The notes under the pieces were generated by a model, which saw only the letters and a program-made list of their open reading frames with translations, searched no databases and was not told the DNA's origin. From Bdellovibrio sp. BCCA (GTDB taxonomy: Bacteria; Bdellovibrionota; Bdellovibrionia; Bdellovibrionales; Bdellovibrionaceae): a stretch of DNA of 64,000 nucleotides. Numbering within the stretch: the stretch's first letter is position 1; each line of letters begins with the position of its first letter. Positions 1 to 64,000 of this stretch are shown here, one piece after another. The stretch lies in assembly GCF_037996825.1 (NCBI RefSeq), contig NZ_JBBNAC010000001.1, positions 3,286,001 through 3,350,000 on the forward strand. Reading direction: 5' to 3'. Both the position numbers and the translations under genes were made by a program.

Positions 1-164
1 GCAGTAAAAATCTGCGATCTTATACGAAGCGAATTCTGGTGATTTCCTTTGTAGGAAGCCTTTTGGGGTTTGTCGTGTCCTTGTTATCCACGACGTTACC
101 CACAGTGCCTTGTGTTCTGATTGGACAGATGTTGATTGGAATTTTAACTTACACGAAGAAATAG
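1..164 (+). CDS. C-terminal fragment of an integral membrane protein, possibly an ABC-3 type metal transporter permease
   Basis: An open frame enters from the left edge (first full codon at base 3) and stops with TAG at 162-164, giving 53 residues. They are almost all hydrophobic, with two membrane segments (around ILVISFVGSLLGFVVSLL and PCVLIGQMLIGIL) and a short basic end (TYTKK). The pattern of a helix, a short Pro-containing turn and a last helix resembles the C-terminus of ZnuB/TroC-type permeases, but this is a weak family guess from a fragment. The 3' end overlaps the convergent gene by 16 bases. Confidence 0.45.
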   Translation, partial: SKNLRSYTKRILVISFVGSLLGFVVSLLSTTLPTVPCVLIGQMLIGILTYTKK

Positions 165-1579
165 TGGAAAGAAGGTTGCGCTTCTTTCTTTTGTCCATCG
201 ACGTTAAAAAGACAGATCACTTCGGTGCGCACGCCTTTTTTAACGTTAAAGACAGTTAAATCTGCATTTTCAATAATCTGATGAAGTCCGCGACCAGCGC
301 CGCCCTTATTGGAGTTCATGCTGCCCGCTTGACCGCTGTAACAACTGATCAAGTAATCCACGATGATATTCTTAGTTAAAGAACCAAATGGATCTTTAAC
401 AGAGACTGCGAGCAACACTCCGTCACTGGCGTAACGAAGCTGAGATTGTTGATGCGTATCAAGCTGAATTTCTTCTTTACGAGAAATGTGATTGAAGATG
501 GACTTCCCTTGAGAATCCACGGGCGCATCATAAATCGCGTTCATCAGCATTTCTTCAACGACGGTGTTCACACGATCTAAAACCGTGCTGCGAATTCCCA
601 TCTTTTTGAAATAGGTATAAAGCTCTTCGCGCAATTCCTCACGCTGAGCCGAATGAGAAACTGTTTTGTTTTGAACTTCGACTCCCCAGGTGAGGTATTT
701 CTCAATACCGAAGAGGTCTTTATTCAGAAGTTTGCTTAAGGCTGTTAAAACATAACGAATGGTTGCGTTTTTATCTTCGGCGTCACGCGAGATAATGTGA
801 TCGACAAAGCGGTTGCGCTCAAGAATTTGCAAGTTTCCTTGCACGTCTTTGCTTGTTAAAAGAACCGCATAGGGAGACAGCTTATTGTCCTGCACAGACT
901 TAAGCACATCGACACAAGCTTCTTCGCAAAGAACGATATCGTATTGATTTTCTTTTAAAAAGGCCTGGCCCATTTCGGAGTCATTGGCGATATCGAGTTG
1001 AACGCCCGTACCACCTAAAGCCATGCGAATGGGAAGCTGTTGTTTTTTATCGGGCTCAACAAGAAGGACTTTTCCGCCGCCGCTTTTTTCAATGGCGCTT
1101 TGGGCTTCATGCAATTCACGATTGAGGATTTCGAAAAGACGGGCCTTTTCATTCGTGCGCATCAGTCTTTCTGTCAAAATGAAACAGTAGATCTGAAATA
1201 GCAGAGCTTGAAAACGATCTTTGTCTTTAGGATGAACGTGAGCGAAATCTTCAGAGCGAATAACAAAACATTCAACCGGTGTTAAAGCCTTCACAGTTGT
1301 GGACGTGAGGTTGGAGGTGATAACACTCATTTCTCCAAACACTTCACCCGGCGTTTCAAGAGTTGCAATCACCTCACCGGCAAGTGAGACCTCGACTTTT
1401 CCGGAGCGCAAGAAAAACAAAGAGCTGTTCTTTTTTCCTTCCTGAAGAATAAAGCTCTCAGCAGGAAATGATTCCGTGTGAATCATCGCAGATGCTTGTA
1501 GAAGCAAGTCTTCACTGAAAGACTTGAAAAAAGAAAACGCTTTAATTTCCTTGGCGATTTCAACCGGATGCAACTTCAT
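149..1579 (-). CDS. cNMP-binding / pseudo-receiver / RsbW-type ATPase regulatory protein
   Basis: A 476-residue three-domain cytoplasmic regulator. Residues about 15-130 form a cyclic-nucleotide-binding fold with the phosphate-cassette-like GEVFGEMSVI. Residues about 170-290 look like a response-regulator receiver (KVLLVEPDKK; strand 3 reads YDIVLCEEA), but Glu occupies the usual phospho-Asp position, so it is probably a pseudo-receiver. Residues about 320-470 form a GHKL ATPase of the anti-sigma/serine-kinase type, with an N-box (VVEEMLMNAIYD) and a GRGLHQI ATP-lid region. There is no HisKA domain, so it is probably not a histidine kinase. Known relatives phosphorylate or sequester partner-switch proteins; the partner and ligand here are not visible. 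The start is ATG at 1579 with no clear Shine-Dalgarno. Confidence 0.75.
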   Translation of the reverse strand: MKLHPVEIAKEIKAFSFFKSFSEDLLLQASAMIHTESFPAESFILQEGKKNSSLFFLRSGKVEVSLAGEVIATLETPGEVFGEMSVITSNLTSTTVKALTPVECFVIRSEDFAHVHPKDKDRFQALLFQIYCFILTERLMRTNEKARLFEILNRELHEAQSAIEKSGGGKVLLVEPDKKQQLPIRMALGGTGVQLDIANDSEMGQAFLKENQYDIVLCEEACVDVLKSVQDNKLSPYAVLLTSKDVQGNLQILERNRFVDHIISRDAEDKNATIRYVLTALSKLLNKDLFGIEKYLTWGVEVQNKTVSHSAQREELREELYTYFKKMGIRSTVLDRVNTVVEEMLMNAIYDAPVDSQGKSIFNHISRKEEIQLDTHQQSQLRYASDGVLLAVSVKDPFGSLTKNIIVDYLISCYSGQAGSMNSNKGGAGRGLHQIIENADLTVFNVKKGVRTEVICLFNVDGQKKEAQPSFHYFFV

Positions 1580-1681
1580 ATAGTTTCAATTATGTAATTA
1601 GTTGTAAGGCCTTGACCAGAATCGTCTTGAATATTTTGGGGAATAAAAGAAAATTAAGTCTATCGTCGGTATGGAGGTTCT

Positions 1682-2449
1682 TTGTACCCGGTTATCCGTG
1701 TTTCTCCATTTTTGGAAATCCCCACTTACTATTTAGTTTTAAGTGTGACGATTTCGTTGGGACTTATTTGGCTTGTCCGCAGAGCAAAGCGCTTTCAACT
1801 TTCAACGAAGGTAGCTCTGGACCTAAGTCTTATTGTTATGGTGACGGGATTCATCGGCGGTCGGTTGTTTCATGTTTTCTACGAAGACTTTGAATACTAC
1901 CGCGAAAATCTTTGGCGCATTTTGCATTTCTGGAATGGCGGCTTTGTTTTTTACGGCGGAGCTTTGTTGGCTGGCGTCTTTGCGCTGATGTACTTGTGTT
2001 TCAAAGCCGGAAAATCTGTGGATGCATATTTGGATCTCTTCGCTCCGGTTCTTTCCTTTTCCTACGCCGCCGGACGCTCTGCCTGTTTGCTGGCAGGATG
2101 TTGTTATGGAAGATACTGCGATTTACCTTGGGCTATCGGTGGAAGACACCCTACTCAGGCTTATGCTGTTCTTTGGGAGCTAGGCGTTTTATTTATTCTT
2201 CTTGGCATTGAAAAAGTTCCTGTGACAAAACGTAAACCTTCCGTTTTTCAAAAGGACGGCAGTGTTTTCTTTTTGTGGATGATTCTTCATGCCGTCGGCC
2301 GACTCTTAATGGAAAATTTCCGTGATGATTTTCGCGGACCCAATCTAGGAATTTCCATTTCAAGCTGGATCAGCGTGTGTGTAGCTCTGTTGGGAGTTTA
2401 TTTACTCTTTAGGAAACCAGCAGCTCGGCGCTCGGCAGGAGTTTCCTAA
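1682..2449 (+). CDS. lgt: Prolipoprotein diacylglyceryl transferase
   Basis: This inner-membrane enzyme transfers diacylglycerol from phosphatidylglycerol to the lipobox cysteine of prolipoproteins, the first step of lipoprotein maturation; many lipoproteins are encoded nearby. The 255 residues contain several membrane helices and Lgt hallmarks: GGRLFHVFY, NGGFVFYGGALLAG, GRSACLLAGCCYG and RHPTQAY. It belongs to the CCYG-type branch: the GRxxN of E. coli Lgt is replaced by GRSAC, and the His of the E. coli HGG motif is Tyr (FYGG). The chosen start is TTG at 1682, four bases after GGAGG (1673-1677). The 3' end overlaps the convergent metalloprotease gene by 48 bp. Confidence 0.88.
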   Translation: MYPVIRVSPFLEIPTYYLVLSVTISLGLIWLVRRAKRFQLSTKVALDLSLIVMVTGFIGGRLFHVFYEDFEYYRENLWRILHFWNGGFVFYGGALLAGVFALMYLCFKAGKSVDAYLDLFAPVLSFSYAAGRSACLLAGCCYGRYCDLPWAIGGRHPTQAYAVLWELGVLFILLGIEKVPVTKRKPSVFQKDGSVFFLWMILHAVGRLLMENFRDDFRGPNLGISISSWISVCVALLGVYLLFRKPAARRSAGVS

Positions 2450-3220
2450 CTGGCATAGGGCTCCGTTTTTAAATGTATCCAATCGACATTGATCGGACGG
2501 ATATTTGTTACGAAGAAGCTCTGCCGTTTCTTTTTCTGTGACGTTCAAGCTAACAGGCACGTATTCACGATAAGAATATTTTTGCAAGAGGCGAGACATT
2601 TCCAAACCTGCTTGTAGCGTTCTGGCGCAAGTCAGATTTTCTTTGCACACTGCCATCACTTCGGGATCAAAGCTTGAAACAAGGTCTGGATATTTATTTA
2701 AGAAAGAAGGCAAACACTGAGACGCTGCAAAAAAATCAGATTGTCCTTCACTAGAAGACCACTCCACGCCTGGAATTGTTTGGCGGGGTTGTCCTCCAAC
2801 GATGTGTCCTAACTCATGACAAAGAATTGCGGCTAAAGCTCCTGGAGTTGCTCCCGGTGCTCGCGCCATTCCACCCCACAAAGAAATTTGCATGGTGTCT
2901 GAATTCTTTTTTGCAAAGGCACCGAAGTAGGGATTTTCCCACTCTAAAGCGACATACAAAGGCAATCCCGTTTCACTGACCACTCTGTTGTAATTGTGCG
3001 CGATGAATCTGCCAATAATGCCGACATAATCTTGCTGAGAAATAGCAGAGACGTTGCTAGATCCAACCGGAAGATAAAAATATCCTTCGATACTTTCCTG
3101 CGCATTTACTTGGTTTCCCGTTTTACCTTTCAGTAAAACCTTAGGCGTTTGCACCATTCCCATTAGGAATCCCAGAAGCAGTGTCGCAAGAATGTAAGGA
3201 AGAACTTTTTTTAAAGACAT
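2402..3220 (-). CDS. Membrane-anchored or secreted HExxH metalloprotease-like protein
   Basis: About 272 residues from ATG 3220. An in-frame ATG at 3265 exists, but neither start has a clear ribosome binding site. Starting at 3220 places a basic MSLKK before a hydrophobic segment (LPYILATLLLGFLMGM), a signal peptide or anchor. The central AAILCHELGHIVGG is a zinc-metallopeptidase HExxH motif (gluzincin-like, as in M48-type enzymes). The C-terminal half has several cysteines (CLPSF, CKENLTCA, CRLD, CQLGNSC), suggesting disulfides outside the cytoplasm. A later Glu/Asp/His third zinc ligand cannot be assigned with confidence; the nearby SEGQSDFFA is one candidate. The substrate is unknown. It is convergent with lgt. 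Confidence 0.7.
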   Translation of the reverse strand: MSLKKVLPYILATLLLGFLMGMVQTPKVLLKGKTGNQVNAQESIEGYFYLPVGSSNVSAISQQDYVGIIGRFIAHNYNRVVSETGLPLYVALEWENPYFGAFAKKNSDTMQISLWGGMARAPGATPGALAAILCHELGHIVGGQPRQTIPGVEWSSSEGQSDFFAASQCLPSFLNKYPDLVSSFDPEVMAVCKENLTCARTLQAGLEMSRLLQKYSYREYVPVSLNVTEKETAELLRNKYPSDQCRLDTFKNGALCQLGNSCRAPSCWFPKE

Positions 3221-3319
3221 AGCGACAGGCAAGGTAGCACACTTCACAAGATATAGATACCTCATGAAAGAAATTTAAGTGACTGCCAAAATCTGTCGCT
3301 TTTGAATTTGTCTCGGATC

Positions 3320-4111
3320 TTAATTGTTCAAGCAGCTTTCGATAGCATGCTTAAAAGCTTTCGAACCTGTCACTGAAGTTCCTGAGTTTGTGTAACGAGC
3401 GCCAGCTTTCACCATGTATTCCGCTTCACAACCACCATGGGTGCTGATACCGACGATTTCATTTGTGACTTCGCTGATAATCGGTGCACCCCAGCTTCCA
3501 TAAGAAGTGTCAGCATTGTGCTCAAGGATTTCAGGAACTAAGAAAATGCCCGCTTTCACAAGTTTTCCGTAAGAAACTTGTTGCGCGTAATGCATTTCTT
3601 CTCCGTAAGCATTGGGTTTGTAACCTTCATGTTTGATATTGTAAGTGTCGTTCAAAGCATAACCATAACCGATCACGCGAACCGGTTCATTCGTTTGAGA
3701 TCTATGAGACGCCACACGATAGTATCCTTGAACCTCGCCGGGAAGTTTTTGCGTGATACGATTGGGCTCTAGTTGCATGACGGCCCACTGACTGCCGATG
3801 CCACCACGTTTATAAACCGTGCGATCTTTTTTCACATAGTAAATATCTTCAGCGCGAGAAGCTTGCGGTACACCTTTGATAGAGGCCGGAACGTTGAACT
3901 CGGCATAATCATAATTATAGCATTCGCCTATTGTGATCGCGCACTTGTTACCCACTAAAGAAATCGTGCAACCAGTTGTGTGACCTGCAAGAACCAAACG
4001 ACCTACTTTTGGATCCAGCGACGGAACTCGTTCATCGCTTTTTCCGCAAATTTCCGCTTTTGCTACTGACATCGACAACAACACCGCGCTTAAAAATAAA
4101 ACCTTTTTCAT
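3320..4111 (-). CDS. Secreted serine-protease-fold protein with a degenerate catalytic triad
   Basis: The start is ATG at 4111, preceded by AAGGAG at good spacing; the frame is open to 4339 but that extension lacks support. The 263 residues begin with a clear signal peptide (MKKVLFLSAVLLSMSVAKA). The fold looks like trypsin/V8-type peptidases: CTISLVGNKCAITIGEC, a central WAVMQL strand, YGSWGAPIISE and then IVGISTHGG. In the usual LTAAHC position the His is replaced (ITIGEC), and the usual DIAL Asp reads QWAV, while the GxSxG Ser is kept as GSWG. Two of three triad residues therefore seem lost, and it may be a non-catalytic binding protein. The residue equivalence is by eye. Confidence 0.6.
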   Translation of the reverse strand: MKKVLFLSAVLLSMSVAKAEICGKSDERVPSLDPKVGRLVLAGHTTGCTISLVGNKCAITIGECYNYDYAEFNVPASIKGVPQASRAEDIYYVKKDRTVYKRGGIGSQWAVMQLEPNRITQKLPGEVQGYYRVASHRSQTNEPVRVIGYGYALNDTYNIKHEGYKPNAYGEEMHYAQQVSYGKLVKAGIFLVPEILEHNADTSYGSWGAPIISEVTNEIVGISTHGGCEAEYMVKAGARYTNSGTSVTGSKAFKHAIESCLNN

Positions 4112-4386
4112 ACTTCTCCTTTTTCTAGGAAAGCTGAGTAAAATTCTTCGGGTTTCTTGTCTAATACAAAGCGCACACTGCAACCATCTGTTGCCTTGAA
4201 GAATTTTTTCGAACAAAACCCCGTGTCTCATATTGAGACTGACGCAAAATGTCCCCTCTTTCCATAGTTTAGACAGTCCTACTTCCGTCAATTCGTTTTT
4301 AGCGAATTCTTGGGAACGCGTTGGGATGGCATGACTCATGTATTGCAGATTAACTGAAGAAGTCTATCGAGACGAGAGAGGTTGAT
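4112..4386. other. Intergenic region between divergent genes
   Basis: The interval separates the minus-strand serine-protease homologue from the plus-strand lipoprotein gene and presumably carries both promoters. The minus frame stays open here, but protein-like sequence only starts at the signal peptide at 4111. A TGGCATG at 4327 resembles a sigma-54 -24 box but lacks GC at the right distance. No confident site was assigned. Confidence 0.5.
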
Positions 4387-5106
4387 ATGAAGAAGCTAAT
4401 GGCATCATTTCTGGCGATTTATTCCGCCTTGTTGATGGTCAGTTGCGCGAAAGACAGCGGTGGAGACACGGTTATTAATCCCGTGATTCCTTCATGTGCT
4501 GCCGGCCAAGTTTGGAATGGCACTGTCTGCGTGAACAACACCGGTGTTGTACCAACTAACGGCGTTGTTCGCTACTATGACTACAACAGATATTTCTATA
4601 ATAGCTATTATGGCGTCAGCACGCAAAATGGCGACATGCAAATCGTCAATGCAGGGGCTTATAAAGAGTTCTTGAAACAAGCGATGGCTGTTTGCGATAG
4701 AAATATTTGGGGTTGGCAAGCCGGCCTTGCTGATTGCAACAACTGGGTTTCTGGATCTTTCCAGATCGAATTCAGTGTTGATTCTTCATTGAAACCCACA
4801 GTGTCTTTCACAGCTTACCCTGCTCCAAACTGGTATCAATACACACTGAGTGTAGGTATCAACGGCGGCGGTATGGCTTTCAATCCACTTTACTTGAACC
4901 AGAACAACACGTTCAGCTTAATTAATAACAGTAAAGGTTTTGAAATCAGAGCCCAAGGTTCTTACTGGAATGGTGGCGGATTGAAACTGATCCAAATCCA
5001 GGTTCTGCAAGGAACTTTGCAAGACGGTTATTTCACATACGATCTTTATTTCCCGTATAACAACGTGGCGACAAAGATTGCGACTGGAAAATTCAAACGT
5101 CGCTAA
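4387..5106 (+). CDS. Hypothetical lipoprotein
   Basis: This 239-residue protein has a lipoprotein signal peptide ending in the lipobox LMVSC (Cys at about residue 20). A short Cys-containing segment follows (CAAGQVWNGTVC), then a Tyr/Asn-rich, probably beta-rich region (YYDYNRYFYNSYYG) with no recognised domain. The C-terminus (YDLYFPYNNVATKIATGKFKR) also looks beta-strand forming. GAGAGAGG lies just upstream of the ATG. The gene is divergent from the degenerate protease gene, with about 275 bp between them that holds no evident gene. Function unknown. Confidence 0.75.
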   Translation: MKKLMASFLAIYSALLMVSCAKDSGGDTVINPVIPSCAAGQVWNGTVCVNNTGVVPTNGVVRYYDYNRYFYNSYYGVSTQNGDMQIVNAGAYKEFLKQAMAVCDRNIWGWQAGLADCNNWVSGSFQIEFSVDSSLKPTVSFTAYPAPNWYQYTLSVGINGGGMAFNPLYLNQNNTFSLINNSKGFEIRAQGSYWNGGGLKLIQIQVLQGTLQDGYFTYDLYFPYNNVATKIATGKFKRR

Positions 5107-5151
5107 GCTCCGCGTCTTGCACTCGGTGCAAGAGTTAGTAAAAATTCAAGT

Positions 5152-5379
5152 ATGACCGAACCTCAAAAATCTCGACAGGTCAAATGCCCACAGTGTGGGC
5201 GTTTGACTTTGTACACAGTAGAAAACCCCTTCCGACCTTTCTGTTCTGAGAGATGTCGACTCATCGATTTGGGTGAGTGGGCGAGTGAATCCTACCGCAT
5301 TCCCGTCTCGGGTTCTTCAAGTGATTCTTTAAGTTCTTCTGACGATGACTATGATGATTCATCGGAGAACGAACATTAG
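5152..5379 (+). CDS. yacG: DNA gyrase inhibitor YacG-type zinc protein
   Basis: YacG proteins are small zinc-finger proteins; E. coli YacG binds GyrB and inhibits gyrase. The 75 residues show the four zinc cysteines in order: CPQCGRLT, then [14 protein letters not shown], including the family signature [13 protein letters not shown]. The C-terminal tail is acidic and Ser-rich ([20 protein letters not shown]), typical for this position. It starts at ATG 5152 with only a weak ribosome binding site. It lies 45 bp after the lipoprotein gene. The length fits the family. Confidence 0.88.
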
Positions 5380-5421
5380 TTCCTTTGAAAGGCGCACTCA
5401 GAGACGTTTTCACATTTTGCT

Positions 5422-5450
5422 ATTGACGAAATTTAGTTTTTGAATTTTGA
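5422..5450 (+). promoter_or_regulatory. Candidate housekeeping promoter of the HU gene
   Basis: TTGACG at 5422-5427 and TTTGAT at 5445-5450 are separated by 17 bases, a reasonable vegetative -35/-10 pair. Transcription would start near 5457, leaving a leader of about 80 nt before the HU gene start. Assigned by eye only. Confidence 0.4.
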
Positions 5451-5539
5451 TTGGCATGTCATTGGATGACGAAGAGTTATCATCAAGATTTTAATTACAA
5501 CGAGAAGACACACAAAAGTGTCTGAAAGAGGAGTTCAAA

Positions 5540-5812
5540 ATGAACAAAGCACAACTCATCGAAAAAATCGCAGCTGAAACAAAAGTTTCTAAAGCTCAAG
5601 CTGAAGCAATCCTTGATTGCGCAGTAGAAAACATCAAAAAGTCTGTTAAAAAAGGCGACGATGTTAAACTTGTTGGTTTCGGTACATTCACAAAAGCTAA
5701 GCGTAAAGCTCGCACTGGTCGCAATCCACAAACTGGTAAAGCGATCAAAATCCCAGCTGCTTGGGCTCCAAAATTCCGCGCTGGCGCAGAATTCAAATCA
5801 ATGGTTAAGTAA
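5540..5812 (+). CDS. HU family nucleoid-associated DNA-binding protein
   Basis: This 90-residue protein of the HU/IHF family bends and compacts DNA as a dimer. It begins with the family-typical MNKAQLIEKIAAETKVSKAQA, with helix 1-2, and carries VKLVGFGTFTKAKRKAR followed by the arm signature GRNPQTGKAIKIPA and a short C-terminal helix. AGGAG precedes the ATG at good spacing. It stands alone between a candidate promoter and a strong terminator, consistent with a highly expressed monocistronic gene. It could be an hupA/hupB-like or a specialised paralogue. Confidence 0.93.
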   Translation: MNKAQLIEKIAAETKVSKAQAEAILDCAVENIKKSVKKGDDVKLVGFGTFTKAKRKARTGRNPQTGKAIKIPAAWAPKFRAGAEFKSMVK

Positions 5813-5840
5813 TCGTATCTAACGATTAAAACCTTTGAAA

Positions 5841-5867
5841 GGCGTTCCCTCGGGAGCGCCTTTTTTT
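5841..5867 (+). terminator. Intrinsic terminator of the HU gene
   Basis: GGCGTTCCC and GGGAGCGCC form a 9-bp stem with one G-T wobble around a TCG loop, followed directly by seven T residues. Confidence 0.88.
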
Positions 5868-5953
5868 ATGCGCCAAGCACAACATTCATTCCTAATTTCC
5901 CCACTTAAAACACAATCTATTTCTTTGAAAATCCATAGAGGATTCTAGCAAAA

Positions 5954-6065
5954 GGAAAAAGGAAGATAAGAAGTGTCTTGGAGCGAGTTCCACAGCAGCA
6001 CTCCCAAAGGGAGGCGTCCGCGAGGACTGCCCGAGCGGAAAGACACTTCTTATCTTCCTTTTTCC
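5954..6065. repeat. 112-nt element bounded by a perfect 26-bp inverted repeat
   Basis: The left arm 5954-5979 and right arm 6040-6065 are exact reverse complements over 26 bases. The 60-nt interior holds two further small hairpins: CTCCC-AAA-GGGAG at 6001-6013, and GTCC-GCGA-GGAC at 6016-6027 with a GNRA-type loop. The arms are A/G-rich on one side and the interior is GC-rich, so base composition changes sharply. No T-run follows, so it is not a normal terminator. It occupies most of the HU-pfkA gap and ends 24 nt before the pfkA ATG. It could be a small non-autonomous mobile repeat, a structured RNA or a leader element; no coding sense was found. Confidence 0.85.
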
Positions 6066-6089
6066 GTTTCGTGGTAGTAGCCTTTCTAT

Positions 6090-7079
6090 ATGGCTCAATT
6101 TACAAAAAAAATTAAGAGAATCGGTGTTTACACAAGCGGCGGCGACGCGCCAGGAATGAATGCGGCTATTCGTGCTGTGGTTCGTGTTGGAATTGCACAA
6201 AATTTAGAAGTCTATGGCGTCCTCAATGGTTACGTCGGAATGATTGAAAACAAAATTCAGCCTTTGCAACTTCGTGATATGGCGAACATCATTCAGCGCG
6301 GTGGTACGATTCTGAAAACGGGCCGCTCGACGGATTTTATGAAGGCCGAAGGCCGCGCTAAAGCAGCACAGCATCTGAAGGATGCCGAAATCGATGCTTT
6401 GGTGTGTATCGGTGGCGATGGTTCTTTTAGAGGCGCCCACGCACTTTGGGAAGAGCATCAAATTCCCGTCGTCGGAGTTCCCGGCACAATTGATAACGAT
6501 ATTTATGGCAGTGACAAAACCATCGGTTTTGATACGGCGGTGAATACCGCTCTTGAAGCGATTGATAGAATTCGTGATACGGCCGCCTCGCATGACCGTC
6601 TTTTTATTGTTGAAGTGATGGGAAGAAATTCTGGATTCATCGCTTCTCACGTCGGTCTTGCCGGTGGTGCTGAAGAAATCTTCACTCCTGATGGAAATAC
6701 GACTGTTGAAAAAGCTTTGGACCATATCAAAGATGGTATTTCTAGAGGGAAAACCAGCAGTATTCTTGTCACCGCTGAAGGGCAAAAGCCGGGGCGCGCC
6801 TATGATCTTGCGGATGCGATTCGCAAAAAATCCGGCATGGACGCTAAAGTTTGTATCTTGGGACACCAACAGCGCGGAGGTTCTCCGACAGCGGCGGATC
6901 GTATTCTTGCAAGCCGTATGGGTGCCGCGGCCGTCGATGCCCTTCTTAAAGGTTATTGTGATGTGATGATCGGTACTGAAGGCGAACGTCTGATTCAAGT
7001 GCCTTTGGATTTAGTGACGAAGCATGAGAAAAAATCCCAACTGGATTTGATCTCTTTAGCGAATATTCTTGCCACTTAA
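6090..7079 (+). CDS. pfkA: ATP-dependent 6-phosphofructokinase
   Basis: This enzyme phosphorylates fructose 6-phosphate to fructose 1,6-bisphosphate, the committed step of glycolysis. The 329 residues are close to the bacterial PfkA length. Motifs are YTSGGDAPGMNAAIR (ATP loop), CIGGDGSFRGA, GVPGTIDNDIYGSDKTIGFDTA (catalytic TIDND) and the MGRNSGFIA substrate region. Gly in GGDG, rather than GGDD, indicates ATP rather than pyrophosphate use. No good Shine-Dalgarno precedes the ATG; the leader is taken up by the long inverted repeat. The next gene, livK, is 57 bp downstream. Confidence 0.95.
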   Translation: MAQFTKKIKRIGVYTSGGDAPGMNAAIRAVVRVGIAQNLEVYGVLNGYVGMIENKIQPLQLRDMANIIQRGGTILKTGRSTDFMKAEGRAKAAQHLKDAEIDALVCIGGDGSFRGAHALWEEHQIPVVGVPGTIDNDIYGSDKTIGFDTAVNTALEAIDRIRDTAASHDRLFIVEVMGRNSGFIASHVGLAGGAEEIFTPDGNTTVEKALDHIKDGISRGKTSSILVTAEGQKPGRAYDLADAIRKKSGMDAKVCILGHQQRGGSPTAADRILASRMGAAAVDALLKGYCDVMIGTEGERLIQVPLDLVTKHEKKSQLDLISLANILAT

Positions 7080-7136
7080 GACTTCATCTAGAATTCTAAA
7101 GCATATTCCATTCAAGTTTTTCAGAAATGAGGTCTT

Positions 7137-8258
7137 ATGAAACGCCTACTTTTAGCTTTGGTTCTTGTGTTGCCATTGCTTTCCGGATGTACAAAAAAAG
7201 AAAACGAAATCGTTATCGGTGAATATGATTCTTTGACTGGAAGTGATGCCACTTTTGGATTGAGTTCAAATAAAGGCGTCCGCTTGGCCCTAGACGAAAT
7301 CAATGCCGCTGGCGGAGTAAAAGGCAAAAAAATCAGCCTTGTGACTTTGGATGACCAAGGGAAAAACGAAGAAGCGGCAGCGGCGACAACTCGTTTGATC
7401 ACACAGAACAAAGTTGTTGCGATTATTGGTGGCGTTGCCAGCGGTCGTTCGAAAGCGGCGGCTCCGATTGCGCAAACTCACAAAGTTCCTTTTGTTTCTC
7501 CGGCTTCAACAAATCCGGATGTGACTAAAGTGGGTGATTATGTTTTCCGCGTCTGCTTTATCGATCCATTCCAAGGTTACGTGATGGCGAAATTCGCGAC
7601 GGAAAATTTGAAAATGAAAAAAGCGGCGATTCTTCGCGACGTCAAAAATGATTACAGCGTGGGTCTTGCTGACGTCTTTGCTGCTGAGTTTAAAAAACGC
7701 GGTGGTGAAATCGTGGCGGATCTAAGTTATCAAGCCGGAGATATCGATTTCAAAGCTCAACTAACTCAAATCCGCTCTAAAAACCCTGAGGGCATCTATG
7801 TCCCCGGTTATTACACTGAAGTCGGATTGATTGCTCAACAAGCGCGCCAATTAGGTATAAAAGTGCCGCTCATGGGCGGAGACGGTTGGGATAGCGACAA
7901 ACTTTCTGAGATCGGTAAAGAGGCCATCAACGGCAATTACTACTCAAATCACTACACAACAGAGTCTTCAGACCCGGCAGTGACTGAATTTATTAAAAAG
8001 TTTAAAGCGAAGTACAACGAAACACCGGACGCTTTGGCGGCTCTGGCTTACGATGCCGCAAAAATCTTAGTTGCAGCGATGGAACGCGCTCCTGACTTGT
8101 CAGGCAAAGCCATTCGTGATGAACTAGCTAAGACGAAAGATTTCGGCGGAGTGACTGGAAAAATCACTTTGAATGAAAATCGCGACGCTGTAAAAAGTGC
8201 TGTGATTATTCAAGTGGACGGTAGCAACCGCAAATACATCACGACGATCACTCCATAA
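7137..8258 (+). CDS. livK: Branched-chain amino acid ABC transporter substrate-binding lipoprotein
   Basis: This is a 373-residue periplasmic-binding protein of the Leu/Ile/Val (type I, Peripla_BP_6) family, made as a lipoprotein (lipobox LLSGC, Cys at about residue 18). Mature motifs are IVIGEYDSLTGSDATFG, GVRLALDEINAAGGVKGK and IIGGVASGRSKAAAPIAQ. GAGG lies shortly before the ATG. It opens a tight livK-H-M-G-F operon. Real specificity may be any amino acid, amide or small organic solute used by this family. Confidence 0.9.
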   Translation: MKRLLLALVLVLPLLSGCTKKENEIVIGEYDSLTGSDATFGLSSNKGVRLALDEINAAGGVKGKKISLVTLDDQGKNEEAAAATTRLITQNKVVAIIGGVASGRSKAAAPIAQTHKVPFVSPASTNPDVTKVGDYVFRVCFIDPFQGYVMAKFATENLKMKKAAILRDVKNDYSVGLADVFAAEFKKRGGEIVADLSYQAGDIDFKAQLTQIRSKNPEGIYVPGYYTEVGLIAQQARQLGIKVPLMGGDGWDSDKLSEIGKEAINGNYYSNHYTTESSDPAVTEFIKKFKAKYNETPDALAALAYDAAKILVAAMERAPDLSGKAIRDELAKTKDFGGVTGKITLNENRDAVKSAVIIQVDGSNRKYITTITP

Positions 8259-8267
8259 GGATGGTGC

Positions 8268-9170
8268 ATGCAGGATTTCATTCAACACATTATCAACGGT
8301 ATCAGTCTTGGATCTATTTACGCACTGATCGCCCTTGGATACACGATGGTGTATGGAATCCTGAAAATGATCAACTTCGCCCACTCCGACGTTTACATGG
8401 TGGGCGCCTTTGCCGCCTACTATGTCGCCCGTTTCTTTGGAATTGATGCAAGTCCTGGCATCGCAACTCTAATCACTCTTCTTGTTGTCTCGATGGTTTG
8501 TTGCAGTCTCTTGGGACTGGCTATTGAACGCCTGGCTTATCGCCCTCTTCGCAATGCTCCCAAATTAAACGTTCTTATCACGGCTATCGGCGTGAGTCTT
8601 TTCTTGGAATACGCAGGACAAGTTGTTTTTGGTGCTGATCCTAAAGTTTTTCCGGAAGTGATGAAGGACATGGTTTTGTTCAACATTGGTGATGTGGAAC
8701 TAAAATCTTTTGATGTCACGGTTTTGATCGTGAGTGTTCTTGCGATGTTGGGACTTCAGTTTCTTATTTTTAAAACCAAATTGGGTCGCGCGATGCGTGC
8801 GGTGAGCGCGAATGCCTCTGTCGCAAGTCTTTTAGGCGTGAATCCAGATCGTATTATTGCATTTACATTTATTGTCGGCTCATCTTTGGCCGGCGTCGGC
8901 AGTGTTCTTGTTGGAATGAAGTATCCCAAAATTGATCCCTTGATGGGAATGATGATTGGTCTTAAAGCGTTCGTCGCCGCCGTTCTTGGTGGAATCGGCA
9001 ATGTTGGCGGTGCGGTTTTAGGAGCACTGATCATGGGACTTTCTGAAGAGATGGTCGTCGCTTATCTTTCCAGTACGTACCGCGATGCTTTGGCATTCGG
9101 CATTTTGATTGTGATCTTGATCTTTAAACCAGCCGGACTTCTTGGCAAATACACAGTGGAGAAAGTTTAA
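8268..9170 (+). CDS. livH: Branched-chain amino acid ABC transporter permease LivH
   Basis: A 300-residue polytopic inner-membrane permease. It shows family features: an N-terminal INGISLGSIYALIALGYTMVYGI, the central ISVFLEY-like segment ITAIGVSLFLEY, and the cytoplasmic LGRAMRAVSANASVASLLGVN coupling region followed by KAFVAAVLGGIGNVGGAVLGA. It starts 9 bp after livK and its stop overlaps the livM start by one base (TAATG). It pairs with LivM to form the membrane channel. Confidence 0.92.
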   Translation: MQDFIQHIINGISLGSIYALIALGYTMVYGILKMINFAHSDVYMVGAFAAYYVARFFGIDASPGIATLITLLVVSMVCCSLLGLAIERLAYRPLRNAPKLNVLITAIGVSLFLEYAGQVVFGADPKVFPEVMKDMVLFNIGDVELKSFDVTVLIVSVLAMLGLQFLIFKTKLGRAMRAVSANASVASLLGVNPDRIIAFTFIVGSSLAGVGSVLVGMKYPKIDPLMGMMIGLKAFVAAVLGGIGNVGGAVLGALIMGLSEEMVVAYLSSTYRDALAFGILIVILIFKPAGLLGKYTVEKV

Positions 9171-10141
9171 TGAAATTTATTAAGTCTCCGCTGATTGCTA
9201 TCGCCGTCTTATCCGTTCTGGGTCTGGTCTTTGATTTCGGCATCAATGCATACTTCCAATTGATTTTGCTTTTTGCTTTGGTGAATTGTCTTCTTTCAAT
9301 GAGTTTGAATCTTGTTAATGGATACACGGGACAGTTCTCTTTAGGGCACGCGGGATTTATGGCGATCGGTGCTTACTTCTCCGCTTACGCGAATACACAC
9401 TGGGATCTTTTACCGCCGCCTCTGCAAGCTGTTGAGTTTTTTATTTGGGCAGGTTGCGCGGGCCTTGTTGCCGCAGGTGCTGGATTCCTGGTGGGCCTTC
9501 CTTCTCTTCGTCTTAAAGGTGATTATTTAGCGATTGTGACTTTGGGATTTGGCGAGATCATTCGTGTGGCGTTGTTAAATATGGATTTCTTGGGTGGCCC
9601 GCGAGGTTATTCGAATATTCCTGGATTTAGTTCTTTCTTGTTTTCATTCATTTTTGCGTCTTTGTGGCTGGTGATTTGTTTCTTCACTATTTGGCGTGTG
9701 ATGCATTCCACTTATGGCCGCGGGTTCTTAAGTGTTCGCGAAGATGAAATCGCGGCGGAAGCCATGGGTATTAACACCACTCGCATGAAAGTGCGCGCAT
9801 TTGTTCTTTCAAGTTTCTTTGCAGGTGTCGCGGGTTCTTTATTCTCGCATTTTACAAACTTCATCAGCCCTTCCTCTTTCACATTCTTGCAAAGCGTGAA
9901 TGCGGTGATCATGGTCGTTCTGGGTGGCATGGGTTCAATGACGGGCTCTGTCGTTGCTGCGATCTTTATTACCGTCTTGCCTGAGGCTTTGCGTCCTTTG
10001 CAAGAACTTACGGGTGTTGACCTGCGCATGGTGATTTATTCTTTGTCTTTGGTTCTTGTGATGATTTTACGTCCTAAGGGTCTTTTCGGTGATCTTGAGA
10101 TCACTGATGTTTGGAGAAAATATGTCCGACGTTCTGCTTGA
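9170..10141 (+). CDS. livM: Branched-chain amino acid ABC transporter permease LivM
   Basis: A 323-residue membrane permease, partner of LivH. Motifs are LNLVNGYTGQFSLGHAGFMAIGAY, SLRLKGDYLAIVTLGFGEIIR and the coupling loop STYGRGFLSVREDEIAAEAMGIN, then VVLGGMGSMTGSVVAA. The usual 10-helix arrangement fits the length. It is translationally coupled to livH (1-base overlap), and its last 20 bases overlap the start of livG. Confidence 0.92.
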   Translation: MKFIKSPLIAIAVLSVLGLVFDFGINAYFQLILLFALVNCLLSMSLNLVNGYTGQFSLGHAGFMAIGAYFSAYANTHWDLLPPPLQAVEFFIWAGCAGLVAAGAGFLVGLPSLRLKGDYLAIVTLGFGEIIRVALLNMDFLGGPRGYSNIPGFSSFLFSFIFASLWLVICFFTIWRVMHSTYGRGFLSVREDEIAAEAMGINTTRMKVRAFVLSSFFAGVAGSLFSHFTNFISPSSFTFLQSVNAVIMVVLGGMGSMTGSVVAAIFITVLPEALRPLQELTGVDLRMVIYSLSLVLVMILRPKGLFGDLEITDVWRKYVRRSA

Positions 10142-10898
10142 AGCTCGCAAGATCACCATGCAGTTTGGCGGTCTTAAAGCTGTCGACTCTTTGGAATTCC
10201 AAATTAAAAAAGGCCAGCTTGCCGGACTTATTGGTCCCAATGGTGCGGGAAAAACAACGGTGTTTAATATGCTTACGGGCGTGTATTCACCGACTCACGG
10301 TGAAGTCGCTTTAGAGGGGACATCTTTAAAAGGACTTAAACCTTATGAGATTTCTCACCGTGGAGTGACTCGTACGTTTCAGAATATTCGTCTTTTTAAA
10401 GGCCTTACTGTTTTAGATAATGTTTTGGTCGCAGGCCATCAGCACATGCACTATGGTCTTTTTGATACGCTTTTGCAGACGCCACGATTTAGAAAAGCCG
10501 AAGGTGCTTTGCAAGACAAGGCTATGAGTCTTCTTAAGATCTTCCACTTGGATGAAAAAGCTCATAAGCCGGCGAGTGCTCTTCCTTATGGTGAGCAGAG
10601 AAAATTAGAAATCGTGCGTGCGCTGGCGACAGATCCAAAAATTATTTTGCTTGATGAGCCTGCTGCGGGAATGAATCACTCCGAAACTCATCATTTGATG
10701 GAAACGATCGCAAAAATCCGTGAGCAGTTTAAATTGACTGTCTTACTGATCGAGCATGACATGAAACTTGTGATGGGAATCTGTGAAAACATCATCGTTC
10801 TTGATCACGGTGTAAAGATCGAAGAAGGAACTCCTCAAAAAGTTCAAAGCTCACAAAAAGTGATTGAAGCTTATCTGGGTGTGGAGGAGAAAGAATGA
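10122..10898 (+). CDS. livG: Branched-chain amino acid ABC transporter ATPase LivG
   Basis: A 258-residue ATP-binding subunit. Walker A is GPNGAGKTT, the Q-loop region is TFQNIRLFKGLTVLDNV, the signature is LPYGEQRKLEIVRAL and Walker B is IILLDEPAAGM, followed by LIEHDM. The ATG at 10122 is used because GGAGA lies 5 bases upstream; the frame is open to a GTG at 10089, which would only add residues with no homology feel. It overlaps livM by 20 bases and livF by 4 (ATGA). Confidence 0.92.
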   Translation: MSDVLLEARKITMQFGGLKAVDSLEFQIKKGQLAGLIGPNGAGKTTVFNMLTGVYSPTHGEVALEGTSLKGLKPYEISHRGVTRTFQNIRLFKGLTVLDNVLVAGHQHMHYGLFDTLLQTPRFRKAEGALQDKAMSLLKIFHLDEKAHKPASALPYGEQRKLEIVRALATDPKIILLDEPAAGMNHSETHHLMETIAKIREQFKLTVLLIEHDMKLVMGICENIIVLDHGVKIEEGTPQKVQSSQKVIEAYLGVEEKE

Positions 10899-11608
10899 GT
10901 TCTCCCTTATTGATTGTTGAAAATCTCGAAGTTTTTTATGGTTCGATTCAAGCATTAAAAGGAATTAGTTTCTCTGTGAACGAAGGCGAAGTGGTTTCTT
11001 TGATTGGCGCCAATGGCGCGGGGAAAACGACGACTTTGCGTGCGATTTCGGGCCTGGTTCCTAACTCAGGACAGATCTCTTTTAATGGACAGAATCTGAA
11101 TGTCGTGCCAACGTTTAAACGTGTGGAATTGGGTATTGCGCAGTCTCCAGAGGGCCGTGGCGTTTTCCCGCAAATGAGTGTTTATGAGAACCTTGAAATG
11201 GGCGCTTACTCTCGCTCGGATAAAGCTGAAATCAAAAAAGATCTTGAGATGTGTTTTGAGCTTTTTCCTCGTCTGAAAGAGCGCATGTCGCAAATGGCGG
11301 GAACTCTTTCTGGCGGCGAACAGCAGATGCTGGCGATCAGCCGTGCTTTGATGTGCAAACCAAAAATGTTGCTTTTAGATGAACCGTCTTTGGGATTGGC
11401 ACCATTAATTGTGGCGCAGATTTTTGAAATCGTGAAAAAGCTGAACAAAGAAGGCATGACAGTTCTTTTGGTTGAACAAAATGCGCGCATGGCTTTAAAG
11501 ATTTCTCATCGTGCTTACGTTTTAGAAACAGGACGAATCGTGATGCAGGATTCTGCTCAGAATCTTTTGAATAACGATGAAGTTCGTAAGTCTTATTTAG
11601 GCGTTTAA
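10895..11608 (+). CDS. livF: Branched-chain amino acid ABC transporter ATPase LivF
   Basis: A 237-residue ATPase, second nucleotide-binding subunit of the Liv complex. It has Walker A GANGAGKTT, SPEGRGVFPQMSVYENLEMGA (LivF-typical), signature LSGGEQQMLAISRAL and Walker B LLLDEPSLGLAP, then LLVEQNARMAL. The start overlaps the livG stop (ATGA). It ends one base before the stop of the convergent histidine kinase gene; no intrinsic terminator is visible between them. Confidence 0.92.
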   Translation: MSSPLLIVENLEVFYGSIQALKGISFSVNEGEVVSLIGANGAGKTTTLRAISGLVPNSGQISFNGQNLNVVPTFKRVELGIAQSPEGRGVFPQMSVYENLEMGAYSRSDKAEIKKDLEMCFELFPRLKERMSQMAGTLSGGEQQMLAISRALMCKPKMLLLDEPSLGLAPLIVAQIFEIVKKLNKEGMTVLLVEQNARMALKISHRAYVLETGRIVMQDSAQNLLNNDEVRKSYLGV

Positions 11609-11609
11609 T

Positions 11610-12971
11610 CTAAGAACCAGAAATTACGGGCGGGAATGACACTTTGAAAGTCGTTCCCTTGCCTAAAACAAATTCATACTGCCAACGGTACAAGTCACAA
11701 ATCGTTTTCACCCACGCTAGCCCCAAGCCTATGCCTTTTTGTGTGCGCACGACATTCGCACTTTTATTAAACGGCGAACCGATGCGCGACAAAACTTCGG
11801 CAGGAATGCCCTCCCCTAAGTCTCGCACTTGAAAAGATCCCTCGTGGAATGAGATTTCTACTTTGTCTTTTGAATATTTTAAAGCGTTGCTGAGGACGTT
11901 GTTTAGCAATTGCTCTAAGTGAAGAGGATTGCACAGCACCTGAAAGTCCGCGCCTTGAGTGACGTGAATACGATCGCCATAGATTTTTTTGAGATTCACA
12001 AGAACCGGAACTAAGAAGCCTTCAATGTTGATGACGTAAAGATTTCCCGGAATTTTTTGTGTGGTAAGCTCCGCCCAATCCAGAAAGCTTGAAACTGTTT
12101 GCGAAATTTTATCAATGTTGGATTGAACTTCTTGCACCGATGTTGCATCGACTTTGTATCTTTCAGAGATCACTTCAAAGTCGCGATTTACAATCGTTAG
12201 TGGTGTTTTCAATTCATGGGCCATCTGGAAAGTCCACGATTTCATGAACTTTCTGCTGACGTTGATTTTTTCAACCATGCCATTGAGAACCTGGATTAAA
12301 TTGCGAAATTCGTCCTGCCGTTGGAAAGGAGCTTCCTTTGCATAACGCGATAAAGCCGCCGGAAGCTGTGGAAGCTCCGCATTGGCTTCAAGAGATTTCG
12401 TCACCTGGTTTAAGTACTGCGCCAGAGTTTTGATCGGCGAAAAAAGATAAGCCGATAAGAACCATGTTAAAATCAAAATAATCAGCAGAATTCCTGAAAT
12501 CGCCCAGAGAGTTCTATTGTTCACATAGGTCAGAGAAATAAAACTCGCGTCAACGATAACACCCACTTGCAAAGTGCGCGTCGGAAATCGTGGAAGTTTT
12601 AAATTCAAAACTCTCACGAAGTGTTTTGGCGTTGTGAGCGTGATCCATTTCGGATCTTGAGGAATTTCCATTTCCAATAAATCGACGTTTTGCGTGGTAA
12701 AAAGGATCTCCCCTTCACGCGTGCGCACGATAAAGAATTTTCCTAAACGATCCGGTCCCAACTCTTCTGAAATGATTTGATCGGCCTCTTCGTCGTCGTA
12801 GGTTTTTAACTCAGAAAGTTTCGACTCAATAATCGACGTTGCTGTCTGACGAATTTGATCATCCAGAAACGACAAACGCTCCGTGCGAAAATAAGTTAGG
12901 AGAATTCCCGCTACAGACACCGTCGTCGCAATAAGAACCAGCAAAGAGATAAAGAAAAACTTACGTCTCAA
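11610..12971 (-). CDS. Membrane sensor histidine kinase
   Basis: A 453-residue sensor. Membrane helix 1 is at about residues 4-26 and helix 2 at about 155-178, flanking a periplasmic sensing region of about 130 residues. A HAMP-like linker leads to the HisKA H-box (FQMAHELKTPLTIV), and the ATPase domain has the N-box LLNNVLSNALKYS, a slightly altered G1 box (VRDLGEGIP) and GIGLGLAWVKTIC. It is encoded downstream of, and overlaps by 11 bases, the response-regulator gene, which is its likely partner. The stimulus is unknown. Confidence 0.88.
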   Translation of the reverse strand: MRRKFFFISLLVLIATTVSVAGILLTYFRTERLSFLDDQIRQTATSIIESKLSELKTYDDEEADQIISEELGPDRLGKFFIVRTREGEILFTTQNVDLLEMEIPQDPKWITLTTPKHFVRVLNLKLPRFPTRTLQVGVIVDASFISLTYVNNRTLWAISGILLIILILTWFLSAYLFSPIKTLAQYLNQVTKSLEANAELPQLPAALSRYAKEAPFQRQDEFRNLIQVLNGMVEKINVSRKFMKSWTFQMAHELKTPLTIVNRDFEVISERYKVDATSVQEVQSNIDKISQTVSSFLDWAELTTQKIPGNLYVINIEGFLVPVLVNLKKIYGDRIHVTQGADFQVLCNPLHLEQLLNNVLSNALKYSKDKVEISFHEGSFQVRDLGEGIPAEVLSRIGSPFNKSANVVRTQKGIGLGLAWVKTICDLYRWQYEFVLGKGTTFKVSFPPVISGS

Positions 12972-13638
12972 GCCAGTACCCCACGTTGCGCATGTTCTTG
13001 ATCGCTACAGAAGCGGAACTGGCCTCTAGTTTACGACGAAGATTGTTGATAGTGGCTTCGACAACTTTGGATTCAATTTCACTGGAAGATTGCCAGATTT
13101 CTTCTAAAAGAACTTCTCGAGGAAAAATCTTTCCCGGATTGGAACTGAACATGCAAAGAAGTTGAAACTCTTTTTGAGACAAAGCCAAGGTCGTTGTCTG
13201 AACCTTCGCGAGGCGTTCTTCTTTATGCAGGGTGAGATTTCCCACCCGTAAAATCGCGCGTTCATCGTAAAGACTTTTTCGACGTGTTAGAGCGTTTATA
13301 CGTGCAAGTAATTCCACAGCAGAAAATGGCTTCGCAAGATAATCGTCAGCTCCTGCATCCAACGCCAACGCTTTTTCAGACGCAGTATCAATAGCGGACA
13401 CAATCAGCAAACGGGAATCAGCAAAAGCCGTTTTGAGATTTGGGATCAAACTGATGGAATCAATACCATTTAAGATGCGATCCAAAATGATCACATGAGG
13501 ATAGAAGGCTTTCGCTTTGAGAATTTGCTGCAATGACTCGACAGAAGTCGCAGATTTGACACTGTGCCCACTAGACTCCGCCAAGATGGAGATCTTTTTT
13601 AGGATTTCAGGCTCGTCATCGATTATTAGCAGCTTCAT
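12961..13638 (-). CDS. OmpR/PhoB-type response regulator
   Basis: A 225-residue regulator with an N-terminal receiver (LLIIDDEPEILKKI acidic pair, IILDRILNG phospho-Asp region, DYLAKPFSAVELLARI switch Lys) and a C-terminal winged helix (LALSQKEFQLLCMFSSNPGK, VVEATINNLRRKLE). ATG 13638 is preferred: a TTG at 13680 would add 14 residues before the canonical receiver start. It lies immediately upstream of the kinase gene in a two-gene operon. Confidence 0.88.
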   Translation of the reverse strand: MKLLIIDDEPEILKKISILAESSGHSVKSATSVESLQQILKAKAFYPHVIILDRILNGIDSISLIPNLKTAFADSRLLIVSAIDTASEKALALDAGADDYLAKPFSAVELLARINALTRRKSLYDERAILRVGNLTLHKEERLAKVQTTTLALSQKEFQLLCMFSSNPGKIFPREVLLEEIWQSSSEIESKVVEATINNLRRKLEASSASVAIKNMRNVGYWLET

Positions 13639-13784
13639 TGCGCTAAAGATGGCATCTCTTTTTGAAAAAATAAATCTCAATCTTGGAAACTTCCGAAGTT
13701 AAAAGAATTTTTAACTCCGAAAGTTGCTGGTGCCAGCCATAAAAGTATCCTTAGAAACACGAATAAACTTTTAAAGGAGTAAAT

Positions 13785-13967
13785 ATGCGTTTATCAGCTA
13801 TTCTTGTTGTTGCTTTGATGGTTACTGGTCAAGTTTCCATGGCGGCAGGCAAATCAGAAACAAAAAAATTCCAAAAAATGTGCAGAGAAGAAAATCCAGG
13901 CGCTTCTAAAGCAGACGTTAAAAAATGCGTAAAAGAAAAAATCAAAGAAGCTAAAGCTGCAAAATAG
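13785..13967 (+). CDS. Small secreted lysine-rich protein
   Basis: A 60-residue protein with a strong AAGGAG ribosome binding site, a signal peptide (MRLSAILVVALMVTGQVSMAA) and a mature part of about 39 residues rich in Lys. Two cysteines (positions 33 and 48) bracket a helix-turn-helix-like MCREENPGASKADVKKC, which could form a disulfide-tied hairpin; the pattern loosely recalls PsiF-type repeats. It is monocistronic with its own terminator, which suggests strong expression. Function unknown. Confidence 0.8.
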   Translation: MRLSAILVVALMVTGQVSMAAGKSETKKFQKMCREENPGASKADVKKCVKEKIKEAKAAK

Positions 13968-14024
13968 TTTCTAAACTTCGTCTCTGGTTTCAAGACTCGA
14001 CATTCTTTGCCAGCTCGAGAATTT

Positions 14025-14060
14025 AAAGCTCCAAGTAAATTGAACTTGGAGCTTTTTTTT
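14025..14060 (+). terminator. Intrinsic terminator of the small secreted protein gene
   Basis: AAAGCTCCAAG (14025-14035) pairs with CTTGGAGCTTT (14045-14055) around a 9-nt loop and runs into eight T residues. Confidence 0.9.
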
Positions 14061-14062
14061 AT

Positions 14063-14653
14063 TTATCGACCATCATCACAATACATGACACCCGGAGGAA
14101 GAATCTTCCAACGGCACTTCATTCCACCAGCAGCAATCAACTCTGTTTCGATACGAGCAGAAGACTCTTCACCCTCAAGAGTAAACTCACGAACATCATC
14201 CACAAAAAACTGATCCTGAATAGATTCCGTGGCAAACGGAATCACCTTCGCCGCAAGCACACGACCACCACTCACCAAAGAAAACTTAAGCTCAAGCTTG
14301 GTATCCACATCAGGATTCTTAGAATAATGAACATCATACTTAGAGTTAAGAATACGAATGAAAACCAAAGACTCACGAGAGGAAAGATCAATCATCGCTC
14401 CTTGAATCATAGGAATCTCCGCCCCATTTTCAAGAAGCGACAGCTTCACATCAACATCCCCACGCAAAGCGCGTTTATTGACACGAAGGTCATACCCATA
14501 ATCCAAACCCGTCGTAGTATAAGAGTAATAAGGAAAATCACTCTTAGAAGTACAAGGCTCCATACAAGATTTATCTCTAGTTTGAGCCAACACCGAAGCA
14601 GTAGAAAACGACATCACCAAAAGACTAAAAAGAGCCACAGCTTTGAATTTCAT
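14063..14653 (-). CDS. Hypothetical secreted protein
   Basis: A 196-residue protein with a signal peptide (MKFKAVALFSLLVMSFSTASVLA). ATG 14653 is chosen because AAAGGAAC lies at good spacing; the open frame to 14680 lacks this. The mature part has two N-terminal cysteines (CMEPC), a Tyr-rich region and probable beta strands, and Cys near the C-terminus (MKCRWKI, MYCDDGR). No known domain recognised. It is convergent with the small secreted protein gene. Confidence 0.72.
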   Translation of the reverse strand: MKFKAVALFSLLVMSFSTASVLAQTRDKSCMEPCTSKSDFPYYSYTTTGLDYGYDLRVNKRALRGDVDVKLSLLENGAEIPMIQGAMIDLSSRESLVFIRILNSKYDVHYSKNPDVDTKLELKFSLVSGGRVLAAKVIPFATESIQDQFFVDDVREFTLEGEESSARIETELIAAGGMKCRWKILPPGVMYCDDGR

Positions 14654-14737
14654 AAAAAGTTCCTTTGTTAATTTCATCAATCAAAACAAAGGGTGCAGAT
14701 ATCATTCCCAGAATAGAAACTTAAAGAGATTTTTGGG

Positions 14738-14760
14738 ATTACCAAAGCCGTCTTGGTAAT
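14738..14760. promoter_or_regulatory. Candidate operator: inverted repeat upstream of the secreted-protein gene
   Basis: ATTACCAA (14738-14745) and TTGGTAAT (14753-14760) are perfect 8-bp inverted arms separated by 7 bases, 85 nt upstream of the gene starting at 14653. No T-run follows on either strand, so a protein-binding site is likelier than a terminator. Confidence 0.35.
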
Positions 14761-14915
14761 AGTTTATGAAAGCCATCTATATGGCACATGAGCGAAAATA
14801 GAGTCTCACCAAGAGAATCGCGTCCAGAGAGCTACATGACTAAGTTCTAAAACTACTGACGAAAATTGGAAGACACGAAGAACGTCATGAGTTTTGTTGG
14901 CGGAGGGCTACGTTT

Positions 14916-16328
14916 CTAAGACATCTTCTGCAAGAGGACTTCGAATTCAGTTCCGTGTCCGTCTTTAACGGGACTGCGAACGGAAACTTTTCCGTCATGG
15001 GCTTCAACAACGGCCTTTACAAAAGTAAGTCCCAATCCCATTCCGTATTCAGAGCGACTTTTATCACTGCGATAAAGTTTTTGCCAAATCATGGCGTGCT
15101 CATCTGGAGAAATCCCAGGACCCGAATCGGTTACGCGCACAATAACGTTTTCAGTTTGATTGATAGTTTCAATTGTCACTTCTCCGCCTGACGGAGTGTA
15201 TTTATGCGCGTTATCCAAAAGGTTTGCAATCACGCGACTAATAAGTCTCGCGTCGACAAGAGCCCAATCATGAGTATCTAGTTTTTGAATGACTTTGATG
15301 TCTTTTTCTTCAAAAGCCATTTCGTAAAGACTCATGATCTCTTTAACGATTTCAGAAATATATTTCTTTTCAAGTTTTAATTTTTTACTGCGATTTTCCG
15401 CTTCGGTGATATCTGTTAAGACTTGCAGGAAGTTCAGAATCTTGTCGGAGTTTTCATAACAGCTTTGCAAAGCTTCTCTGTAAGACTCAACATCCCCTTC
15501 ACTTGTTAAAGCCAACTCGGCACGTCCGCGAAGTCTCGTAACCGGTGTACGAATATCATGAGCCAAGTGATCGAAGGCTTCTTTAAGTCCACCAACAAGT
15601 CCCTCGATTTTATCGAGCATCTTATTGCAAAGAACTTTGAGTTCTTCGAGTTCATCGTCACTGCCGCCGACAGGAACACGTGTTGAAAGAGAACCGCTTT
15701 CGATTTTTTTCATCGACGTGATGAGTTCACGCACAGGGCTGAGTGTTTTATTGGAGAGAAATAACCCTCCCAAAAATCCTATCAAAGCTACCGGCAAAAG
15801 GAGCCACCAGAATATTTTTTGTAAATTTCTTAACTGGAGGTTCAGACCCTCAGTACTTTTAGCGACGACGACGCGATTGCCATCTTTCAAGATACGTCCT
15901 ATGAAGATCACAGAATCACTGCCATGAAGTTCCGGCATAGAAAAATCAAAGCTGTGAGCTTTCTGTCCTAACACTTCAATGCGAAGAGATTCCGTATCGA
16001 CTTTGAAATTAGGAAAAGGCTCATGAAAGAATAAAACTTCACCACGCGGTGAAATGACCGACACTAACAGAGCAGCATCACGATCGTAGTTTGGAATATA
16101 AGCAAAATAATCCTGAAAGTCTTGCAGCCCCCGGATCTCAATGCGATTGCGGTACTCTTCGACTTTGGCTTCAAGAACGACACGCTCTTGATTTTGAAGA
16201 GCGTGGCTTATTTGAAAATAAAGAAAACTGAAGATAACTGTTGAGCTGAGGATCAGCACTAAAGAGTACGCCAGGGTCAATTTAGTGCTGATTCGGAAAA
16301 GCGTCGGTTTAAGACGACTTAAGAACAT
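14916..16328 (-). CDS. Membrane sensor histidine kinase with HAMP domain
   Basis: A 470-residue sensor kinase. Membrane helices are at about residues 17-38 and 168-190; the periplasmic part between them is about 130 residues. It has a HAMP domain, then the H-box DHLAHDIRTPVTRLRG, N-box VIANLLDNAHKYTP, G1 VTDSGPGI and GMGLGLTFVKAVVEAH. The start overlaps the end of the response-regulator gene by 20 bases, so the pair is co-transcribed. The H-box with HDIRTP is of the QseC/CusS-like type. Signal unknown. Confidence 0.9.
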   Translation of the reverse strand: MFLSRLKPTLFRISTKLTLAYSLVLILSSTVIFSFLYFQISHALQNQERVVLEAKVEEYRNRIEIRGLQDFQDYFAYIPNYDRDAALLVSVISPRGEVLFFHEPFPNFKVDTESLRIEVLGQKAHSFDFSMPELHGSDSVIFIGRILKDGNRVVVAKSTEGLNLQLRNLQKIFWWLLLPVALIGFLGGLFLSNKTLSPVRELITSMKKIESGSLSTRVPVGGSDDELEELKVLCNKMLDKIEGLVGGLKEAFDHLAHDIRTPVTRLRGRAELALTSEGDVESYREALQSCYENSDKILNFLQVLTDITEAENRSKKLKLEKKYISEIVKEIMSLYEMAFEEKDIKVIQKLDTHDWALVDARLISRVIANLLDNAHKYTPSGGEVTIETINQTENVIVRVTDSGPGISPDEHAMIWQKLYRSDKSRSEYGMGLGLTFVKAVVEAHDGKVSVRSPVKDGHGTEFEVLLQKMS

Positions 16329-16983
16329 ATCCTACACCTCTGACTGTATAGATAAGTCGTGTAGGGAAATCTTTCTCTAACTTGTTGCGCAGACGACATA
16401 CTAATACGTCTACCACGTTTGTTTGAGGATCGAAATCATAATTCCAAACTTCTTTAAGAATAGTCTGTTTGCCGATGATCTTGTTCGGATTGCTCATGAA
16501 AAGATCCAACAAAACAAATTCTCTTTCTTGAAGATCCAACTTGCGACCCGCGCGAACCACTTCACGGTTCAAACGGTTCAATTTCAAGTCTTGGAAAACC
16601 AATGAAGTGACTTCTGAAGCTTTTTGGGCGCGTTTCAAAAGATTCTTCACGCGAATTTGTAGTTCGGCCATCGCAAAAGGTTTTGTGAGATAGTCATCTC
16701 CACCCATGCTAAGACCTTTCAATCGGTCATCAAGTTCACGAAGGGCGCTGAGGATAAGAATGGGAGTATTCACTTCCTTTTCACGAAGTGATTTTGCAAA
16801 CGTGTAACCATCCATCTCTGGAAGCATCAGATCCAAAACGATGATATCGTAATGGTTGGTCAATGCACGCTCATAAGCGCGGCGACCGTTTGATTCAACT
16901 TCGACTTCACCTTCAAGTTCGCCGAGGCCTTGCTTAACGATTGTTGCAATTTCGTTATCGTCTTCAACTACCAAGCATCTCAT
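16309..16983 (-). CDS. OmpR/PhoB-type response regulator
   Basis: A 224-residue regulator. The receiver starts MRCLVVEDDNEIA, has the phospho-Asp in IIVLDLMLPEMDG and the switch Lys in DYLTKPFAMAEL. The winged-helix domain carries LDLQEREFVLLDLFMSNP and VVDVLVCRLRNKLEKDF, then VRGVGYVL. It is the first gene of a two-gene operon with the HAMP kinase. Confidence 0.92.
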   Translation of the reverse strand: MRCLVVEDDNEIATIVKQGLGELEGEVEVESNGRRAYERALTNHYDIIVLDLMLPEMDGYTFAKSLREKEVNTPILILSALRELDDRLKGLSMGGDDYLTKPFAMAELQIRVKNLLKRAQKASEVTSLVFQDLKLNRLNREVVRAGRKLDLQEREFVLLDLFMSNPNKIIGKQTILKEVWNYDFDPQTNVVDVLVCRLRNKLEKDFPTRLIYTVRGVGYVLKSS

Positions 16984-17036
16984 TTGGAGTCACCTTTGTT
17001 ACGTTCATGTTATTTGTGAGGCTAGGATATATCAGA

Positions 17037-17052
17037 TTTGTTTCTAAACAAA
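17037..17052. promoter_or_regulatory. Candidate operator upstream of the response-regulator operon
   Basis: TTTGTTT-CT-AAACAAA is a near-perfect 16-bp palindrome, 53 nt upstream of the ATG at 16983. On the minus strand it is followed by AT-rich GATATATC, a possible -10 region. It may be a binding site for autoregulation or another regulator. Confidence 0.35.
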
Positions 17053-17164
17053 AGGTGCAAATTTCATAAATGGGCCTAAACAGGCCATTATTACACAGTT
17101 TTAATCGACACCGTGTTGGGTATTGCAGAATTGAAACCCGTTTCGCTCTGAAACACAGTTGCAA

Positions 17165-17200
17165 AAAATAAAAAAACAGGCTCCTGGTCAGGGAGCCTGT
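17165..17200 (-). terminator. Intrinsic terminator of the flagellar operon
   Basis: Read on the minus strand, ACAGGCTCC and GGAGCCTGT form a perfect 9-bp stem around CTGACCA, followed by seven T residues and a further AT-rich tail. It lies 33 nt after the flgE stop and is the only strong terminator seen in the flagellar cluster. Confidence 0.92.
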
Positions 17201-17232
17201 GACATGGTCTTTATAGGTCTAGTTAGCTAGGA

Positions 17233-18516
17233 TTATCTCTTAAGTTGGATAACCTCGTTCAAAAGTTCATCCGTTGTTGTGATTGTCTTCGCATTGGCTT
17301 GGAAACCACGTTGGTTTTGGATCATGTTTACGAACTCTGTCGCCAAGTCTACTGTAGATCTCTCGAGAGATTTCGCAAACAATTTACCGCGACCAGCAGC
17401 ACCCGGGCCACCCAGAGAAGCTGTTCCAGAATCTCTAGATTCTTTCAAACGGTTGTTACCAACTTTGAAAAGAGCTTCTGGATTTTCGAATTTCGCCAGA
17501 GCGATCTGAGCCAAGTCAGAAGCTTGTCCATTCGAATAAACTGCCGTCAAGATACCTTCGTCGTTGAACGACAAACCAGTGATCGTACCAGCTGCCGCAC
17601 CGTCTTGATGCCAAGAGATAAGGTCTGAGTTTTTACCGTACTGTTTCGTACCGTCCAAACCTTTACCGCCGTCTTTAATCGCATCACCGAAGTTCAATTT
17701 CACTTCTTGTCCTTGAAGAGCACCGCCCTTGAAGTTGAAGCTTGATTCTGTTGTCTCTTGGCTGTCAAGTTTACCGTCCACTGTGAACGTCAACTTACCA
17801 GCACATACTTGAGACAACATTCCTTCGTCCCCGCCAGTGATTTCTTTACCGTCCACAAGGCCTTTGAATTCCCACTCACGGTCAGCCACTTTGTTGAAGA
17901 AGAAGCTTACCAAGTGTTTGTTACCTTGAGAGTCATACATCTCAACACCTGTAGAGTAGTGAGAAGTTGAATATGGATCTTTGATATCGAATTTCTTAGT
18001 CGCTTCCATGCGCGAGTCTAAGTTCAGATCCAACTTCAATTCTTTCGTTGCTTTCGCTGGGATCAAGGCGCGAGGGAATTTGATATCCGTCATTTTGTTA
18101 ACGATATTGCCTTTCTCGTCAGTCGAGAAACCTTGAACTTTTTGATTGTCGTTAGTTACCAAGTAACCTTCGCGGTCAAAGTGGAAAGATCCGTCACGAG
18201 TGTAAGACTCGCCATCAGAACCTTTTACTTTGAAGTAACCGTCACCAGAGATTGCCAAGTCAGTTACTTTTTCTGTCGCGTCGATATTACCTTGAGTCAA
18301 GATAGGATTTACTGCACCGATCTTCACACCGCGACCGATTTGGTTACCACCAAGAATACCTTTTAAGTTTTTAGAAATGATATCTTGGAATTCTGCACGG
18401 CTCGCTTTGAAACCGACAGTGTTCGCGTTGGCGATGTTGTCCCCGATAACACCCAAAGCTTCGCCTTGAGCAGTCATACCAGACACACCTGTGTAAAGAG
18501 ATGAAAGAATACCCAT
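17233..18516 (-). CDS. flgE: Flagellar hook protein FlgE
   Basis: FlgE polymerises into the flexible hook joining rod and filament. The 427 residues begin with the rod/hook-family helix (SSLYTGVSGMTAQGEALGVIGDNIANANTVGFK) and end with the conserved EFVNMIQNQRGFQANAK...LLNEVIQLKR; the first of these is quoted in two adjoining halves. FlgE-typical DLAISGDGYFKV and the TRDGSFHFDREGYLV segment are present, with a variable D2/D3 middle. GGAGG precedes the ATG. It is the last gene of the operon, following a 143-nt leader with a small TCCTC-GTA-GAGGA hairpin. Confidence 0.93.
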   Translation of the reverse strand: MGILSSLYTGVSGMTAQGEALGVIGDNIANANTVGFKASRAEFQDIISKNLKGILGGNQIGRGVKIGAVNPILTQGNIDATEKVTDLAISGDGYFKVKGSDGESYTRDGSFHFDREGYLVTNDNQKVQGFSTDEKGNIVNKMTDIKFPRALIPAKATKELKLDLNLDSRMEATKKFDIKDPYSTSHYSTGVEMYDSQGNKHLVSFFFNKVADREWEFKGLVDGKEITGGDEGMLSQVCAGKLTFTVDGKLDSQETTESSFNFKGGALQGQEVKLNFGDAIKDGGKGLDGTKQYGKNSDLISWHQDGAAAGTITGLSFNDEGILTAVYSNGQASDLAQIALAKFENPEALFKVGNNRLKESRDSGTASLGGPGAAGRGKLFAKSLERSTVDLATEFVNMIQNQRGFQANAKTITTTDELLNEVIQLKR

Positions 18517-18659
18517 GTGACCTCCATGTCGTTGGCGTCTTCAATCGGAATCCGCCGTTTGGAGGGCCTCCTCTACGAGGACCAGCCCTAATTCTTTTTA
18601 TTTAATTTTTCTAACTAAAGTTAACTAAGCCCATCCACTCTGCTAACTTTTCTTTGCGT

Positions 18660-19091
18660 TTAGATCACTACCGTTGAGTCGATGTTCGTGAACACATTTT
18701 CTTTCAATGCATTCTTGTCCATCACAGTCACAACTGTGTTGTTCTTCACGCTGACGATCAGTGCGGAGTCATTCATTAACACTAATGAATCCTTCGAACC
18801 TTTCGCCGCCGCTCTCGAAATCGCGTCTTGCAGCTTCGTGATATCCTCAGGTGAATAACTTATTCCCCGAGTTTTCATCCGCTCAATCGCGTGATTCGAA
18901 AACTTCACCCCTTCAGCGGCCTTGGCAAGACCTTGAGGATTCACTTGCCCGATGTTCTGAGGCTTGAAGCCTCCGATATCTTGCAAAGTCTCCTTGAAGG
19001 AGGGTCCCGTGCCCAGATCCGGTTGTTTCACCTTCGCTGGTTGCTGCGGAACGAGTTGATCTAGAGTTTGTATCTTTTTTAAGTCCACCAT
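18660..19091 (-). CDS. Flagellar operon protein of the TIGR02530 type
   Basis: A 143-residue protein between flgD and flgE, the usual position of this small family (YlzI/FlbD-neighbourhood type proteins in Firmicutes and others). The family-like core is VKFSNHAIERMKTRGISYS, followed by an amphipathic segment and SLVLMNDSALIVSVKNNTVVTV. The N-terminal 60 residues are Pro/Gln-rich and probably disordered. Its exact role in hook assembly is not established. It starts 1 base after the flgD stop. Confidence 0.8.
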   Translation of the reverse strand: MVDLKKIQTLDQLVPQQPAKVKQPDLGTGPSFKETLQDIGGFKPQNIGQVNPQGLAKAAEGVKFSNHAIERMKTRGISYSPEDITKLQDAISRAAAKGSKDSLVLMNDSALIVSVKNNTVVTVMDKNALKENVFTNIDSTVVI

Positions 19092-19092
19092 T

Positions 19093-20097
19093 TTATTTCG
19101 CCGTCTCCTTAGCGATCTTCTCCATCATGTCGCGGGATAAACCCACTGTGTTGAGGATATTAGATTTTGCCGCAGGAGCCGGAGATGGTGAAGCCTTTTG
19201 TTGCTCTACATTCCCCTCTTTTACAGTTTGTCCTTTAGCATCATCTTTTTTCAAGTCTAGGTTTGTAACATCATTTACTTTCTGGTCGTTGCTCATAAGA
19301 CGAGGGTCCGTAATCTTTTTCACGTCAGAGAAGCGAATCGCTTGATTTCCAACGTGCAGAACAGGGCCTTCATTCGAATAACTCACGCCTGTGATGATTC
19401 CGTCGAAGTCTGTCTTCAACGCAATTTTCTTTCCGTCTGCGCCTTTTGCTTCCGCCATGAATTGATATTCACCAGGAGCTGCTTTCATCGCTCTGTCATC
19501 TTCACCGTTCCAAGTGAGTTTGTTTTCACCCTTCTTGAGACCTTTCAGATTGTAAGTGCGAACCACAGTTCCCTCGGAGTCACGAACTTTCACCGTCACT
19601 TCACTTGCTTCCATCGGCAAGTTGAATTTGAAATCGTGATCTTTGTCCGTCGGTCCACGCACCACTTTCGAAGAATCACCCGCAACTGCTTTACCGATCA
19701 AGTTCAACGCTTGGAAATTTTCAGAAGGTTTTTGTCCGTTCTTCATTTCTTCCAATGTTTTGTTCATGTTCTGCATTTGCTCGAGTGAAGAGAAGTTTGC
19801 AAGCTGTGCTGCCATTTCATGACTCTTCAATGGATTCGTTGGATCTTGATTTTTCATTTGCGCAAGCATCAGCTTAAAGAAAGCATCTTTATCCAAATTT
19901 GGATTTCCCACCGTACGAACTTTTTTCGATGGATCTGTCCAATTCGGATCGACAATTTTATTTAAGACGTCGCCGACGTTTTCACCGCCGACTTTTTCTT
20001 TATCAAGAGCACTGATATTGGAAGCTCCTGCGTTCTCAGGTTTCGTTGCTGTCGCCCCGAATGCATTCACTCCTAGTTTGGTACTCATGACTGTCAT
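19093..20097 (-). CDS. flgD: Flagellar hook capping/assembly protein FlgD
   Basis: FlgD caps the growing hook and is later discarded. The conserved N-terminal motif is present (FFKLMLAQMKNQDPTNPL, then EMAAQLANFSSLEQM), as are a FlgD Ig-like region with GENKLTWNGEDD and a Tudor-like core. The 334 residues exceed the usual 220-240 because of an N-terminal extension and a C-terminal Lys/Gln/Pro-rich tail (about 50 residues). ATG 20097 is chosen because AAGGAG is 6 bases upstream. Confidence 0.92.
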   Translation of the reverse strand: MTVMSTKLGVNAFGATATKPENAGASNISALDKEKVGGENVGDVLNKIVDPNWTDPSKKVRTVGNPNLDKDAFFKLMLAQMKNQDPTNPLKSHEMAAQLANFSSLEQMQNMNKTLEEMKNGQKPSENFQALNLIGKAVAGDSSKVVRGPTDKDHDFKFNLPMEASEVTVKVRDSEGTVVRTYNLKGLKKGENKLTWNGEDDRAMKAAPGEYQFMAEAKGADGKKIALKTDFDGIITGVSYSNEGPVLHVGNQAIRFSDVKKITDPRLMSNDQKVNDVTNLDLKKDDAKGQTVKEGNVEQQKASPSPAPAAKSNILNTVGLSRDMMEKIAKETAK

Positions 20098-20114
20098 GCC
20101 TTACTCCTTCTAAG

Positions 20115-21959
20115 TTAAGCTACAAGATTCAATCCGCTGCCTTTGCCTTCAACATTGCGTGCACGCGCGGTGCTCGATGTTTCGATGGGTTGCAAAGGAT
20201 CGCGACCACGATTTCCATAACCTTTCAAGTTTGGCATTTCCAAGAAAGATTCTTTACGTCCTTGTGAACCGAAGTTTTCATTAAACTGGTTCCAGAATTG
20301 ACGATTCTGATCTCTTTGGTTTTGTCCATTCATGTTGGTTTGGTTTTGTGTCGCCGTATCCGCAGACGCTGAGTTCACAACATCCACTTTCACATTTTCC
20401 ATCGAGAGCTTGTGAGCAGCAAGACTGGTTTTCAGTTCAGCTAGACTAGACTCAATCGTCTTCTTAGCCTCCTGAGTATCCGCCGACATCTGCAAATTCA
20501 CTTTGCCGTCTTGAAGCATCACTTTGAGGTGAATCGTCCCCATGCCCTCAGGGGTCATTTGAACTTTCATCTCGCCGCCACCTTTTTTAATCAGGTATTG
20601 CGCTTGATTCATAAGTTGCTTCACAGCCGCTTCGTTTTCTGCAGGATTCGCCGGGGCTGTTGGAGCCGCTGCCGCCATAGGAGCTGCCGCGTTCATTCCC
20701 AAAGTTTCACCTTTGATAGGTGCTCCGTGAATGCCCTCAAGCCCTGTCAGACTGCTTTTGAAGTCCGCAGCTTTTTCCACAAGCTTCGTCGCTGCTTCCT
20801 TACCGCCGGTCATCATTTTTGCCGCTGGCTCTTGCGAGTTTTGCTGCATGAAAGATTGACCTTGCGATTGATTTTGGAAGAACTCTTGGCTCGCTTTGTT
20901 TTGGACATTCGGAATTTGTCCTTGCATTGCGATCGGAGCTCTTTCCAATTTCGGAGCTTGCGCTGCTTGTTGGAATTCATCCATCAATGCTGGATTTTCT
21001 TCTGTCGCCGCTTGCTCCTGGGCTTGCTTTGCTTGAGCCGCTTGTTTTGCTGCTAAAGCTGCGAGCAACGCCGGAGACATCGCCTCTTTCATTTGCCCTT
21101 GCAAATGCGGAGGCAACTCTTCAAGCTTCGGCCCTTGCGCCGCCGCCGGAGGAGTTTGTGGCATTTCTGTTTCAGGAACTTCCATTGGCATTTCATCTTG
21201 AGCGATGTCCGCCATAGAAGAAGAATCATCCATCATCATTCTTTGTGCTAACGACGCATCCAACGAAGGCATGTCCGTCGGAGCCGCTTTAGGCTCCTGC
21301 CTCATCCAAAAACTTTTATTCAAGCGATCGACGGAAGCACCCATGGCATCTTGTTTGCCTTGAGCCGCTGCGATGCGCGCTTGCATATGTTGTTGAGACA
21401 TACCCGCACCCACAGCCATTTCTGGCGCAGGTTTTGGTTGTTGCTGTTGTGGCATTTGGTTCAATTGAGTTAGCAAAGCCACATACATCGCTTGCGCTTT
21501 GTCTGCGTCTTCATCACTCAAACCTAATTGCTCAATGACAGCATTCGCTGTTGCTTCGGGAGATTGGGCGAGTTGTTTGTCGTCCAGCTGGGCCATCGCC
21601 TCCACAAGTCGTGTGGGGGATATTTCGAATTCACTCTCGAAAGAGTCCATGAATTCCTGAATTGCCTTCTGTCGAACCGTCGCCTTTTTACTTATCTTCC
21701 CGTCGGGTTTGCTGACCTCTTCCGTCTTCTTAGCTTCGGCTTGTTGAGGCTTTGGATCATCTTGATCTTTGGGCTTCATCTCGCGTTGCGGTGAATCTTT
21801 CACTTCTTTCGGGTCTTTCGAAGTTATTTTTTCTTCGAGAGCCTTTCCGAATGAAGATTCGGAGCCGGAACCTTTGAAATCCTTATCCACCGTTCTTTCC
21901 GGTGAAGATTTCAAATCGGTCGCACCCACCATGGGAGGGCCGACTATACTTTGTAACAA
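20115..21959 (-). CDS. fliK: Flagellar hook-length control protein FliK
   Basis: FliK measures hook length and switches export specificity. The 614 residues are mostly low-complexity Gln/Ala/Pro/Met-rich sequence, as expected for the molecular ruler. A conserved Flg_hook C-terminal domain sits at about residues 450-540 (GGGEMKVQMTPEGMGTIHLKV, then NLQMSADTQEAKKTIESSL). The start is TTG at 21959, after an AAGGAGG ribosome binding site. It is preceded by a structured 62-nt gap. Confidence 0.9.
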   Translation of the reverse strand: MLQSIVGPPMVGATDLKSSPERTVDKDFKGSGSESSFGKALEEKITSKDPKEVKDSPQREMKPKDQDDPKPQQAEAKKTEEVSKPDGKISKKATVRQKAIQEFMDSFESEFEISPTRLVEAMAQLDDKQLAQSPEATANAVIEQLGLSDEDADKAQAMYVALLTQLNQMPQQQQPKPAPEMAVGAGMSQQHMQARIAAAQGKQDAMGASVDRLNKSFWMRQEPKAAPTDMPSLDASLAQRMMMDDSSSMADIAQDEMPMEVPETEMPQTPPAAAQGPKLEELPPHLQGQMKEAMSPALLAALAAKQAAQAKQAQEQAATEENPALMDEFQQAAQAPKLERAPIAMQGQIPNVQNKASQEFFQNQSQGQSFMQQNSQEPAAKMMTGGKEAATKLVEKAADFKSSLTGLEGIHGAPIKGETLGMNAAAPMAAAAPTAPANPAENEAAVKQLMNQAQYLIKKGGGEMKVQMTPEGMGTIHLKVMLQDGKVNLQMSADTQEAKKTIESSLAELKTSLAAHKLSMENVKVDVVNSASADTATQNQTNMNGQNQRDQNRQFWNQFNENFGSQGRKESFLEMPNLKGYGNRGRDPLQPIETSSTARARNVEGKGSGLNLVA

Positions 21960-21993
21960 ACCTTCCTCCTTCCTTGGAAAAAGTTTTATTGCC

Positions 21994-22041
21994 GTTCGCT
22001 GCTTCAGCTTCGCTCTGCGGGCTACCGCCCAGCGGGCGAAC
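21994..22041 (-). other. Intercistronic hairpin at the motE-like/fliK junction
   Basis: GTTCGC at 21994-21999 pairs with GCGAAC at 22036-22041. Inside, GGGC (22019-22022) pairs with GCCC (22027-22030) around the 4-nt loop TACC, so the stop codon of the upstream gene lies in the inner hairpin. It could affect mRNA processing or coupling between the two genes. Confidence 0.5.
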
Positions 22042-22837
22042 GTCGCTTATAACCAGCAAACATCTCAGATAACACCTGAGCCTTTTCTGGCTTTAATAAA
22101 TTCATAATATCAGCAGCATTCTTCTTTTTCATACGACCAAGTATTTCAACTGCCAAATCCTCGTCCATTGTCTCAAAGACTTTAGCCGCTTGCGGTGGCT
22201 TCATATTCGAGTACATCTGTACCAAGGTATCGACTTTCTGGTCATCAGCCTTGACGCGATCTTCGAGCATCGAAGAAATTTTCGTTCTCATTTCTTCAAG
22301 CTCTTTCAAACGTTTTTCGAGATCCACTTTTTGAACTTGCAGTTCAGCCTCCATGCGATTGAGTTCTTCTTCACGCGCATCGAGTTCTTTTTTTCTTTCA
22401 TTGAGTTTTTTAAGGTGATCAATTTCTGCAGAACTCATCGTCGCTGGAGCTTCCGCCGCTGCTTCGGCGTTGACTTGCTCTTGCGCTGCAGGAGCCGATG
22501 CTGCGGGTTTTTCAGGATTTTGTGCAACTGCCTCACCTGTCATCTGAATTTCTACGCGCTTAATTAAATTTTCTACTTCGTCGTGATTTTGAAAACCCCA
22601 CACGGCGACAAGAAGTCCCATGAAAGAAACGCCTACCATTTTCCAAGGCACAGAAGCTTTTTTTCTTTTTTTAGGAGCGCCCATTTTCATGCGACGGCGG
22701 ATTTGTTGTTCAACGTCTTCAGAGGCAAGATCAAGATGCAAACGCGTTGCTGAAGGATTTTTCTTAAACTTCACGCCGCCTTGTTGATCGGCGACCTTGC
22801 GTGCATTCTGAAAAAATTGATCGTATCCGCTTTTCAT
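22022..22837 (-). CDS. MotE/MgtE-N-like flagellar protein
   Basis: A 271-residue protein. A basic N-terminal region (RMKMGAPKKRKKASVPWK) precedes one membrane helix at about residues 45-62 (MVGVSFMGLLVAVWGF). An Ala/Pro/Glu linker follows, then a coiled coil at about 115-195 rich in Glu/Leu/Lys. The C-terminal domain is MgtE-N-like (MYSNMKPPQAAKVFETMDEDLAVEILGRMKKKNAADIMNLL, quoted in two halves). This layout matches MotE, a periplasmic chaperone of MotC in rhizobia, and FliG-like middle domains. It sits between fliJ and fliK, a frequent place for this family. Confidence 0.72.
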   Translation of the reverse strand: MKSGYDQFFQNARKVADQQGGVKFKKNPSATRLHLDLASEDVEQQIRRRMKMGAPKKRKKASVPWKMVGVSFMGLLVAVWGFQNHDEVENLIKRVEIQMTGEAVAQNPEKPAASAPAAQEQVNAEAAAEAPATMSSAEIDHLKKLNERKKELDAREEELNRMEAELQVQKVDLEKRLKELEEMRTKISSMLEDRVKADDQKVDTLVQMYSNMKPPQAAKVFETMDEDLAVEILGRMKKKNAADIMNLLKPEKAQVLSEMFAGYKRRSPAGR

Positions 22838-22838
22838 T

Positions 22839-23285
22839 TTATTCCTTCACGGCTTTAAAGCGCAGGATGCTTTGTTCATCCATCTCTTTTTGGTCCTGAG
22901 CGAGACGATCCTGTTTGTATTCCTCAAACTTGTTTTCTCGCATCTTCTCCATAATTTTATATTCGAGCGCGCATTGTCGCAAAATTTCTCTCTTGGACTC
23001 GACCAATTTCTCGATTTCTTGAAGTTTTTGCTTTTGCCTGTGGATGCGGATTTCCTGGCCTTTTAGGAACTCATGGATCTGCGAAAGAGCTGGACCTTGG
23101 GCTCCCCCCTGACTGGCGAAAGCACCTGCCTGCGCGTGGGCATTGGTTTTTTGCCCTTCCATGTGATTAAGGCGAGCCATTTCTTCATTGAGAAGCATCA
23201 TGGCCTCTTGAAAATCTTTTTGAGCTAAGTTTTCTTTGATTTTACGGTGCTCGAGAACTTTTTGGAGTGGGAATTTGAATTTCAT
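22839..23285 (-). CDS. fliJ: Flagellar export chaperone/stalk protein FliJ
   Basis: FliJ is the coiled-coil stalk of the export ATPase FliI and escorts export chaperones. The 147-148 residues are nearly all alpha-helical coiled coil with the typical start KFKFPLQKVLEHRKIKENLA and heptad-rich QKLQEIEKLVESKREIL. It follows fliI through a 53-nt structured gap and is one base from the next gene. The ATG is preceded by GGAG, which belongs to the conserved hairpin element. Confidence 0.9.
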   Translation of the reverse strand: MKFKFPLQKVLEHRKIKENLAQKDFQEAMMLLNEEMARLNHMEGQKTNAHAQAGAFASQGGAQGPALSQIHEFLKGQEIRIHRQKQKLQEIEKLVESKREILRQCALEYKIMEKMRENKFEEYKQDRLAQDQKEMDEQSILRFKAVKE

Positions 23286-23292
23286 AAGATAT

Positions 23293-23328
23293 TACTCCAG
23301 TTCCGGGCCTCCAGCCCTGCACACTGTG
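23293..23328 (-). repeat. Intercistronic hairpin-RBS element, copy 1 (before fliJ)
   Basis: A 36-nt element matching copy 2 (before flgC) at 32 positions. On the minus strand it consists of the palindrome CACAGTGTG, a hairpin GGGCT-GGA-GGCCC and the conserved GGAACTGGAGTA. The GGAG serves as the Shine-Dalgarno for fliJ, 9 bases later. Confidence 0.75.
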
Positions 23329-23338
23329 GGCCCCAGCC

Positions 23339-24667
23339 TTAGGCATTCACAAGGATTTGCTGCATTTGGCGAACTGTTTGCGTGAAGGTTGTCGGATCTT
23401 CGACTCTCTGTTTAAGGAAGTCGTTCACTTGATCGATCACTTTCACCGCTTTATCGATTTTTGGATTTGATCCCGGTTTATATGCACCAATGTTAATCAA
23501 ATCTTCAGCATCTTTATAAACAGCCAAGGTCTCGCGCAGTTTTTGCGCCAATTTTGCGTGTTCAGAAGATGTCACAGCCCGCATCACACGACTTGCACTT
23601 TGCATGATATCAATCGCAGGGAAATGTCCCTTTTGCGCCAAGGCACGACTAAGAACAATGTGCCCGTCGACGATGGAACGAACAGAATCTCCGATAGGAT
23701 CATTCATATCATCACCTTCAACGAGAGTTGTGTAGAATCCCGTGATACTGCCTTCGCCTTCAAAAGATCCCGCACGTTCCAACAACTTCGGTAAAGTCGC
23801 AAACACGCTCGGTGTATAACCTTTTTGTGAAGGAGGTTCGCCAGTGCTAAGACCGATCTCCCTTTGCGCCATTGCAAAACGTGTTACAGAGTCCATCATC
23901 AAAAGAACGTTTTTACCTTGAGAGCAGAAATACTCTGCCAAGGCTGTGGCAACGTAAGCACCCCGCATACGAAGCAAAGGACTTTGATCACTCGTCACAC
24001 AGACAACAACAGATCTTGCCATCCCTTGCGGACCCAAATCGTGCTCGATAAATTCACGCACCTCACGGCCACGTTCACCGATCATTGCAATCACGTTGAC
24101 GTCAGCATTAGTATTTCTCGCCATCATCCCTAATAGAACGGATTTACCAACACCCGAACCCGCCATAATTGCGACACGCTGACCAAGACCTGCGGTTAAT
24201 GCGCCATTAATAGCTCTGATACCTAAATCAATAGGTTCGCGAATAGGCCGTCTTGCTAGAGGATTGCGAACTTCACTATAAAGAGGAACTTCTCGGAAAT
24301 GTTCAACTTCACCTTTGTCATCCAAAGGGCGGCCTAAACCATCCACCACACGGCCTAAGAGTTCGTCTCCGGCACGGACCGTGGCGATTTGACGAGCCAG
24401 AGTGATTTTGGAACCCAAAGCCACGCCTCTCATGTCATTCAGAGCCATCATCAATACATGTTTGTCTTTGAAACCGACGACCTCAGCAAGAAAAGATTTT
24501 TCCATGCCGCTCGGATTGATTTTCACGATGCTACCGACACTGGCACCTGGAAGATAGCCTTTGATAAGCATGCCATTGACTTCCGTCACCTTCCCGCTAT
24601 CGCGAGTTAAGTGAATGGAGTCAATAACGTTGGCGTACTTATCCAGATTCAGTTCAAGCTCGTTCAT
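23339..24667 (-). CDS. fliI: Flagellum-specific export ATPase FliI
   Basis: FliI is the hexameric ATPase of flagellar type III export. The 442 residues contain Walker A GSGVGKSVLLGMM, IGERGREVREFIEHDLG, Walker B region KNVLLMMDSVTRFAMAQREIGL and the family motif GEPPSQKGYTPSVFATLPKL. The length matches the family. It overlaps the fliH stop by one base (TAATG). Confidence 0.95.
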   Translation of the reverse strand: MNELELNLDKYANVIDSIHLTRDSGKVTEVNGMLIKGYLPGASVGSIVKINPSGMEKSFLAEVVGFKDKHVLMMALNDMRGVALGSKITLARQIATVRAGDELLGRVVDGLGRPLDDKGEVEHFREVPLYSEVRNPLARRPIREPIDLGIRAINGALTAGLGQRVAIMAGSGVGKSVLLGMMARNTNADVNVIAMIGERGREVREFIEHDLGPQGMARSVVVCVTSDQSPLLRMRGAYVATALAEYFCSQGKNVLLMMDSVTRFAMAQREIGLSTGEPPSQKGYTPSVFATLPKLLERAGSFEGEGSITGFYTTLVEGDDMNDPIGDSVRSIVDGHIVLSRALAQKGHFPAIDIMQSASRVMRAVTSSEHAKLAQKLRETLAVYKDAEDLINIGAYKPGSNPKIDKAVKVIDQVNDFLKQRVEDPTTFTQTVRQMQQILVNA

Positions 24668-25458
24668 TAACCAGCAATCCTGTTTTTTACTTTGGGCATG
24701 TTTTCAGCAAGAGTGGTCCAAAGCTGTTCGATACGTTGTTCAATGCGCGCATCGACTTCACCGTAATTCGTTTCAACGATACAACCGCCGTCTGAAATTT
24801 CCTGATTCGGTTCAAAGCGGATGCGTTTTGCGAATTCAAATTCACGACCAGTTTCTTTTTTAAGCTCTTCAAGGAACTCAAACTGGGATTGAGAAACATG
24901 AACCGTGATATTCTCTTCATCTTGTGAAAGGCTCACGGCATCGCGAAGGATTTGCACCATCGCTTCGTTATTACCTTTCAATTCCGCTTTCGCCAAACGA
25001 GCAGCCATACGGAAAGCCAACTGAACCAAATGCGCTTCATTAAAAGAAGCCATTTCAGTTTTCATGTCTTTGATTGTATTTAAAAGCGTATCCAAAGTTT
25101 GCATACGCTCGGCGATTTCTGCTGAAACCGCTTCAAAAGCTTCCCTGCGGCCTTCTTCCAAACCCAAATTATAAGCTTCTTTGTAAGCGCCTTCTTGGAT
25201 CTCTTTAAGTTTCTCAAGGGCAGCGGCTTCGACTTTTTCTTCTTCGCTGACTTTTTCGACTTCATCGATTCCCGTTTGCACGCGAACCGCGTCGTTCATG
25301 CGGAAGTCAGAGCCTTTGCTTTTTTCAGCAAGATAATTCAAAGCCTGCTCGGGTGTGCCCAGGTCAAAACGAACGGGCACGAAATCCAAGACTGTCTTTT
25401 CTGCCACTTCCTTAGGAAGGACAGACTTAGCTGCTCTGCTAGAATTAGACCATTGCAT
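24667..25458 (-). CDS. fliH: Flagellar assembly protein FliH
   Basis: FliH binds FliI and the C-ring. The 263 residues have an N-terminal region with little similarity, a long central coiled coil with Gly-rich spacing (EGAYKEAYNLGLEEGRREAF), and the FliH/YscL C-terminal domain (MAARLAKAELKGNNEAMVQIL, then FEPNQEISDGGCIVETNYGEVDARIEQRIEQL in two halves). ATG 25458 is chosen: GAGG lies upstream and it overlaps the fliG end by 14 bases; the frame is open to 25479. Confidence 0.9.
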   Translation of the reverse strand: MQWSNSSRAAKSVLPKEVAEKTVLDFVPVRFDLGTPEQALNYLAEKSKGSDFRMNDAVRVQTGIDEVEKVSEEEKVEAAALEKLKEIQEGAYKEAYNLGLEEGRREAFEAVSAEIAERMQTLDTLLNTIKDMKTEMASFNEAHLVQLAFRMAARLAKAELKGNNEAMVQILRDAVSLSQDEENITVHVSQSQFEFLEELKKETGREFEFAKRIRFEPNQEISDGGCIVETNYGEVDARIEQRIEQLWTTLAENMPKVKNRIAG

Positions 25459-26479
25459 CTTCCGAACCACCTCTTGCAATCAAGATCTTTCCTTCGGCTT
25501 CCAAACGTCTTGCAACGTTGACGATCTCTTGTTGCGCCGATTCTACGTCTGACAAACGAGAAGGTCCCATGTTCGACAAGTCTTCGCGTAACATCTCGGC
25601 CGCACGAGCTGAGATATTTTTGAGAATCTTGTTGCGAATGTCTTCGCTGGCTGTTTTGAGAGCCAAAAGAAGTTTGTCGTTTGGAACTTCCTTGAGAAGC
25701 GCCTGGATACCACGGTCGTCGATTTTGACGATATCGTCGAAAACGAACATAAGCTTGCGGATCTCTTCCGCCAAGAGAGGATCTTTCTCTTCCAGGCGCG
25801 ACATGATCGCTGTTTCCGTGTTCTTGTCCATAACGTTGAGCATTTCGGCAACCGGTTGAACTCCACCCAAGGCAGCTTGTTCAACAGTGGCAGTATTTGA
25901 TAATTGATTTTTCAAGACGCGGTCGATTTCAGCGATCAACTCTGGATCGACATGTTCCAAGTTCGCCATACGCAGAACCACTTCGGCTTGAAGCGCTTCT
26001 GGAAGACGTTTTAGAACCTCGCCTTTTTTCTCTGGTTCCAAGTGCGCTAAAATCACCGCGACTGTTTGCGGATGTTCATTCACTAAGAATGTCGCCAAAG
26101 ATTTCGCATCGACCATCTCTAAAGATTCCAACGAGCGCGAGCCACCCGAAGTGATATTCAAACCCCCGAGGATACCGCGGGCTCTTTCTTCACCCAGAGC
26201 ATCGACGATCGTGTCTTTGGCGGAGATATTTTCAGAGAAGATGTAATCTTCCGTTTCAGAAACCATTTCATAGAATTCTTCAAGCACACGTTTTGTCACG
26301 TGCACAGGAACGACGCGCAGTTTGCTCATTTGATTGATGAGCTTACGGATGTCAGCGTCATCCATACGGCGAAGAAGGACTTTCACCGCGTCACGGCCCA
26401 AGTAGTTGATAAGGATTGCGGCCTTATCAAAACCTTTTAGATTTTCATACTCGATATTATCGGCCTTATGTAGTTTCAT
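25445..26479 (-). CDS. fliG: Flagellar motor switch protein FliG
   Basis: FliG links the MS ring (FliF) to the C-ring and carries torque from the stator. The 344 residues have all three domains: N-terminal LKGFDKAAILINYLGRD, middle domain with the EHPQ motif (LVNEHPQTVAVILAHL), and C-terminal torque helix region (VFDDIVKIDDRGIQALL, DKLLLALKTASEDIRNKIL). The last 15 residues (GKILIARGGSEDAMV) are typical. It overlaps the fliF stop by one base. Confidence 0.95.
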   Translation of the reverse strand: MKLHKADNIEYENLKGFDKAAILINYLGRDAVKVLLRRMDDADIRKLINQMSKLRVVPVHVTKRVLEEFYEMVSETEDYIFSENISAKDTIVDALGEERARGILGGLNITSGGSRSLESLEMVDAKSLATFLVNEHPQTVAVILAHLEPEKKGEVLKRLPEALQAEVVLRMANLEHVDPELIAEIDRVLKNQLSNTATVEQAALGGVQPVAEMLNVMDKNTETAIMSRLEEKDPLLAEEIRKLMFVFDDIVKIDDRGIQALLKEVPNDKLLLALKTASEDIRNKILKNISARAAEMLREDLSNMGPSRLSDVESAQQEIVNVARRLEAEGKILIARGGSEDAMV

Positions 26480-28128
26480 TAGCTATCCTTCCTAACAAGC
26501 CACATACCAAAAGCATTGGCTGCTTTCTCTTCGTCGCGAGACATGGCCGCCATAATGCGGTCCTTAAGAAGTTCGCTCTCTGCCTTTTCCGGATCGATAG
26601 ATTCCTGCAACACAGGAAGAGCCGTCGACATACCAGGAAGAGTGTTATCCACAGATTGAAGTTCTTCGAGTTCCTCAATAGTACGAGGAAGCATTTCTTC
26701 CACGGAATCCTGGAAGCTGTCGGTAATCCATTGCATGAATGGACGAACCACGATGAAGAAGAACAACGCCAAGCTGAAACCAAGCAATGCCCATTTGAAC
26801 AATGCATGGATCAACTTCTTGCGCTCAAGAGTCGTAAGAATCTTGTCAGCTTCAGAGAAGTCTTCAGGTTGAAATTGCATGTTTTCAATTCGGACACTGT
26901 CACCGCGAGCGGAATTAAAGCCAATCGCATTTTTAACCAGATCTTCGTACTTTTTAAGTTCTTCCGCTGTACGAGGTTGGTATTTTGTTTCTGTTGTGCC
27001 GTCTGGTTTTGTCGTTGTGACCGCCATACCGTCAACCACGACAGCGACACTCACGCGCTCCAAGTTTCCCGCTGCTTCACGGATGTTGCGCACAGTTTTT
27101 GGAACTTCATAGTTTGTTGTTTTGATTTCTTTTTTAACGTCTTGCTTGAAACCCACAGTTCCTTGATCTTCAGCACCAGGAAGATTTGACCGGGAACCTG
27201 GAACACCGGAAGGATTTGTACGGGCGCCATCCAAAGATTCTTCTTCAGATTGTTGCGAGCGAATCGCTGTCTTATCTGGATCTACGGATTCTTCCACCGA
27301 AGAAATAATACGGTGATTAAGAGTTGCATCGACTTTCGCCACGACTTTTGCGTGACCTACAACTTTAGAAAGAATGTCTTCGATACGATTTTCAAGATCG
27401 CCTTCGATTTTTGCTTTCAGATCCAACAATTCGTTCGATCCACCCGTCGCTCCGTTTTCCTGACGAGTCAGAACTTTACCGCGCTCATCAAGAACCGTGA
27501 CTTTATCCGCATCCATGCCTTCAACAGCATTGGCAACCAGGTAACGGATACCACGAACTTGATCTGGAGTGAGTTCTTTGCCTTGATGAAGTTCAACAAC
27601 AACAGATGCTGTGGCGGAACCGCTTTCTTCAAGGAAAGTTTTTTTGTTTGGCAATGCCAAGATCACTTTGGATTGCTTCACCGCTGTCAAAGTATTGATG
27701 GCTCTCATCAACTCACCTTGAAGGGCTCTTTGATAATTGATTTTTTGGGCGTAAGAGTTCATCCCGAAATCTTGCTTATCGAAGATCTCAAGACCAATTG
27801 ATCCCATTTTTGGAGAACCGATTTCAGACATCAACGTCATTTGCGTTGAGTGCAAAAGTTCCTTAGGAATTGCCACTGTTTTACCTTCGTCGCGCAACTG
27901 GAACGGAATATTTTTTTCGTTCAACTTCGCAACGATGGTAGAAACTTGTTCAGTAGGAATGTTTGTGAAAAGAGGAACGTAGTCTTTTCCAGAAGCCATG
28001 AAAACCATCGTAAGCAAAGCCACGATAGCAATGACTGTAACCGCAACGACCGAAAGTCTTTTGGTTGGTCCCAAATTTTTAAAGAACTCGCGAAATTGGA
28101 CAACCAATCCACCAAAAATTTTATTCAA
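26479..28128 (-). CDS. fliF: Flagellar MS-ring protein FliF
   Basis: FliF is the inner-membrane ring on which the motor is built. The 549 residues have membrane helices at about 24-46 (LSVVAVTVIAIVALLTMVF) and about 440-470. The first ring-building domain includes YVPLFTNIPTEQVSTIVAKL and the second includes YQRALQGELMRAINTL, VVVELHQGKELTPDQVRGIRYLV in two halves, and a C-terminal FliG-binding tail. The start is TTG at 28128, after GGAGGGG. Preceded by fliE. Confidence 0.95.
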   Translation of the reverse strand: MNKIFGGLVVQFREFFKNLGPTKRLSVVAVTVIAIVALLTMVFMASGKDYVPLFTNIPTEQVSTIVAKLNEKNIPFQLRDEGKTVAIPKELLHSTQMTLMSEIGSPKMGSIGLEIFDKQDFGMNSYAQKINYQRALQGELMRAINTLTAVKQSKVILALPNKKTFLEESGSATASVVVELHQGKELTPDQVRGIRYLVANAVEGMDADKVTVLDERGKVLTRQENGATGGSNELLDLKAKIEGDLENRIEDILSKVVGHAKVVAKVDATLNHRIISSVEESVDPDKTAIRSQQSEEESLDGARTNPSGVPGSRSNLPGAEDQGTVGFKQDVKKEIKTTNYEVPKTVRNIREAAGNLERVSVAVVVDGMAVTTTKPDGTTETKYQPRTAEELKKYEDLVKNAIGFNSARGDSVRIENMQFQPEDFSEADKILTTLERKKLIHALFKWALLGFSLALFFFIVVRPFMQWITDSFQDSVEEMLPRTIEELEELQSVDNTLPGMSTALPVLQESIDPEKAESELLKDRIMAAMSRDEEKAANAFGMWLVRKDS

Positions 28129-28184
28129 GACAACCCCTCCGCCAAACTAACCTAAACTTCCAAACTCAAATAAAAACTAAAGAA

Positions 28185-28520
28185 TCAGACCTGCATCTTC
28201 ATGACTTCTTGGTACGCATCAATGATCTTGTTGCGTACTTGCACCATCACTTTGAGAGCGATGTCTGCTTTTTCCGCTGCAATCATGACGTCGGCCACAT
28301 TGTCTGTTTTGCCTGTCGCGAGATTTTGCATGGCTTTATCTGAAGCCTTCTGCATTTCATTCACGCTACCAACGGCGTCTTTTAGGGTGTCGGCGAAGCT
28401 CTTGCCAGTATCGGATGTCGAACCAACTGATGAAGGGCTCTCGATGCTTAACGACTTGGAATCACGAATGCTTCCTGTGTCGAGAAACCTGTTTGCATTT
28501 GATACAGTAAAACCCTCCAT
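28185..28520 (-). CDS. fliE: Flagellar hook-basal body protein FliE
   Basis: FliE joins the MS ring to the proximal rod. The 111 residues have the conserved SFADTLKDAVGSVNEMQK and C-terminal DVMIAAEKADIALKVMVQVRNKIIDAYQEVMKMQV (quoted over 20 only as two parts: through VRNK, then IIDAYQEVMKMQV). AGGAGAAGG lies before the ATG. A 109-nt gap with a strong hairpin separates it from flgC. Confidence 0.92.
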   Translation of the reverse strand: MEGFTVSNANRFLDTGSIRDSKSLSIESPSSVGSTSDTGKSFADTLKDAVGSVNEMQKASDKAMQNLATGKTDNVADVMIAAEKADIALKVMVQVRNKIIDAYQEVMKMQV

Positions 28521-28601
28521 GGCTTCACCTTCTCCTATATAAAAATTGTAATATAAATAAACTCAAAAAAACCTAAAATTTTGCCGCGGTCTAGGAAAAT
28601 T

Positions 28602-28620
28602 ACTCCGGCAACGCCGGAGT
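28602..28620 (-). other. Intercistronic hairpin between flgC and fliE
   Basis: ACTCCGGC and GCCGGAGT are perfect 8-bp arms around a 3-nt loop, 9 nt after the flgC stop. Minus-strand AATTTT follows, so it could be a weak terminator/attenuator or an mRNA-stability element between flgC and fliE. No further T-rich run lies within 10 nt. Confidence 0.6.
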
Positions 28621-28629
28621 GCTAATCAG

Positions 28630-29073
28630 CTACCTGCCGATCTCCAGCGCACTGAGTGCCATATCCTTTGACGCCTGCAAAGCCGTCACGTTCGCCTCAT
28701 AGGAACGCGATGCCTGTATCATATTGGTCATCTCTTCCATAAGGTTGATATTAGGATATGCGACGTATCCGTCAGCATTTGCATCGGGATGGTCGGGTTC
28801 GTATTTCAACAGCGGCGCTTTACGATCCGAAATAACATCCGTCACCTGGACCCGCTGAAAGTTTCCTTTCGGGTCTGTTGACGTGATGATCTCACCAAAG
28901 TTTTTTGCATCCGGCATTGCTTCAAAGACCACGTCTTTTCTGCGATACGGTCCGCCTTCAGGAGTCTGGGTCGTATTGATGTTGGCGATGTTGCTGGCAA
29001 TGGTATTCATGCGCATTCTTTGCGCTGCCATACCACTACTGCTTACTCTCATCCCTGTTAAGAAATCAGCCAC
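28630..29073 (-). CDS. flgC: Flagellar proximal rod protein FlgC
   Basis: The 147-residue rod protein has the N-terminal rod motif (MRMNTIASNIANINTTQTPEGGPYRRK in two halves) and the C-terminal EMTNMIQASRSYEANVTALQ. The start is GTG at 29073, with the GGAG of the conserved hairpin element six bases upstream. It follows flgB and works with FlgB and FlgF/G in the rod. Confidence 0.93.
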   Translation of the reverse strand: MADFLTGMRVSSSGMAAQRMRMNTIASNIANINTTQTPEGGPYRRKDVVFEAMPDAKNFGEIITSTDPKGNFQRVQVTDVISDRKAPLLKYEPDHPDANADGYVAYPNINLMEEMTNMIQASRSYEANVTALQASKDMALSALEIGR

Positions 29074-29077
29074 TAGC

Positions 29078-29113
29078 TACTCCAGTTCCGGGGCTCCGCC
29101 CCTCCACACTGTG
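29078..29113 (-). repeat. Intercistronic hairpin-RBS element, copy 2 (before flgC)
   Basis: A 36-nt element matching copy 1 (before fliJ) at 32 positions. On the minus strand: CACAGTGTG, hairpin GGGGC-GGA-GCCCC, then GGAACTGGAGTA. The GGAG is the Shine-Dalgarno of flgC. Compared with copy 1, one stem pair changes from C-G to G-C and another from T-G to C-G, preserving pairing. Confidence 0.75.
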
Positions 29114-29114
29114 C

Positions 29115-29528
29115 CTATCGGCCCTCAGTCGCAGCGTATTTGAGTGCCGCCATTTTTTTATTAATCAATTGAAGTGCTGCTTTGTACATGATCGCGTTTT
29201 CTGACAAAGCGGACATTTCTTTTTCCACGTCAACGGTGTTGCCGTCGTTGTTCACAGCACCTTCTGGATCGTCATAGATATCGGGGCGAGTTTTACTAAC
29301 GGAAACTCCTCCGACACCGAAGTGTTGTGAATCGCTTGTGCTTAGGGCATTACCGCCATCCAAATCCAGAGCTCTTTGCAAAGCTCCTTCAAAATCCATC
29401 TTCTTCGCGTGATAACCCGGAGTCTCTGCATTCGCGATATTCGACGACGTAACATTGTGACGAAGCTGTCTCATCGACAATGACGTGGCGAGAGCGTTGG
29501 TTGTTTTATCGAAGAGTCCACTACTCAT
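29115..29528 (-). CDS. flgB: Flagellar proximal rod protein FlgB
   Basis: The 137-residue rod protein has the typical N-terminal SMRQLRHNVTSSNIANAETPGY and the following KKMDFEGALQRAL. The C-terminus is VDVEKEMSALSENAIMYKAALQLINKKMAALK (in two halves: through NAIMYK and the rest). It overlaps the end of the upstream regulator gene by four bases (ATGA), consistent with translational coupling. Confidence 0.93.
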   Translation of the reverse strand: MSSGLFDKTTNALATSLSMRQLRHNVTSSNIANAETPGYHAKKMDFEGALQRALDLDGGNALSTSDSQHFGVGGVSVSKTRPDIYDDPEGAVNNDGNTVDVEKEMSALSENAIMYKAALQLINKKMAALKYAATEGR

Positions 29529-30367
29529 AAAACACCTTCCTCCTTGTATTCGTTGAGTTTATTTCTCAATGTTCTAATACTAATGCCTAACATCTGTGCT
29601 GCGCGCGTCCGGTTCTGTGCCGTCAGCTCCAAGGTCTGTATAATAAGACGCTTCTCGACCTCAGAAAGGGACATTCCAGGAGCAAAATCCAAAGCCATAT
29701 CTTCAACGACAGCCTCAAATTGAATGGATTCGGGCCCAATGAGTGAAGATTTTGCAAGAACCACGGCTCTTTCCAGCACGTTTTCAAGCTCGCGGATGTT
29801 GCCAGGCCAGTTCCAAGAGTTCAAACGGTCAAAAGCTTCCGCCGTCAAACGAAGGCCGCTTTTTCCGTGCATGATCTGCGCAACTTCCAGAATAAAATTC
29901 ACGATATTTTGAAAATCCGTCGTGCGATCTTCCAGGCGCGGAATTTCAAGGTGAACCACCGCCAATTTATAAAATAAATCCTGACGGAATTGTTCTTGTT
30001 TCACCAACGCACGTAAATCGCGGCGAGATGTTGAAATAAATCTGGGACGGGAACCATCGGTTCTTTCCACAAGTTTCATCAAATCGTTTTGCAAAGCAGG
30101 ACTCGCGCAATCTAAATCTTCAATCAACAAAGTACCGCCGTCGACTTTGGAAAAATCAAAACCACCGGCATTTTTGCAATCAAGACAATAAAGACGCGGT
30201 GAACGGCTTTTCGTGTATGTGTAACGGGCCAAACTCGTTTTACCCACACCCGCTTCACCCACAATCAATAAACTTGCTTGGGTCGCGGCCAACTGCAAAC
30301 TGAGCTGCTTTACTTCATGCATTCTTCTGTCTTCAATGTGTAAAGCATCAAAATCAAAGTACGACAT
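29525..30367 (-). CDS. AAA+/Fis regulator related to sigma-54 activators but lacking GAFTGA
   Basis: A 280-residue protein with no receiver domain. It has Walker A GEAGVGKT (residues 37-44), a Walker B-like GGTLLIEDLD (about 77-86), the activator-typical NWPGNIRELENVLERAVVL and a C-terminal Fis-type helix-turn-helix (NRTRAAQMLGISIRTLRNKL). Between Walker A and B it is 25 residues shorter than the full activator encoded at 59725, and the deleted part contains the GAFTGA loop that contacts sigma-54. It may therefore be a co-regulator or antagonist rather than a conventional activator. ATG 30367 has GGAG upstream; the frame opens three bases earlier at a TTG. Confidence 0.85.
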   Translation of the reverse strand: MSYFDFDALHIEDRRMHEVKQLSLQLAATQASLLIVGEAGVGKTSLARYTYTKSRSPRLYCLDCKNAGGFDFSKVDGGTLLIEDLDCASPALQNDLMKLVERTDGSRPRFISTSRRDLRALVKQEQFRQDLFYKLAVVHLEIPRLEDRTTDFQNIVNFILEVAQIMHGKSGLRLTAEAFDRLNSWNWPGNIRELENVLERAVVLAKSSLIGPESIQFEAVVEDMALDFAPGMSLSEVEKRLIIQTLELTAQNRTRAAQMLGISIRTLRNKLNEYKEEGVL

Positions 30368-30375
30368 CAAAACTC

Positions 30376-33162
30376 CTATTTGCCTTGCTCGTTCTCAGAC
30401 ATCGCTGGAATTCTTTTGATATATTTCTTATAACCATCGCGCCATTCGGAATTCTTAAGCTGCTCTTGCGCTAAGTTTTTCCAGAACGCACTTTTTTCAC
30501 CTTTAAATTCATTCCAAACTTCTGCGGCCTTTTGAATTTCGCCCCGCTTGAAATAAATCTGTCCTAACTTATAACGAATGGAAGAAAGAGGACGGCTTTC
30601 TTCATACTGTTCAAGAAGCTTGTCGTAAGAAGCAATTGCTTGTTCTTGCTGGCTCTTTTCCAAATGAATATCGCCCATCATTTCCAATGCTTTGGCATGA
30701 ACTGAAGGAGCGACTTTGTCAGAGTCTTTTTCAAGCTTATCCACCATTTCCAGGGCTTGAAGAGCTTCCGGAGAACGACCTTGTTTCAATTGCAGTTCAG
30801 CGAGTTTCAAATAAGGTTCGGCAACCAATTCAGGTTGACCTTTCCAGGTGCGAAGAAGCTCGCCCAAATACCGAATCGCCGACTCGTTATCTCCGCGCTT
30901 TTCAAGCAAGCGAACGGCGATGTTAACGCGTTCAATTTGTGCGTCTTCTTTGAGTTTTTCTGGCGTTTTGATATTTTTCAAAAACTCATAAGCTTGATTG
31001 TATTTGTGCTCTTGTGCGAACACGGCCGCCAAACGAAGATTCAGTTCGTCTTCAGACGGAATTTCTTCCTTTACTTGAATCTCTTTGGCTTCGGGAGTTC
31101 CGCGAATGGCGTAAACGCGATTCAAAACATCTTTATAATATTTCTCGGCCTCAACAGGCACGCCACCCATTTCAAAAGCGCGACCGACATTGTACTTCGT
31201 ATCCAAACGCTTTGAATTTTTAAGCCAGCTATCCGCATACTGAATATGAGTTTTCAGAGCCGTGATAAAATCGCCGTGATCAATTTCCGACTGAAGTTTG
31301 TCGTTGATGTTCGCAACGATACGGTTCGTGATCAAAGGCACGTCCACAGATGTCGGATGTTCTTTGTAGTACTTCGACAAAAGATCAATCGCCTTTTGGT
31401 TTTCTTCTCGACGAGTGTAACCATCGGCCACCATCACCGTTGAGAACTGCTCGATATTAGGAAGATCAATTTTTTTAGCCAAAGACATGATTTCTTCCAC
31501 GGCATTGTTCACTTCTTTTTGTTTCATGCCCTTCATGCGGGCACTGAGCAAACGCAAGCGGGCAATGACGGCACTTGGGCTTTCTCCGTAACGGAAATAA
31601 GTTTCCAAGTACGCACCCATCACGCGGGACTTATCCACGCCGAAGATTTCTAAAAGTTCACCCATGCGAGTCATCGCAAAAGCGGCGTGATCACTGCTTG
31701 GGAATTTTTTTACGAATTCACGATAAGCATCCAAGCTTTGGTTGTAGTTCTTCATCCAGAACAAAGACTCTGCTTGGTTGTAGTAAGCATTTGGATAGTA
31801 GTTCTGACCTTCTGGATATTTCTTTAGAGCGTTTTTATAATCTTCAACGGCTTTTGTGTAATCTTTTGCACGCACCCACACGTCACCACGGCGGAAAGCG
31901 GCTTCCACTTTCAAATCGCGATTGGAAGAATTTTTCTCGACATCATCAAACTGAGCAACGGCATCTTTCCACTTATTCAGTTTCATGAACGCAAGACCTG
32001 TGCCCAAGCGAGCTAGATCTTTTGAAAGAGAATTTTTATCCGTAAAGTTTTTGTTATCGATATGTTCTTTGAACAAGCGAAGCGCACTTAAATAATCACC
32101 TTTGTCCAAAGCAAGATAGCCGATTTTCAACGACGTTCTTTCCGCCAAAGGAGATTGCGGATATTTTGCGATGGCTTCTTTATATCTTTGAATCGCTTCG
32201 TCGTAATCTTTAGGACGGTTGCTTTCTTCCCACAAAGCCAAATGCACATCGGCCGTCATATAATCAATGACTTCGTTGTATTCTGATTGTGGATATTTGT
32301 CTTTAAACCACTCTTGGGTTTTCAAATAAACCGCATATCTTTTCTTTTCAAAAAGAGTCAAAAGAAGACGTGCTTGTTTGTTTTCTTCCGTGGATTTTGG
32401 CGACACTTGATAAAAAGTCGGAGTCACCTTCATTTTTTCCCAATAACCCACCGGAGTCTCAAGCATTGGAAACGGGATATAATAGTTATCCTTGGCACGA
32501 ATCATCGCCTCTTCTTTGATTTCGTAATCCTTCACAGAAAAACGACTGTAATCTGGATCGCCACCATCAAAGATACCGGACTTAACGGATTCATCATTTT
32601 GTGCAACCGCAACGCCTTGACCGGCAATGGCCAAGGTATCTGCTGTTGCAGGTTTTCTATTCTTAGCTGCTTTTTCAGTTTTAGCTTTTGCTACTGGTTT
32701 AGCGCCTTTAGCAGGAAGCTCTGTTGGCAGAGTTTCTTCTTTTTTCGCTACAGGCTTTGCTGCTTTTTTGACTTTAGCATTTGGATTTAAATAGAAATCC
32801 ATGATCAAACGTGACGGTTGATCTGTCAGATAATCAAACGTATCGATATCATCACCAGAAAGCGTGAATTGAATGACGTGCTTACCATCTGGACCTTTTT
32901 GATCGACAGTCACGCCTTTAACAAAGTCACTTTTAAATGTAGAAAGAGATTGAATCGTAGAGTCGTCCAAAGCAGGTACTGTCATTTGCACGACAGTTTG
33001 ACCTTTGTTTTCAAGGCGTTTGACGTCATAGTCCCAATTCTGCTGACCCATCAATTCCATGTGAACTGTATCACCTTGGAAATTGATCACGCCATTGACC
33101 TTGCCAGCTTGCGCTGAAGCTAGACCAAAGAATAGGCATCCTGCCACAACTAATAATCGCAA
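30376..33162 (-). CDS. Large periplasmic AMIN-like/TPR protein heading the flagellar operon
   Basis: A 928-residue protein. TTG 33162 is chosen because AAGGAG lies 8 bases upstream and the signal peptide then begins normally (MRLLVVAGCLFFGLASAQA); longer open frame exists to 33246. An N-terminal beta domain (about 20-110) ends with PSRLIMDFY, as in AMIN domains. A Lys/Ala linker follows, then many tetratricopeptide-type repeats from about residue 250 to the end (for example AYYNQAESLFWMKNYNQSLDAY). N-terminal beta sandwich plus TPR superhelix recalls Campylobacter PflA, a periplasmic motor scaffold, but identity is not shown. First gene of the operon; its promoter is the sigma-54 site at 33208-33222. 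Confidence 0.8.
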   Translation of the reverse strand: MRLLVVAGCLFFGLASAQAGKVNGVINFQGDTVHMELMGQQNWDYDVKRLENKGQTVVQMTVPALDDSTIQSLSTFKSDFVKGVTVDQKGPDGKHVIQFTLSGDDIDTFDYLTDQPSRLIMDFYLNPNAKVKKAAKPVAKKEETLPTELPAKGAKPVAKAKTEKAAKNRKPATADTLAIAGQGVAVAQNDESVKSGIFDGGDPDYSRFSVKDYEIKEEAMIRAKDNYYIPFPMLETPVGYWEKMKVTPTFYQVSPKSTEENKQARLLLTLFEKKRYAVYLKTQEWFKDKYPQSEYNEVIDYMTADVHLALWEESNRPKDYDEAIQRYKEAIAKYPQSPLAERTSLKIGYLALDKGDYLSALRLFKEHIDNKNFTDKNSLSKDLARLGTGLAFMKLNKWKDAVAQFDDVEKNSSNRDLKVEAAFRRGDVWVRAKDYTKAVEDYKNALKKYPEGQNYYPNAYYNQAESLFWMKNYNQSLDAYREFVKKFPSSDHAAFAMTRMGELLEIFGVDKSRVMGAYLETYFRYGESPSAVIARLRLLSARMKGMKQKEVNNAVEEIMSLAKKIDLPNIEQFSTVMVADGYTRREENQKAIDLLSKYYKEHPTSVDVPLITNRIVANINDKLQSEIDHGDFITALKTHIQYADSWLKNSKRLDTKYNVGRAFEMGGVPVEAEKYYKDVLNRVYAIRGTPEAKEIQVKEEIPSEDELNLRLAAVFAQEHKYNQAYEFLKNIKTPEKLKEDAQIERVNIAVRLLEKRGDNESAIRYLGELLRTWKGQPELVAEPYLKLAELQLKQGRSPEALQALEMVDKLEKDSDKVAPSVHAKALEMMGDIHLEKSQQEQAIASYDKLLEQYEESRPLSSIRYKLGQIYFKRGEIQKAAEVWNEFKGEKSAFWKNLAQEQLKNSEWRDGYKKYIKRIPAMSENEQGK

Positions 33163-33207
33163 AGTGTTCACTCCTTGAACCCCTTCTTTTCCCTTCTTTG
33201 TGCTGTT

Positions 33208-33222
33208 GCACATACGGTGCCA
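33208..33222 (-). promoter_or_regulatory. Candidate sigma-54 promoter of the flagellar operon
   Basis: On the minus strand TGGCAC (33222-33217), N5, GTGC (33211-33208) gives the obligatory GG-N10-GC spacing; the -12 box differs from TTGC by one base. Predicted transcription start is near 33197, giving a leader of about 35 nt with AAGGAG before TTG 33162. Confidence 0.75.
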
Positions 33223-33229
33223 GGTCTTT

Positions 33230-33238
33230 CCAAGGTCC
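33230..33238. promoter_or_regulatory. Half of an inverted pair near the sigma-54 promoter
   Basis: CCAAGGTCC at 33230-33238 is the reverse complement of GGACCTTGG at 33310-33318. It lies 7 bases upstream of the -24 box. Possible regulator site. Confidence 0.3.
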
Positions 33239-33309
33239 ATTGGCAAATAAGTTCAAGATGGGCAAAAAGTTTCATAGAATTTCTGGCGGGGCCGACAAAC
33301 TCATGACAG

Positions 33310-33321
33310 GGACCTTGGTCC
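33310..33321. promoter_or_regulatory. Candidate upstream activator site (dyad)
   Basis: GGACC-TT-GGTCC is a dyad centred about 118 nt upstream of the predicted transcription start, a usual distance for sigma-54 enhancer sites. It also lies 57 nt before the divergent lipoprotein gene. Confidence 0.35.
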
Positions 33322-33377
33322 TGTTTTGCTGGATCAAGACTGAATTTTCCCTCAGAAGATTCCGATAGATAGGTGCT

Positions 33378-33866
33378 ATGAGAAACCACTTCATTGTTTG
33401 CATCATGAGTTTACTTCTTGGAAGTTGCGTGTCGGTACAACTCCCCGGCGGCAAAGTCACGTCCGCTAAGGATGTCGACTATTCTGCACCCGGTTCACCG
33501 TTCAAAGAAATGAGCGGAGGAAATTCCGATAAAGCCTGGATCAGCGAAAAAACAGGCAATACGATTTCCTATCTTTCCGAATGCGGCAGCAACAGCGAGC
33601 CGACACTGCAACAACTTGAAACGGATTCTCTAGGAGCCCTTTCTGATTTGCATATTCTAAAGAGCGAAGAAGTTTCCTTTAACGGACGCGCCGCTCGCGA
33701 AAGTATTTCCCAAGGAAAAATTGACGGCGTCCCGGTGCAAATCGCGTTGATGGTTTTTAAAAAGAACGGCTGCAGCTATACACTCAGCTACGGTGGAGTT
33801 GAAAAACAGTTTTCTTCAGAACAAAAATACTTTGAAAACTTTAAACAGAACTTCAAGGCACCTTAA
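33378..33866 (+). CDS. Lipoprotein preceding the Mla genes
   Basis: A 162-residue lipoprotein (lipobox LLLGSC) with a Pro/Gly-rich start and no recognised domain; the mid-part (FNGRAARESISQGKIDGVPV) looks beta-rich. One Cys pair is possible. Its stop overlaps the mlaE start by one base, so it is co-transcribed with the Mla transporter and may be an outer-membrane or periplasmic partner. Function not established. Confidence 0.7.
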   Translation: MRNHFIVCIMSLLLGSCVSVQLPGGKVTSAKDVDYSAPGSPFKEMSGGNSDKAWISEKTGNTISYLSECGSNSEPTLQQLETDSLGALSDLHILKSEEVSFNGRAARESISQGKIDGVPVQIALMVFKKNGCSYTLSYGGVEKQFSSEQKYFENFKQNFKAP

Positions 33867-34654
33867 TGAATAATATCGGCCTGCCCTTTACTGAATTCAT
33901 GATCGAAATCCTGCGATTCATCGGAGGCGTTGGTCTTTTATTCAGAGACGTTTGCAAAGAACTTTTCCGCGGAAAGTTTTATTGGAAACTGGTGGCCGAG
34001 CAGATTTATCAAATCGGTTTAAGATCCATGCCTTTGATCGTTATCACCGCTGTGAGTATCGGAATGGTGATGTCTTTGCAATTCGGTTTGGGGCTGGAAA
34101 AATTCGGTGGAAAACTCTACGTTCCAAAACTTTTGGCGGTCACGATCTTGCGTGAAATGGGACCGGTCTTTACAAGCTTGATGCTAGCCGCTCGCGTGGG
34201 AGCTGGTATCGCCAGTGAAATCGGCAGTATGGTTGTAACCCAACAAATCGATGCAATCCGAGCTTTGGGAACCTCGCCGATTAAAAAAATCGTGATTCCA
34301 AGAGTTCTTGCGGCTCTTGTCACTCTGCCGATTCTTGTTTCGATGGCCAACATCGTGGGTAATGCCGGTGGTTTGATTGTTGGCGCAGTTGAGTTGAATC
34401 TCGATCCTAATTTTTATCTTTTGAAAGTTATGACGACTTCAAGCATTCAAGATTATCTTTCCGGTTTTGGTAAGACTTTCTTTTTTGCTCTCTTTATCGC
34501 CGTTCCGTCTTGTTATTTTGGCTTGACCGTGAAAAACGGAACCAAAGAAGTCGGTATTGCAACAACTAAAGCCGTCGTGGTCTCTTCTATTTTGATTGTG
34601 GTGGGAGATTTCTTTTTATCTAAACTCTTTTGGATCTTCGAGAAAATGATATGA
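33866..34654 (+). CDS. mlaE: MlaE-family lipid ABC transporter permease
   Basis: A 262-residue permease of the MlaE/YrbE family. MlaE forms the membrane core of a phospholipid transporter that keeps outer-membrane asymmetry. It shows REMGPVFTSLMLAARVGAGIASEIGSM (quoted in two parts: REMGPVFTSLMLAARVG, AGIASEIGSM), TQQIDAIRALGTSP and five or so membrane helices. It starts overlapping the lipoprotein stop and is followed by mlaF with a 4-base overlap. Confidence 0.9.
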   Translation: MNNIGLPFTEFMIEILRFIGGVGLLFRDVCKELFRGKFYWKLVAEQIYQIGLRSMPLIVITAVSIGMVMSLQFGLGLEKFGGKLYVPKLLAVTILREMGPVFTSLMLAARVGAGIASEIGSMVVTQQIDAIRALGTSPIKKIVIPRVLAALVTLPILVSMANIVGNAGGLIVGAVELNLDPNFYLLKVMTTSSIQDYLSGFGKTFFFALFIAVPSCYFGLTVKNGTKEVGIATTKAVVVSSILIVVGDFFLSKLFWIFEKMI

Positions 34655-35397
34655 GTGAAAAAAGAGAAGGCGTCATTGAAGTTATTGATTTTCACAAATC
34701 CTTTGGGAATAAAAAAGTTCACCAAGGCGTGAGTTTCTATGTGAGAAAAGGCGAATGCTTAGGTTTGATCGGAGGATCAGGAACCGGAAAGAGCGTTCTT
34801 TTGCGCAGTCTTGTCGGTCTTGAAAAACCGGATCGCGGGCAGATTCTTATTAACGGCGTTGATGTCGCTCCGATGGGTGAAAATGAACTTATCGAAATAC
34901 GAAAAAAAGTGGCGTACGCCTTTCAGGGTGGCGCGTTGTTTGACTCCATGACGGTATTTGAAAACCTCGCCTATCCCTTGCGTGAACATTTCAAACTGAG
35001 TGAAAACGAAATCACCACAAAGATTCTAGAACAGCTTCAAGAGTTCGGCCTTGAAGGTTCTGAAAAACTTCTTCCCGGAAATCTATCTGGCGGTATGCAA
35101 AAGCGTGTGGGACTTGCTCGCGCGATGATGATGCATCCTGAAGTCGTTTTGTATGATGAACCGACGGCGGGCCTTGATCCTTACAATACGAAACGCATCC
35201 AAGAATCTATTCTAAGTTTAAAATCCAAGGGAGTGACCTCTATTCTTGTCACTCACGATATGCCCACTGTATATGCCGTTTGTGACAAAGTCGCTTTGCT
35301 TTTAAACGGTCGTATCGGTGAACAATACACAATTGAAAAGCTCAAGCAGGAACCTGCCGGAGCCATGAGCCAGTTTATCAACGGAGAAAGTGCCTAA
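34651..35397 (+). CDS. mlaF: MlaF-family ABC transporter ATPase
   Basis: A 248-residue ATPase. Walker A GGSGTGKSVLLRSLVG, signature NLSGGMQKRVGLARAM, Walker B VVLYDEPTAGLDP and switch VTHDM are intact. ATG 34651 overlaps the mlaE stop (ATGA) and is preferred over an upstream in-frame ATG at 34630. It couples ATP hydrolysis to MlaE/D-mediated lipid movement. No mlaB or mlaC gene is present in this cluster. Confidence 0.93.
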   Translation: MSEKREGVIEVIDFHKSFGNKKVHQGVSFYVRKGECLGLIGGSGTGKSVLLRSLVGLEKPDRGQILINGVDVAPMGENELIEIRKKVAYAFQGGALFDSMTVFENLAYPLREHFKLSENEITTKILEQLQEFGLEGSEKLLPGNLSGGMQKRVGLARAMMMHPEVVLYDEPTAGLDPYNTKRIQESILSLKSKGVTSILVTHDMPTVYAVCDKVALLLNGRIGEQYTIEKLKQEPAGAMSQFINGESA

Positions 35398-36209
35398 TGG
35401 AATCACACACAAGCACACAACTCAAAGTCGGAATCTTTCTTGCCATCGGAATTGTTGTGATCTTAAGTTCGATCTTTTTCTTGGGAGCCGACAAAGCCCT
35501 TTTCACATCTTATGTGCGAGTGCACGCTCACTTTGAACAAGTGCAAGGTCTTTCTGCAGGAAGTGTTGTTTCCTTGTCCGGTGTGACAGTCGGTAACGTT
35601 GAAGAAATCACTTTCTTACCAGAGATCAATTCACTCGACGTAAAAATGCGAATCAACGAAAATTACATCGGCCGTATTCGTCAGGGTTCTCAGGTAGAGA
35701 TTCGCACGCAAGGTGCTTTGGGCGATAAATTTGTCTTTATCATTCCCGGAGACCCTCGTGGTGCGGTTGTGAAGGAAGGCGATGTGCTTGATGTAGCGAA
35801 AGCCACCGATCTTTTTGGAATTATTTCCGAGCGCGGGAATGAAGCTAATAAAATTTTCGATATCATCACGGAGCTTCAAAAGATCACTCATACGATCAAC
35901 TCTGAAAATCGTCTGGGCCGTATCATGGGAAATCTTGAAACAGCGACGACACATTTAACGCAAACAAGTAAAGACGCGCAAAAATTCATGTCCGAAGCTT
36001 CAAGTCACGGCGGCGGAGAGAAGTTTGCAAAATCCATCGACAGGCTTGATGCGATTCTCACAAAAATCGACAAAGGCCAAGGCACTCTGGGTGCCCTTAT
36101 CAACGATCCTTCCCTGCACAACCAGTTAAAGTCCGTGCTAGGCGGAGCGACTCGTAAAAACAATATCAAGAATCTTCTGCGCACCTCGATTGAAAAAGAG
36201 GAACAGTAG
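35397..36209 (+). CDS. mlaD: MlaD-family MCE lipid-binding protein
   Basis: A 270-residue protein with one N-terminal membrane anchor (LKVGIFLAIGIVVILSSIFFLGA, in two parts) and an MCE domain at about residues 40-120 (VHAHFEQVQGLSAGSVVSLSGVTVGNVEEI, in two parts; then EIRTQGALGDKFVFIIPG). The C-terminal 100 residues are helical and end basic. It is the substrate-binding ring subunit of the transporter; the extended tail is longer than that of E. coli MlaD (about 183 aa). Confidence 0.9.
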   Translation: MESHTSTQLKVGIFLAIGIVVILSSIFFLGADKALFTSYVRVHAHFEQVQGLSAGSVVSLSGVTVGNVEEITFLPEINSLDVKMRINENYIGRIRQGSQVEIRTQGALGDKFVFIIPGDPRGAVVKEGDVLDVAKATDLFGIISERGNEANKIFDIITELQKITHTINSENRLGRIMGNLETATTHLTQTSKDAQKFMSEASSHGGGEKFAKSIDRLDAILTKIDKGQGTLGALINDPSLHNQLKSVLGGATRKNNIKNLLRTSIEKEEQ

Positions 36210-36213
36210 CATC

Positions 36214-36236
36214 TGCTGTCTCGCGATGAGACAGCA
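36214..36236 (+). terminator. Hairpin after mlaD, possible weak terminator
   Basis: TGCTGTCTC (36214-36222) and GAGACAGCA (36228-36236) form a perfect 9-bp stem with loop GCGAT, starting 5 nt after the mlaD stop. Only TTAAAT follows, not a clear T-run. Confidence 0.45.
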
Positions 36237-36300
36237 TTAAATATTCCTCAGATTATTTTAAAATTCTTCGGACGACTTAACAAGATGCCGATAAGAATTC

Positions 36301-38511
36301 ATGACCTGGAACGTCGTCGGCTTCTTTCTTTTATTTAGTATCCCTTCGTGGGCGATTAACACTTTGACTGAAGGTTACCATTTGGGTGCGAGCTCAAAGG
36401 TCTCCGTGCAAGGTCATGGCACATGTCGGACGTTTTCAAACTCCAATGGTACAAAGAATTTTTTCCTTCCAACAAAAACATCGACGGCCTACTCCACGTT
36501 CATATCGAACAAACCCTCTCCGGTGACATACGATACTTGCCAATCCTGTTATGAAATCAAAACTAACAGCGGCGATTACCTCGGTAATAACGTGTATGAT
36601 ATTGACCCCGACGGCGCTGGCGGAGCAGCTCCTATTAAAACTTATTGTGATATGACTACACAAGGTGGCGGATGGACGCTGGTGTGGTCGAACACGCGCA
36701 ATGGAACTAATAAACCTGCATCGGGTTTGACTTACGACCAAACTGTCACTTCGGTGCCTCGTTGTTCAACAGCCAATAGCAGCACGAGCGACTATAGCGG
36801 TAACTGCTCAATGATCAGCTCCAACAAAGAGGCTTTCAATTACTTTCTGGGATTGAACAATTGGAATAAAATTGGTCGAAACAAACGCTATATGGAACTC
36901 ATGTATCAATGGAGCAGTGACAATGGCGCTGGCACTCAGCAAGAAGCGCGTATGAGTGTGCAGAATCTGGATCCACTTTGGTCGTACACATTAAGTCTTA
37001 AAAACTTAAATCAAACAGTAGGGAGCCAAGCTCCAGGTCTCATGGCTCTTCACAACGGTTATGCACTAACAACAATGGATAGGGACAACGACACGCATGC
37101 CAGTTACAATTGCGCTGGCTATTTTAACAATTCTCCTTTCTGGTTTGCAGCTTGTTGGAGCGGCTTTCTTTACGGTGGCGCTGAAACAAGCGTCGGTGGA
37201 TATTACAACGGTGCTTATTGGTATGGAAGTTTGAAGCAATGGGGTGATGCTACAGGCAATGGCGCCGGTAACGGATGGATGTATGTGCGCGAGTATCCGT
37301 ATTATGCGAGTTGTCTTGAGTTAAAAAATCTCGGTGGTATTAGCACCTCCGGATACTATCAAATTGATTCCGATGGGCCGGGCGGAAATGCCCCTTATCA
37401 AGTTTACTGTGATATGACCAACGATGGTGGAGGCTGGACAAGAATCTTTCGTCACAACATCTCCGCAGGATATTTTGCCACTGTGACCGAGGCACAGTCT
37501 TTCAATGAGGGAACTCCTTCCTCAACCAAATATTCAATTTTGAATAAAATCAAAGATTTCAAAACTTATGATCGCTATGTCTTTCGCATCGACTGGCCAA
37601 GCGTTCCGGCACAAAAAAATATTTGGGTGCAAGCCACCGATCCCAACGATGATGTGAACGTCACTAATTATTTAGGAATAAACATTTCTTCCACCACCAA
37701 TGCTTGGGGTGGTCTTGAGTTAGGTAACGGCACACACGGCCCTGTGAACGGCAACAAGAGCTATCTTGACGGCTCCGTTAATATTGGAAACTACTATTAT
37801 GCGATCGGCTTAACAGCTCCTTGGGGAACTCCTGGAGGATATCCCGCTGCAGACGCTGTTGCGGGTTCGGGAGTGAGTGTCCCTGAAGTAGAACTTTGGA
37901 TTAAAGAAGCTTCGATGCCTTCGACAATTCCAAAAAGCTGTAAAGAGTATCGCGATCTTGGCTACAACTACGGAAGCGGCACTTATGTGATTGATCCTGA
38001 CGGTGCTGGAACTGGAAATCCTCCTTTCCGCGTTTTCTGCGAAATGGTTGTTGATGGAGGAGGATGGACACTCGTGGCTTGGAATTACGGAAACACAAGT
38101 GCCACAGGAATGGCAGCCACATTCCTCACGACGCCTGTGAATCCTTCCAATATTCATCGCCATGCCGAGTTTTCAGGAGGCGGCCTTGCTTCGATTAACG
38201 TCGAATCTTTTTCTTCTTTAGTGAATTCCACAGACGCGATGCTGATTGCACCCGCCTACACTGGATCACCCTTCATTGATAACGGCTTGGGACAATGGAA
38301 CTACAATTCCACTCGATGTGCGGGAACCCTTCGCCACACAAGTCGCACAGCCGGATGTGCGGGACAAACTGCAAATGACAACTACAATTCTTCCGATCAA
38401 TTCAATATCTCTGTTAACTCCGGAAACGAGGGCATTGTTCCCGGTTACATCGCAACAGAGCTTTGCTATAGTGGCAAAGGCTGGTGTAACTTTGGTTTCT
38501 ATTTAAGATAA
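36301..38511 (+). CDS. Secreted protein with fibrinogen-type domains
   Basis: A 736-residue protein with a signal peptide (ending near SWA, about residue 18). Residues about 78-330 resemble a full fibrinogen C-terminal domain: YDIDPDGAGGAAPIKTYCDM, GGGWTLVW, then the calcium-site/pocket segment MDRDNDTHASYNCAGYF with WFAACW and NGAYWYG. Two further N-terminal subdomains recur at about 338-385 (YYQIDSDGPGGNAPYQVYCDM) and 546-595 (YVIDPDGAGTGNPPFRVFCEM), each with C-x-E/Y start and DGGGWT. These domains bind glycans or proteins in animals, so an adhesin-type surface role is possible. Cysteines suggest disulfides. Possible lateral transfer. Confidence 0.82.
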   Translation: MTWNVVGFFLLFSIPSWAINTLTEGYHLGASSKVSVQGHGTCRTFSNSNGTKNFFLPTKTSTAYSTFISNKPSPVTYDTCQSCYEIKTNSGDYLGNNVYDIDPDGAGGAAPIKTYCDMTTQGGGWTLVWSNTRNGTNKPASGLTYDQTVTSVPRCSTANSSTSDYSGNCSMISSNKEAFNYFLGLNNWNKIGRNKRYMELMYQWSSDNGAGTQQEARMSVQNLDPLWSYTLSLKNLNQTVGSQAPGLMALHNGYALTTMDRDNDTHASYNCAGYFNNSPFWFAACWSGFLYGGAETSVGGYYNGAYWYGSLKQWGDATGNGAGNGWMYVREYPYYASCLELKNLGGISTSGYYQIDSDGPGGNAPYQVYCDMTNDGGGWTRIFRHNISAGYFATVTEAQSFNEGTPSSTKYSILNKIKDFKTYDRYVFRIDWPSVPAQKNIWVQATDPNDDVNVTNYLGINISSTTNAWGGLELGNGTHGPVNGNKSYLDGSVNIGNYYYAIGLTAPWGTPGGYPAADAVAGSGVSVPEVELWIKEASMPSTIPKSCKEYRDLGYNYGSGTYVIDPDGAGTGNPPFRVFCEMVVDGGGWTLVAWNYGNTSATGMAATFLTTPVNPSNIHRHAEFSGGGLASINVESFSSLVNSTDAMLIAPAYTGSPFIDNGLGQWNYNSTRCAGTLRHTSRTAGCAGQTANDNYNSSDQFNISVNSGNEGIVPGYIATELCYSGKGWCNFGFYLR

Positions 38512-38839
38512 AAAAGCTGGCCCAAAATCCCTTTTCCGAGTCCCGCAGATTTTGTTTTCGTAAGATTCTTGCACATGGTCTTGAAGAGAGAAAAACGTGA
38601 GTAGTGAAAGCTCTAACGCTTCTTTACTGTTGAATTCATGGAAAAGATCATGCAAACAACAGTCGTCGTCATCACTTTGTTATTAACTCTTCAAGCCACT
38701 TGCTTTGCGGCAGACTTCCAATACGTGGTGAAGAAGGGCGTTCTTGAGCCGCCAAGAATGGGCACTATCAAACTTTTTGACAGTTCACTTCCAAGATAAA
38801 AGCTCTTGGCTTAGTTGCGATTTTGCAGGCAAGCTTCGC
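38512..38839. other. 328-bp gap before the trypsin-like gene
   Basis: The interval between the fibrinogen-domain gene and the trypsin-like lipoprotein gene holds one short open frame (38638-38799, listed separately). The first 125 bases contain no clear promoter, hairpin or terminator. Confidence 0.5.
38638..38799 (+). CDS. Possible small secreted peptide
   Basis: A 53-codon frame below usual length cut-offs. It has a credible signal peptide (MQTTVVVITLLLTLQATCFAA from the second ATG at 38650, after GGAAAAG) and a mature peptide of about 30 residues, DFQYVVKKGVLEPPRMGT...SLPR. The following gene's signal peptide starts 41 bases after its stop. Could be noise; no family recognised. Confidence 0.4.
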   Translation: MEKIMQTTVVVITLLLTLQATCFAADFQYVVKKGVLEPPRMGTIKLFDSSLPR

Positions 38840-39673
38840 ATGAGAAATTTGCTTGTCCTTGCCCTCTTATTGTTAAGCGCTTGTGAAGGTTCCAATTCCC
38901 GAAATATGGTTCTTTCGGCAGATAAATCGGACTCTATCGTTGGAGGCCGCGAAGTTCCCTATGCCGATCCTATCACGCAAAAAGTTCTCAATTTTAAAGT
39001 TCTTTATGATAGACACGAAGTTACAACAGAGAATGCCATTGAAATCACATGGAAAGCGTTTCAATGCACGGCTGCTGCGATTGCTCCGCGAATTGTACTG
39101 ACAGCCGCCCATTGTCTTTCCGAAGTCGCAGATATCAATCGCATCGAACTTCCAACCGTAGACGGGAAAACGGAATATTTTAAAGTTATAAAAGTCGTCC
39201 CCCACCCTGACTACGCCAAAGATAAAACTTCAGATCTTGCTCTTCTGCATTTGGAGTTAGCTCTTCCAGAGCAAGTGGAAATTTTAGCTCTTCCGACAAA
39301 AGAAAATCCGTTGAATCTTACCACGATCAAAGCCGCTGGCTTTGGTCGCACATCCGGAAGAAAAGATGTTGCTGCCGATGGTGGAACTCTTCGCACTGTG
39401 GATTTGAATGTTGTAAATTTTAAACTCGATGATCAAACCTTTTACGTCGACCAAACAGCAGGTAAAGGTGTTTGCCAAGGAGACTCTGGCGGCCCGGCCA
39501 TGCTGGATATCGGTGTCAGCACTTACCTTGTCGGCGTGGTTTCAAAGACCCGTTTTATCCCCGACGCTAACGGAGACGCTCCCGATATCTGTAATTACCG
39601 CGGTGAGTACGTCAACATTCAACATTATTTAGATTGGATCGTGCCTGAAATGGAGAAGCTTTCTCTAGAGTAA
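38840..39673 (+). CDS. Trypsin-like serine protease, lipoprotein
   Basis: A 277-residue protein. ATG 38840 gives a lipoprotein signal peptide (LLLLSAC), so it is likely envelope-anchored. The mature protein starts IVGGREVP, the chymotrypsin-fold N-terminus, and has His in VLTAAHC, Asp in SDLALLHL and Ser in CQGDSGGPAM: an intact triad. Cys pairs are as in S1 peptidases. The frame is open to 38744, but that region lacks a signal. Bdellovibrios encode many such enzymes, thought to act during prey digestion; that link is inference. Confidence 0.9.
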   Translation: MRNLLVLALLLLSACEGSNSRNMVLSADKSDSIVGGREVPYADPITQKVLNFKVLYDRHEVTTENAIEITWKAFQCTAAAIAPRIVLTAAHCLSEVADINRIELPTVDGKTEYFKVIKVVPHPDYAKDKTSDLALLHLELALPEQVEILALPTKENPLNLTTIKAAGFGRTSGRKDVAADGGTLRTVDLNVVNFKLDDQTFYVDQTAGKGVCQGDSGGPAMLDIGVSTYLVGVVSKTRFIPDANGDAPDICNYRGEYVNIQHYLDWIVPEMEKLSLE

Positions 39674-39710
39674 ACACTCAGTGTTTTTGCTCGCTTGGGT
39701 GCAAAATGAC

Positions 39711-39725
39711 TGGCACAAATTTAGC
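39711..39725 (+). promoter_or_regulatory. Candidate sigma-54 promoter of the barrel/lipoprotein gene pair
   Basis: TGGCAC (39711-39716), N5, TAGC (39722-39725): consensus -24 box with exact GG-N10-GC spacing; the -12 box has one mismatch to TTGC. Predicted start near 39737 leaves about 57 nt before GTG 39794. Confidence 0.45.
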
Positions 39726-39793
39726 TCACATTTTCCTGATAACTTTCAATTTCGTTTTTGGAGACGTTAGAAACAGATTTGAAGAGGTTTTAG

Positions 39794-41011
39794 GTGAAAC
39801 GGTCCGCTGTTCTCGTAACAATTTTGGGATTGTTGGGTTCATTTTGCGCCCACGCCTTGACGTCGACAAACGTTCTTCCCGAGGGAATTAACAGTCCGTC
39901 TTTCCGTTTCGGTATGATTGATGGGATTGATCAGAAGTACACTGAAAACGGAACTCTGATGAATCTCGGAGATTATAAATCTGTCATCTTCGACGCTCCT
40001 CACCTAGCAAAGTTCAATCAAGACGCCAAAAAACTCATTGAAGCTTTGAACCGTTTTGGCTCGCACAGCCTAGGAGATAATTTCAACCTGGGAGTTTTGC
40101 GTGTTGAGACGATGCCGAAAGTAAAATATTTCGCGCCGGTCTTCGCCCGTGGCGTGACTTCAAAATGGACTCTGGGAGTAGGACTTCCGATCGTCAGTTA
40201 TGAAAATAAAATTTCTTTGTCTCAGCAATTTTCAAATATCGAATATTATCGCGCGCAGTTTTCAGGTCTCAGCCCTGAACTCGATGAAGCGTTAAATACA
40301 AATCTAGGACAAGCCACGAATCAAACCTTGCAACAAAAAGGTTACAAGGCTCTCACCAACCGCAGTGAATCTTTTTTGGGCGACGTGCAAGTCGCAAGCG
40401 TATACAAATTTTATGAAGACAAATCTCAAGCGATTATTTACCAAGCACAGTTGAGTATTCCGACGGGACCTCAATATGATCCAGACGACCTCGCGGCGTT
40501 AAATATTTTTGGTCGAACAAATGTGAACAACACCATTGCATATTCGAAACAGTTGACCTCACGAATTTCAGTTGTCCCTTACCTCTCTTATATTCTAAAT
40601 ATCCCCGATCAGATCACGGCCCGTGTTCCGACAAATGAAGATGACACACTTCCTGATGCCAACTCAAAGGAAGACGTGAAAAGACAACTCGGCAACACAA
40701 CGACCTTGGGTGGAAATTTGTTTTATGAACTTAATGACAGTTGGACTTTCGGCGGCGGTTACGAATACGCCACGAAGGATGAAGATCACTTTAGCGGTTC
40801 AAAAAATTCCCGCTATGATCTTTTAGCGCTCAATACGGATATGAAAGCGCAACGGGTGAAAGCCGAAGTGTCTTATAGTTCTGTGAAGTCGTATTTTAAA
40901 AAGACCGCTTTGATTCCGATGATTGTTTCAGTGGAAGTGTCTGACGTCATTGCAGGAATAAACGTGGAAAGACAATTGGTTCAAGAACTTAATTTGATGA
41001 TGTTCTTCTAG
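39794..41011 (+). CDS. Predicted outer-membrane beta-barrel protein
   Basis: A 405-residue protein from GTG 39794, preceded by GAGG. It has a signal peptide (MKRSAVLVTILGLLGSFCAHA) and no long hydrophobic helix; many alternating strands with aromatic girdles occur (for example KWTLGVGLPIVSY, YQAQLSIPTGPQY, SWTFGGGYEYATK) and it ends in Phe (LMMFF), as outer-membrane porins do. No specific family recognised. It forms an operon with the 855-residue lipoprotein gene 12 bases downstream. Confidence 0.65.
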   Translation: MKRSAVLVTILGLLGSFCAHALTSTNVLPEGINSPSFRFGMIDGIDQKYTENGTLMNLGDYKSVIFDAPHLAKFNQDAKKLIEALNRFGSHSLGDNFNLGVLRVETMPKVKYFAPVFARGVTSKWTLGVGLPIVSYENKISLSQQFSNIEYYRAQFSGLSPELDEALNTNLGQATNQTLQQKGYKALTNRSESFLGDVQVASVYKFYEDKSQAIIYQAQLSIPTGPQYDPDDLAALNIFGRTNVNNTIAYSKQLTSRISVVPYLSYILNIPDQITARVPTNEDDTLPDANSKEDVKRQLGNTTTLGGNLFYELNDSWTFGGGYEYATKDEDHFSGSKNSRYDLLALNTDMKAQRVKAEVSYSSVKSYFKKTALIPMIVSVEVSDVIAGINVERQLVQELNLMMFF

Positions 41012-41023
41012 AGGGGTTGAAGA

Positions 41024-43591
41024 GTGAAAAGGTACATCAAAATTTTATTATCAACGACAGTTCTGGTAAGTGCCTGCGCACCTAAGGTCGAAGAACGTCG
41101 TTTCGATGCACCGACAACGTCGTTTGGCCCACGCTCTGCAGATGCCGATGTAACATCAGGTTTAAAAGCTTTTGATTCTTCCCCTGCTCAACTTTCCTGG
41201 CAGGCTTCTGTTCCGACGGCTGTTTATTTTCAACAAGCTGAAAATCTTGTAGCTCTTGGGAAACTCACACACAATGAGGCTTTAACAAACAAAGGCCTTC
41301 AGTGGGTTAAAAATTTCTATCAGCAGCCCCAAACCACCAACTATGTGGATTTAGCACAAAGTCCTTTTGCGGCTCTTGCCGCAGCACAAACGCAGGAAGA
41401 AGTACAAAAAACTTTGAATGAAGTTTCAACGGAACTTGAAAGATCCCGCAAAGTTTTAAGAGAGAGTATTTTAGCTTTGGGAAAAAGCTATTTATGGCCT
41501 CAAAAGCCCGAAAGCCTTGCGAGTGTGCTTCATCATGCCGAAATCTTCACAAGCATTGTGCTAGATAATTTAAATAACATGGACTTGCCACAAATGATTT
41601 CTAAGGGAGTTCATGATGAATTGATCGCACAGACAGCACCTCTTTTTAAGGACGTGCACGTACTTTTAGCCGAACTTGAAAAAACAAAAACGCTCACTCA
41701 GTCTTTAAACCTCGTCGAAAATGCGATTAAAAAATTTGAAGTTGAATTAACGCCTGAATTAAGTAAAAGCCTTAAACAAGGCCGTCAGATCGCGCAGGGC
41801 CTTGATGCCATTAGTGACGAACCTCAAACGGGCCTTACTGTTCTTGTCGATATTTGGAGAATTTTAACTCCGGAGGAGCAGGCGCTTTATTTTAAACCCG
41901 TGAACGATGACCTCTATGATTTCTTAACAAAACAAGACGCCAAAGAATTAGACTGCCTTCGCCGCGATGGTTGCTCTGGCGGGATCTTTAAGGGCATTGC
42001 CAAGAAACTCTTCATTCTTCCTAAAATTAAAAAATACGGTTTAGATCAACTGCAAGCGCAGATGAATGAAAAGACGCGCGGTTACGTGATTGAACAAATC
42101 CAAGCCTTTGCACAAACTTTTGTCGCACAGATCCCACAGACATTTGCCGATAAGATCGACGCGGGACTTGTCAGCAAAGCTGGTGAGCTTCTTTCTGTTC
42201 AAAAAAACTACGCAGACTATATCAAAACGCTTCTGGCTAAGTGGGGGCAAAAAGTTTTGCCAACCTTTAAAGGCCAAGTTTCTGGTTTTGAAGTTTCCAA
42301 TGTCAAAGTAGATATCTCTGCAAAAAATAAAATGTCTTTGCAAGGCGTAGGCACTCTCTCCGATCTGAAAGCGAATACGGCCGGAACCTCGATGATGGCC
42401 AATACTCTCTTGCTTGAGCATAGCTCCCCGGCGGAAGCGTTGAGCTTGCAGTCAGCCCTTTCTCAAGTGAATAAATTAATCAGTATTGGCGGGTATCGTG
42501 ACGATCAAAATAAGTTGATTCCGGCGTTGCTGTCTCCCGTTGAACATGAAAAGAAGCCTTTGGACTTAATGAACCTCACGGCATCTTTGATTTCCTACCG
42601 CATTCCCGACAAGATTCGTATGCAAGATGCCTTTCATGCAGATGAAAAAATGGTTTACGAAAAGAACTTCTCTGCCGCTGCTTATGCAGAACAAATCAAG
42701 GGCCTTAGCCACATGCTTCGCCTGACCGCCGACTGGAAAGAGACCAACTTTGATCACATCCTTGGAAAAATCAAAGCTCAGGAATTAACGGAAGAAATTC
42801 AATCGGAAGCTCTAAATCGCTCTTTATTCCCAAAAGACATGCTCTTTGCTTTAAACATCGGTGACGTGGCGGTTCTTCTTCAAGACATCACGAAAAAGGC
42901 GACACCGGTTTTTTTACTCACTTTAAACAATAACGTCTTGTGGGCCGATCAATACTCAACAAGCACTGAAACGGCGGTCATGGCCGGCATCGTAGATATT
43001 AAGGATGGTCGCAAGTCGAATGTCGTTCAGGCTCAAGATGTCGCAAGATTTTTGTTAGCCCTCGCGGATTTCCTCAACGCTACAGAAGGTGTTGAAAATA
43101 CGAAGTCTTCCATTTTGTTAGAAAAAGATGCGCAAGGGCAGGCTCCTCTGGATGCACTTCTTGAAGGACGTCGTGATTTGAAACTGCTGGTTGTGGCACT
43201 GGCTAATTTTATTTCCAACCAACTGATGACGAAAAAGTCTTTGTTGCAGGCGCATTATTATTTGAACGAGAAAGAGCGCTCGAACAATCCGGAGTTCTTA
43301 GTGGAAGAACAGATTTACGGAATCCGCGCCCTCCTAAAAGCCTGGGAGATCACAAAACTAGACGCTTATCTTTGGTCCGCTCAAGAAATTTACTTTGCGA
43401 TGAATAAAGAGCTTTATAACTCGAAAGAACGTTTTTATATCAACGGCGACGGTTCAAAGCTCGACTTCCCTCAAAAGGTGAATGCGCTTTTAGCTCTTAT
43501 GGAGTTGAAACCCCACCTTCCGAAGCCGAGTCAAGTTCAACTTGAGAAGATTTCAACTCCCTGGTTGAAAGCATTAGAAGACCTACAATAA
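41024..43591 (+). CDS. Large hypothetical lipoprotein, partly alpha-toroid-like
   Basis: An 855-residue lipoprotein (lipobox VLVSAC) from GTG 41024. Most of it is alpha-helical. The C-terminal 100 residues (ALLKAWEITKLDAYLWSAQ, YNSKERFYINGDGSKLDFPQ, NALLALMEL) resemble helices of six-hairpin glycosidase-type toroids, but catalytic residues are not recognised. It is encoded directly after the predicted barrel, suggesting the two act together in the outer membrane. Function unknown. Confidence 0.65.
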   Translation: MKRYIKILLSTTVLVSACAPKVEERRFDAPTTSFGPRSADADVTSGLKAFDSSPAQLSWQASVPTAVYFQQAENLVALGKLTHNEALTNKGLQWVKNFYQQPQTTNYVDLAQSPFAALAAAQTQEEVQKTLNEVSTELERSRKVLRESILALGKSYLWPQKPESLASVLHHAEIFTSIVLDNLNNMDLPQMISKGVHDELIAQTAPLFKDVHVLLAELEKTKTLTQSLNLVENAIKKFEVELTPELSKSLKQGRQIAQGLDAISDEPQTGLTVLVDIWRILTPEEQALYFKPVNDDLYDFLTKQDAKELDCLRRDGCSGGIFKGIAKKLFILPKIKKYGLDQLQAQMNEKTRGYVIEQIQAFAQTFVAQIPQTFADKIDAGLVSKAGELLSVQKNYADYIKTLLAKWGQKVLPTFKGQVSGFEVSNVKVDISAKNKMSLQGVGTLSDLKANTAGTSMMANTLLLEHSSPAEALSLQSALSQVNKLISIGGYRDDQNKLIPALLSPVEHEKKPLDLMNLTASLISYRIPDKIRMQDAFHADEKMVYEKNFSAAAYAEQIKGLSHMLRLTADWKETNFDHILGKIKAQELTEEIQSEALNRSLFPKDMLFALNIGDVAVLLQDITKKATPVFLLTLNNNVLWADQYSTSTETAVMAGIVDIKDGRKSNVVQAQDVARFLLALADFLNATEGVENTKSSILLEKDAQGQAPLDALLEGRRDLKLLVVALANFISNQLMTKKSLLQAHYYLNEKERSNNPEFLVEEQIYGIRALLKAWEITKLDAYLWSAQEIYFAMNKELYNSKERFYINGDGSKLDFPQKVNALLALMELKPHLPKPSQVQLEKISTPWLKALEDLQ

Positions 43592-43608
43592 AAAAAGGAG
43601 AAGTCTTC

Positions 43609-44004
43609 TTAGTCGTTGTCGCCTTCCGGAGCGATTTTTTGGATCATCTCACGAAAACTGTTTTGATCTGAGTTCGGAACTTCGCGGCGGTCCAAGGTGA
43701 ACTTGATATATTTTACAAAGTTTCTCTCAAATTTCTGATTGATGGTGTCGCGAATGTGGTTCCCCATAAAGCTCATTTGCTGCATCCAGGTGGAGTTGCG
43801 CACCCAAACGTACAAGGTCCCTCTTTGAAAGCCCACAGGTTCGGCGTTTTTGGCAATTGTAGGACCCACAACCTCTTCCCATTTTGCCCATAATTTCCAG
43901 CGCATAAACTGCTCGGACAATGGCGACTTGCCATTTTCGAAAAGACTCTGTAGTACTTCCGAGCCGATAGATAATTTGCCTTTGGGTTTCTGATTGGAAT
44001 CCAT
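43609..44004 (-). CDS. DciA/DUF721-family protein
   Basis: A 131-residue protein of the DUF721 family. DciA proteins recruit or load the replicative helicase DnaB in bacteria without DnaC. The typical core is present (MRWKLWAKWEEVVGPTIAKNA, in two parts), then VGFQRGTLYVWVRNSTWMQQMSF. ATG 44004 is preferred; a longer frame to 44040 overlaps the divergent trmFO start. It is divergent from trmFO with about 22 bp between starts. Length fits the short forms of the family. Confidence 0.78.
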   Translation of the reverse strand: MDSNQKPKGKLSIGSEVLQSLFENGKSPLSEQFMRWKLWAKWEEVVGPTIAKNAEPVGFQRGTLYVWVRNSTWMQQMSFMGNHIRDTINQKFERNFVKYIKFTLDRREVPNSDQNSFREMIQKIAPEGDND

Positions 44005-44026
44005 TAAGAAAAGGTCTACCACAAAG

Positions 44027-45349
44027 ATGACAAATTTCACTCAAAATCAAAAAATTACAGTCGTTGGCGCGGGGCTCGCGGGCTCGGAATGCGCTTTACA
44101 ACTTGCTGACATGGGTTATCAGGTCGTCCTTTACGAAATGCGCGACAAAACTATGACCCCAGCGCATAAGACAAATAAATTTGCAGAGTTGGTGTGTTCA
44201 AATTCTTTTGGCAGCTTGGGCGAACATTCAGCTCCAGGACAGCTTAAGTGGGAAGCGCAAAAACTGGGTTCGCATATCCTTAAGGCTGCTTTTGAAGCGC
44301 AAGTTCCTGCGGGACAAGCTTTGGGTATGGACCGCGAGGTTTTCTCTGCGGTCATGACAGAGAAAGTTAAAAATCATCCGCGCATTGAAGTTCGTAACGA
44401 CGTTGTTAAATCTTTGGATGAAATTCCTCGTCCGGCTGTGATCGCAACAGGTCCTTTGACTCACGACGATTTAGCAGAAAGCATGCGCAAACACTTTGGC
44501 GACGAGTTTTTGTATTTCTTTGATGCCATTGCACCGATCATTGATGCGGATTCTATCAATACAGAAATTGCGTGGAAGGCCGATCGCTATGACAAGGGCA
44601 CGGGTGATTACTACAACTGCCCGATGAACAAAGAAGAATACAATCGCTTCATCGAAGAAATTAAAAACGCACGCAAGATCGAACCCAAAGATTTCGAAAA
44701 GACGGATTTCTTTGAAGGCTGCATGCCGATTGAAGTGATGGTGGATCGCGGACCTCAGACATTGCGTTTTGGTCCGATGAAGCCGATTGGTTTGGATGAT
44801 CCTCGCACGGGCCGTTATCCTTGGGCCGTCGTGCAACTTCGCCAAGACAACAAAGAAGGCACGGCTTACAATATGGTGGGCTTTCAAACACGCATGGCTT
44901 ACGGTGAACAAGTGCGTGTCTTCCGTATGATCCCGGGTCTTGAGAACGCTGAGTTTTTGAAACTAGGAAGCATTCACCGAAATCTTTTTATCAATTCTCC
45001 CAAGAGATTGAATAAAGATCTTTCAAGCAAAAATGATCCTTGGTTGTTCTTCGCAGGACAAATCACAGGCGTGGAAGGATATTTTGAATCTACTTGCACG
45101 GGTTTGATGGTCTCTCGCTTCTTACATCAGAAATTGCAAGACCGTCCGTTCTCGCCGCCTCCGCGCGCAAGTGCCTTTGGATCCCTGCTTGAAGCGATCA
45201 CAGATCCGACAAGAGCTGAACACTTCCAACCAACGAATATCAACTTTGCCCTTCTTCCTCCCCTTGCGGAAAAAGAAAGAGACAAAGAGCTTCGCAAGAA
45301 AAAACAAATTGGTTTAGCCAGAGAAGCGCTTGAAAGTTGGCAAGCATAA
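44027..45349 (+). CDS. trmFO: tRNA (uracil-54-C5)-methyltransferase, folate/FAD-dependent
   Basis: TrmFO makes ribothymidine at position 54 of tRNA, using methylenetetrahydrofolate and FAD. The 440 residues start with the FAD-binding ITVVGAGLAGSECALQLAD, followed by VLYEMRDKTMTPAHKT, ELVCSNSFGS, and the conserved C-terminal GQITGVEGYFESTCTGLM. ATG 44027 fits the family N-terminus; an open frame reaches 43994. Length matches. Confidence 0.95.
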   Translation: MTNFTQNQKITVVGAGLAGSECALQLADMGYQVVLYEMRDKTMTPAHKTNKFAELVCSNSFGSLGEHSAPGQLKWEAQKLGSHILKAAFEAQVPAGQALGMDREVFSAVMTEKVKNHPRIEVRNDVVKSLDEIPRPAVIATGPLTHDDLAESMRKHFGDEFLYFFDAIAPIIDADSINTEIAWKADRYDKGTGDYYNCPMNKEEYNRFIEEIKNARKIEPKDFEKTDFFEGCMPIEVMVDRGPQTLRFGPMKPIGLDDPRTGRYPWAVVQLRQDNKEGTAYNMVGFQTRMAYGEQVRVFRMIPGLENAEFLKLGSIHRNLFINSPKRLNKDLSSKNDPWLFFAGQITGVEGYFESTCTGLMVSRFLHQKLQDRPFSPPPRASAFGSLLEAITDPTRAEHFQPTNINFALLPPLAEKERDKELRKKKQIGLAREALESWQA

Positions 45350-45376
45350 AAAAAGCCCGGGTCTTCCGGGCTTTTC
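45347..45376. terminator. Bidirectional intrinsic terminator between trmFO and a protease gene
   Basis: AAAAGCCCGG (45351-45360) pairs with CCGGGCTTTT (45366-45375) around loop GTCTT; A-rich sequence precedes and T-rich sequence follows. It serves the convergent genes trmFO and the trypsin-like protease gene. Confidence 0.88.
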
Positions 45377-45377
45377 T

Positions 45378-46181
45378 TTAACGAATCGACATCAAAAATT
45401 CAGATGTCTTTTTAATCCACGGCAAATAAGCGTCCACGCGAGAGTAAATGGAATTGTTAGGACATTTTGCCGTAATCACTAAATCTAATGCGTCTCCGCG
45501 ACTGGCAACGGCTGCCAAATACAACTTCCCATCTTTCTGAATGTAAGCAGGCCCGCCCGAATCGCCTTGGCAAACACCCTTGCGAGTTGATTGCGCCATC
45601 ATCAGTTCCGTTTTTCCAAACTGAGCCTCTTTGACATTCAAATTGGTGGTGCGAAGAACGCCGGCTTTATTTCCAAGCCATGCGGAGCTTAAACCGTATC
45701 CTGCAACGACTGCCTCTGTACCCACTTGAAGATTTTTAAAGTCACCATACAGAGGAGCCGGAGCATAACCCGCAGGCAAGTCACCCGTGATTCGAACTAA
45801 CGCGATATCAGCTCTGTCTTGTTTTTTGCTATTGTCGAAGTCTTCGTGTTGCAAAGCTTTGAGCGCATAACGAGAATTATAGGCATTGATCTCTTTCATA
45901 TCTTGAGTGAAAAACACCAAAAGCTCGTGAGAGCCCGGAACCACACAATGAGCCGCCGTTAGAATCAACTGCGAAGAAATCAAAGTGCCCGTGCAAAGCG
46001 ATCCGGTCATCTCATCAAGAAGACCCACTGTCGAGCGCGCAATTGGAGAAACCATGTTCACCTTTTCACCGCCCACAACACCGCTTTGCGAATCTTCCGA
46101 AAAAATTTCCGAAGAGTTTTGTCCTGCACACGCCGACATCATCGTCGCCGCCATCAAAGCCATCGTGAGTTTTTTGACCAT
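45378..46181 (-). CDS. Trypsin-like serine protease, lipoprotein
   Basis: A 267-residue S1 peptidase-like lipoprotein (lipobox MMSACAG). It has VVGGEKVN at the mature start, His in LTAAHC, Asp in RADIALVRI and Ser in CQGDSGGPAY, so the triad is intact. Similar to the protease at 38840 (IVGG/VVGG and GVCQGDSGGPA, plus TTNLNV/RTVDLNV strands), probably paralogues. Likely digestive or envelope-remodelling. Starts ATG 46181 with GAGGTG upstream. Confidence 0.9.
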   Translation of the reverse strand: MVKKLTMALMAATMMSACAGQNSSEIFSEDSQSGVVGGEKVNMVSPIARSTVGLLDEMTGSLCTGTLISSQLILTAAHCVVPGSHELLVFFTQDMKEINAYNSRYALKALQHEDFDNSKKQDRADIALVRITGDLPAGYAPAPLYGDFKNLQVGTEAVVAGYGLSSAWLGNKAGVLRTTNLNVKEAQFGKTELMMAQSTRKGVCQGDSGGPAYIQKDGKLYLAAVASRGDALDLVITAKCPNNSIYSRVDAYLPWIKKTSEFLMSIR

Positions 46182-46369
46182 AGATCACCTCTAAAGAGTG
46201 ACCTAGTTTTAACAGTTTTTCAGAGGGAAAGGTGGAAAAAGATAGAAAGTGACAGACTTTGTTTCTGTCGAAAACTTCGTCACCATCAGAGAGAATTATT
46301 GCGTTTTAGAAGAAGATTTTCAGAAGGAGAAGCGTTTCTTTCATTCAAAGAAACACTTCCATCAAAAGA

Positions 46370-46984
46370 CTAAGCAAGATCTGCTTCGCGTTTCAATTTC
46401 CAATCGAGTGTCGGCATGTCCACTTCAGGTTTAAAATGCTGACGGCAACGAGCTTCATAAGCATCGTGAGTTCCGACCAGAACTTGGCCGTCTCCACCAG
46501 AAGTACGTTGAGTGCGACTTGCCGTATTTCCACAAACAACACAAACGGCGTGTTGCTTTGTCACGCTTTCTGCAATCGCCATCAATGTCGGCATAGGTTC
46601 GAAAGGTTTTCCCTGCCAGTCTGTATCAAGGCCTGCGATGATCACGCGAAGACCACGGTCCGCAAGGTCTTGAGCTACCTTCACAAGATTTTGCGAGAAG
46701 AATTGTCCTTCATCGATACCTACCACTTTGGTGCCGGGCTTAAGGTGATTCCAGATTTCATCTGCATCGTTGATCGGTAAAGAATCAATCGTAGTCAGAT
46801 CGTGAGACGTCACAGCCATTTCGTTGTAGCGTTTATCGATGATCGGTTTAAAAACTTGAATTTGCTGACGCGCGAACTCCGCGCGACGCAAACGACGGAT
46901 CAATTCTTCGGTTTTTCCACTGAACATGGAACCTACAACCACTTCGATCCAACCTCTGGCGTGAACATAAGAAAACTCAGACAC
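46370..46984 (-). CDS. tdk: Thymidine kinase
   Basis: Thymidine kinase phosphorylates thymidine to dTMP for salvage. The 204 residues contain the P-loop GSMFSGKTEELIRRLRRAEFA (two parts), IDEGQFF Asp-Glu region, the catalytic/lasso segment and zinc cysteines CVVCGNTASRTQR plus CRQHF. Length is typical of type II tdk. The gene stands alone between the trypsin-like gene and the Cys-rich protein gene. Salvage of prey nucleosides would suit a predator; that is inference. Confidence 0.95.
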   Translation of the reverse strand: MSEFSYVHARGWIEVVVGSMFSGKTEELIRRLRRAEFARQQIQVFKPIIDKRYNEMAVTSHDLTTIDSLPINDADEIWNHLKPGTKVVGIDEGQFFSQNLVKVAQDLADRGLRVIIAGLDTDWQGKPFEPMPTLMAIAESVTKQHAVCVVCGNTASRTQRTSGGDGQVLVGTHDAYEARCRQHFKPEVDMPTLDWKLKREADLA

Positions 46985-47058
46985 GGTAACCCCTCAGTTC
47001 GTTGTCTTCATCGAAATCACGATCAAACAAACCACCGGGAGAGTCAATCAGGGACGCA

Positions 47059-48693
47059 TTAAGGCATGAGGTTTGAGCTTTCGTTTTGATAACGATTCTG
47101 AATTTTAAGCCAAATGTTTGAGTGCGGACCCGTAATACCATCAGGTCCGCTAGCTCCGTTGGGATAACGGCGATCATTTTGGCCGCCAGGTAAAAACTTT
47201 TGCAACTCTTGGGAAGAGGCCGAGTTTCCACCCACGCGTTGGGCGCCATTCGCATTGGCCATAGCATTAGAGCCCGAGCCATTTCCGTAGGCACCGTAAC
47301 TGCCACCTCCACCACCTCCGTAGAAGCCACCAAGAACACCGTGATCATTGCCATCTCCGGCATTCGCGACACCACGACCGGAAGCCGAGCCCCCACCACC
47401 GCTTCCACCCGCAGAACCTCCCAGAGCTTCGCCGCCTTGACGGCCTTCCGCGACAGTTCCCGGTCCACTTGAGTTCAGTTTTCCTTGCGTGACCGAAGGA
47501 GTACCAAACATGTCTCCGCCACCGCCGGAAGCTTGTGAAGCCGCACGGCCCGAAGGATCTGTGCTTGCAGCTATGGATTCTCCTCCGGCTTTTTGTTCAG
47601 CTAAAGTGCACGTGCGAGCGTTTGGATCCTTCTGACAGATGCACACACGATTTTCAGCCGCCGCTGTTGGATCAGAGCAATCAACGGGATTGGCGCGACT
47701 GCAACCTGGATAAGACGGAGTGGCTTTACAAAATTCAGGAGCATTGGCAGCAAGACCACCGTAAGTATCTTCACGACATCCCGCTGAAACGGTCAGAGCA
47801 TTACCGTATTCTTTAATCGCTTTTTCTGCCTCAGTAATTTTTGTATCGAGTGCTTCACACTTTGTTCTATTTCCAGAAACATTGTTTTGATACTGCGACA
47901 TCGCTTCTGAAACTTGTTGCGATGTTAAATGCGGGAAGCACGTCGAAGATCTTTCAGAAATGAACGTGTTCACTTTCGCACAGCTATCAAAACAAGAATT
48001 CTGAGCTGCTTTACATCTTGATCGATAAGCCGCCACTGTTGCATTCGCGGCCTGACTGACTTTCGCCATTTCTGTGCAAGACTGCGTGATACTTGCGGCG
48101 GCTGTCGCTCCCAAGCGAATTGCTAAATCATTTGTCGAATTTGAGAAAGACGTGAGATCAGAATCATTTTCGCTATCACAGTTTGAAACTGCGATCTGAC
48201 TTTCGGCTTCGCACTTTTGATACGCTTCTGCAAACTCCGCTTGGCACGCGCGAGACTCTGGTGTGTTGGGATCTTCTTGCGGCGTTGGCGTCGTGTCGTC
48301 CACGGTGGGAGTTGTGCTCGCCGTTGTCATCGTTGGTGTCGGAGTCGCGGAAGGGCGAGTTCTTGTCGAAGCCGTCGAAGTTCCCGCACCATTCATACAG
48401 GCATCAAACGCTTTGGTTCCAATAATCAAACCTTGCGCCTGGCATTTTTTAAACTGTGGATTGTCGGGGTGATAACGCTGAGTCATGCTTCCGTCACTGC
48501 GCTCAAGAACACCCCCGGTGGTCTTTAAGCAGGTTTCGTACTCCTGACCGCATTGGGTTTTGTCTTTACTCTTTTTCAGGCAGGCGTTCAAACTGGGTTC
48601 GCAATACTTCACCCCGACAAACGGAGCGGTATGGGCTTCCAACGAAAGGCCGATAGCAAAGGCTAACGAGACAATAGCAAGCCACGATTTCAT
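47059..48693 (-). CDS. Large secreted cysteine- and glycine-rich protein
   Basis: A 544-residue protein with a signal peptide (MKSWLAIVSLAFAIGLSLEAHTA, in two parts). It contains 22 cysteines in pairs separated by 6 to 15 residues within helical stretches, a Thr/Pro-rich linker at about 105-150, and a C-terminal Gly/Ser/Asn-rich zone (GGSGGGGSASGRGVAN, GGGGGSYGAYGNGSG). The last 40 residues are Asn/Pro-rich. No family recognised. Disulfide-rich, linker and flexible tail fit a surface or secreted matrix protein. Confidence 0.75.
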   Translation of the reverse strand: MKSWLAIVSLAFAIGLSLEAHTAPFVGVKYCEPSLNACLKKSKDKTQCGQEYETCLKTTGGVLERSDGSMTQRYHPDNPQFKKCQAQGLIIGTKAFDACMNGAGTSTASTRTRPSATPTPTMTTASTTPTVDDTTPTPQEDPNTPESRACQAEFAEAYQKCEAESQIAVSNCDSENDSDLTSFSNSTNDLAIRLGATAAASITQSCTEMAKVSQAANATVAAYRSRCKAAQNSCFDSCAKVNTFISERSSTCFPHLTSQQVSEAMSQYQNNVSGNRTKCEALDTKITEAEKAIKEYGNALTVSAGCREDTYGGLAANAPEFCKATPSYPGCSRANPVDCSDPTAAAENRVCICQKDPNARTCTLAEQKAGGESIAASTDPSGRAASQASGGGGDMFGTPSVTQGKLNSSGPGTVAEGRQGGEALGGSAGGSGGGGSASGRGVANAGDGNDHGVLGGFYGGGGGGSYGAYGNGSGSNAMANANGAQRVGGNSASSQELQKFLPGGQNDRRYPNGASGPDGITGPHSNIWLKIQNRYQNESSNLMP

Positions 48694-48961
48694 AAGACCA
48701 TTCCCCTGAAAAATAGACGAACTGCTATTTACTTTTCGGAATCTTTGCTCCTAAACATGATCTTTTTTAGGGTCTGCGTCAGATTTGTGAGTTCTGTCTC
48801 AGTTTGTGACGCCTGCCTGTAACTCCCCATGGGGGTTGAAGATTTTTCCAAAGAGGTGCCGATTTTCTGCAAGAACTGTCGATTTTTCATATTTTTAAGG
48901 GTCCCTGAAGCTCTTAATCCTTGCCCCTGCTCCGCACCATCAGGTAGCTAGGCCGAACGTT

Positions 48962-50341
48962 ATGGGTAGGATTTTAAGATTTCGACAGAAATTAACCCGC
49001 GCGTTCCTTGTCGGAGCGTTGGGTGTCACCACCATCGCCATGAATGGCTGCGATGCCATGTATTGGGATGAACAGGAGAGCCTCGCCAAGGTTCAGTCCA
49101 AAGGTGAAGTCGTCGTCCTTACCACGCAAAGTCCTCTTATATATAGTAAGCCCAAACGTGGCGACGCCTTCGGGATCGATCACGATCTGATGGAAAGTTT
49201 CTCGCGCCACTATAATATTAAAATACGCTACGTGGTTTTACCGGATGAAGAGTCGGTGGTCCGCGCGCTCTCGAAGGGTGAAGGCGACGTGGCAGCGGCC
49301 CGATTGAGGACTCCTCATAATAGTATAGGCTTTTTAACAAGCCCGGCCTTTGAAGAAACTTATTTAAGTCTTTACTGTCACAAGAAATCGCAAGTTCAAA
49401 ATATCAAAGATTTGAACGGCAAAAAAATCGCTCTCCTTAATAAAGATAACTACTTAGGACTTTCCGAACGTCTTCGTCAGCTTTCTCCTCAAGTTCAGTT
49501 GGAGATCCTTGAAAATACGAAAACTCAAGATTTGATCGCGACTCTTCCGCAGGGAAAGAGTGATTGCGTGATCGCAGAAAACTTCAGCGGAGATTTCTAC
49601 ACTCGTTATCACACCCAAGTTGAGAAAATCGCAGCGTTAACAGAATCTTACTCTTTGAGTTGGCTTTTGACTCCGGACAATCAGGATCTTTTGCGCTTGA
49701 TGCAGTCTTGGTATCAACAAGCCTCGCGCGAAGACGAAGTGATGCGTGTGCTGGATCGTTATAAAACTTATCTTGCGCAATTAAATAAGCGCGACATCGC
49801 GAAGTTCTTTAAAAAAATTCGTTCGACGTTGCCGATCTATAAAGACGCTTTTAAAGAAGCCGCTGAAGAGCATCACCTTCCTTGGCAATTAGTAGCTTCC
49901 GTCGCTTATCAAGAGTCGCATTGGAATCCGGATGCGCGCAGTTTCACGGGTGTTCGTGGTCTGATGCAATTAACAACGGACACAGCAGATCACGTGGGCA
50001 TTGAAGATCGCACCGATCCTTTGCAAAGTATTTGGGGCGGATCAAAATATCTGCGCTACTTGTTGGATAAAACACCTGCGAATTTAAATCCCAAAGATCG
50101 TTTGGCTTTAGCACTGGCGGCTTACAATATCGGTCTTGCTCACTTAAAAGATGCTCAGAAGCTTGCAGAGAAAATGGGTCGCAATCCTTATTCTTGGCGC
50201 CACTTGCGTGAAGTGTTGCCGTTACTTGCAGATCCTGAATACGCGGCGGAGCTGGAGTACGGTCCCGCGCGCGGTTACGAGACTGTGGATTTTGTGGAAC
50301 GTGTGAAGTCCTTCTACAATCTCATGAATTCCGCCGGCTAA
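48962..50341 (+). CDS. mltF: MltF-like membrane-bound lytic transglycosylase
   Basis: A 459-residue protein: a signal/lipoprotein N-terminus (AMNGC), a solute-binding (SBP_bac_3) regulatory domain at about 40-280 (KGEVVVLTTQSPLIYS, GDAFGIDHDLMESFSRHYNI), and an SLT lysozyme-like domain at about 290-440 with catalytic Glu in VAYQESHWNPDARS, RGLMQLTTDTA and LALAAYNIGLAHL. MltF cleaves peptidoglycan glycan strands in Gram-negative bacteria. It overlaps the convergent permease gene by 20 bases. Confidence 0.92.
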   Translation: MGRILRFRQKLTRAFLVGALGVTTIAMNGCDAMYWDEQESLAKVQSKGEVVVLTTQSPLIYSKPKRGDAFGIDHDLMESFSRHYNIKIRYVVLPDEESVVRALSKGEGDVAAARLRTPHNSIGFLTSPAFEETYLSLYCHKKSQVQNIKDLNGKKIALLNKDNYLGLSERLRQLSPQVQLEILENTKTQDLIATLPQGKSDCVIAENFSGDFYTRYHTQVEKIAALTESYSLSWLLTPDNQDLLRLMQSWYQQASREDEVMRVLDRYKTYLAQLNKRDIAKFFKKIRSTLPIYKDAFKEAAEEHHLPWQLVASVAYQESHWNPDARSFTGVRGLMQLTTDTADHVGIEDRTDPLQSIWGGSKYLRYLLDKTPANLNPKDRLALALAAYNIGLAHLKDAQKLAEKMGRNPYSWRHLREVLPLLADPEYAAELEYGPARGYETVDFVERVKSFYNLMNSAG

Positions 50342-51587
50342 AAAAGTACACCGACGTCGTCACCACAAAAACAAAAGCTCCCAAGAAATAAACTTCTTTT
50401 TTAAAGAAGAATAAAAAAGCTATTGAAACCAAAGCCGCGAGTCCCGTCAGTACAGGAAATTTACCTATGGAAAACGGCACTTTGAAGAAGCGCTCTTTTT
50501 CTGGTTCAACAAAACGCAGATGAATCAACGCTAAGTTAATGACCGAAAACGCTAACATCGTCGCAAAGGAAGAGGCGCTAGCCACGACTTCAATCCCTCC
50601 GACCGGTAACAAAGTTAACGCCAAGATAAAAACGGTGACGGAGGCCATCCACGGGGTCGACCGTTTCACAGAAATTTTCCCAAACAATTTCGGCAGATCT
50701 TTCTCGCGAGCCATGCTAAAAATCACGCGACTGGTAGAGAGCATTGAAATAAGAACCGTGTTGGCCGTCGAGAATATCGCAATTCCCCCTAAAGCCTTGG
50801 CAAGAAACGGATTTGTTTTTCCCGCAATGTCACTTAAAGGTGCGTCACTCATGGCTAGTTCTTGCGGCGATCCTAAGGCCAGCGCCGCTAAACTCACCAA
50901 CAGATATAGAACCGTCGAGATCGCAACGCTGATCAATATCCCCTTGGGAAGCTCCCGAGGTTCACGAGTTTCTTCAACAAGATTAACGATGTTCTCAAAT
51001 CCGAAATACGCAAAAATAACAAGAGCTGCTCCTGAAAAAACAGCGCCATTCAAGGTGGGAGTCGATAACACTTTTCCAAAGTTCTCTGATTGAAACCCCA
51101 ACCCAATAAACAAAATCAGTCCGGCAATCTCAATAAAGGTGAAGACAATATTCATCCAACTGGATTCTTTGATTCCGATGATATTTATAACAGTAAAAAC
51201 AAGCAGAATCGTCATCGTGGTGAGAGTTGCCGGCACAGAAATAAACTGTTGCAGATATCCGGCAAAGGCCATAGCTACGGTTGCCGCCGTTGAAATCCCT
51301 GCAAAGACCATCATCGAACCGCAAAGAACAGCGAGATAAGGCAATCTCGGAAAAATATTTTTTAGATAAATATATTCACCACCCGTTTGCGGGTAAAGAG
51401 ACGCCAGCTCTGCGTAAGAAAGAGCCGTCAATGCGGCACACAAGGCCGCGAGCAAAAAACTTACCCATAAACCTTCTTGCGCAACTCCCGCCGCTTTTCC
51501 AATAATAGAATAAATACCGGCGCCCAGAATCATACCGATTCCGTAAAAAATAAGATGGGGAAGACTGAGCGCCTTTTTCATGGGCAT
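50322..51587 (-). CDS. APC-family amino acid permease
   Basis: A 421-residue transporter with about 12 membrane helices. N-terminal LIFYGIGMILGAGIYSIIGKAAG carries the APC GAGIY motif (in two parts), and SFLLAALCAALTALSYAELA, FGFENIVNLVEETREP follow. Substrate is not visible; APC relatives carry amino acids or polyamines. Convergent overlap with the mltF-like gene. Confidence 0.88.
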   Translation of the reverse strand: MPMKKALSLPHLIFYGIGMILGAGIYSIIGKAAGVAQEGLWVSFLLAALCAALTALSYAELASLYPQTGGEYIYLKNIFPRLPYLAVLCGSMMVFAGISTAATVAMAFAGYLQQFISVPATLTTMTILLVFTVINIIGIKESSWMNIVFTFIEIAGLILFIGLGFQSENFGKVLSTPTLNGAVFSGAALVIFAYFGFENIVNLVEETREPRELPKGILISVAISTVLYLLVSLAALALGSPQELAMSDAPLSDIAGKTNPFLAKALGGIAIFSTANTVLISMLSTSRVIFSMAREKDLPKLFGKISVKRSTPWMASVTVFILALTLLPVGGIEVVASASSFATMLAFSVINLALIHLRFVEPEKERFFKVPFSIGKFPVLTGLAALVSIAFLFFFKKEVYFLGAFVFVVTTSVYFFSRRNS

Positions 51588-51672
51588 GTAAATATCTTAG
51601 CAAACCAAAAAGCCCTCTTCATCAGGGAATTTTTTGTTTTTTCATTATTCAACGCTGCAGGATAACGCTGTC

Positions 51673-53061
51673 TTAAGCAAAGTAGCTCTTAAACTTCTTC
51701 CCTTTGATTTTTGTTGTCTGCAATTTCTGCAAGGCCTTTTCGGCGGCAGACATCTTGATCGCCACTAAACTAAAGCGTTCGTGAATTTCAATTTTCCCGA
51801 TTTCCGTTGCAGGAACAGCACCGGGTTCTGCTGTCAGCGCTCCCAAGATATCACCGGGTCTGAGCTTATCGATTTTTCCTCCAGAGATCTGAATTGTCTT
51901 GGCTGTCGTTTTTTGAAACTCGGGTCCCAAACCATGCTGATTTTCAAAACCTAAACTCTGACGAATCATTTTAACGCCCGTGGCTTGTTCAATCTCCATA
52001 ATTTTAAGAGCTTCAAGAGAGGTTGCGATGGTCACCGCCGTGCCCAGACGACCGGCTCGACCCGTGCGACCGATACGGTGTATGTAAACTTCGGGACTGA
52101 CCGGAAGGTCAACGTTGATCACTAGCTCTAGCATTTCGATATCCAGGCCGCGAGCTGCCACATCCGTGGCCACTAAAATCCGTCTGCTGCCATTACGAAA
52201 AAGAGCTGTCGCACGATCACGTTCTGGTTGTGTCAGATCTCCATGCAAAACCTCGCTGCTCACCTTCATGCTTTCAAGCTTTTGACCGATTTCATCGACT
52301 GTGGATTTCATGCGGCAAAAAACAAGAGTGCAGGCAGATGGATGGCGCTGCAAAACCCGAAGAAGCGTGTCGATCTTTCGAGAGGTCTCTGCTTCATAAA
52401 GATACTGTTTAATTTGCGGAGAGGCCTGGACATCCTTATCGATGGTGACTCGCTCTGCATTTTTCTGATATTTGCGACTGAGTGCCTCGATGGACTCTGG
52501 AAATGTCGCAGAAAAGAAAATGGTTTGTTTTTTTGCTGGAAGCTCGTCAATGATGGCTGTCATTTCGCCAGCAAAGCCCTCCTCCAACATACGGTCGGCT
52601 TCATCTAAAACTAAAGTGGTTAGCCTAGCAGCTTGAAAATGATTTTTTCTTAGATGCTCCAAAGTACGCCCTGGAGTTCCAACAACCACGTGCACGCCGT
52701 TATTCAACGCTTGCGTTTGCGGTGGATAAGGCTGTCCGCCGATCAGCGCCACGGTTTGCAGTCCCGGGAAAGCTTTTGAAAACTTACGACATTCTTTTAA
52801 AACTTGGTCGCATAGCTCTCGGGTTGGACAAAGGATCAACGCTTGAGGTTGGCGCAGCTCAATCTGAATTTTCTGTAAAATAGGAATGATAAAGGCAGCG
52901 GTCTTGCCGCTGCCTGTGTGAGATTGCCCAATGACGTCTTTGCCTTGAAGAAGAAGCGGAATACTCGCCGCTTGAATGGGTGTCATCTCAGTGAAACCCA
53001 TCTCTTCAATCACGCGCAAAAGACCGGCAGTTAAATTAAGAGAACTAAAACTTTTATTCAA
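51673..53061 (-). CDS. dbpA: DEAD-box RNA helicase DbpA
   Basis: DbpA is a DEAD-box helicase specific for 23S rRNA assembly. The 462 residues show Q-motif TPIQAASIPLLLQGKDVIGQ, Walker A HTGSGKT, DEAD box VLDEADRM, SAT FFSATFP, and motif VI HRIGRTGRAG, and the C-terminal DbpA RNA-binding domain (DKLRPGDILGALTAEPG, IEIHERFSLVAI). The start is TTG at 53061, overlapping the glmS stop by 8 bases. Confidence 0.92.
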   Translation of the reverse strand: MNKSFSSLNLTAGLLRVIEEMGFTEMTPIQAASIPLLLQGKDVIGQSHTGSGKTAAFIIPILQKIQIELRQPQALILCPTRELCDQVLKECRKFSKAFPGLQTVALIGGQPYPPQTQALNNGVHVVVGTPGRTLEHLRKNHFQAARLTTLVLDEADRMLEEGFAGEMTAIIDELPAKKQTIFFSATFPESIEALSRKYQKNAERVTIDKDVQASPQIKQYLYEAETSRKIDTLLRVLQRHPSACTLVFCRMKSTVDEIGQKLESMKVSSEVLHGDLTQPERDRATALFRNGSRRILVATDVAARGLDIEMLELVINVDLPVSPEVYIHRIGRTGRAGRLGTAVTIATSLEALKIMEIEQATGVKMIRQSLGFENQHGLGPEFQKTTAKTIQISGGKIDKLRPGDILGALTAEPGAVPATEIGKIEIHERFSLVAIKMSAAEKALQKLQTTKIKGKKFKSYFA

Positions 53062-54940
53062 CTGTCACTGACTTTGCGAGATTGCGCGGTTGATCTACAT
53101 CGTATCCCAAGCTGCACGCCAGATGATATGACATCAGCTGAAGCGGAATCACTGTCAGAATTGAGTTCACTGTCCAATGCGCTTTTGGAATCGCAAGGTA
53201 GTACTCACTGATCGCGCGCAATTTTTCGTTCTCGCCTGTTCCGATGGAAATCACTTTTCCACCGCGAGCACGGGCTTCTTCCAAATTGCTGATGGTCTTT
53301 TCGTAAAGGTGATCTGTTGGAGCCACCATCACGATCGCCATGCGCTCGTCAATCAACGCCAAAGGACCGTGCTTCATTTCTCCTGCCGCATACCCTTCGG
53401 CGTGCATGTAAGCCAGTTCTTTGAGTTTTAAAGCCCCTTCCATCGCAATTGGGAAGCTTGTGCCACGGCCCATGTAAAGGAAGCCGCGGAAAAGTTTTAA
53501 TCCTGAAGCGGCCTCTTCAAAATATTTGTCATAAGCCAAAACGCCTTCCATCTGACTTGGAACAGCGAGGATCGCTTTAACCAATTCTTTTTCTGTCGCT
53601 TCATTCATTGTACCGCGAGTGCGCGCAATCGCAATCGACAAACAATGAAGAACAGCCATCGTGCTAGTGAAAGCTTTTGTCGAAGCCACGCCGATCTCTG
53701 GACCGGAGTTCATGTACAAGTGACCGTGAGCTTCGCGATCAATAGTCGAGTTTCTGACGTTGCAGATACTCAAAGTTGTCGCACCCAATTCTTTGGCCAT
53801 GCGAATCGCCGCCAAAGTGTCCGCCGTTTCACCACTTTGAGAAATTGTGACAACCAAAGATTTTGGTGGAATCACAGGATTGCGATAACGGAATTCACTC
53901 GCGATATCCACTTCGACAGGGACTTTTGCAAGTTGCTCGATCAGATATTTTCCGACCATACCGGCATAATTACTTGTGCCGCACGCAATGATGAAAACGC
54001 GGTCGATGTTCTTAAATACTTCCTGAGTTTTTGCCCAGTCCGCCTTGACATCAAGCTCTTCTAATTTCTGAACAGGTTGACCGCCAAAGCCGATGTTTTT
54101 CAAAGCGACAGAGAAGTTTTCAGGATTGACGTGCGGTTCAATCGCCGCTGCGACAGCGCGCGGTTGCTCATAAATTTCTTTAAGCATGTAATGAGCGTAG
54201 CCCTGCTTTTCCACCATCTCTGGATTCCAGTTCAGTTCCACGATCTTTTTTTGAATCGGGAAACCATTGGCAGAGAAGAATTGCACGTCGGCACCTTTGA
54301 TATTCGCGATTTCGCGATCTTCAAGATACACGAATTGTTTTGTGTACTGGATCAAGGCTTGAACGTCACTTGCCACAAACACTTCTTTAGCACCAAGACC
54401 CACAACAAGAGGTGGGCCGTCTTTGAAGGCCACCAAACGATCTGGCTCCTGTTCCCACATCACAAGAATAGAGAATGCGCCACGGATTTTTTGCAAAACA
54501 CCTTCAACGGCTTTGAAAAGATCTTTCGTCGTTTCAATCTCGTTGGCGATCAAATGCGCCACAAGTTCAGAGTCTGTGTCTGACGTGATTTCTGCCCCTT
54601 GAGCCAAAAGTTCTTCGCGGATCTCAAGATAGTTTTCGATAATCCCGTTGTGCACAAGATTGATTCCGCGCACTTGGTGAGGATGGGCGTTTCTTTCAGA
54701 AGGCTTTCCATGAGTCGCCCAACGAGTGTGACCAATACCAATATGGCCATCGAATTTTTCGCTCGTCAGTTTGTCTTCAAGAGCTTTTAATTTCCCTTGA
54801 GCACGCACGCGCTTGGTTTTGCCTTGATCCAAAATCGCAACACCGGCGCTGTCATAGCCGCGATACTCAAGTTTTTTAAGACCATTGATAATAATATCTT
54901 TAGGGTTTTGAGGGCCTAAATAGCCGACGATTCCGCACAT
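53054..54940 (-). CDS. glmS: Glutamine-fructose-6-phosphate aminotransferase
   Basis: GlmS makes glucosamine 6-phosphate, the first step of UDP-GlcNAc synthesis. The 628 residues start MCGIVGYLG with the catalytic Cys, contain GHTRWATHGKPSERNAHPH, and two SIS domains (CGTSNYAGMVGKYLIEQLA, SQSGETADTLAAIRMAKELG, GSEFRYR-type region SEFRYRNPVIP), ending DVDQPRNLAKSVTVE. AGGTGA lies before the ATG. It is 7 bases after glmU, forming a peptidoglycan-precursor gene pair. Confidence 0.95.
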   Translation of the reverse strand: MCGIVGYLGPQNPKDIIINGLKKLEYRGYDSAGVAILDQGKTKRVRAQGKLKALEDKLTSEKFDGHIGIGHTRWATHGKPSERNAHPHQVRGINLVHNGIIENYLEIREELLAQGAEITSDTDSELVAHLIANEIETTKDLFKAVEGVLQKIRGAFSILVMWEQEPDRLVAFKDGPPLVVGLGAKEVFVASDVQALIQYTKQFVYLEDREIANIKGADVQFFSANGFPIQKKIVELNWNPEMVEKQGYAHYMLKEIYEQPRAVAAAIEPHVNPENFSVALKNIGFGGQPVQKLEELDVKADWAKTQEVFKNIDRVFIIACGTSNYAGMVGKYLIEQLAKVPVEVDIASEFRYRNPVIPPKSLVVTISQSGETADTLAAIRMAKELGATTLSICNVRNSTIDREAHGHLYMNSGPEIGVASTKAFTSTMAVLHCLSIAIARTRGTMNEATEKELVKAILAVPSQMEGVLAYDKYFEEAASGLKLFRGFLYMGRGTSFPIAMEGALKLKELAYMHAEGYAAGEMKHGPLALIDERMAIVMVAPTDHLYEKTISNLEEARARGGKVISIGTGENEKLRAISEYYLAIPKAHWTVNSILTVIPLQLMSYHLACSLGYDVDQPRNLAKSVTVE

Positions 54941-54947
54941 GCTTCAC

Positions 54948-56342
54948 CTACTCTTTTGTCTCTGACTCAACGGCTTTAGGAGCGTAGTTTTCTTTTACAA
55001 ACTGCTTTCCACGAGCCACGGCCAAAGCTTTTGCTGGTACGTTTTTAGTGATCGTTGAACCTGAACCGATAATAGCATCATCGCCAATTTCAATGGGAGC
55101 TACGAATTGTGTGTCACTTCCCACAAAAACACGGTTACCGATCTTCGTTTTATATTTCTTTCTATCCGCAGCGTAGTTGCATGTAATCGTGCCGCAACCC
55201 ACGTTGACCTCTTCACCCACTTCAGCATCGCCCAAGTATGTTAAATGTCCTGCTTTTGATTTTTTGCCAAACTTCACTTTTTTCATCTCGACGAAGTTTC
55301 CGACGTGAGCTTCTTCCATGATTTCTGTTTCAGGACGCAAACGAGCGTAAGGTCCCACAGAAACGCGGTTGTGAAGTTTTGAGTTTTCCAAATAGCTTCC
55401 CCCGCGCACTTGCACGCTGTCCGCGATTTCTGAATCGGAAATAAAACAATTAGATTCAATCACGCTGAAAGAACCGATTTTAGAACGACCGCGAATGAAC
55501 ACATTCGGATAGATCACTGTCCCAGCGCCGATTTCCACGGATTCTTCCACATACGTTGTGCGAGGATCGATCATCAAAACGCCTTCTTCCATCAAACGCA
55601 AAGCCTTGCGTTTGAAAATCAAACGAGTCGCTTTTGCCAACTCCACCTGATTGTTCACGCCGACCGCCACTTTCGGTGTCGACTTGATCGCTTGCACGCG
55701 GCATTTGTCCTGAATGCAAAGAGAGATCAAATCCGTGATGTAGAATTCTTTTTTGGAATTGTTGTTTTTGATTTGGGGAAGGTATTCCGCAAGTACGGAC
55801 GCTTTCACGATGTAAATGCCCGTATTGATCTCGTCAATTTTCAATGTGTCAACGGAAGCGTCCTTCGCTTCGACAATGGCCATCAATTCACCTTTGTGCC
55901 GAACGATACGGCCGAATTCACCGGGAGCTTTCACAACAGCTGTGACAACCGCAAGATCACATTTTTCATCGCGGAAGATTCGCACGAAGTCTTTGATGTC
56001 CGAAGCTTCAATGAGCGGATGGTCTCCGTTCATGATAACAACATCACCTTCGATAGTTTCAGGCTTTGCGCAACGAACCGCGTGTGCTGTTCCTAGTTGT
56101 TCATCTTGAACGTAACAAGCGACGTTCATAGGTTCGACCACTTGGCGTACCAAGTTCTGACCGTGACCGACGATCACGCGAACTTCGGCGGCACCAGCTT
56201 GTTTAGAAGCTTGAATCACTTTTTCAATCATAGGGCGACCGGCTACGGGATGAAGGACTTTGGGAAGAGGTGACTTCATGCGAGTCCCTTTTCCTGCCGC
56301 GAGCGCGATCACCGTTAACTTCTCAGATGCTTTTTCTGACAT
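54948..56342 (-). CDS. glmU: Bifunctional UDP-GlcNAc pyrophosphorylase/acetyltransferase
   Basis: GlmU acetylates glucosamine-1-P and forms UDP-GlcNAc. The 464 residues contain LAAGKGTRMKSPLPKVLHP in the pyrophosphorylase domain, then hexapeptide left-handed helix repeats to the end (GAGTVIYPNVFIRGRSKIG, HVGNFVEMKKVKFG, GSGSTITKNVPAKAL). ATG 56342 is chosen because AAGGAAG lies at good spacing; the longer frame to 56423 has no support. It precedes glmS. Confidence 0.95.
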   Translation of the reverse strand: MSEKASEKLTVIALAAGKGTRMKSPLPKVLHPVAGRPMIEKVIQASKQAGAAEVRVIVGHGQNLVRQVVEPMNVACYVQDEQLGTAHAVRCAKPETIEGDVVIMNGDHPLIEASDIKDFVRIFRDEKCDLAVVTAVVKAPGEFGRIVRHKGELMAIVEAKDASVDTLKIDEINTGIYIVKASVLAEYLPQIKNNNSKKEFYITDLISLCIQDKCRVQAIKSTPKVAVGVNNQVELAKATRLIFKRKALRLMEEGVLMIDPRTTYVEESVEIGAGTVIYPNVFIRGRSKIGSFSVIESNCFISDSEIADSVQVRGGSYLENSKLHNRVSVGPYARLRPETEIMEEAHVGNFVEMKKVKFGKKSKAGHLTYLGDAEVGEEVNVGCGTITCNYAADRKKYKTKIGNRVFVGSDTQFVAPIEIGDDAIIGSGSTITKNVPAKALAVARGKQFVKENYAPKAVESETKE

Positions 56343-56399
56343 GTGCGAACTTCCTTTTAAAAGCTTTTCTTCTCTGAAAAAAACAGGCTTAATTATGTC

Positions 56400-57095
56400 A
56401 TGCAAGGAAAAATTTTTCACCAAACTTCTTGGGCCCTTACCGCGAAAGGGACACCGATTGAGCTGTATAAAAAATCACACAGTTTGAGTGACTTTTCAGA
56501 ACGCCCGATTCTCTTTATCGGCGGAGTTCACGGCGATGAACCCGAGGGTGTGCGCTTAGCGCAAGAACTTCTCACATGGCTCAAAGCAGAGGAAACTCGG
56601 AATTCTGAAAAAATCCGTCCTTGGCTTCTCATTCCCTGTATCAATCCTGACGGTTACTCTCAAAATCAAAGAATCAACGGCAACGGTGTGGATCTCAACC
56701 GCAACTTTCCTTGCCGCGATTGGAGCCCCGACGCCAAAGCTCCTCGATACTACCCTGGCCCTTCGCCTGGAAGTGAGAAGGAAGTTCAGGCTTTGGTGAA
56801 ACTCATTGAGGACGAAAAGCCACAGCTCATAGTACACTTTCATTCGTGGGAGCCTTGCGTTGTTTACACCGGTCTTCCTGGAAAAAAGGCGGCTGAAACT
56901 TTGGCTACCGGAACCGGATACGAATGCCGGGAAGACATCGGCTATCCCACCCCGGGAAGTTTGGGACAGTTCGGATGGATCGAACACCAAATCCCCGTAA
57001 TATGTATTGAAGAGCAGGAGCACATCGATTTGAATTTGGTATGGCCGCATTTTAAAACGGGCCTTGAGATGCTGCTCACAGGAAAGAATTCTTGA
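56400..57095 (+). CDS. M14 zinc carboxypeptidase-like (MpaA-type) peptidase
   Basis: A 231-residue protein of the M14 family. Zinc ligands and active site: HGDEPEG (HxxE), NPDGY, VDLNRNFPCRDW, LIVHFHSW (third ligand), and catalytic Glu in ICIEEQE. No signal peptide, so cytoplasmic. MpaA-type relatives cleave murein peptides (gamma-D-Glu-DAP), consistent with recycling peptidoglycan. Divergent from glmU with 57 bp between. Confidence 0.88.
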   Translation: MQGKIFHQTSWALTAKGTPIELYKKSHSLSDFSERPILFIGGVHGDEPEGVRLAQELLTWLKAEETRNSEKIRPWLLIPCINPDGYSQNQRINGNGVDLNRNFPCRDWSPDAKAPRYYPGPSPGSEKEVQALVKLIEDEKPQLIVHFHSWEPCVVYTGLPGKKAAETLATGTGYECREDIGYPTPGSLGQFGWIEHQIPVICIEEQEHIDLNLVWPHFKTGLEMLLTGKNS

Positions 57096-57778
57096 TGACG
57101 AAGTACAGATCCATCGCTTTTGATTTAGACGACACGCTGCTCGACACATCGGGATTGTTAGTCCCTATGGCGTCGCGCCGAGCGTGCGAAGCGATGATTG
57201 CAGCGGGCCTGCAATGCAGTTTGGATGAGTGCCTGCAAATGCGCCACGAATTAGCTGCGAATTTATCTCACACTGAAATCTTCACGCAGATCGCCGCTCG
57301 TTATGGAACAAATCAAGAGGGCAAAGCCATTCACGATGCCCTTCAAGAGTTTTATAATCCTTTTGTGCCGGCTCATTTGCCGATGCTTCCCTATTCATTG
57401 GAAAATCTTGAGACTTTAAAATCGCGCTATAATTTGTTTTTAGTGACGATGGGTTCTTATGAATCCCAAGTTAAAAAAATCAAAGCTCTGGGCATCGAAA
57501 GCCATTTTAAAAAGATTTATATTTTAAATGGTTTTGTCGGAGAGAAAAAAAATTCCGCGTTCTTAGATATTCTGCGCCTGGAAGGACATCAACCTCACGA
57601 ATTGCTCAGTATCGGCAACCGTCTTTCAAGCGAGATTCGTGACGGCAAACGCGCGGGAGCGGACACCTGTTACTTTGCTTACGGTGAACACGTTGGAGAA
57701 ATTCCCCAGTTTCCCGAAGACCATCCTGATTTCACAATCACTCATCACAAGGACTTGATCCCGACATGCGGACTTTAA
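57092..57778 (+). CDS. HAD-superfamily hydrolase
   Basis: A 228-residue HAD phosphatase-like protein. Motif I AFDLDDTLLDTSG has both Asp; motif II is FLVTMGSY; a Lys follows around KKIKALGIES; motif IV is atypical, SIGNRLSSEIRDGKRAGA, with Asn at the first acidic position and Glu/Asp later. Overlaps the upstream gene by 4 bases (ATGA) and the following kinase gene by 13. Substrate unknown. Confidence 0.88.
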   Translation: MMTKYRSIAFDLDDTLLDTSGLLVPMASRRACEAMIAAGLQCSLDECLQMRHELAANLSHTEIFTQIAARYGTNQEGKAIHDALQEFYNPFVPAHLPMLPYSLENLETLKSRYNLFLVTMGSYESQVKKIKALGIESHFKKIYILNGFVGEKKNSAFLDILRLEGHQPHELLSIGNRLSSEIRDGKRAGADTCYFAYGEHVGEIPQFPEDHPDFTITHHKDLIPTCGL

Positions 57779-59622
57779 AAGCCAGTTTTCTTTTAATTGG
57801 CCCTTGGGATCCAAGGCTGCAAGAACTCGGTGCTCACATCGCCACCGACCTTCAGCAGGCGTGGCACTGGATGCAGGACTCCACGTATGATGTTGTCGCT
57901 TTGTCTGTGACTTTGATCTTAGGAAAAAGATTTCCGGAATTTTATGAAGAAATCAAACGCTCTTCGCCCGGTATTCAGTTTATCGCCGTTGTGCCGGAAG
58001 ATTTTTCCGCCCATCAAATGGCATATCTTCACGAAGAGTTTAATTTTTCGCGAATGATGACAAGCTTTAACGATGCGGATTTAGAAACGCATTTGTTTTC
58101 GGCTCTCGAAGAAGCCAATCAGCGCAAGCAAGATGAAAACTTGGCTCTTCTTATTCGAGAGCAGACAGCGCAACTAAAGCGTTTGCAAATTGAACTTGAA
58201 GAACGTGTGCAAAAAAGAACGAAGTTTTTAACGGAAGCTCGTCGTAAATTGTTTTTAACGAACTCTCGTATTGAAGGCTTTAAGCGCGCCTTGATGGCAG
58301 TCCACCAAGCAAGCTCCGTGGGAGAGATTGAACAGTTGCTCAATGACTCCATGGCGGCAACCGTGCAAACTTCGTGGATTCGTTTGTTTTATCATCCGCA
58401 AGATGAATTGTTCGCACGCCAGGTGCAGGCGCAGTTGAATTTTACTCAATTGCAGGTCCCTCTTTTTAGACATCACGAAAAAGTGGGCTCGATCTTTTTC
58501 TTACGCGCTCCCGATCATCCGTTCACTCGCGAAGAAAGTGATTTTCTGACTCGTGTGGCGGAAGCTGTGGCTTTGGCTTTGGATCGTATTCAGAAATTAA
58601 AAGAGTCTGAATCTTTAAAAGAACAATGGGAAGCCACGTTCAACTCCATGTCGGACCCTGTCGTTTTGATTGATACAAATTACGATATCATTCAATCGAA
58701 CAAAGCTTTGGATGAACGTCTGCGTGAACAGGAAAAAGAACAGACGTCTCGCAAATGTTATAAAGTTCTTTTCAATCGCGACGAACCTTGTCCGGGTTGC
58801 CAGCGCGGAAGTAATTTCCGCGTGCAATCGCGCAGCTCTACACCACGAAGTTTTGATGTCTTTAGCCAAAGTCTTTTGCTTGATTCTGATAAGCCTCCGG
58901 TTTTCGTGAATCTGTATCACGACATCACTCAGCAGTTAAAAATGGAAAGACAGATTCTTGAATCTGCGAAGATGGCGGAACTTGGAACGATTGGTTCCAG
59001 TATCGCGCACGAGTTGAATAATCCTTTGGGCGGTATTCTTTCATTCACTCAGTTAATTAAAATGGATATGAGCCCTGACAATCCTCTTTATCCTGACATT
59101 GTGGAGATGGAAGCCGGTGTACAACGCTGCAAAGAGATCGTGCAAAATCTTTTGGGCTTCACTCGCAATCCCAACGCCGATCAAGAAGGCGATGTGAGTT
59201 TGAAAGAAGCGTGCTTGCGTGCACTGAAAATTGTTGAACTGCAAACGAAGTCTCAAGGCATTGAAGTGAAATTGCACTTTCCTGGTGAAGACATTGCAGT
59301 TCGTGGGCATTTAAATTTGTTGGCGCAAGGTTTGAAGAACGTTCTGCAAAGTTCTATCGACCGTGTCACTGATAGAAGTCGCCATGAGAAAGGATTTCGA
59401 GGAATTCTCGACATCGAAATTTCTGCCGCCCTAGACCTTGCCCAGATTTTAATCAAAGACAATGGAACTCCAGAAAAAAATCCAAGTCTTCCTATAGGCT
59501 TAGGTGTTTCTGTGGCTTCACAGATCCTTCGCGATCACGAGGCCGACCTCGAATTTTCAGCAGGTCCAGGCCAGGAAAATCTGGCAAAAATTTCCTTCTC
59601 CCGTCCAGTTTTAAGGTCCTGA
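57766..59622 (+). CDS. Cytoplasmic sensor histidine kinase with GAF and PAS domains, degenerate ATPase
   Basis: A 618-residue cytoplasmic kinase without membrane helices. An N-terminal receiver-like domain (about 1-120) has lost the phospho-Asp pattern; a helical linker, a GAF domain (about 170-280) and a PAS domain (about 290-390) with CYKVLFNRDEPCPGC follow. The H-box SSIAHELNNPLGGIL is intact. The ATPase N-box (QGLKNVLQSSIDRV) has Ser where Asn is expected, and G1 (IKDNGTPEKN) is altered, while GLGVSVASQIL remains. It overlaps the HAD gene and is followed by an NtrC-type regulator. Confidence 0.85.
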   Translation: MRTLKASFLLIGPWDPRLQELGAHIATDLQQAWHWMQDSTYDVVALSVTLILGKRFPEFYEEIKRSSPGIQFIAVVPEDFSAHQMAYLHEEFNFSRMMTSFNDADLETHLFSALEEANQRKQDENLALLIREQTAQLKRLQIELEERVQKRTKFLTEARRKLFLTNSRIEGFKRALMAVHQASSVGEIEQLLNDSMAATVQTSWIRLFYHPQDELFARQVQAQLNFTQLQVPLFRHHEKVGSIFFLRAPDHPFTREESDFLTRVAEAVALALDRIQKLKESESLKEQWEATFNSMSDPVVLIDTNYDIIQSNKALDERLREQEKEQTSRKCYKVLFNRDEPCPGCQRGSNFRVQSRSSTPRSFDVFSQSLLLDSDKPPVFVNLYHDITQQLKMERQILESAKMAELGTIGSSIAHELNNPLGGILSFTQLIKMDMSPDNPLYPDIVEMEAGVQRCKEIVQNLLGFTRNPNADQEGDVSLKEACLRALKIVELQTKSQGIEVKLHFPGEDIAVRGHLNLLAQGLKNVLQSSIDRVTDRSRHEKGFRGILDIEISAALDLAQILIKDNGTPEKNPSLPIGLGVSVASQILRDHEADLEFSAGPGQENLAKISFSRPVLRS

Positions 59623-59643
59623 AAGCCTTACCAGGCGCGGATT

Positions 59644-59663
59644 TTTTGACAGTACCGTCAAAA
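59644..59663 (+). promoter_or_regulatory. Palindromic operator over the -35 box of the NtrC-type gene
   Basis: TTTTGAC (59644-59650) and GTCAAAA (59657-59663) are 7-bp inverted arms around AGTACC. The left arm overlaps the consensus -35 TTGACA. Confidence 0.5.
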
Positions 59664-59675
59664 TCACACTATCCT
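59646..59675 (+). promoter_or_regulatory. Candidate promoter of the NtrC-type gene
   Basis: TTGACA at 59646-59651 and TATCCT at 59670-59675, separated by 18 bases; predicted start near 59682, about 43 nt before ATG 59725. Confidence 0.45.
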
Positions 59676-59724
59676 AATTTAAGGGAACATTTTCCCCAAA
59701 GAACCCACCATGGAAGGACGGTTC

Positions 59725-61128
59725 ATGCGCAGCCAAAGAGTTCTTATATTAGATGACGAGTCATCACTCCGCACCGCTCTGTTTAGAGTGCTCGATAGAA
59801 AAGGACTAAACGTTATCACTGCCAACAAGATCGAAGAAGCAAAGGTCTTGTGCCAAGGCGACACTCATATTGACTTAGCTATTGTTGATCTCAACCTTCC
59901 TGATGGTGACGGTATTGAGTTCATGACTTATTTAAAAGGCATGAGCCCGGCAACAGAAGTGATTATTCTGACAGGTCACGCGACAATTGAATCTGCAATT
60001 CGTGCGACTCAAAAAGGCGCTTTCCACTTTGTTACTAAGCCTTTTAATCTTGAAGAGTTGATGAGCTTGATTGAAAAAGCTCTGACTCATAAGAAGTTGC
60101 AACAAGAAAACCAGCAGCTTCGCTCAGAATTAAATAAAAAATATAAGTTCGACCAAATCATCGGAAATAGCGATCAAATCCAAGGCGTTTTGCGTTTGAT
60201 TGAACGCGTGGCGGATTCCGACTCCACTGTCCTTGTCACAGGTGAATCAGGAACTGGAAAAGAATTGATCGCTCGCGCGATTCACTACAATTCTCCTCGT
60301 GCAACGGGTCCTTTTATTCCGATCAACTGCGGTGCGATTCCTTCGGAACTTCTTGAGAGTGAACTTTTCGGTCACATGAAAGGTGCTTTCACTGGAGCCA
60401 TTGCCAATCGCGTAGGTCGTTTTGAAATGGCCGATGGCGGAACGATCTTCCTTGATGAGATCGGTGACCTTGAACCTTCTTTACAAGTTAAACTTCTTCG
60501 TGCTTTGCAAGAGCGTAGTTTTGAACCGGTAGGTTCGACAAAAACTGTGTCTGTGAATGTGCGCGTGATTGCAGCGACAAACATCAACTTGGAAGAGGCT
60601 GTTGAAAACGGCAACTTCCGCGAAGACTTATTCTATCGTTTGAACGTCATTCCGTTGGCGGTTCCGGCTCTTCGCGAGCGTAAATCAGATATTCCTTTGT
60701 TACTTACACACTTTATGGATGTGTTTAATAAAACCAAAGGTCGCGGTTTGAGTGGAATCACTCCGGATGCCTTGGAATCTTTGGTGAATTATCCATGGCC
60801 TGGAAATATCCGTGAACTTGAAAACTTGGTCGAGCGCATGACGATTCTTAAAGGCCAAGGTCACATTGATATTTCAGATCTTCCGATAAAATACAAATCG
60901 GGCAAAATGACTTCTTCGGAGGTCGGCGGTCTTGAAATTCCGGATAACGGGATGGACTTTAACTCGGCTGTTGATGCTTACGAAAATGCGTTGATCTTGA
61001 AGGCTTTGGAAAAAACCGGATGGAATCGCAACCAAGCAGCGGCATTGTTAAGACTCAACCGCACAACACTGGTGGAGAAGATCAAAAAGAAAGGTCTCAC
61101 TCCTCCAAACGAAATTACTCCAACATAA
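59725..61128 (+). CDS. NtrC-family sigma-54-dependent response regulator
   Basis: A 467-residue activator with all three parts: receiver (VLILDDESSLR, LAIVDLNLPDGDG phospho-Asp, VTKPFNLEEL), AAA+ domain (GESGTGKE, GHMKGAFTGA, GGTIFLDEIGD) and Fis-type DNA-binding end (WNRNQAAALLRLNRTTLVEKI). The intact GAFTGA shows it can contact sigma-54. ATG 59725 is chosen because GGAAGG lies upstream; 59710 would add 5 residues. Partner is probably the preceding kinase. It could activate the sigma-54 promoter candidates in this window, but nothing ties it to them directly. Confidence 0.93.
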   Translation: MRSQRVLILDDESSLRTALFRVLDRKGLNVITANKIEEAKVLCQGDTHIDLAIVDLNLPDGDGIEFMTYLKGMSPATEVIILTGHATIESAIRATQKGAFHFVTKPFNLEELMSLIEKALTHKKLQQENQQLRSELNKKYKFDQIIGNSDQIQGVLRLIERVADSDSTVLVTGESGTGKELIARAIHYNSPRATGPFIPINCGAIPSELLESELFGHMKGAFTGAIANRVGRFEMADGGTIFLDEIGDLEPSLQVKLLRALQERSFEPVGSTKTVSVNVRVIAATNINLEEAVENGNFREDLFYRLNVIPLAVPALRERKSDIPLLLTHFMDVFNKTKGRGLSGITPDALESLVNYPWPGNIRELENLVERMTILKGQGHIDISDLPIKYKSGKMTSSEVGGLEIPDNGMDFNSAVDAYENALILKALEKTGWNRNQAAALLRLNRTTLVEKIKKKGLTPPNEITPT

Positions 61129-61134
61129 AAAAAC

Positions 61135-61162
61135 AAAACCCGCTTTCAAGAGCGGGTTTTTT
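61135..61162. terminator. Bidirectional intrinsic terminator after the NtrC-type gene
   Basis: AAAACCCGCT (61135-61144) and AGCGGGTTTT (61151-61160) form a 10-bp stem with a 6-nt loop and T-rich tail; A-rich flank suits the convergent gene. Confidence 0.9.
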
Positions 61163-61166
61163 GTTT

Positions 61167-61496
61167 CTATTTTTTGCAGTTCTGAAGTTCATCATTCACA
61201 AAATCTAAACGCAGTGCCGCGACCATCAGAATTTCGCGCCCCTTCATCTCAGATACAGAGGCGAAACCTTTGACGGTTGTTCCTTCGAATGGAGAGTTGG
61301 GATCATTGGGATTCTGGCGGAAGAATCGAGTGATCTCGACATACGGCAGTTCAACGCCTCCAGAAAATGATTTCGTATCGATTTTGATAATTCTATTTGG
61401 AACTCCGGGAGCCGTTATACAACTGTACACGCCATCGCGGTAAGCAAATGCCGATGAAACAGATAGCGTCGCCAACAAGCCCAAGAATAATCTCAT
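61167..61496 (-). CDS. Small hypothetical secreted protein
   Basis: A 109-residue protein from ATG 61496, with GGAGG at good spacing. It has a signal peptide (MRLFLGLLATLSVSSAFA) and a mature part starting YRDGVYSC, with a second Cys near the end (ELQNCKK), possibly bridged. Beta-strand-like sequence (IIKIDTKSFSGGVELPYVEI in two parts). No family recognised. Confidence 0.75.
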   Translation of the reverse strand: MRLFLGLLATLSVSSAFAYRDGVYSCITAPGVPNRIIKIDTKSFSGGVELPYVEITRFFRQNPNDPNSPFEGTTVKGFASVSEMKGREILMVAALRLDFVNDELQNCKK

Positions 61497-61600
61497 AAGT
61501 CCTCCGATTTTAAATAGACTTATCTCATTCTTAGTTTGATTTGTTGTCACTCAATGATTCAGCCTATGTCATATTCGGGCTCGCCTCGCGATCATGAAAC

Positions 61601-61960
61601 TCATTCTCTGACCGAAGTTTTATCATCGACACGATGAACACCATCAATGGCCATCACTTTTCTTTTCAAGGCGTCACTTTCTTCCGGAGATTGTACAAAT
61701 CCTTGAATAGAAGCGCGACCACCTCTTACACGGATATTAACGTTTCTGGCTTCGTCAGAAAAACCAGTGTCTCGGTCCAAACTTCGACGGGCCGTCGCTT
61801 GCAAGTCTCGATCGGAGTGGTAGGTCGTTGCGGGTTGGCGATGATAGTTTTTGTACGTAGGTCTCACGGTCGTGGTTTGAGGTTTTGGAGAGTCTCCCAT
61901 GGCGTGCGCAAAGCTCCCAACAAAAACAAAAATGAGAGTTGTTACAAGTTGTCTTTTCAT
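61601..61960 (-). CDS. BON-domain periplasmic protein
   Basis: A 119-residue protein with a signal peptide (MKRQLVTTLIFVFVGSFAHA) and a BON domain in the C-terminal half: NVNIRVRGGRASIQGFVQSPEESDALKRK (in two parts) and VMAIDGVHRVDD. BON domains bind membranes in proteins such as OsmY, so it may protect the envelope under stress. The middle is Pro/His/Arg/Tyr-rich. Monocistronic. Confidence 0.88.
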   Translation of the reverse strand: MKRQLVTTLIFVFVGSFAHAMGDSPKPQTTTVRPTYKNYHRQPATTYHSDRDLQATARRSLDRDTGFSDEARNVNIRVRGGRASIQGFVQSPEESDALKRKVMAIDGVHRVDDKTSVRE

Positions 61961-62196
61961 AAATTCCCCCAGTTTCTGATGTCGTCATGCCTCTATCATA
62001 GACCCTTGCTCTTTTGCGGGAAGACCAGTCACGGAAATTCATAAAAACTGTGCTCCATAGCACTTGTCGAAAAGCCCGCTCTCTTTCGAGAAAGTCACAC
62101 TACCAGAGTTCGGACATGAGCTTCGCTGAAGTTTCGTTTTAAAGGACATCACTTAGGCGAGACGCTTGCATTTGGACATTCCTCATGGAGTTTTCT

Positions 62197-62697
62197 ATGA
62201 AAAATGTTTTTATTTTTTTGGTGGTTCTTGGTTTTTCGCAATTTAGTTTTGCTAAGTTAAAACCTTTTAACTTTCCCTCTTCACTAGGAAGTCTGCGCAA
62301 CGAGTGTCTTCACATTGAAGAACAGTATCCCGAGTTTGCGTGTCTCAAGTTTGAGTTCTATCAAAGTTCCCCAGACGCTTTGCAAGCGGACTTCGATGAG
62401 CTCATTGACACGAATGACTACAACCTGCGCACTTCCAATTGGTCCGAGCTTATGACCATGTTGATGACTTCGATGGATGCACAGATCTATCGCTACCAAA
62501 ATCCCCGCGATATTGAGATTCTCCTTCGCACAAAAGCCAAGAATCAGTGGGAACTTTTAAGACTTAAAGACGGTCTTCGCGATTTTTGGGTTGATCCCCA
62601 CACCTATTGGTATCCAAGTGTGGACGCCATCAGCTTTATCGCCATCAACAAAAAGACTTCGCAAATCCTCGTAATTTCCCACGGTGAAAGAAACTAA
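62197..62697 (+). CDS. Hypothetical secreted protein
   Basis: A 166-residue protein from ATG 62197 (GGAG 8 bases upstream; frame open to 62185). Signal peptide MKNVFIFLVVLGFSQFSFA. The mature part has two Cys near the start (NECLHIEEQYPEFACL), aromatic/helical content and DPHTYWYPSVDAISFIAI near the end. No family recognised. Confidence 0.7.
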   Translation: MKNVFIFLVVLGFSQFSFAKLKPFNFPSSLGSLRNECLHIEEQYPEFACLKFEFYQSSPDALQADFDELIDTNDYNLRTSNWSELMTMLMTSMDAQIYRYQNPRDIEILLRTKAKNQWELLRLKDGLRDFWVDPHTYWYPSVDAISFIAINKKTSQILVISHGERN

Positions 62698-62740
62698 GTT
62701 ATTGGATTTTATATGCAATCACCTTACGAAATAAGTCAGC

Positions 62741-62769
62741 TTGACTATTTGTGCGGAATACCGCACAAT
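62741..62769 (+). promoter_or_regulatory. Candidate promoter of the toxin-antitoxin pair
   Basis: TTGACT (62741-62746) and CACAAT (62764-62769) with a 17-bp spacer. The -10 half is weak; the palindrome below overlaps the spacer and -10. Confidence 0.45.
62749..62768 (+). promoter_or_regulatory. Palindromic operator upstream of the toxin-antitoxin genes
   Basis: TTGTGCGG (62749-62756) and CCGCACAA (62761-62768) are perfect 8-bp inverted arms around AATA. The site is 21 bp before the toxin ATG, as expected for antitoxin autorepression. Confidence 0.7.
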
Positions 62770-62789
62770 CAAAAACCAAGGAAGAGTTT

Positions 62790-63083
62790 ATGAGTTATCA
62801 ACTCCTCCTAACACCAGAATTTCAAAGCTGGTTTGAGAAATTGGATCCCAAAACTCAATTGATCATCACCTCCCGATTAGAACGGCTTCAAATCGAGGGA
62901 CATTGGGGATTCGTAAATCGCTTCGATAACTTAATTGAACTAAAATGGACATCAGGAATCAGAGTTTATACTTCTTTAAAGCAAAACAATATTCTCGTTC
63001 TTTTAGGAGGAAATAAAAATGGCCAAAGCAAAGACATTAAAAAAGCCCAAAAGCTCCTCGCCAAATACATTGAAGAAGTTTAA
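62790..63083 (+). CDS. RelE/HigB-type toxin (Gp49-like)
   Basis: A 97-residue protein of the RelE/ParE-fold, HigB/Gp49 (phage-derived addiction module killer) type: LLLTPEFQSWFEKLDPKTQ, SRLERLQIEGHWGFV, LIELKWTSGIRVYTSL and NNILVLLGGNKNGQSKDI (the usual LL-G--K-KQ-DI strand). Such toxins cut mRNA on the ribosome. ATG 62790 has AAGGAAG at good spacing. The toxin gene precedes the antitoxin, and the two overlap by 65 bases. Confidence 0.88.
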   Translation: MSYQLLLTPEFQSWFEKLDPKTQLIITSRLERLQIEGHWGFVNRFDNLIELKWTSGIRVYTSLKQNNILVLLGGNKNGQSKDIKKAQKLLAKYIEEV

Positions 63084-63327
63084 TCCTAATGAAAGACTTC
63101 TTCTTAATAAAAAACTTGTGGCTGAAGTTTTGGTTGATGCTCTTATCCAGAATGACATCGAAACTTTTAGAGATGTCTTGATCTCCCATTTGCGAGCTCT
63201 ACCAAAAACAGAACTAGCAAAAAAGACGGGATTAGGCCGTAGGACTCTTTATGATTTGATGGAAAACGAGAAGTTTGACCCTCGTCTTTCTACCTTAAGC
63301 GCGCTTCTTAGTAAAATTGCCGCATAA
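63019..63327 (+). CDS. HigA-type helix-turn-helix antitoxin
   Basis: A 102-residue antitoxin with a Lys-rich N-terminus and an HTH in the C-terminal half (PKTELAKKTGLGRRTLYDLM, then NEKFDPRLSTLSALLSKI), like the TIGR02684 probable addiction-module antidote family. It overlaps the toxin by 65 bp in another frame, so the toxin's end sits inside this gene. It probably represses its own promoter through the palindrome at 62749-62768. Confidence 0.88.
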   Translation: MAKAKTLKKPKSSSPNTLKKFNPNERLLLNKKLVAEVLVDALIQNDIETFRDVLISHLRALPKTELAKKTGLGRRTLYDLMENEKFDPRLSTLSALLSKIAA

Positions 63328-63356
63328 AAAAGGAGAGATTGCTCTCTCCTTTTTTT
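63326..63356. terminator. Bidirectional intrinsic terminator after the toxin-antitoxin pair
   Basis: AAAAAAGGAGAGA (63326-63338), loop TTGC, TCTCTCCTTTTTT (63343-63355): a long stem extended by A/T flanks, usable in both directions. Confidence 0.9.
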
Positions 63357-64000
63357 ATTTTTTCTTGAATAAGTGAAGCATTTCAAAGAGCGCATCCATA
63401 CCAGCAAGTGCCGTGATGTCAGCGTGATCGAATGGTGGGGAAATTTCTACGACGTCTCCACCCACTAAGTTTGGAATTTGAAAGGCGCGGAAAATTCTTT
63501 GCACTTCATAAGTTGTAAGGCCGCCGGGAACTGGAGTTCCAGTGCCTGGAGCACAGCTTGGATCTAAGTTGTCGATGTCATAGCTGATGTATGTTGGTGT
63601 ATCGTCAAACTTTGGAAGCGTTTTTAAAAACTCTGTGATCGGCTGATTGCGAATCTCGTCGACCGTGATCACACGAATGCCGTGTTTGTTCACGAAATCC
63701 AAATCGTCTCCGCCAGCTAAAGGACCGCGAATTCCGATTTGCACCATTTTCTTTGGATCAACCAAACCCTCTTCCACCGCATGACGGGCAAACGCGCCGT
63801 GATGGTATTCTTGCCCCCAAGCCGCTGGATATGTATCCAAGTGCGCATCGAAATGAACGAAGGCTAAAGGCTTTCCATATTTTTTGCGAAGGGCGCGAAG
63901 CACTGGCAATGTCGTTGAGTGGTCGCCACCGACGGCGAGGAATCTTTTATTGTGACTTAAAACCTCACCCACAAACTTTTCGATGCGTTCGTAAGTTTGG
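63355..64000 (-). CDS. Agmatinase/arginase-family ureohydrolase, N-terminus cut by window end
   Basis: The frame runs on past base 64000 (upstream residues QTYERIEKFVGEV continue in frame), so the N-terminus is missing and the GTG at 63972 is probably not the start. Manganese ligands are present: GGDHSTT, HFDAHLDTYP, and SYDIDNLDPSCAPGTGTPVPGG. These match the ureohydrolase signature. SpeB-type agmatinase (agmatine to putrescine plus urea) is the best fit; arginase or formiminoglutamase remain possible. Ends in Lys-rich KKK. Confidence 0.88.
   Translation of the reverse strand, partial: QTYERIEKFVGEVLSHNKRFLAVGGDHSTTLPVLRALRKKYGKPLAFVHFDAHLDTYPAAWGQEYHHGAFARHAVEEGLVDPKKMVQIGIRGPLAGGDDLDFVNKHGIRVITVDEIRNQPITEFLKTLPKFDDTPTYISYDIDNLDPSCAPGTGTPVPGGLTTYEVQRIFRAFQIPNLVGGDVVEISPPFDHADITALAGMDALFEMLHLFKKK

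Follow-up and report, generated by a model that had tools for sequence, protein, structure and literature searches.

Two gene junctions in the flagellar region of Bdellovibrio sp. BCCA carry closely similar 36-nt motifs a few nucleotides ahead of a start codon, which raises the question of whether these motifs control flagellar translation or belong to something more general. The window analysed here is the whole 64,000-nucleotide stretch of contig NZ_JBBNAC010000001.1; positions are those of the window and all window features given below lie on the minus strand. The original prediction described one motif before fliJ (23293-23328) and one before flgC (29078-29113), and proposed selection for an RNA structure tied to translation, possibly the target of a protein or an sRNA. 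The two 36-nt copies are found at these positions, with 32 of 36 nucleotides identical (four differing positions). The exchange described in the stem is also read in the sequence, GGGCT-GGA-GGCCC in the fliJ copy being replaced by GGGGC-GGA-GCCCC in the flgC copy with pairing kept, and the gene names agree with Pfam. The pattern CACAGTGTG-N15-GGAACTGGAG has exactly two matches in the window as compared to 0.00 in shuffled sequences and, even when as many as 3 mismatches are allowed, exactly two in the entire genome of 4.0 Mb.

Each 36-nt motif is the 3' part of an element of about 50 nt with two hairpins. Diverged copies in the host genome were first found by looser genome searches, and a covariance model (R1) was then built from ten copies. 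R1 recognizes 45 copies in the host genome at E≤0.001, three of them in the window; since a covariance search prefers well-paired copies, decayed ones are under-counted. The set of host copies examined for covariation holds 50 distinct ones. From 5' to 3', the element consists of hairpin 1 (stem of 4-5 bp with, in most copies, a GGNN or GNNA loop), RCAG, AGY, GNA, hairpin 2 (4-6 bp, loop of 3-4 nt), GNA, RCT and a tail with the consensus GRAGYAG. In the inner part, RC pairs with GY and AGY with RCT; the two GNA triplets lie opposite one another and form an internal loop. Tandem arrays with a period of about 50 nt also occur (for example L098 and L298). A search of Rfam with eight copy-bearing loci gave no match up to E = 1. 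The element thus extends the initial description in three ways: it reaches about 12 nt further upstream, it has a third copy in the window, and dozens of diverged copies are present in the genome.

The full copy at the fliI/fliJ junction spans 23292-23338 (R1, 46.3 bits, E 1.8e-8 in the window). It begins immediately 3' of the TAA stop codon of fliI (23339-24667; Pfam PF00006 and PF18269, flagellar ATPase) with a weak hairpin 1 of 3 bp, followed by the conserved linker, hairpin 2 (23305-23317) and the tail, and is located before fliJ (22839-23285; PF02050, FliJ). The copy at the flgB/flgC junction spans 29077-29124 (52.1 bits, E 8.8e-10 in the window), between flgB (29115-29528; PF00460 and a position directly before flgC) and flgC (28630-29073; PF06429 and PF00460, flagellar rod protein). 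Its hairpin 1 (GCC-GATA-GGC) and the flgB stop codon overlap, and its hairpin 2 lies at 29090-29102. In both copies the tail reads GGAGTAR. The GGAG had been taken as the actual ribosome binding site; because it is located 9 nt 5' of the fliJ ATG (GGAG at 23295-23298, ATG at 23285) and 6 nt 5' of the flgC GTG (29080-29083 and 29073), it can serve as a Shine-Dalgarno sequence, a predicted role for which the spacing is right. The third copy (21999-22030; 39.6 bits, E 5.9e-7 in the window) is shortened: it retains hairpin 1 and AGC-GAA-GCT, has lost hairpin 2 and closes on a GNA triloop. It has an identical 32-nt twin at G000:C1:1498228. This copy is located at the junction between fliK (20115-21959; PF02120) and a gene at 22022-22837 whose name, MotE-like, we infer from a Pfam MgtE_N match and from its position before fliK.

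The expectation that further copies exist and that pairing is kept in relatives was borne out by the genome searches and by the covariance model. In 102 copies from relatives, none of which belonged to the set used to build R1, 97.6% of pair cells are standard and 11 of the 14 pairs show changes on both sides. The covariation score of this set is 0.477; shuffling lowers it to 0.129, and sliding the pairing to 0.02-0.03. The score of the 50 distinct host copies is 0.463. Copies gathered with R1 give alignments that lean toward the R1 structure, but both the sliding control and the exchange of whole arms (C-G to G-C) speak for a genuine pairing. The kind of pairing is informative as well. The 152 distinct copies give 1999 pair cells, of which 1915 hold a Watson-Crick pair, 14 a G·U and 11 an A·C; the preference of R1 for well-paired copies depresses both of the latter counts. 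tRNA stems in the same loci, taken as a control, show 14 G·U and no A·C in 253 cells; by Fisher's test the two sets differ in the share of G·U (p=3e-7) and in its ratio to A·C (p=0.003). If an RNA is selected for its structure, G·U pairs should be accepted and A·C should not. In the element G·U is not commoner than A·C, and this pattern is therefore absent; the near-equal low counts suggest that pairing is renewed, or selected for, in the DNA itself.

The position of the element relative to genes is strongly constrained. Using gene starts and stops from a simple codon-based gene caller rather than curated annotation, 134 of 153 copies fall outside called coding sequences, and among the 130 copies with an upstream gene 115 are in sense and 15 in antisense orientation to it. 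As many as 83 of the 153 have their start in the interval from -12 to +4 nt around the stop codon of an upstream gene on the same strand, 59 of these at 0-2 nt; when positions are drawn at random from the intergenic sequence of these loci, 4.1% fall within this interval. The part that adjoins the stop codon is hairpin 1 and not the tail; second copies in tandem arrays lie about 50 nt further away. The stop codons at the 83 sites (43 TAG, 35 TAA and 5 TGA) are used nearly as in all called genes, so that no stop sequence is favoured. Downstream of these stop-adjacent copies, 67 same-strand genes, 11 convergent genes and, in five cases, no called gene were found. Some copies, among them L052, L063 and L164, appear to be located within reading frames, where the surrounding stretches are rich in Ala and Pro and linker-like; a few of these frames may be errors of the gene caller. 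The strong sense bias and the location of hairpin 1 beside the stop could reflect a function at the RNA level rather than simple tolerance of insertions.

The element is widespread in the genus: 20 of the 23 other genomes carry it, with 1-29 copies each, and three carry none. Outside the genus, among 60 genomes searched, it was found only in a member of another genus of the same family (L078 in G035, four copies). Pattern scans of genome and viral contig collections gave convincing matches only in Bdellovibrio, the remainder looking like single chance matches. One pattern-selected sequence in a Caulobacter MAG (L198, 6144-6194) scores 31.8 bits with R1 and is probably due to chance.

Occupancy of the three window sites differs among relatives. 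A full copy at flgB/flgC is present only in the host genome, with a diverged copy in G018, and the site is empty in G003, G014, G007 and others; the flgB stop codon directly abuts the flgC ATG in G003 and G014, two genomes with an FlgC that shares 98-99% identity with that of the host. At MotE/fliK no copy was observed in any relative read, the sites being empty. Since close relatives have empty sites, the copies at these two junctions are, as judged by sequence comparison, insertions. The shortened copy entered near the 3' end of the MotE-like gene: a TAG in its hairpin-1 loop is the present stop codon, and at 22022-22030 it replaced the C-terminal codons, the protein ending in ...SPAGR here and in ...SPASAK in relatives. 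The fliI/fliJ copy is common to the host, G003, G014 and G007, diverged in others, and missing from the site in G016, G006, G023 and G002.

What, then, does the element do, and how did it reach these sites? A chance likeness of two GC-rich hairpins near Shine-Dalgarno sequences can be dismissed with near certainty: no match is expected in shuffled sequence, R1 gives dozens of matches at E≤0.001, and this copy number, together with the covariation, rules it out. The initially proposed reading, a cis-acting RNA that controls initiation of translation of the downstream gene, perhaps by binding an sRNA or a protein, for which CsrA would be an example, now appears quite improbable. The tail GGAG is at Shine-Dalgarno distance from fliJ and flgC, the hairpin-2 loop is GGA in both copies, and csrA is present as a single copy in all 24 genomes of the genus. 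However, across the family this loop varies (TCG, ACA, CGC, CGG, AGA, GGA and others) and most tails read GAAG; several copies are followed by a separate Shine-Dalgarno sequence further down (for example L026 and L033). Besides the 11 of 83 stop-adjacent copies that face a convergent gene, many others have the next start over 60 nt away. Finally, close relatives lack the flgC copy, and G·U shows no excess over A·C. Selection for a flagellar or translation-initiation RNA target is not supported, and the loop variation led us to reject a CsrA site in the window copies. We consider a dedicated flagellar regulator unlikely: the copies are not tied to flagellar genes, the family conserves neither the loop nor the GGAG, and the copy before flgC is young. 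Flagellar translation as the reason for the existence of the element is not supported. Hairpins that present CAGGATG (for example GAACAGGATGTTC) were observed just before the flgC or fliJ start in genus members without the element, in the flgC leaders L140-L143 (G011, G021, G022 and G012) and in the fliJ leader L112 (G015). CAGGATG resembles the CsrA consensus closely.

An RNA element with a role in translation termination or at mRNA 3' ends, selected behind stops through ribosome stalling or as a barrier to exonucleases and dispersed only secondarily, is a more serious candidate, although still a minority one. It would explain the exact spacing of 0-2 nt and the fixed polarity, irrespective of TAA, TAG or TGA. 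It also has a precedent: in E. coli, ribosome stalling and mRNA cleavage at the stop codon are reported for REPs that lie no more than 15 nt from it (Liang et al. 2015, as summarised in PMC12306157). By the same spacing (hairpin ≤15 nt behind the stop), 90 of the 153 copies start within -25 to +15 nt of a same-strand stop codon, and a REP-like effect on ribosomes at stop codons is, by analogy, possible. Against it stand G·U pairs as rare as A·C, the three genus genomes without any copy, and another repeat of the same genome, AAGGTGCCTGCTTCTTTTTT, which also abuts stop codons, so that this location is not special to the two-hairpin element. That repeat flanks a transposase gene. A further reading is that the element is a canonical REP/REPIN moved by this resident RAYT. 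The genus has Y1_Tnp genes, among them one syntenic orthologue, L025 (G000:C1:577900-578535), which matches NCBIfam NF047646 (REP-associated tyrosine transposase) with 70.6 bits, below the curated cut-off of 80. Element copy number is high mainly where this orthologue occurs: all 16 genomes that possess it have at least three copies, as against two or fewer in seven of the eight genomes that lack it, and the presence/absence label changes at least four times on the FliI tree. Nevertheless, none of the 32 Y1_Tnp loci has an element copy within 1.5 kb, total Y1_Tnp gene number does not follow element copy number (Spearman -0.07), and G008, a 230-contig assembly, has 17 elements without a Y1_Tnp match. 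Furthermore, the L025 RAYT carries its own flanking perfect inverted repeats, AAGGTGCCTGCTTCTTTTTT, which differ from the two-hairpin element. We rejected a mobiliser assigned by adjacency on this ground and on that of the 32 loci, and mobilisation by the resident RAYT seems unlikely to us. We are equally doubtful about a RAYT-less mobile hairpin that is inserted or retained 0-2 nt behind stops in sense orientation, with its target set by termination or by another enzyme.

The flanking repeat of L025 has about 19 dispersed copies in the genome (L387-L400), some in inverted pairs and many directly behind a TAA stop. By published criteria (PMC2817692, PMC3116915), AAGGTGCCTGCTTCTTTTTT and not the two-hairpin element would be the cognate REP of this RAYT. 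Nunvar et al. (2010) confined RAYT/REPIN-like systems to gammaproteobacteria (PMC2817692); L025 with AAGGTGCCTGCTTCTTTTTT looks like such a system outside this group.

The motif probably belongs to a REP-like family of palindromic repeats that are dispersed in Bdellovibrio, measure about 50 bp, contain two hairpins and spread as DNA. Nearly all copies are kept in sense orientation, right behind a stop codon, and our best reading of this location is that the element is tolerated there. All three flagellar-operon copies would be insertions, two of them with empty sites in relatives; between fliI and fliJ and between flgB and flgC the element would have split tightly packed genes and placed the GRAGYAG tail as a new Shine-Dalgarno sequence. 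Pairing may be kept up at the DNA level by hairpin-dependent copying or by template switching between the arms, and in the mRNA the hairpin behind the stop may affect nearby ribosomes or decay from the 3' end, in the manner of E. coli REPs. Our literature and Rfam searches found no earlier description of this repeat family, and the HD100 transcriptome paper makes no mention of repeats, hairpins or palindromes. A tempting but weak case for a flagellar RNA switch gives way to a repeat family at the level of the genus, whose insertions carry a stop codon or Shine-Dalgarno sequence with them and can in this way rewire the junctions of an operon. If placement behind stops reflects targeting or function, the filled and empty orthologous sites offer a comparative system for REP-like hairpins in this position.

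Among known systems, the CsrA-binding hairpins resemble the fliJ and flgC copies by a GGA in the loop near a Shine-Dalgarno sequence; they differ in that the loop of the element is not conserved in the family and that CsrA-consensus hairpins are separate structures, in the leaders of relatives. Rickettsia palindromic elements (RPE) are palindromic and found also inside reading frames. The Bdellovibrio element shares this last property, although its coding copies look like a minority. With REPINs and RAYTs the common points are a host RAYT with its own repeat family and an abundance mainly in RAYT genomes, but the element is neither the repeat that flanks the RAYT nor a doublet of inverted REPs. 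The closest likeness is to the REPs and BIMEs of E. coli and other gammaproteobacteria, which are also short, dispersed, imperfect palindromes, often close behind stops and in tandem clusters. As described for REPs by Nunvar et al. 2010 (PMC2817692), the element is a dispersed, mostly extragenic palindrome with compensatory changes in its arms. Its alignments show no GT(A/G)G head at the 5' end, which is formed by hairpin 1, and it has two hairpins, a GNA/GNA internal loop and a 3' GYAG tail. Canonical REPs have an adjacent RAYT, flanked by two inverted copies (PMC2817692); no RAYT was seen beside any element copy, and no such arrangement among the 32 Y1_Tnp loci. REPs exceed 100 copies per genome and form clusters (PMC2817692). 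The element has tandem clusters and 45 copies at E≤0.001, a count in the tens rather than hundreds that may leave out decayed copies; it is distinguished by a tighter spacing to the stop codon and a strong sense bias.
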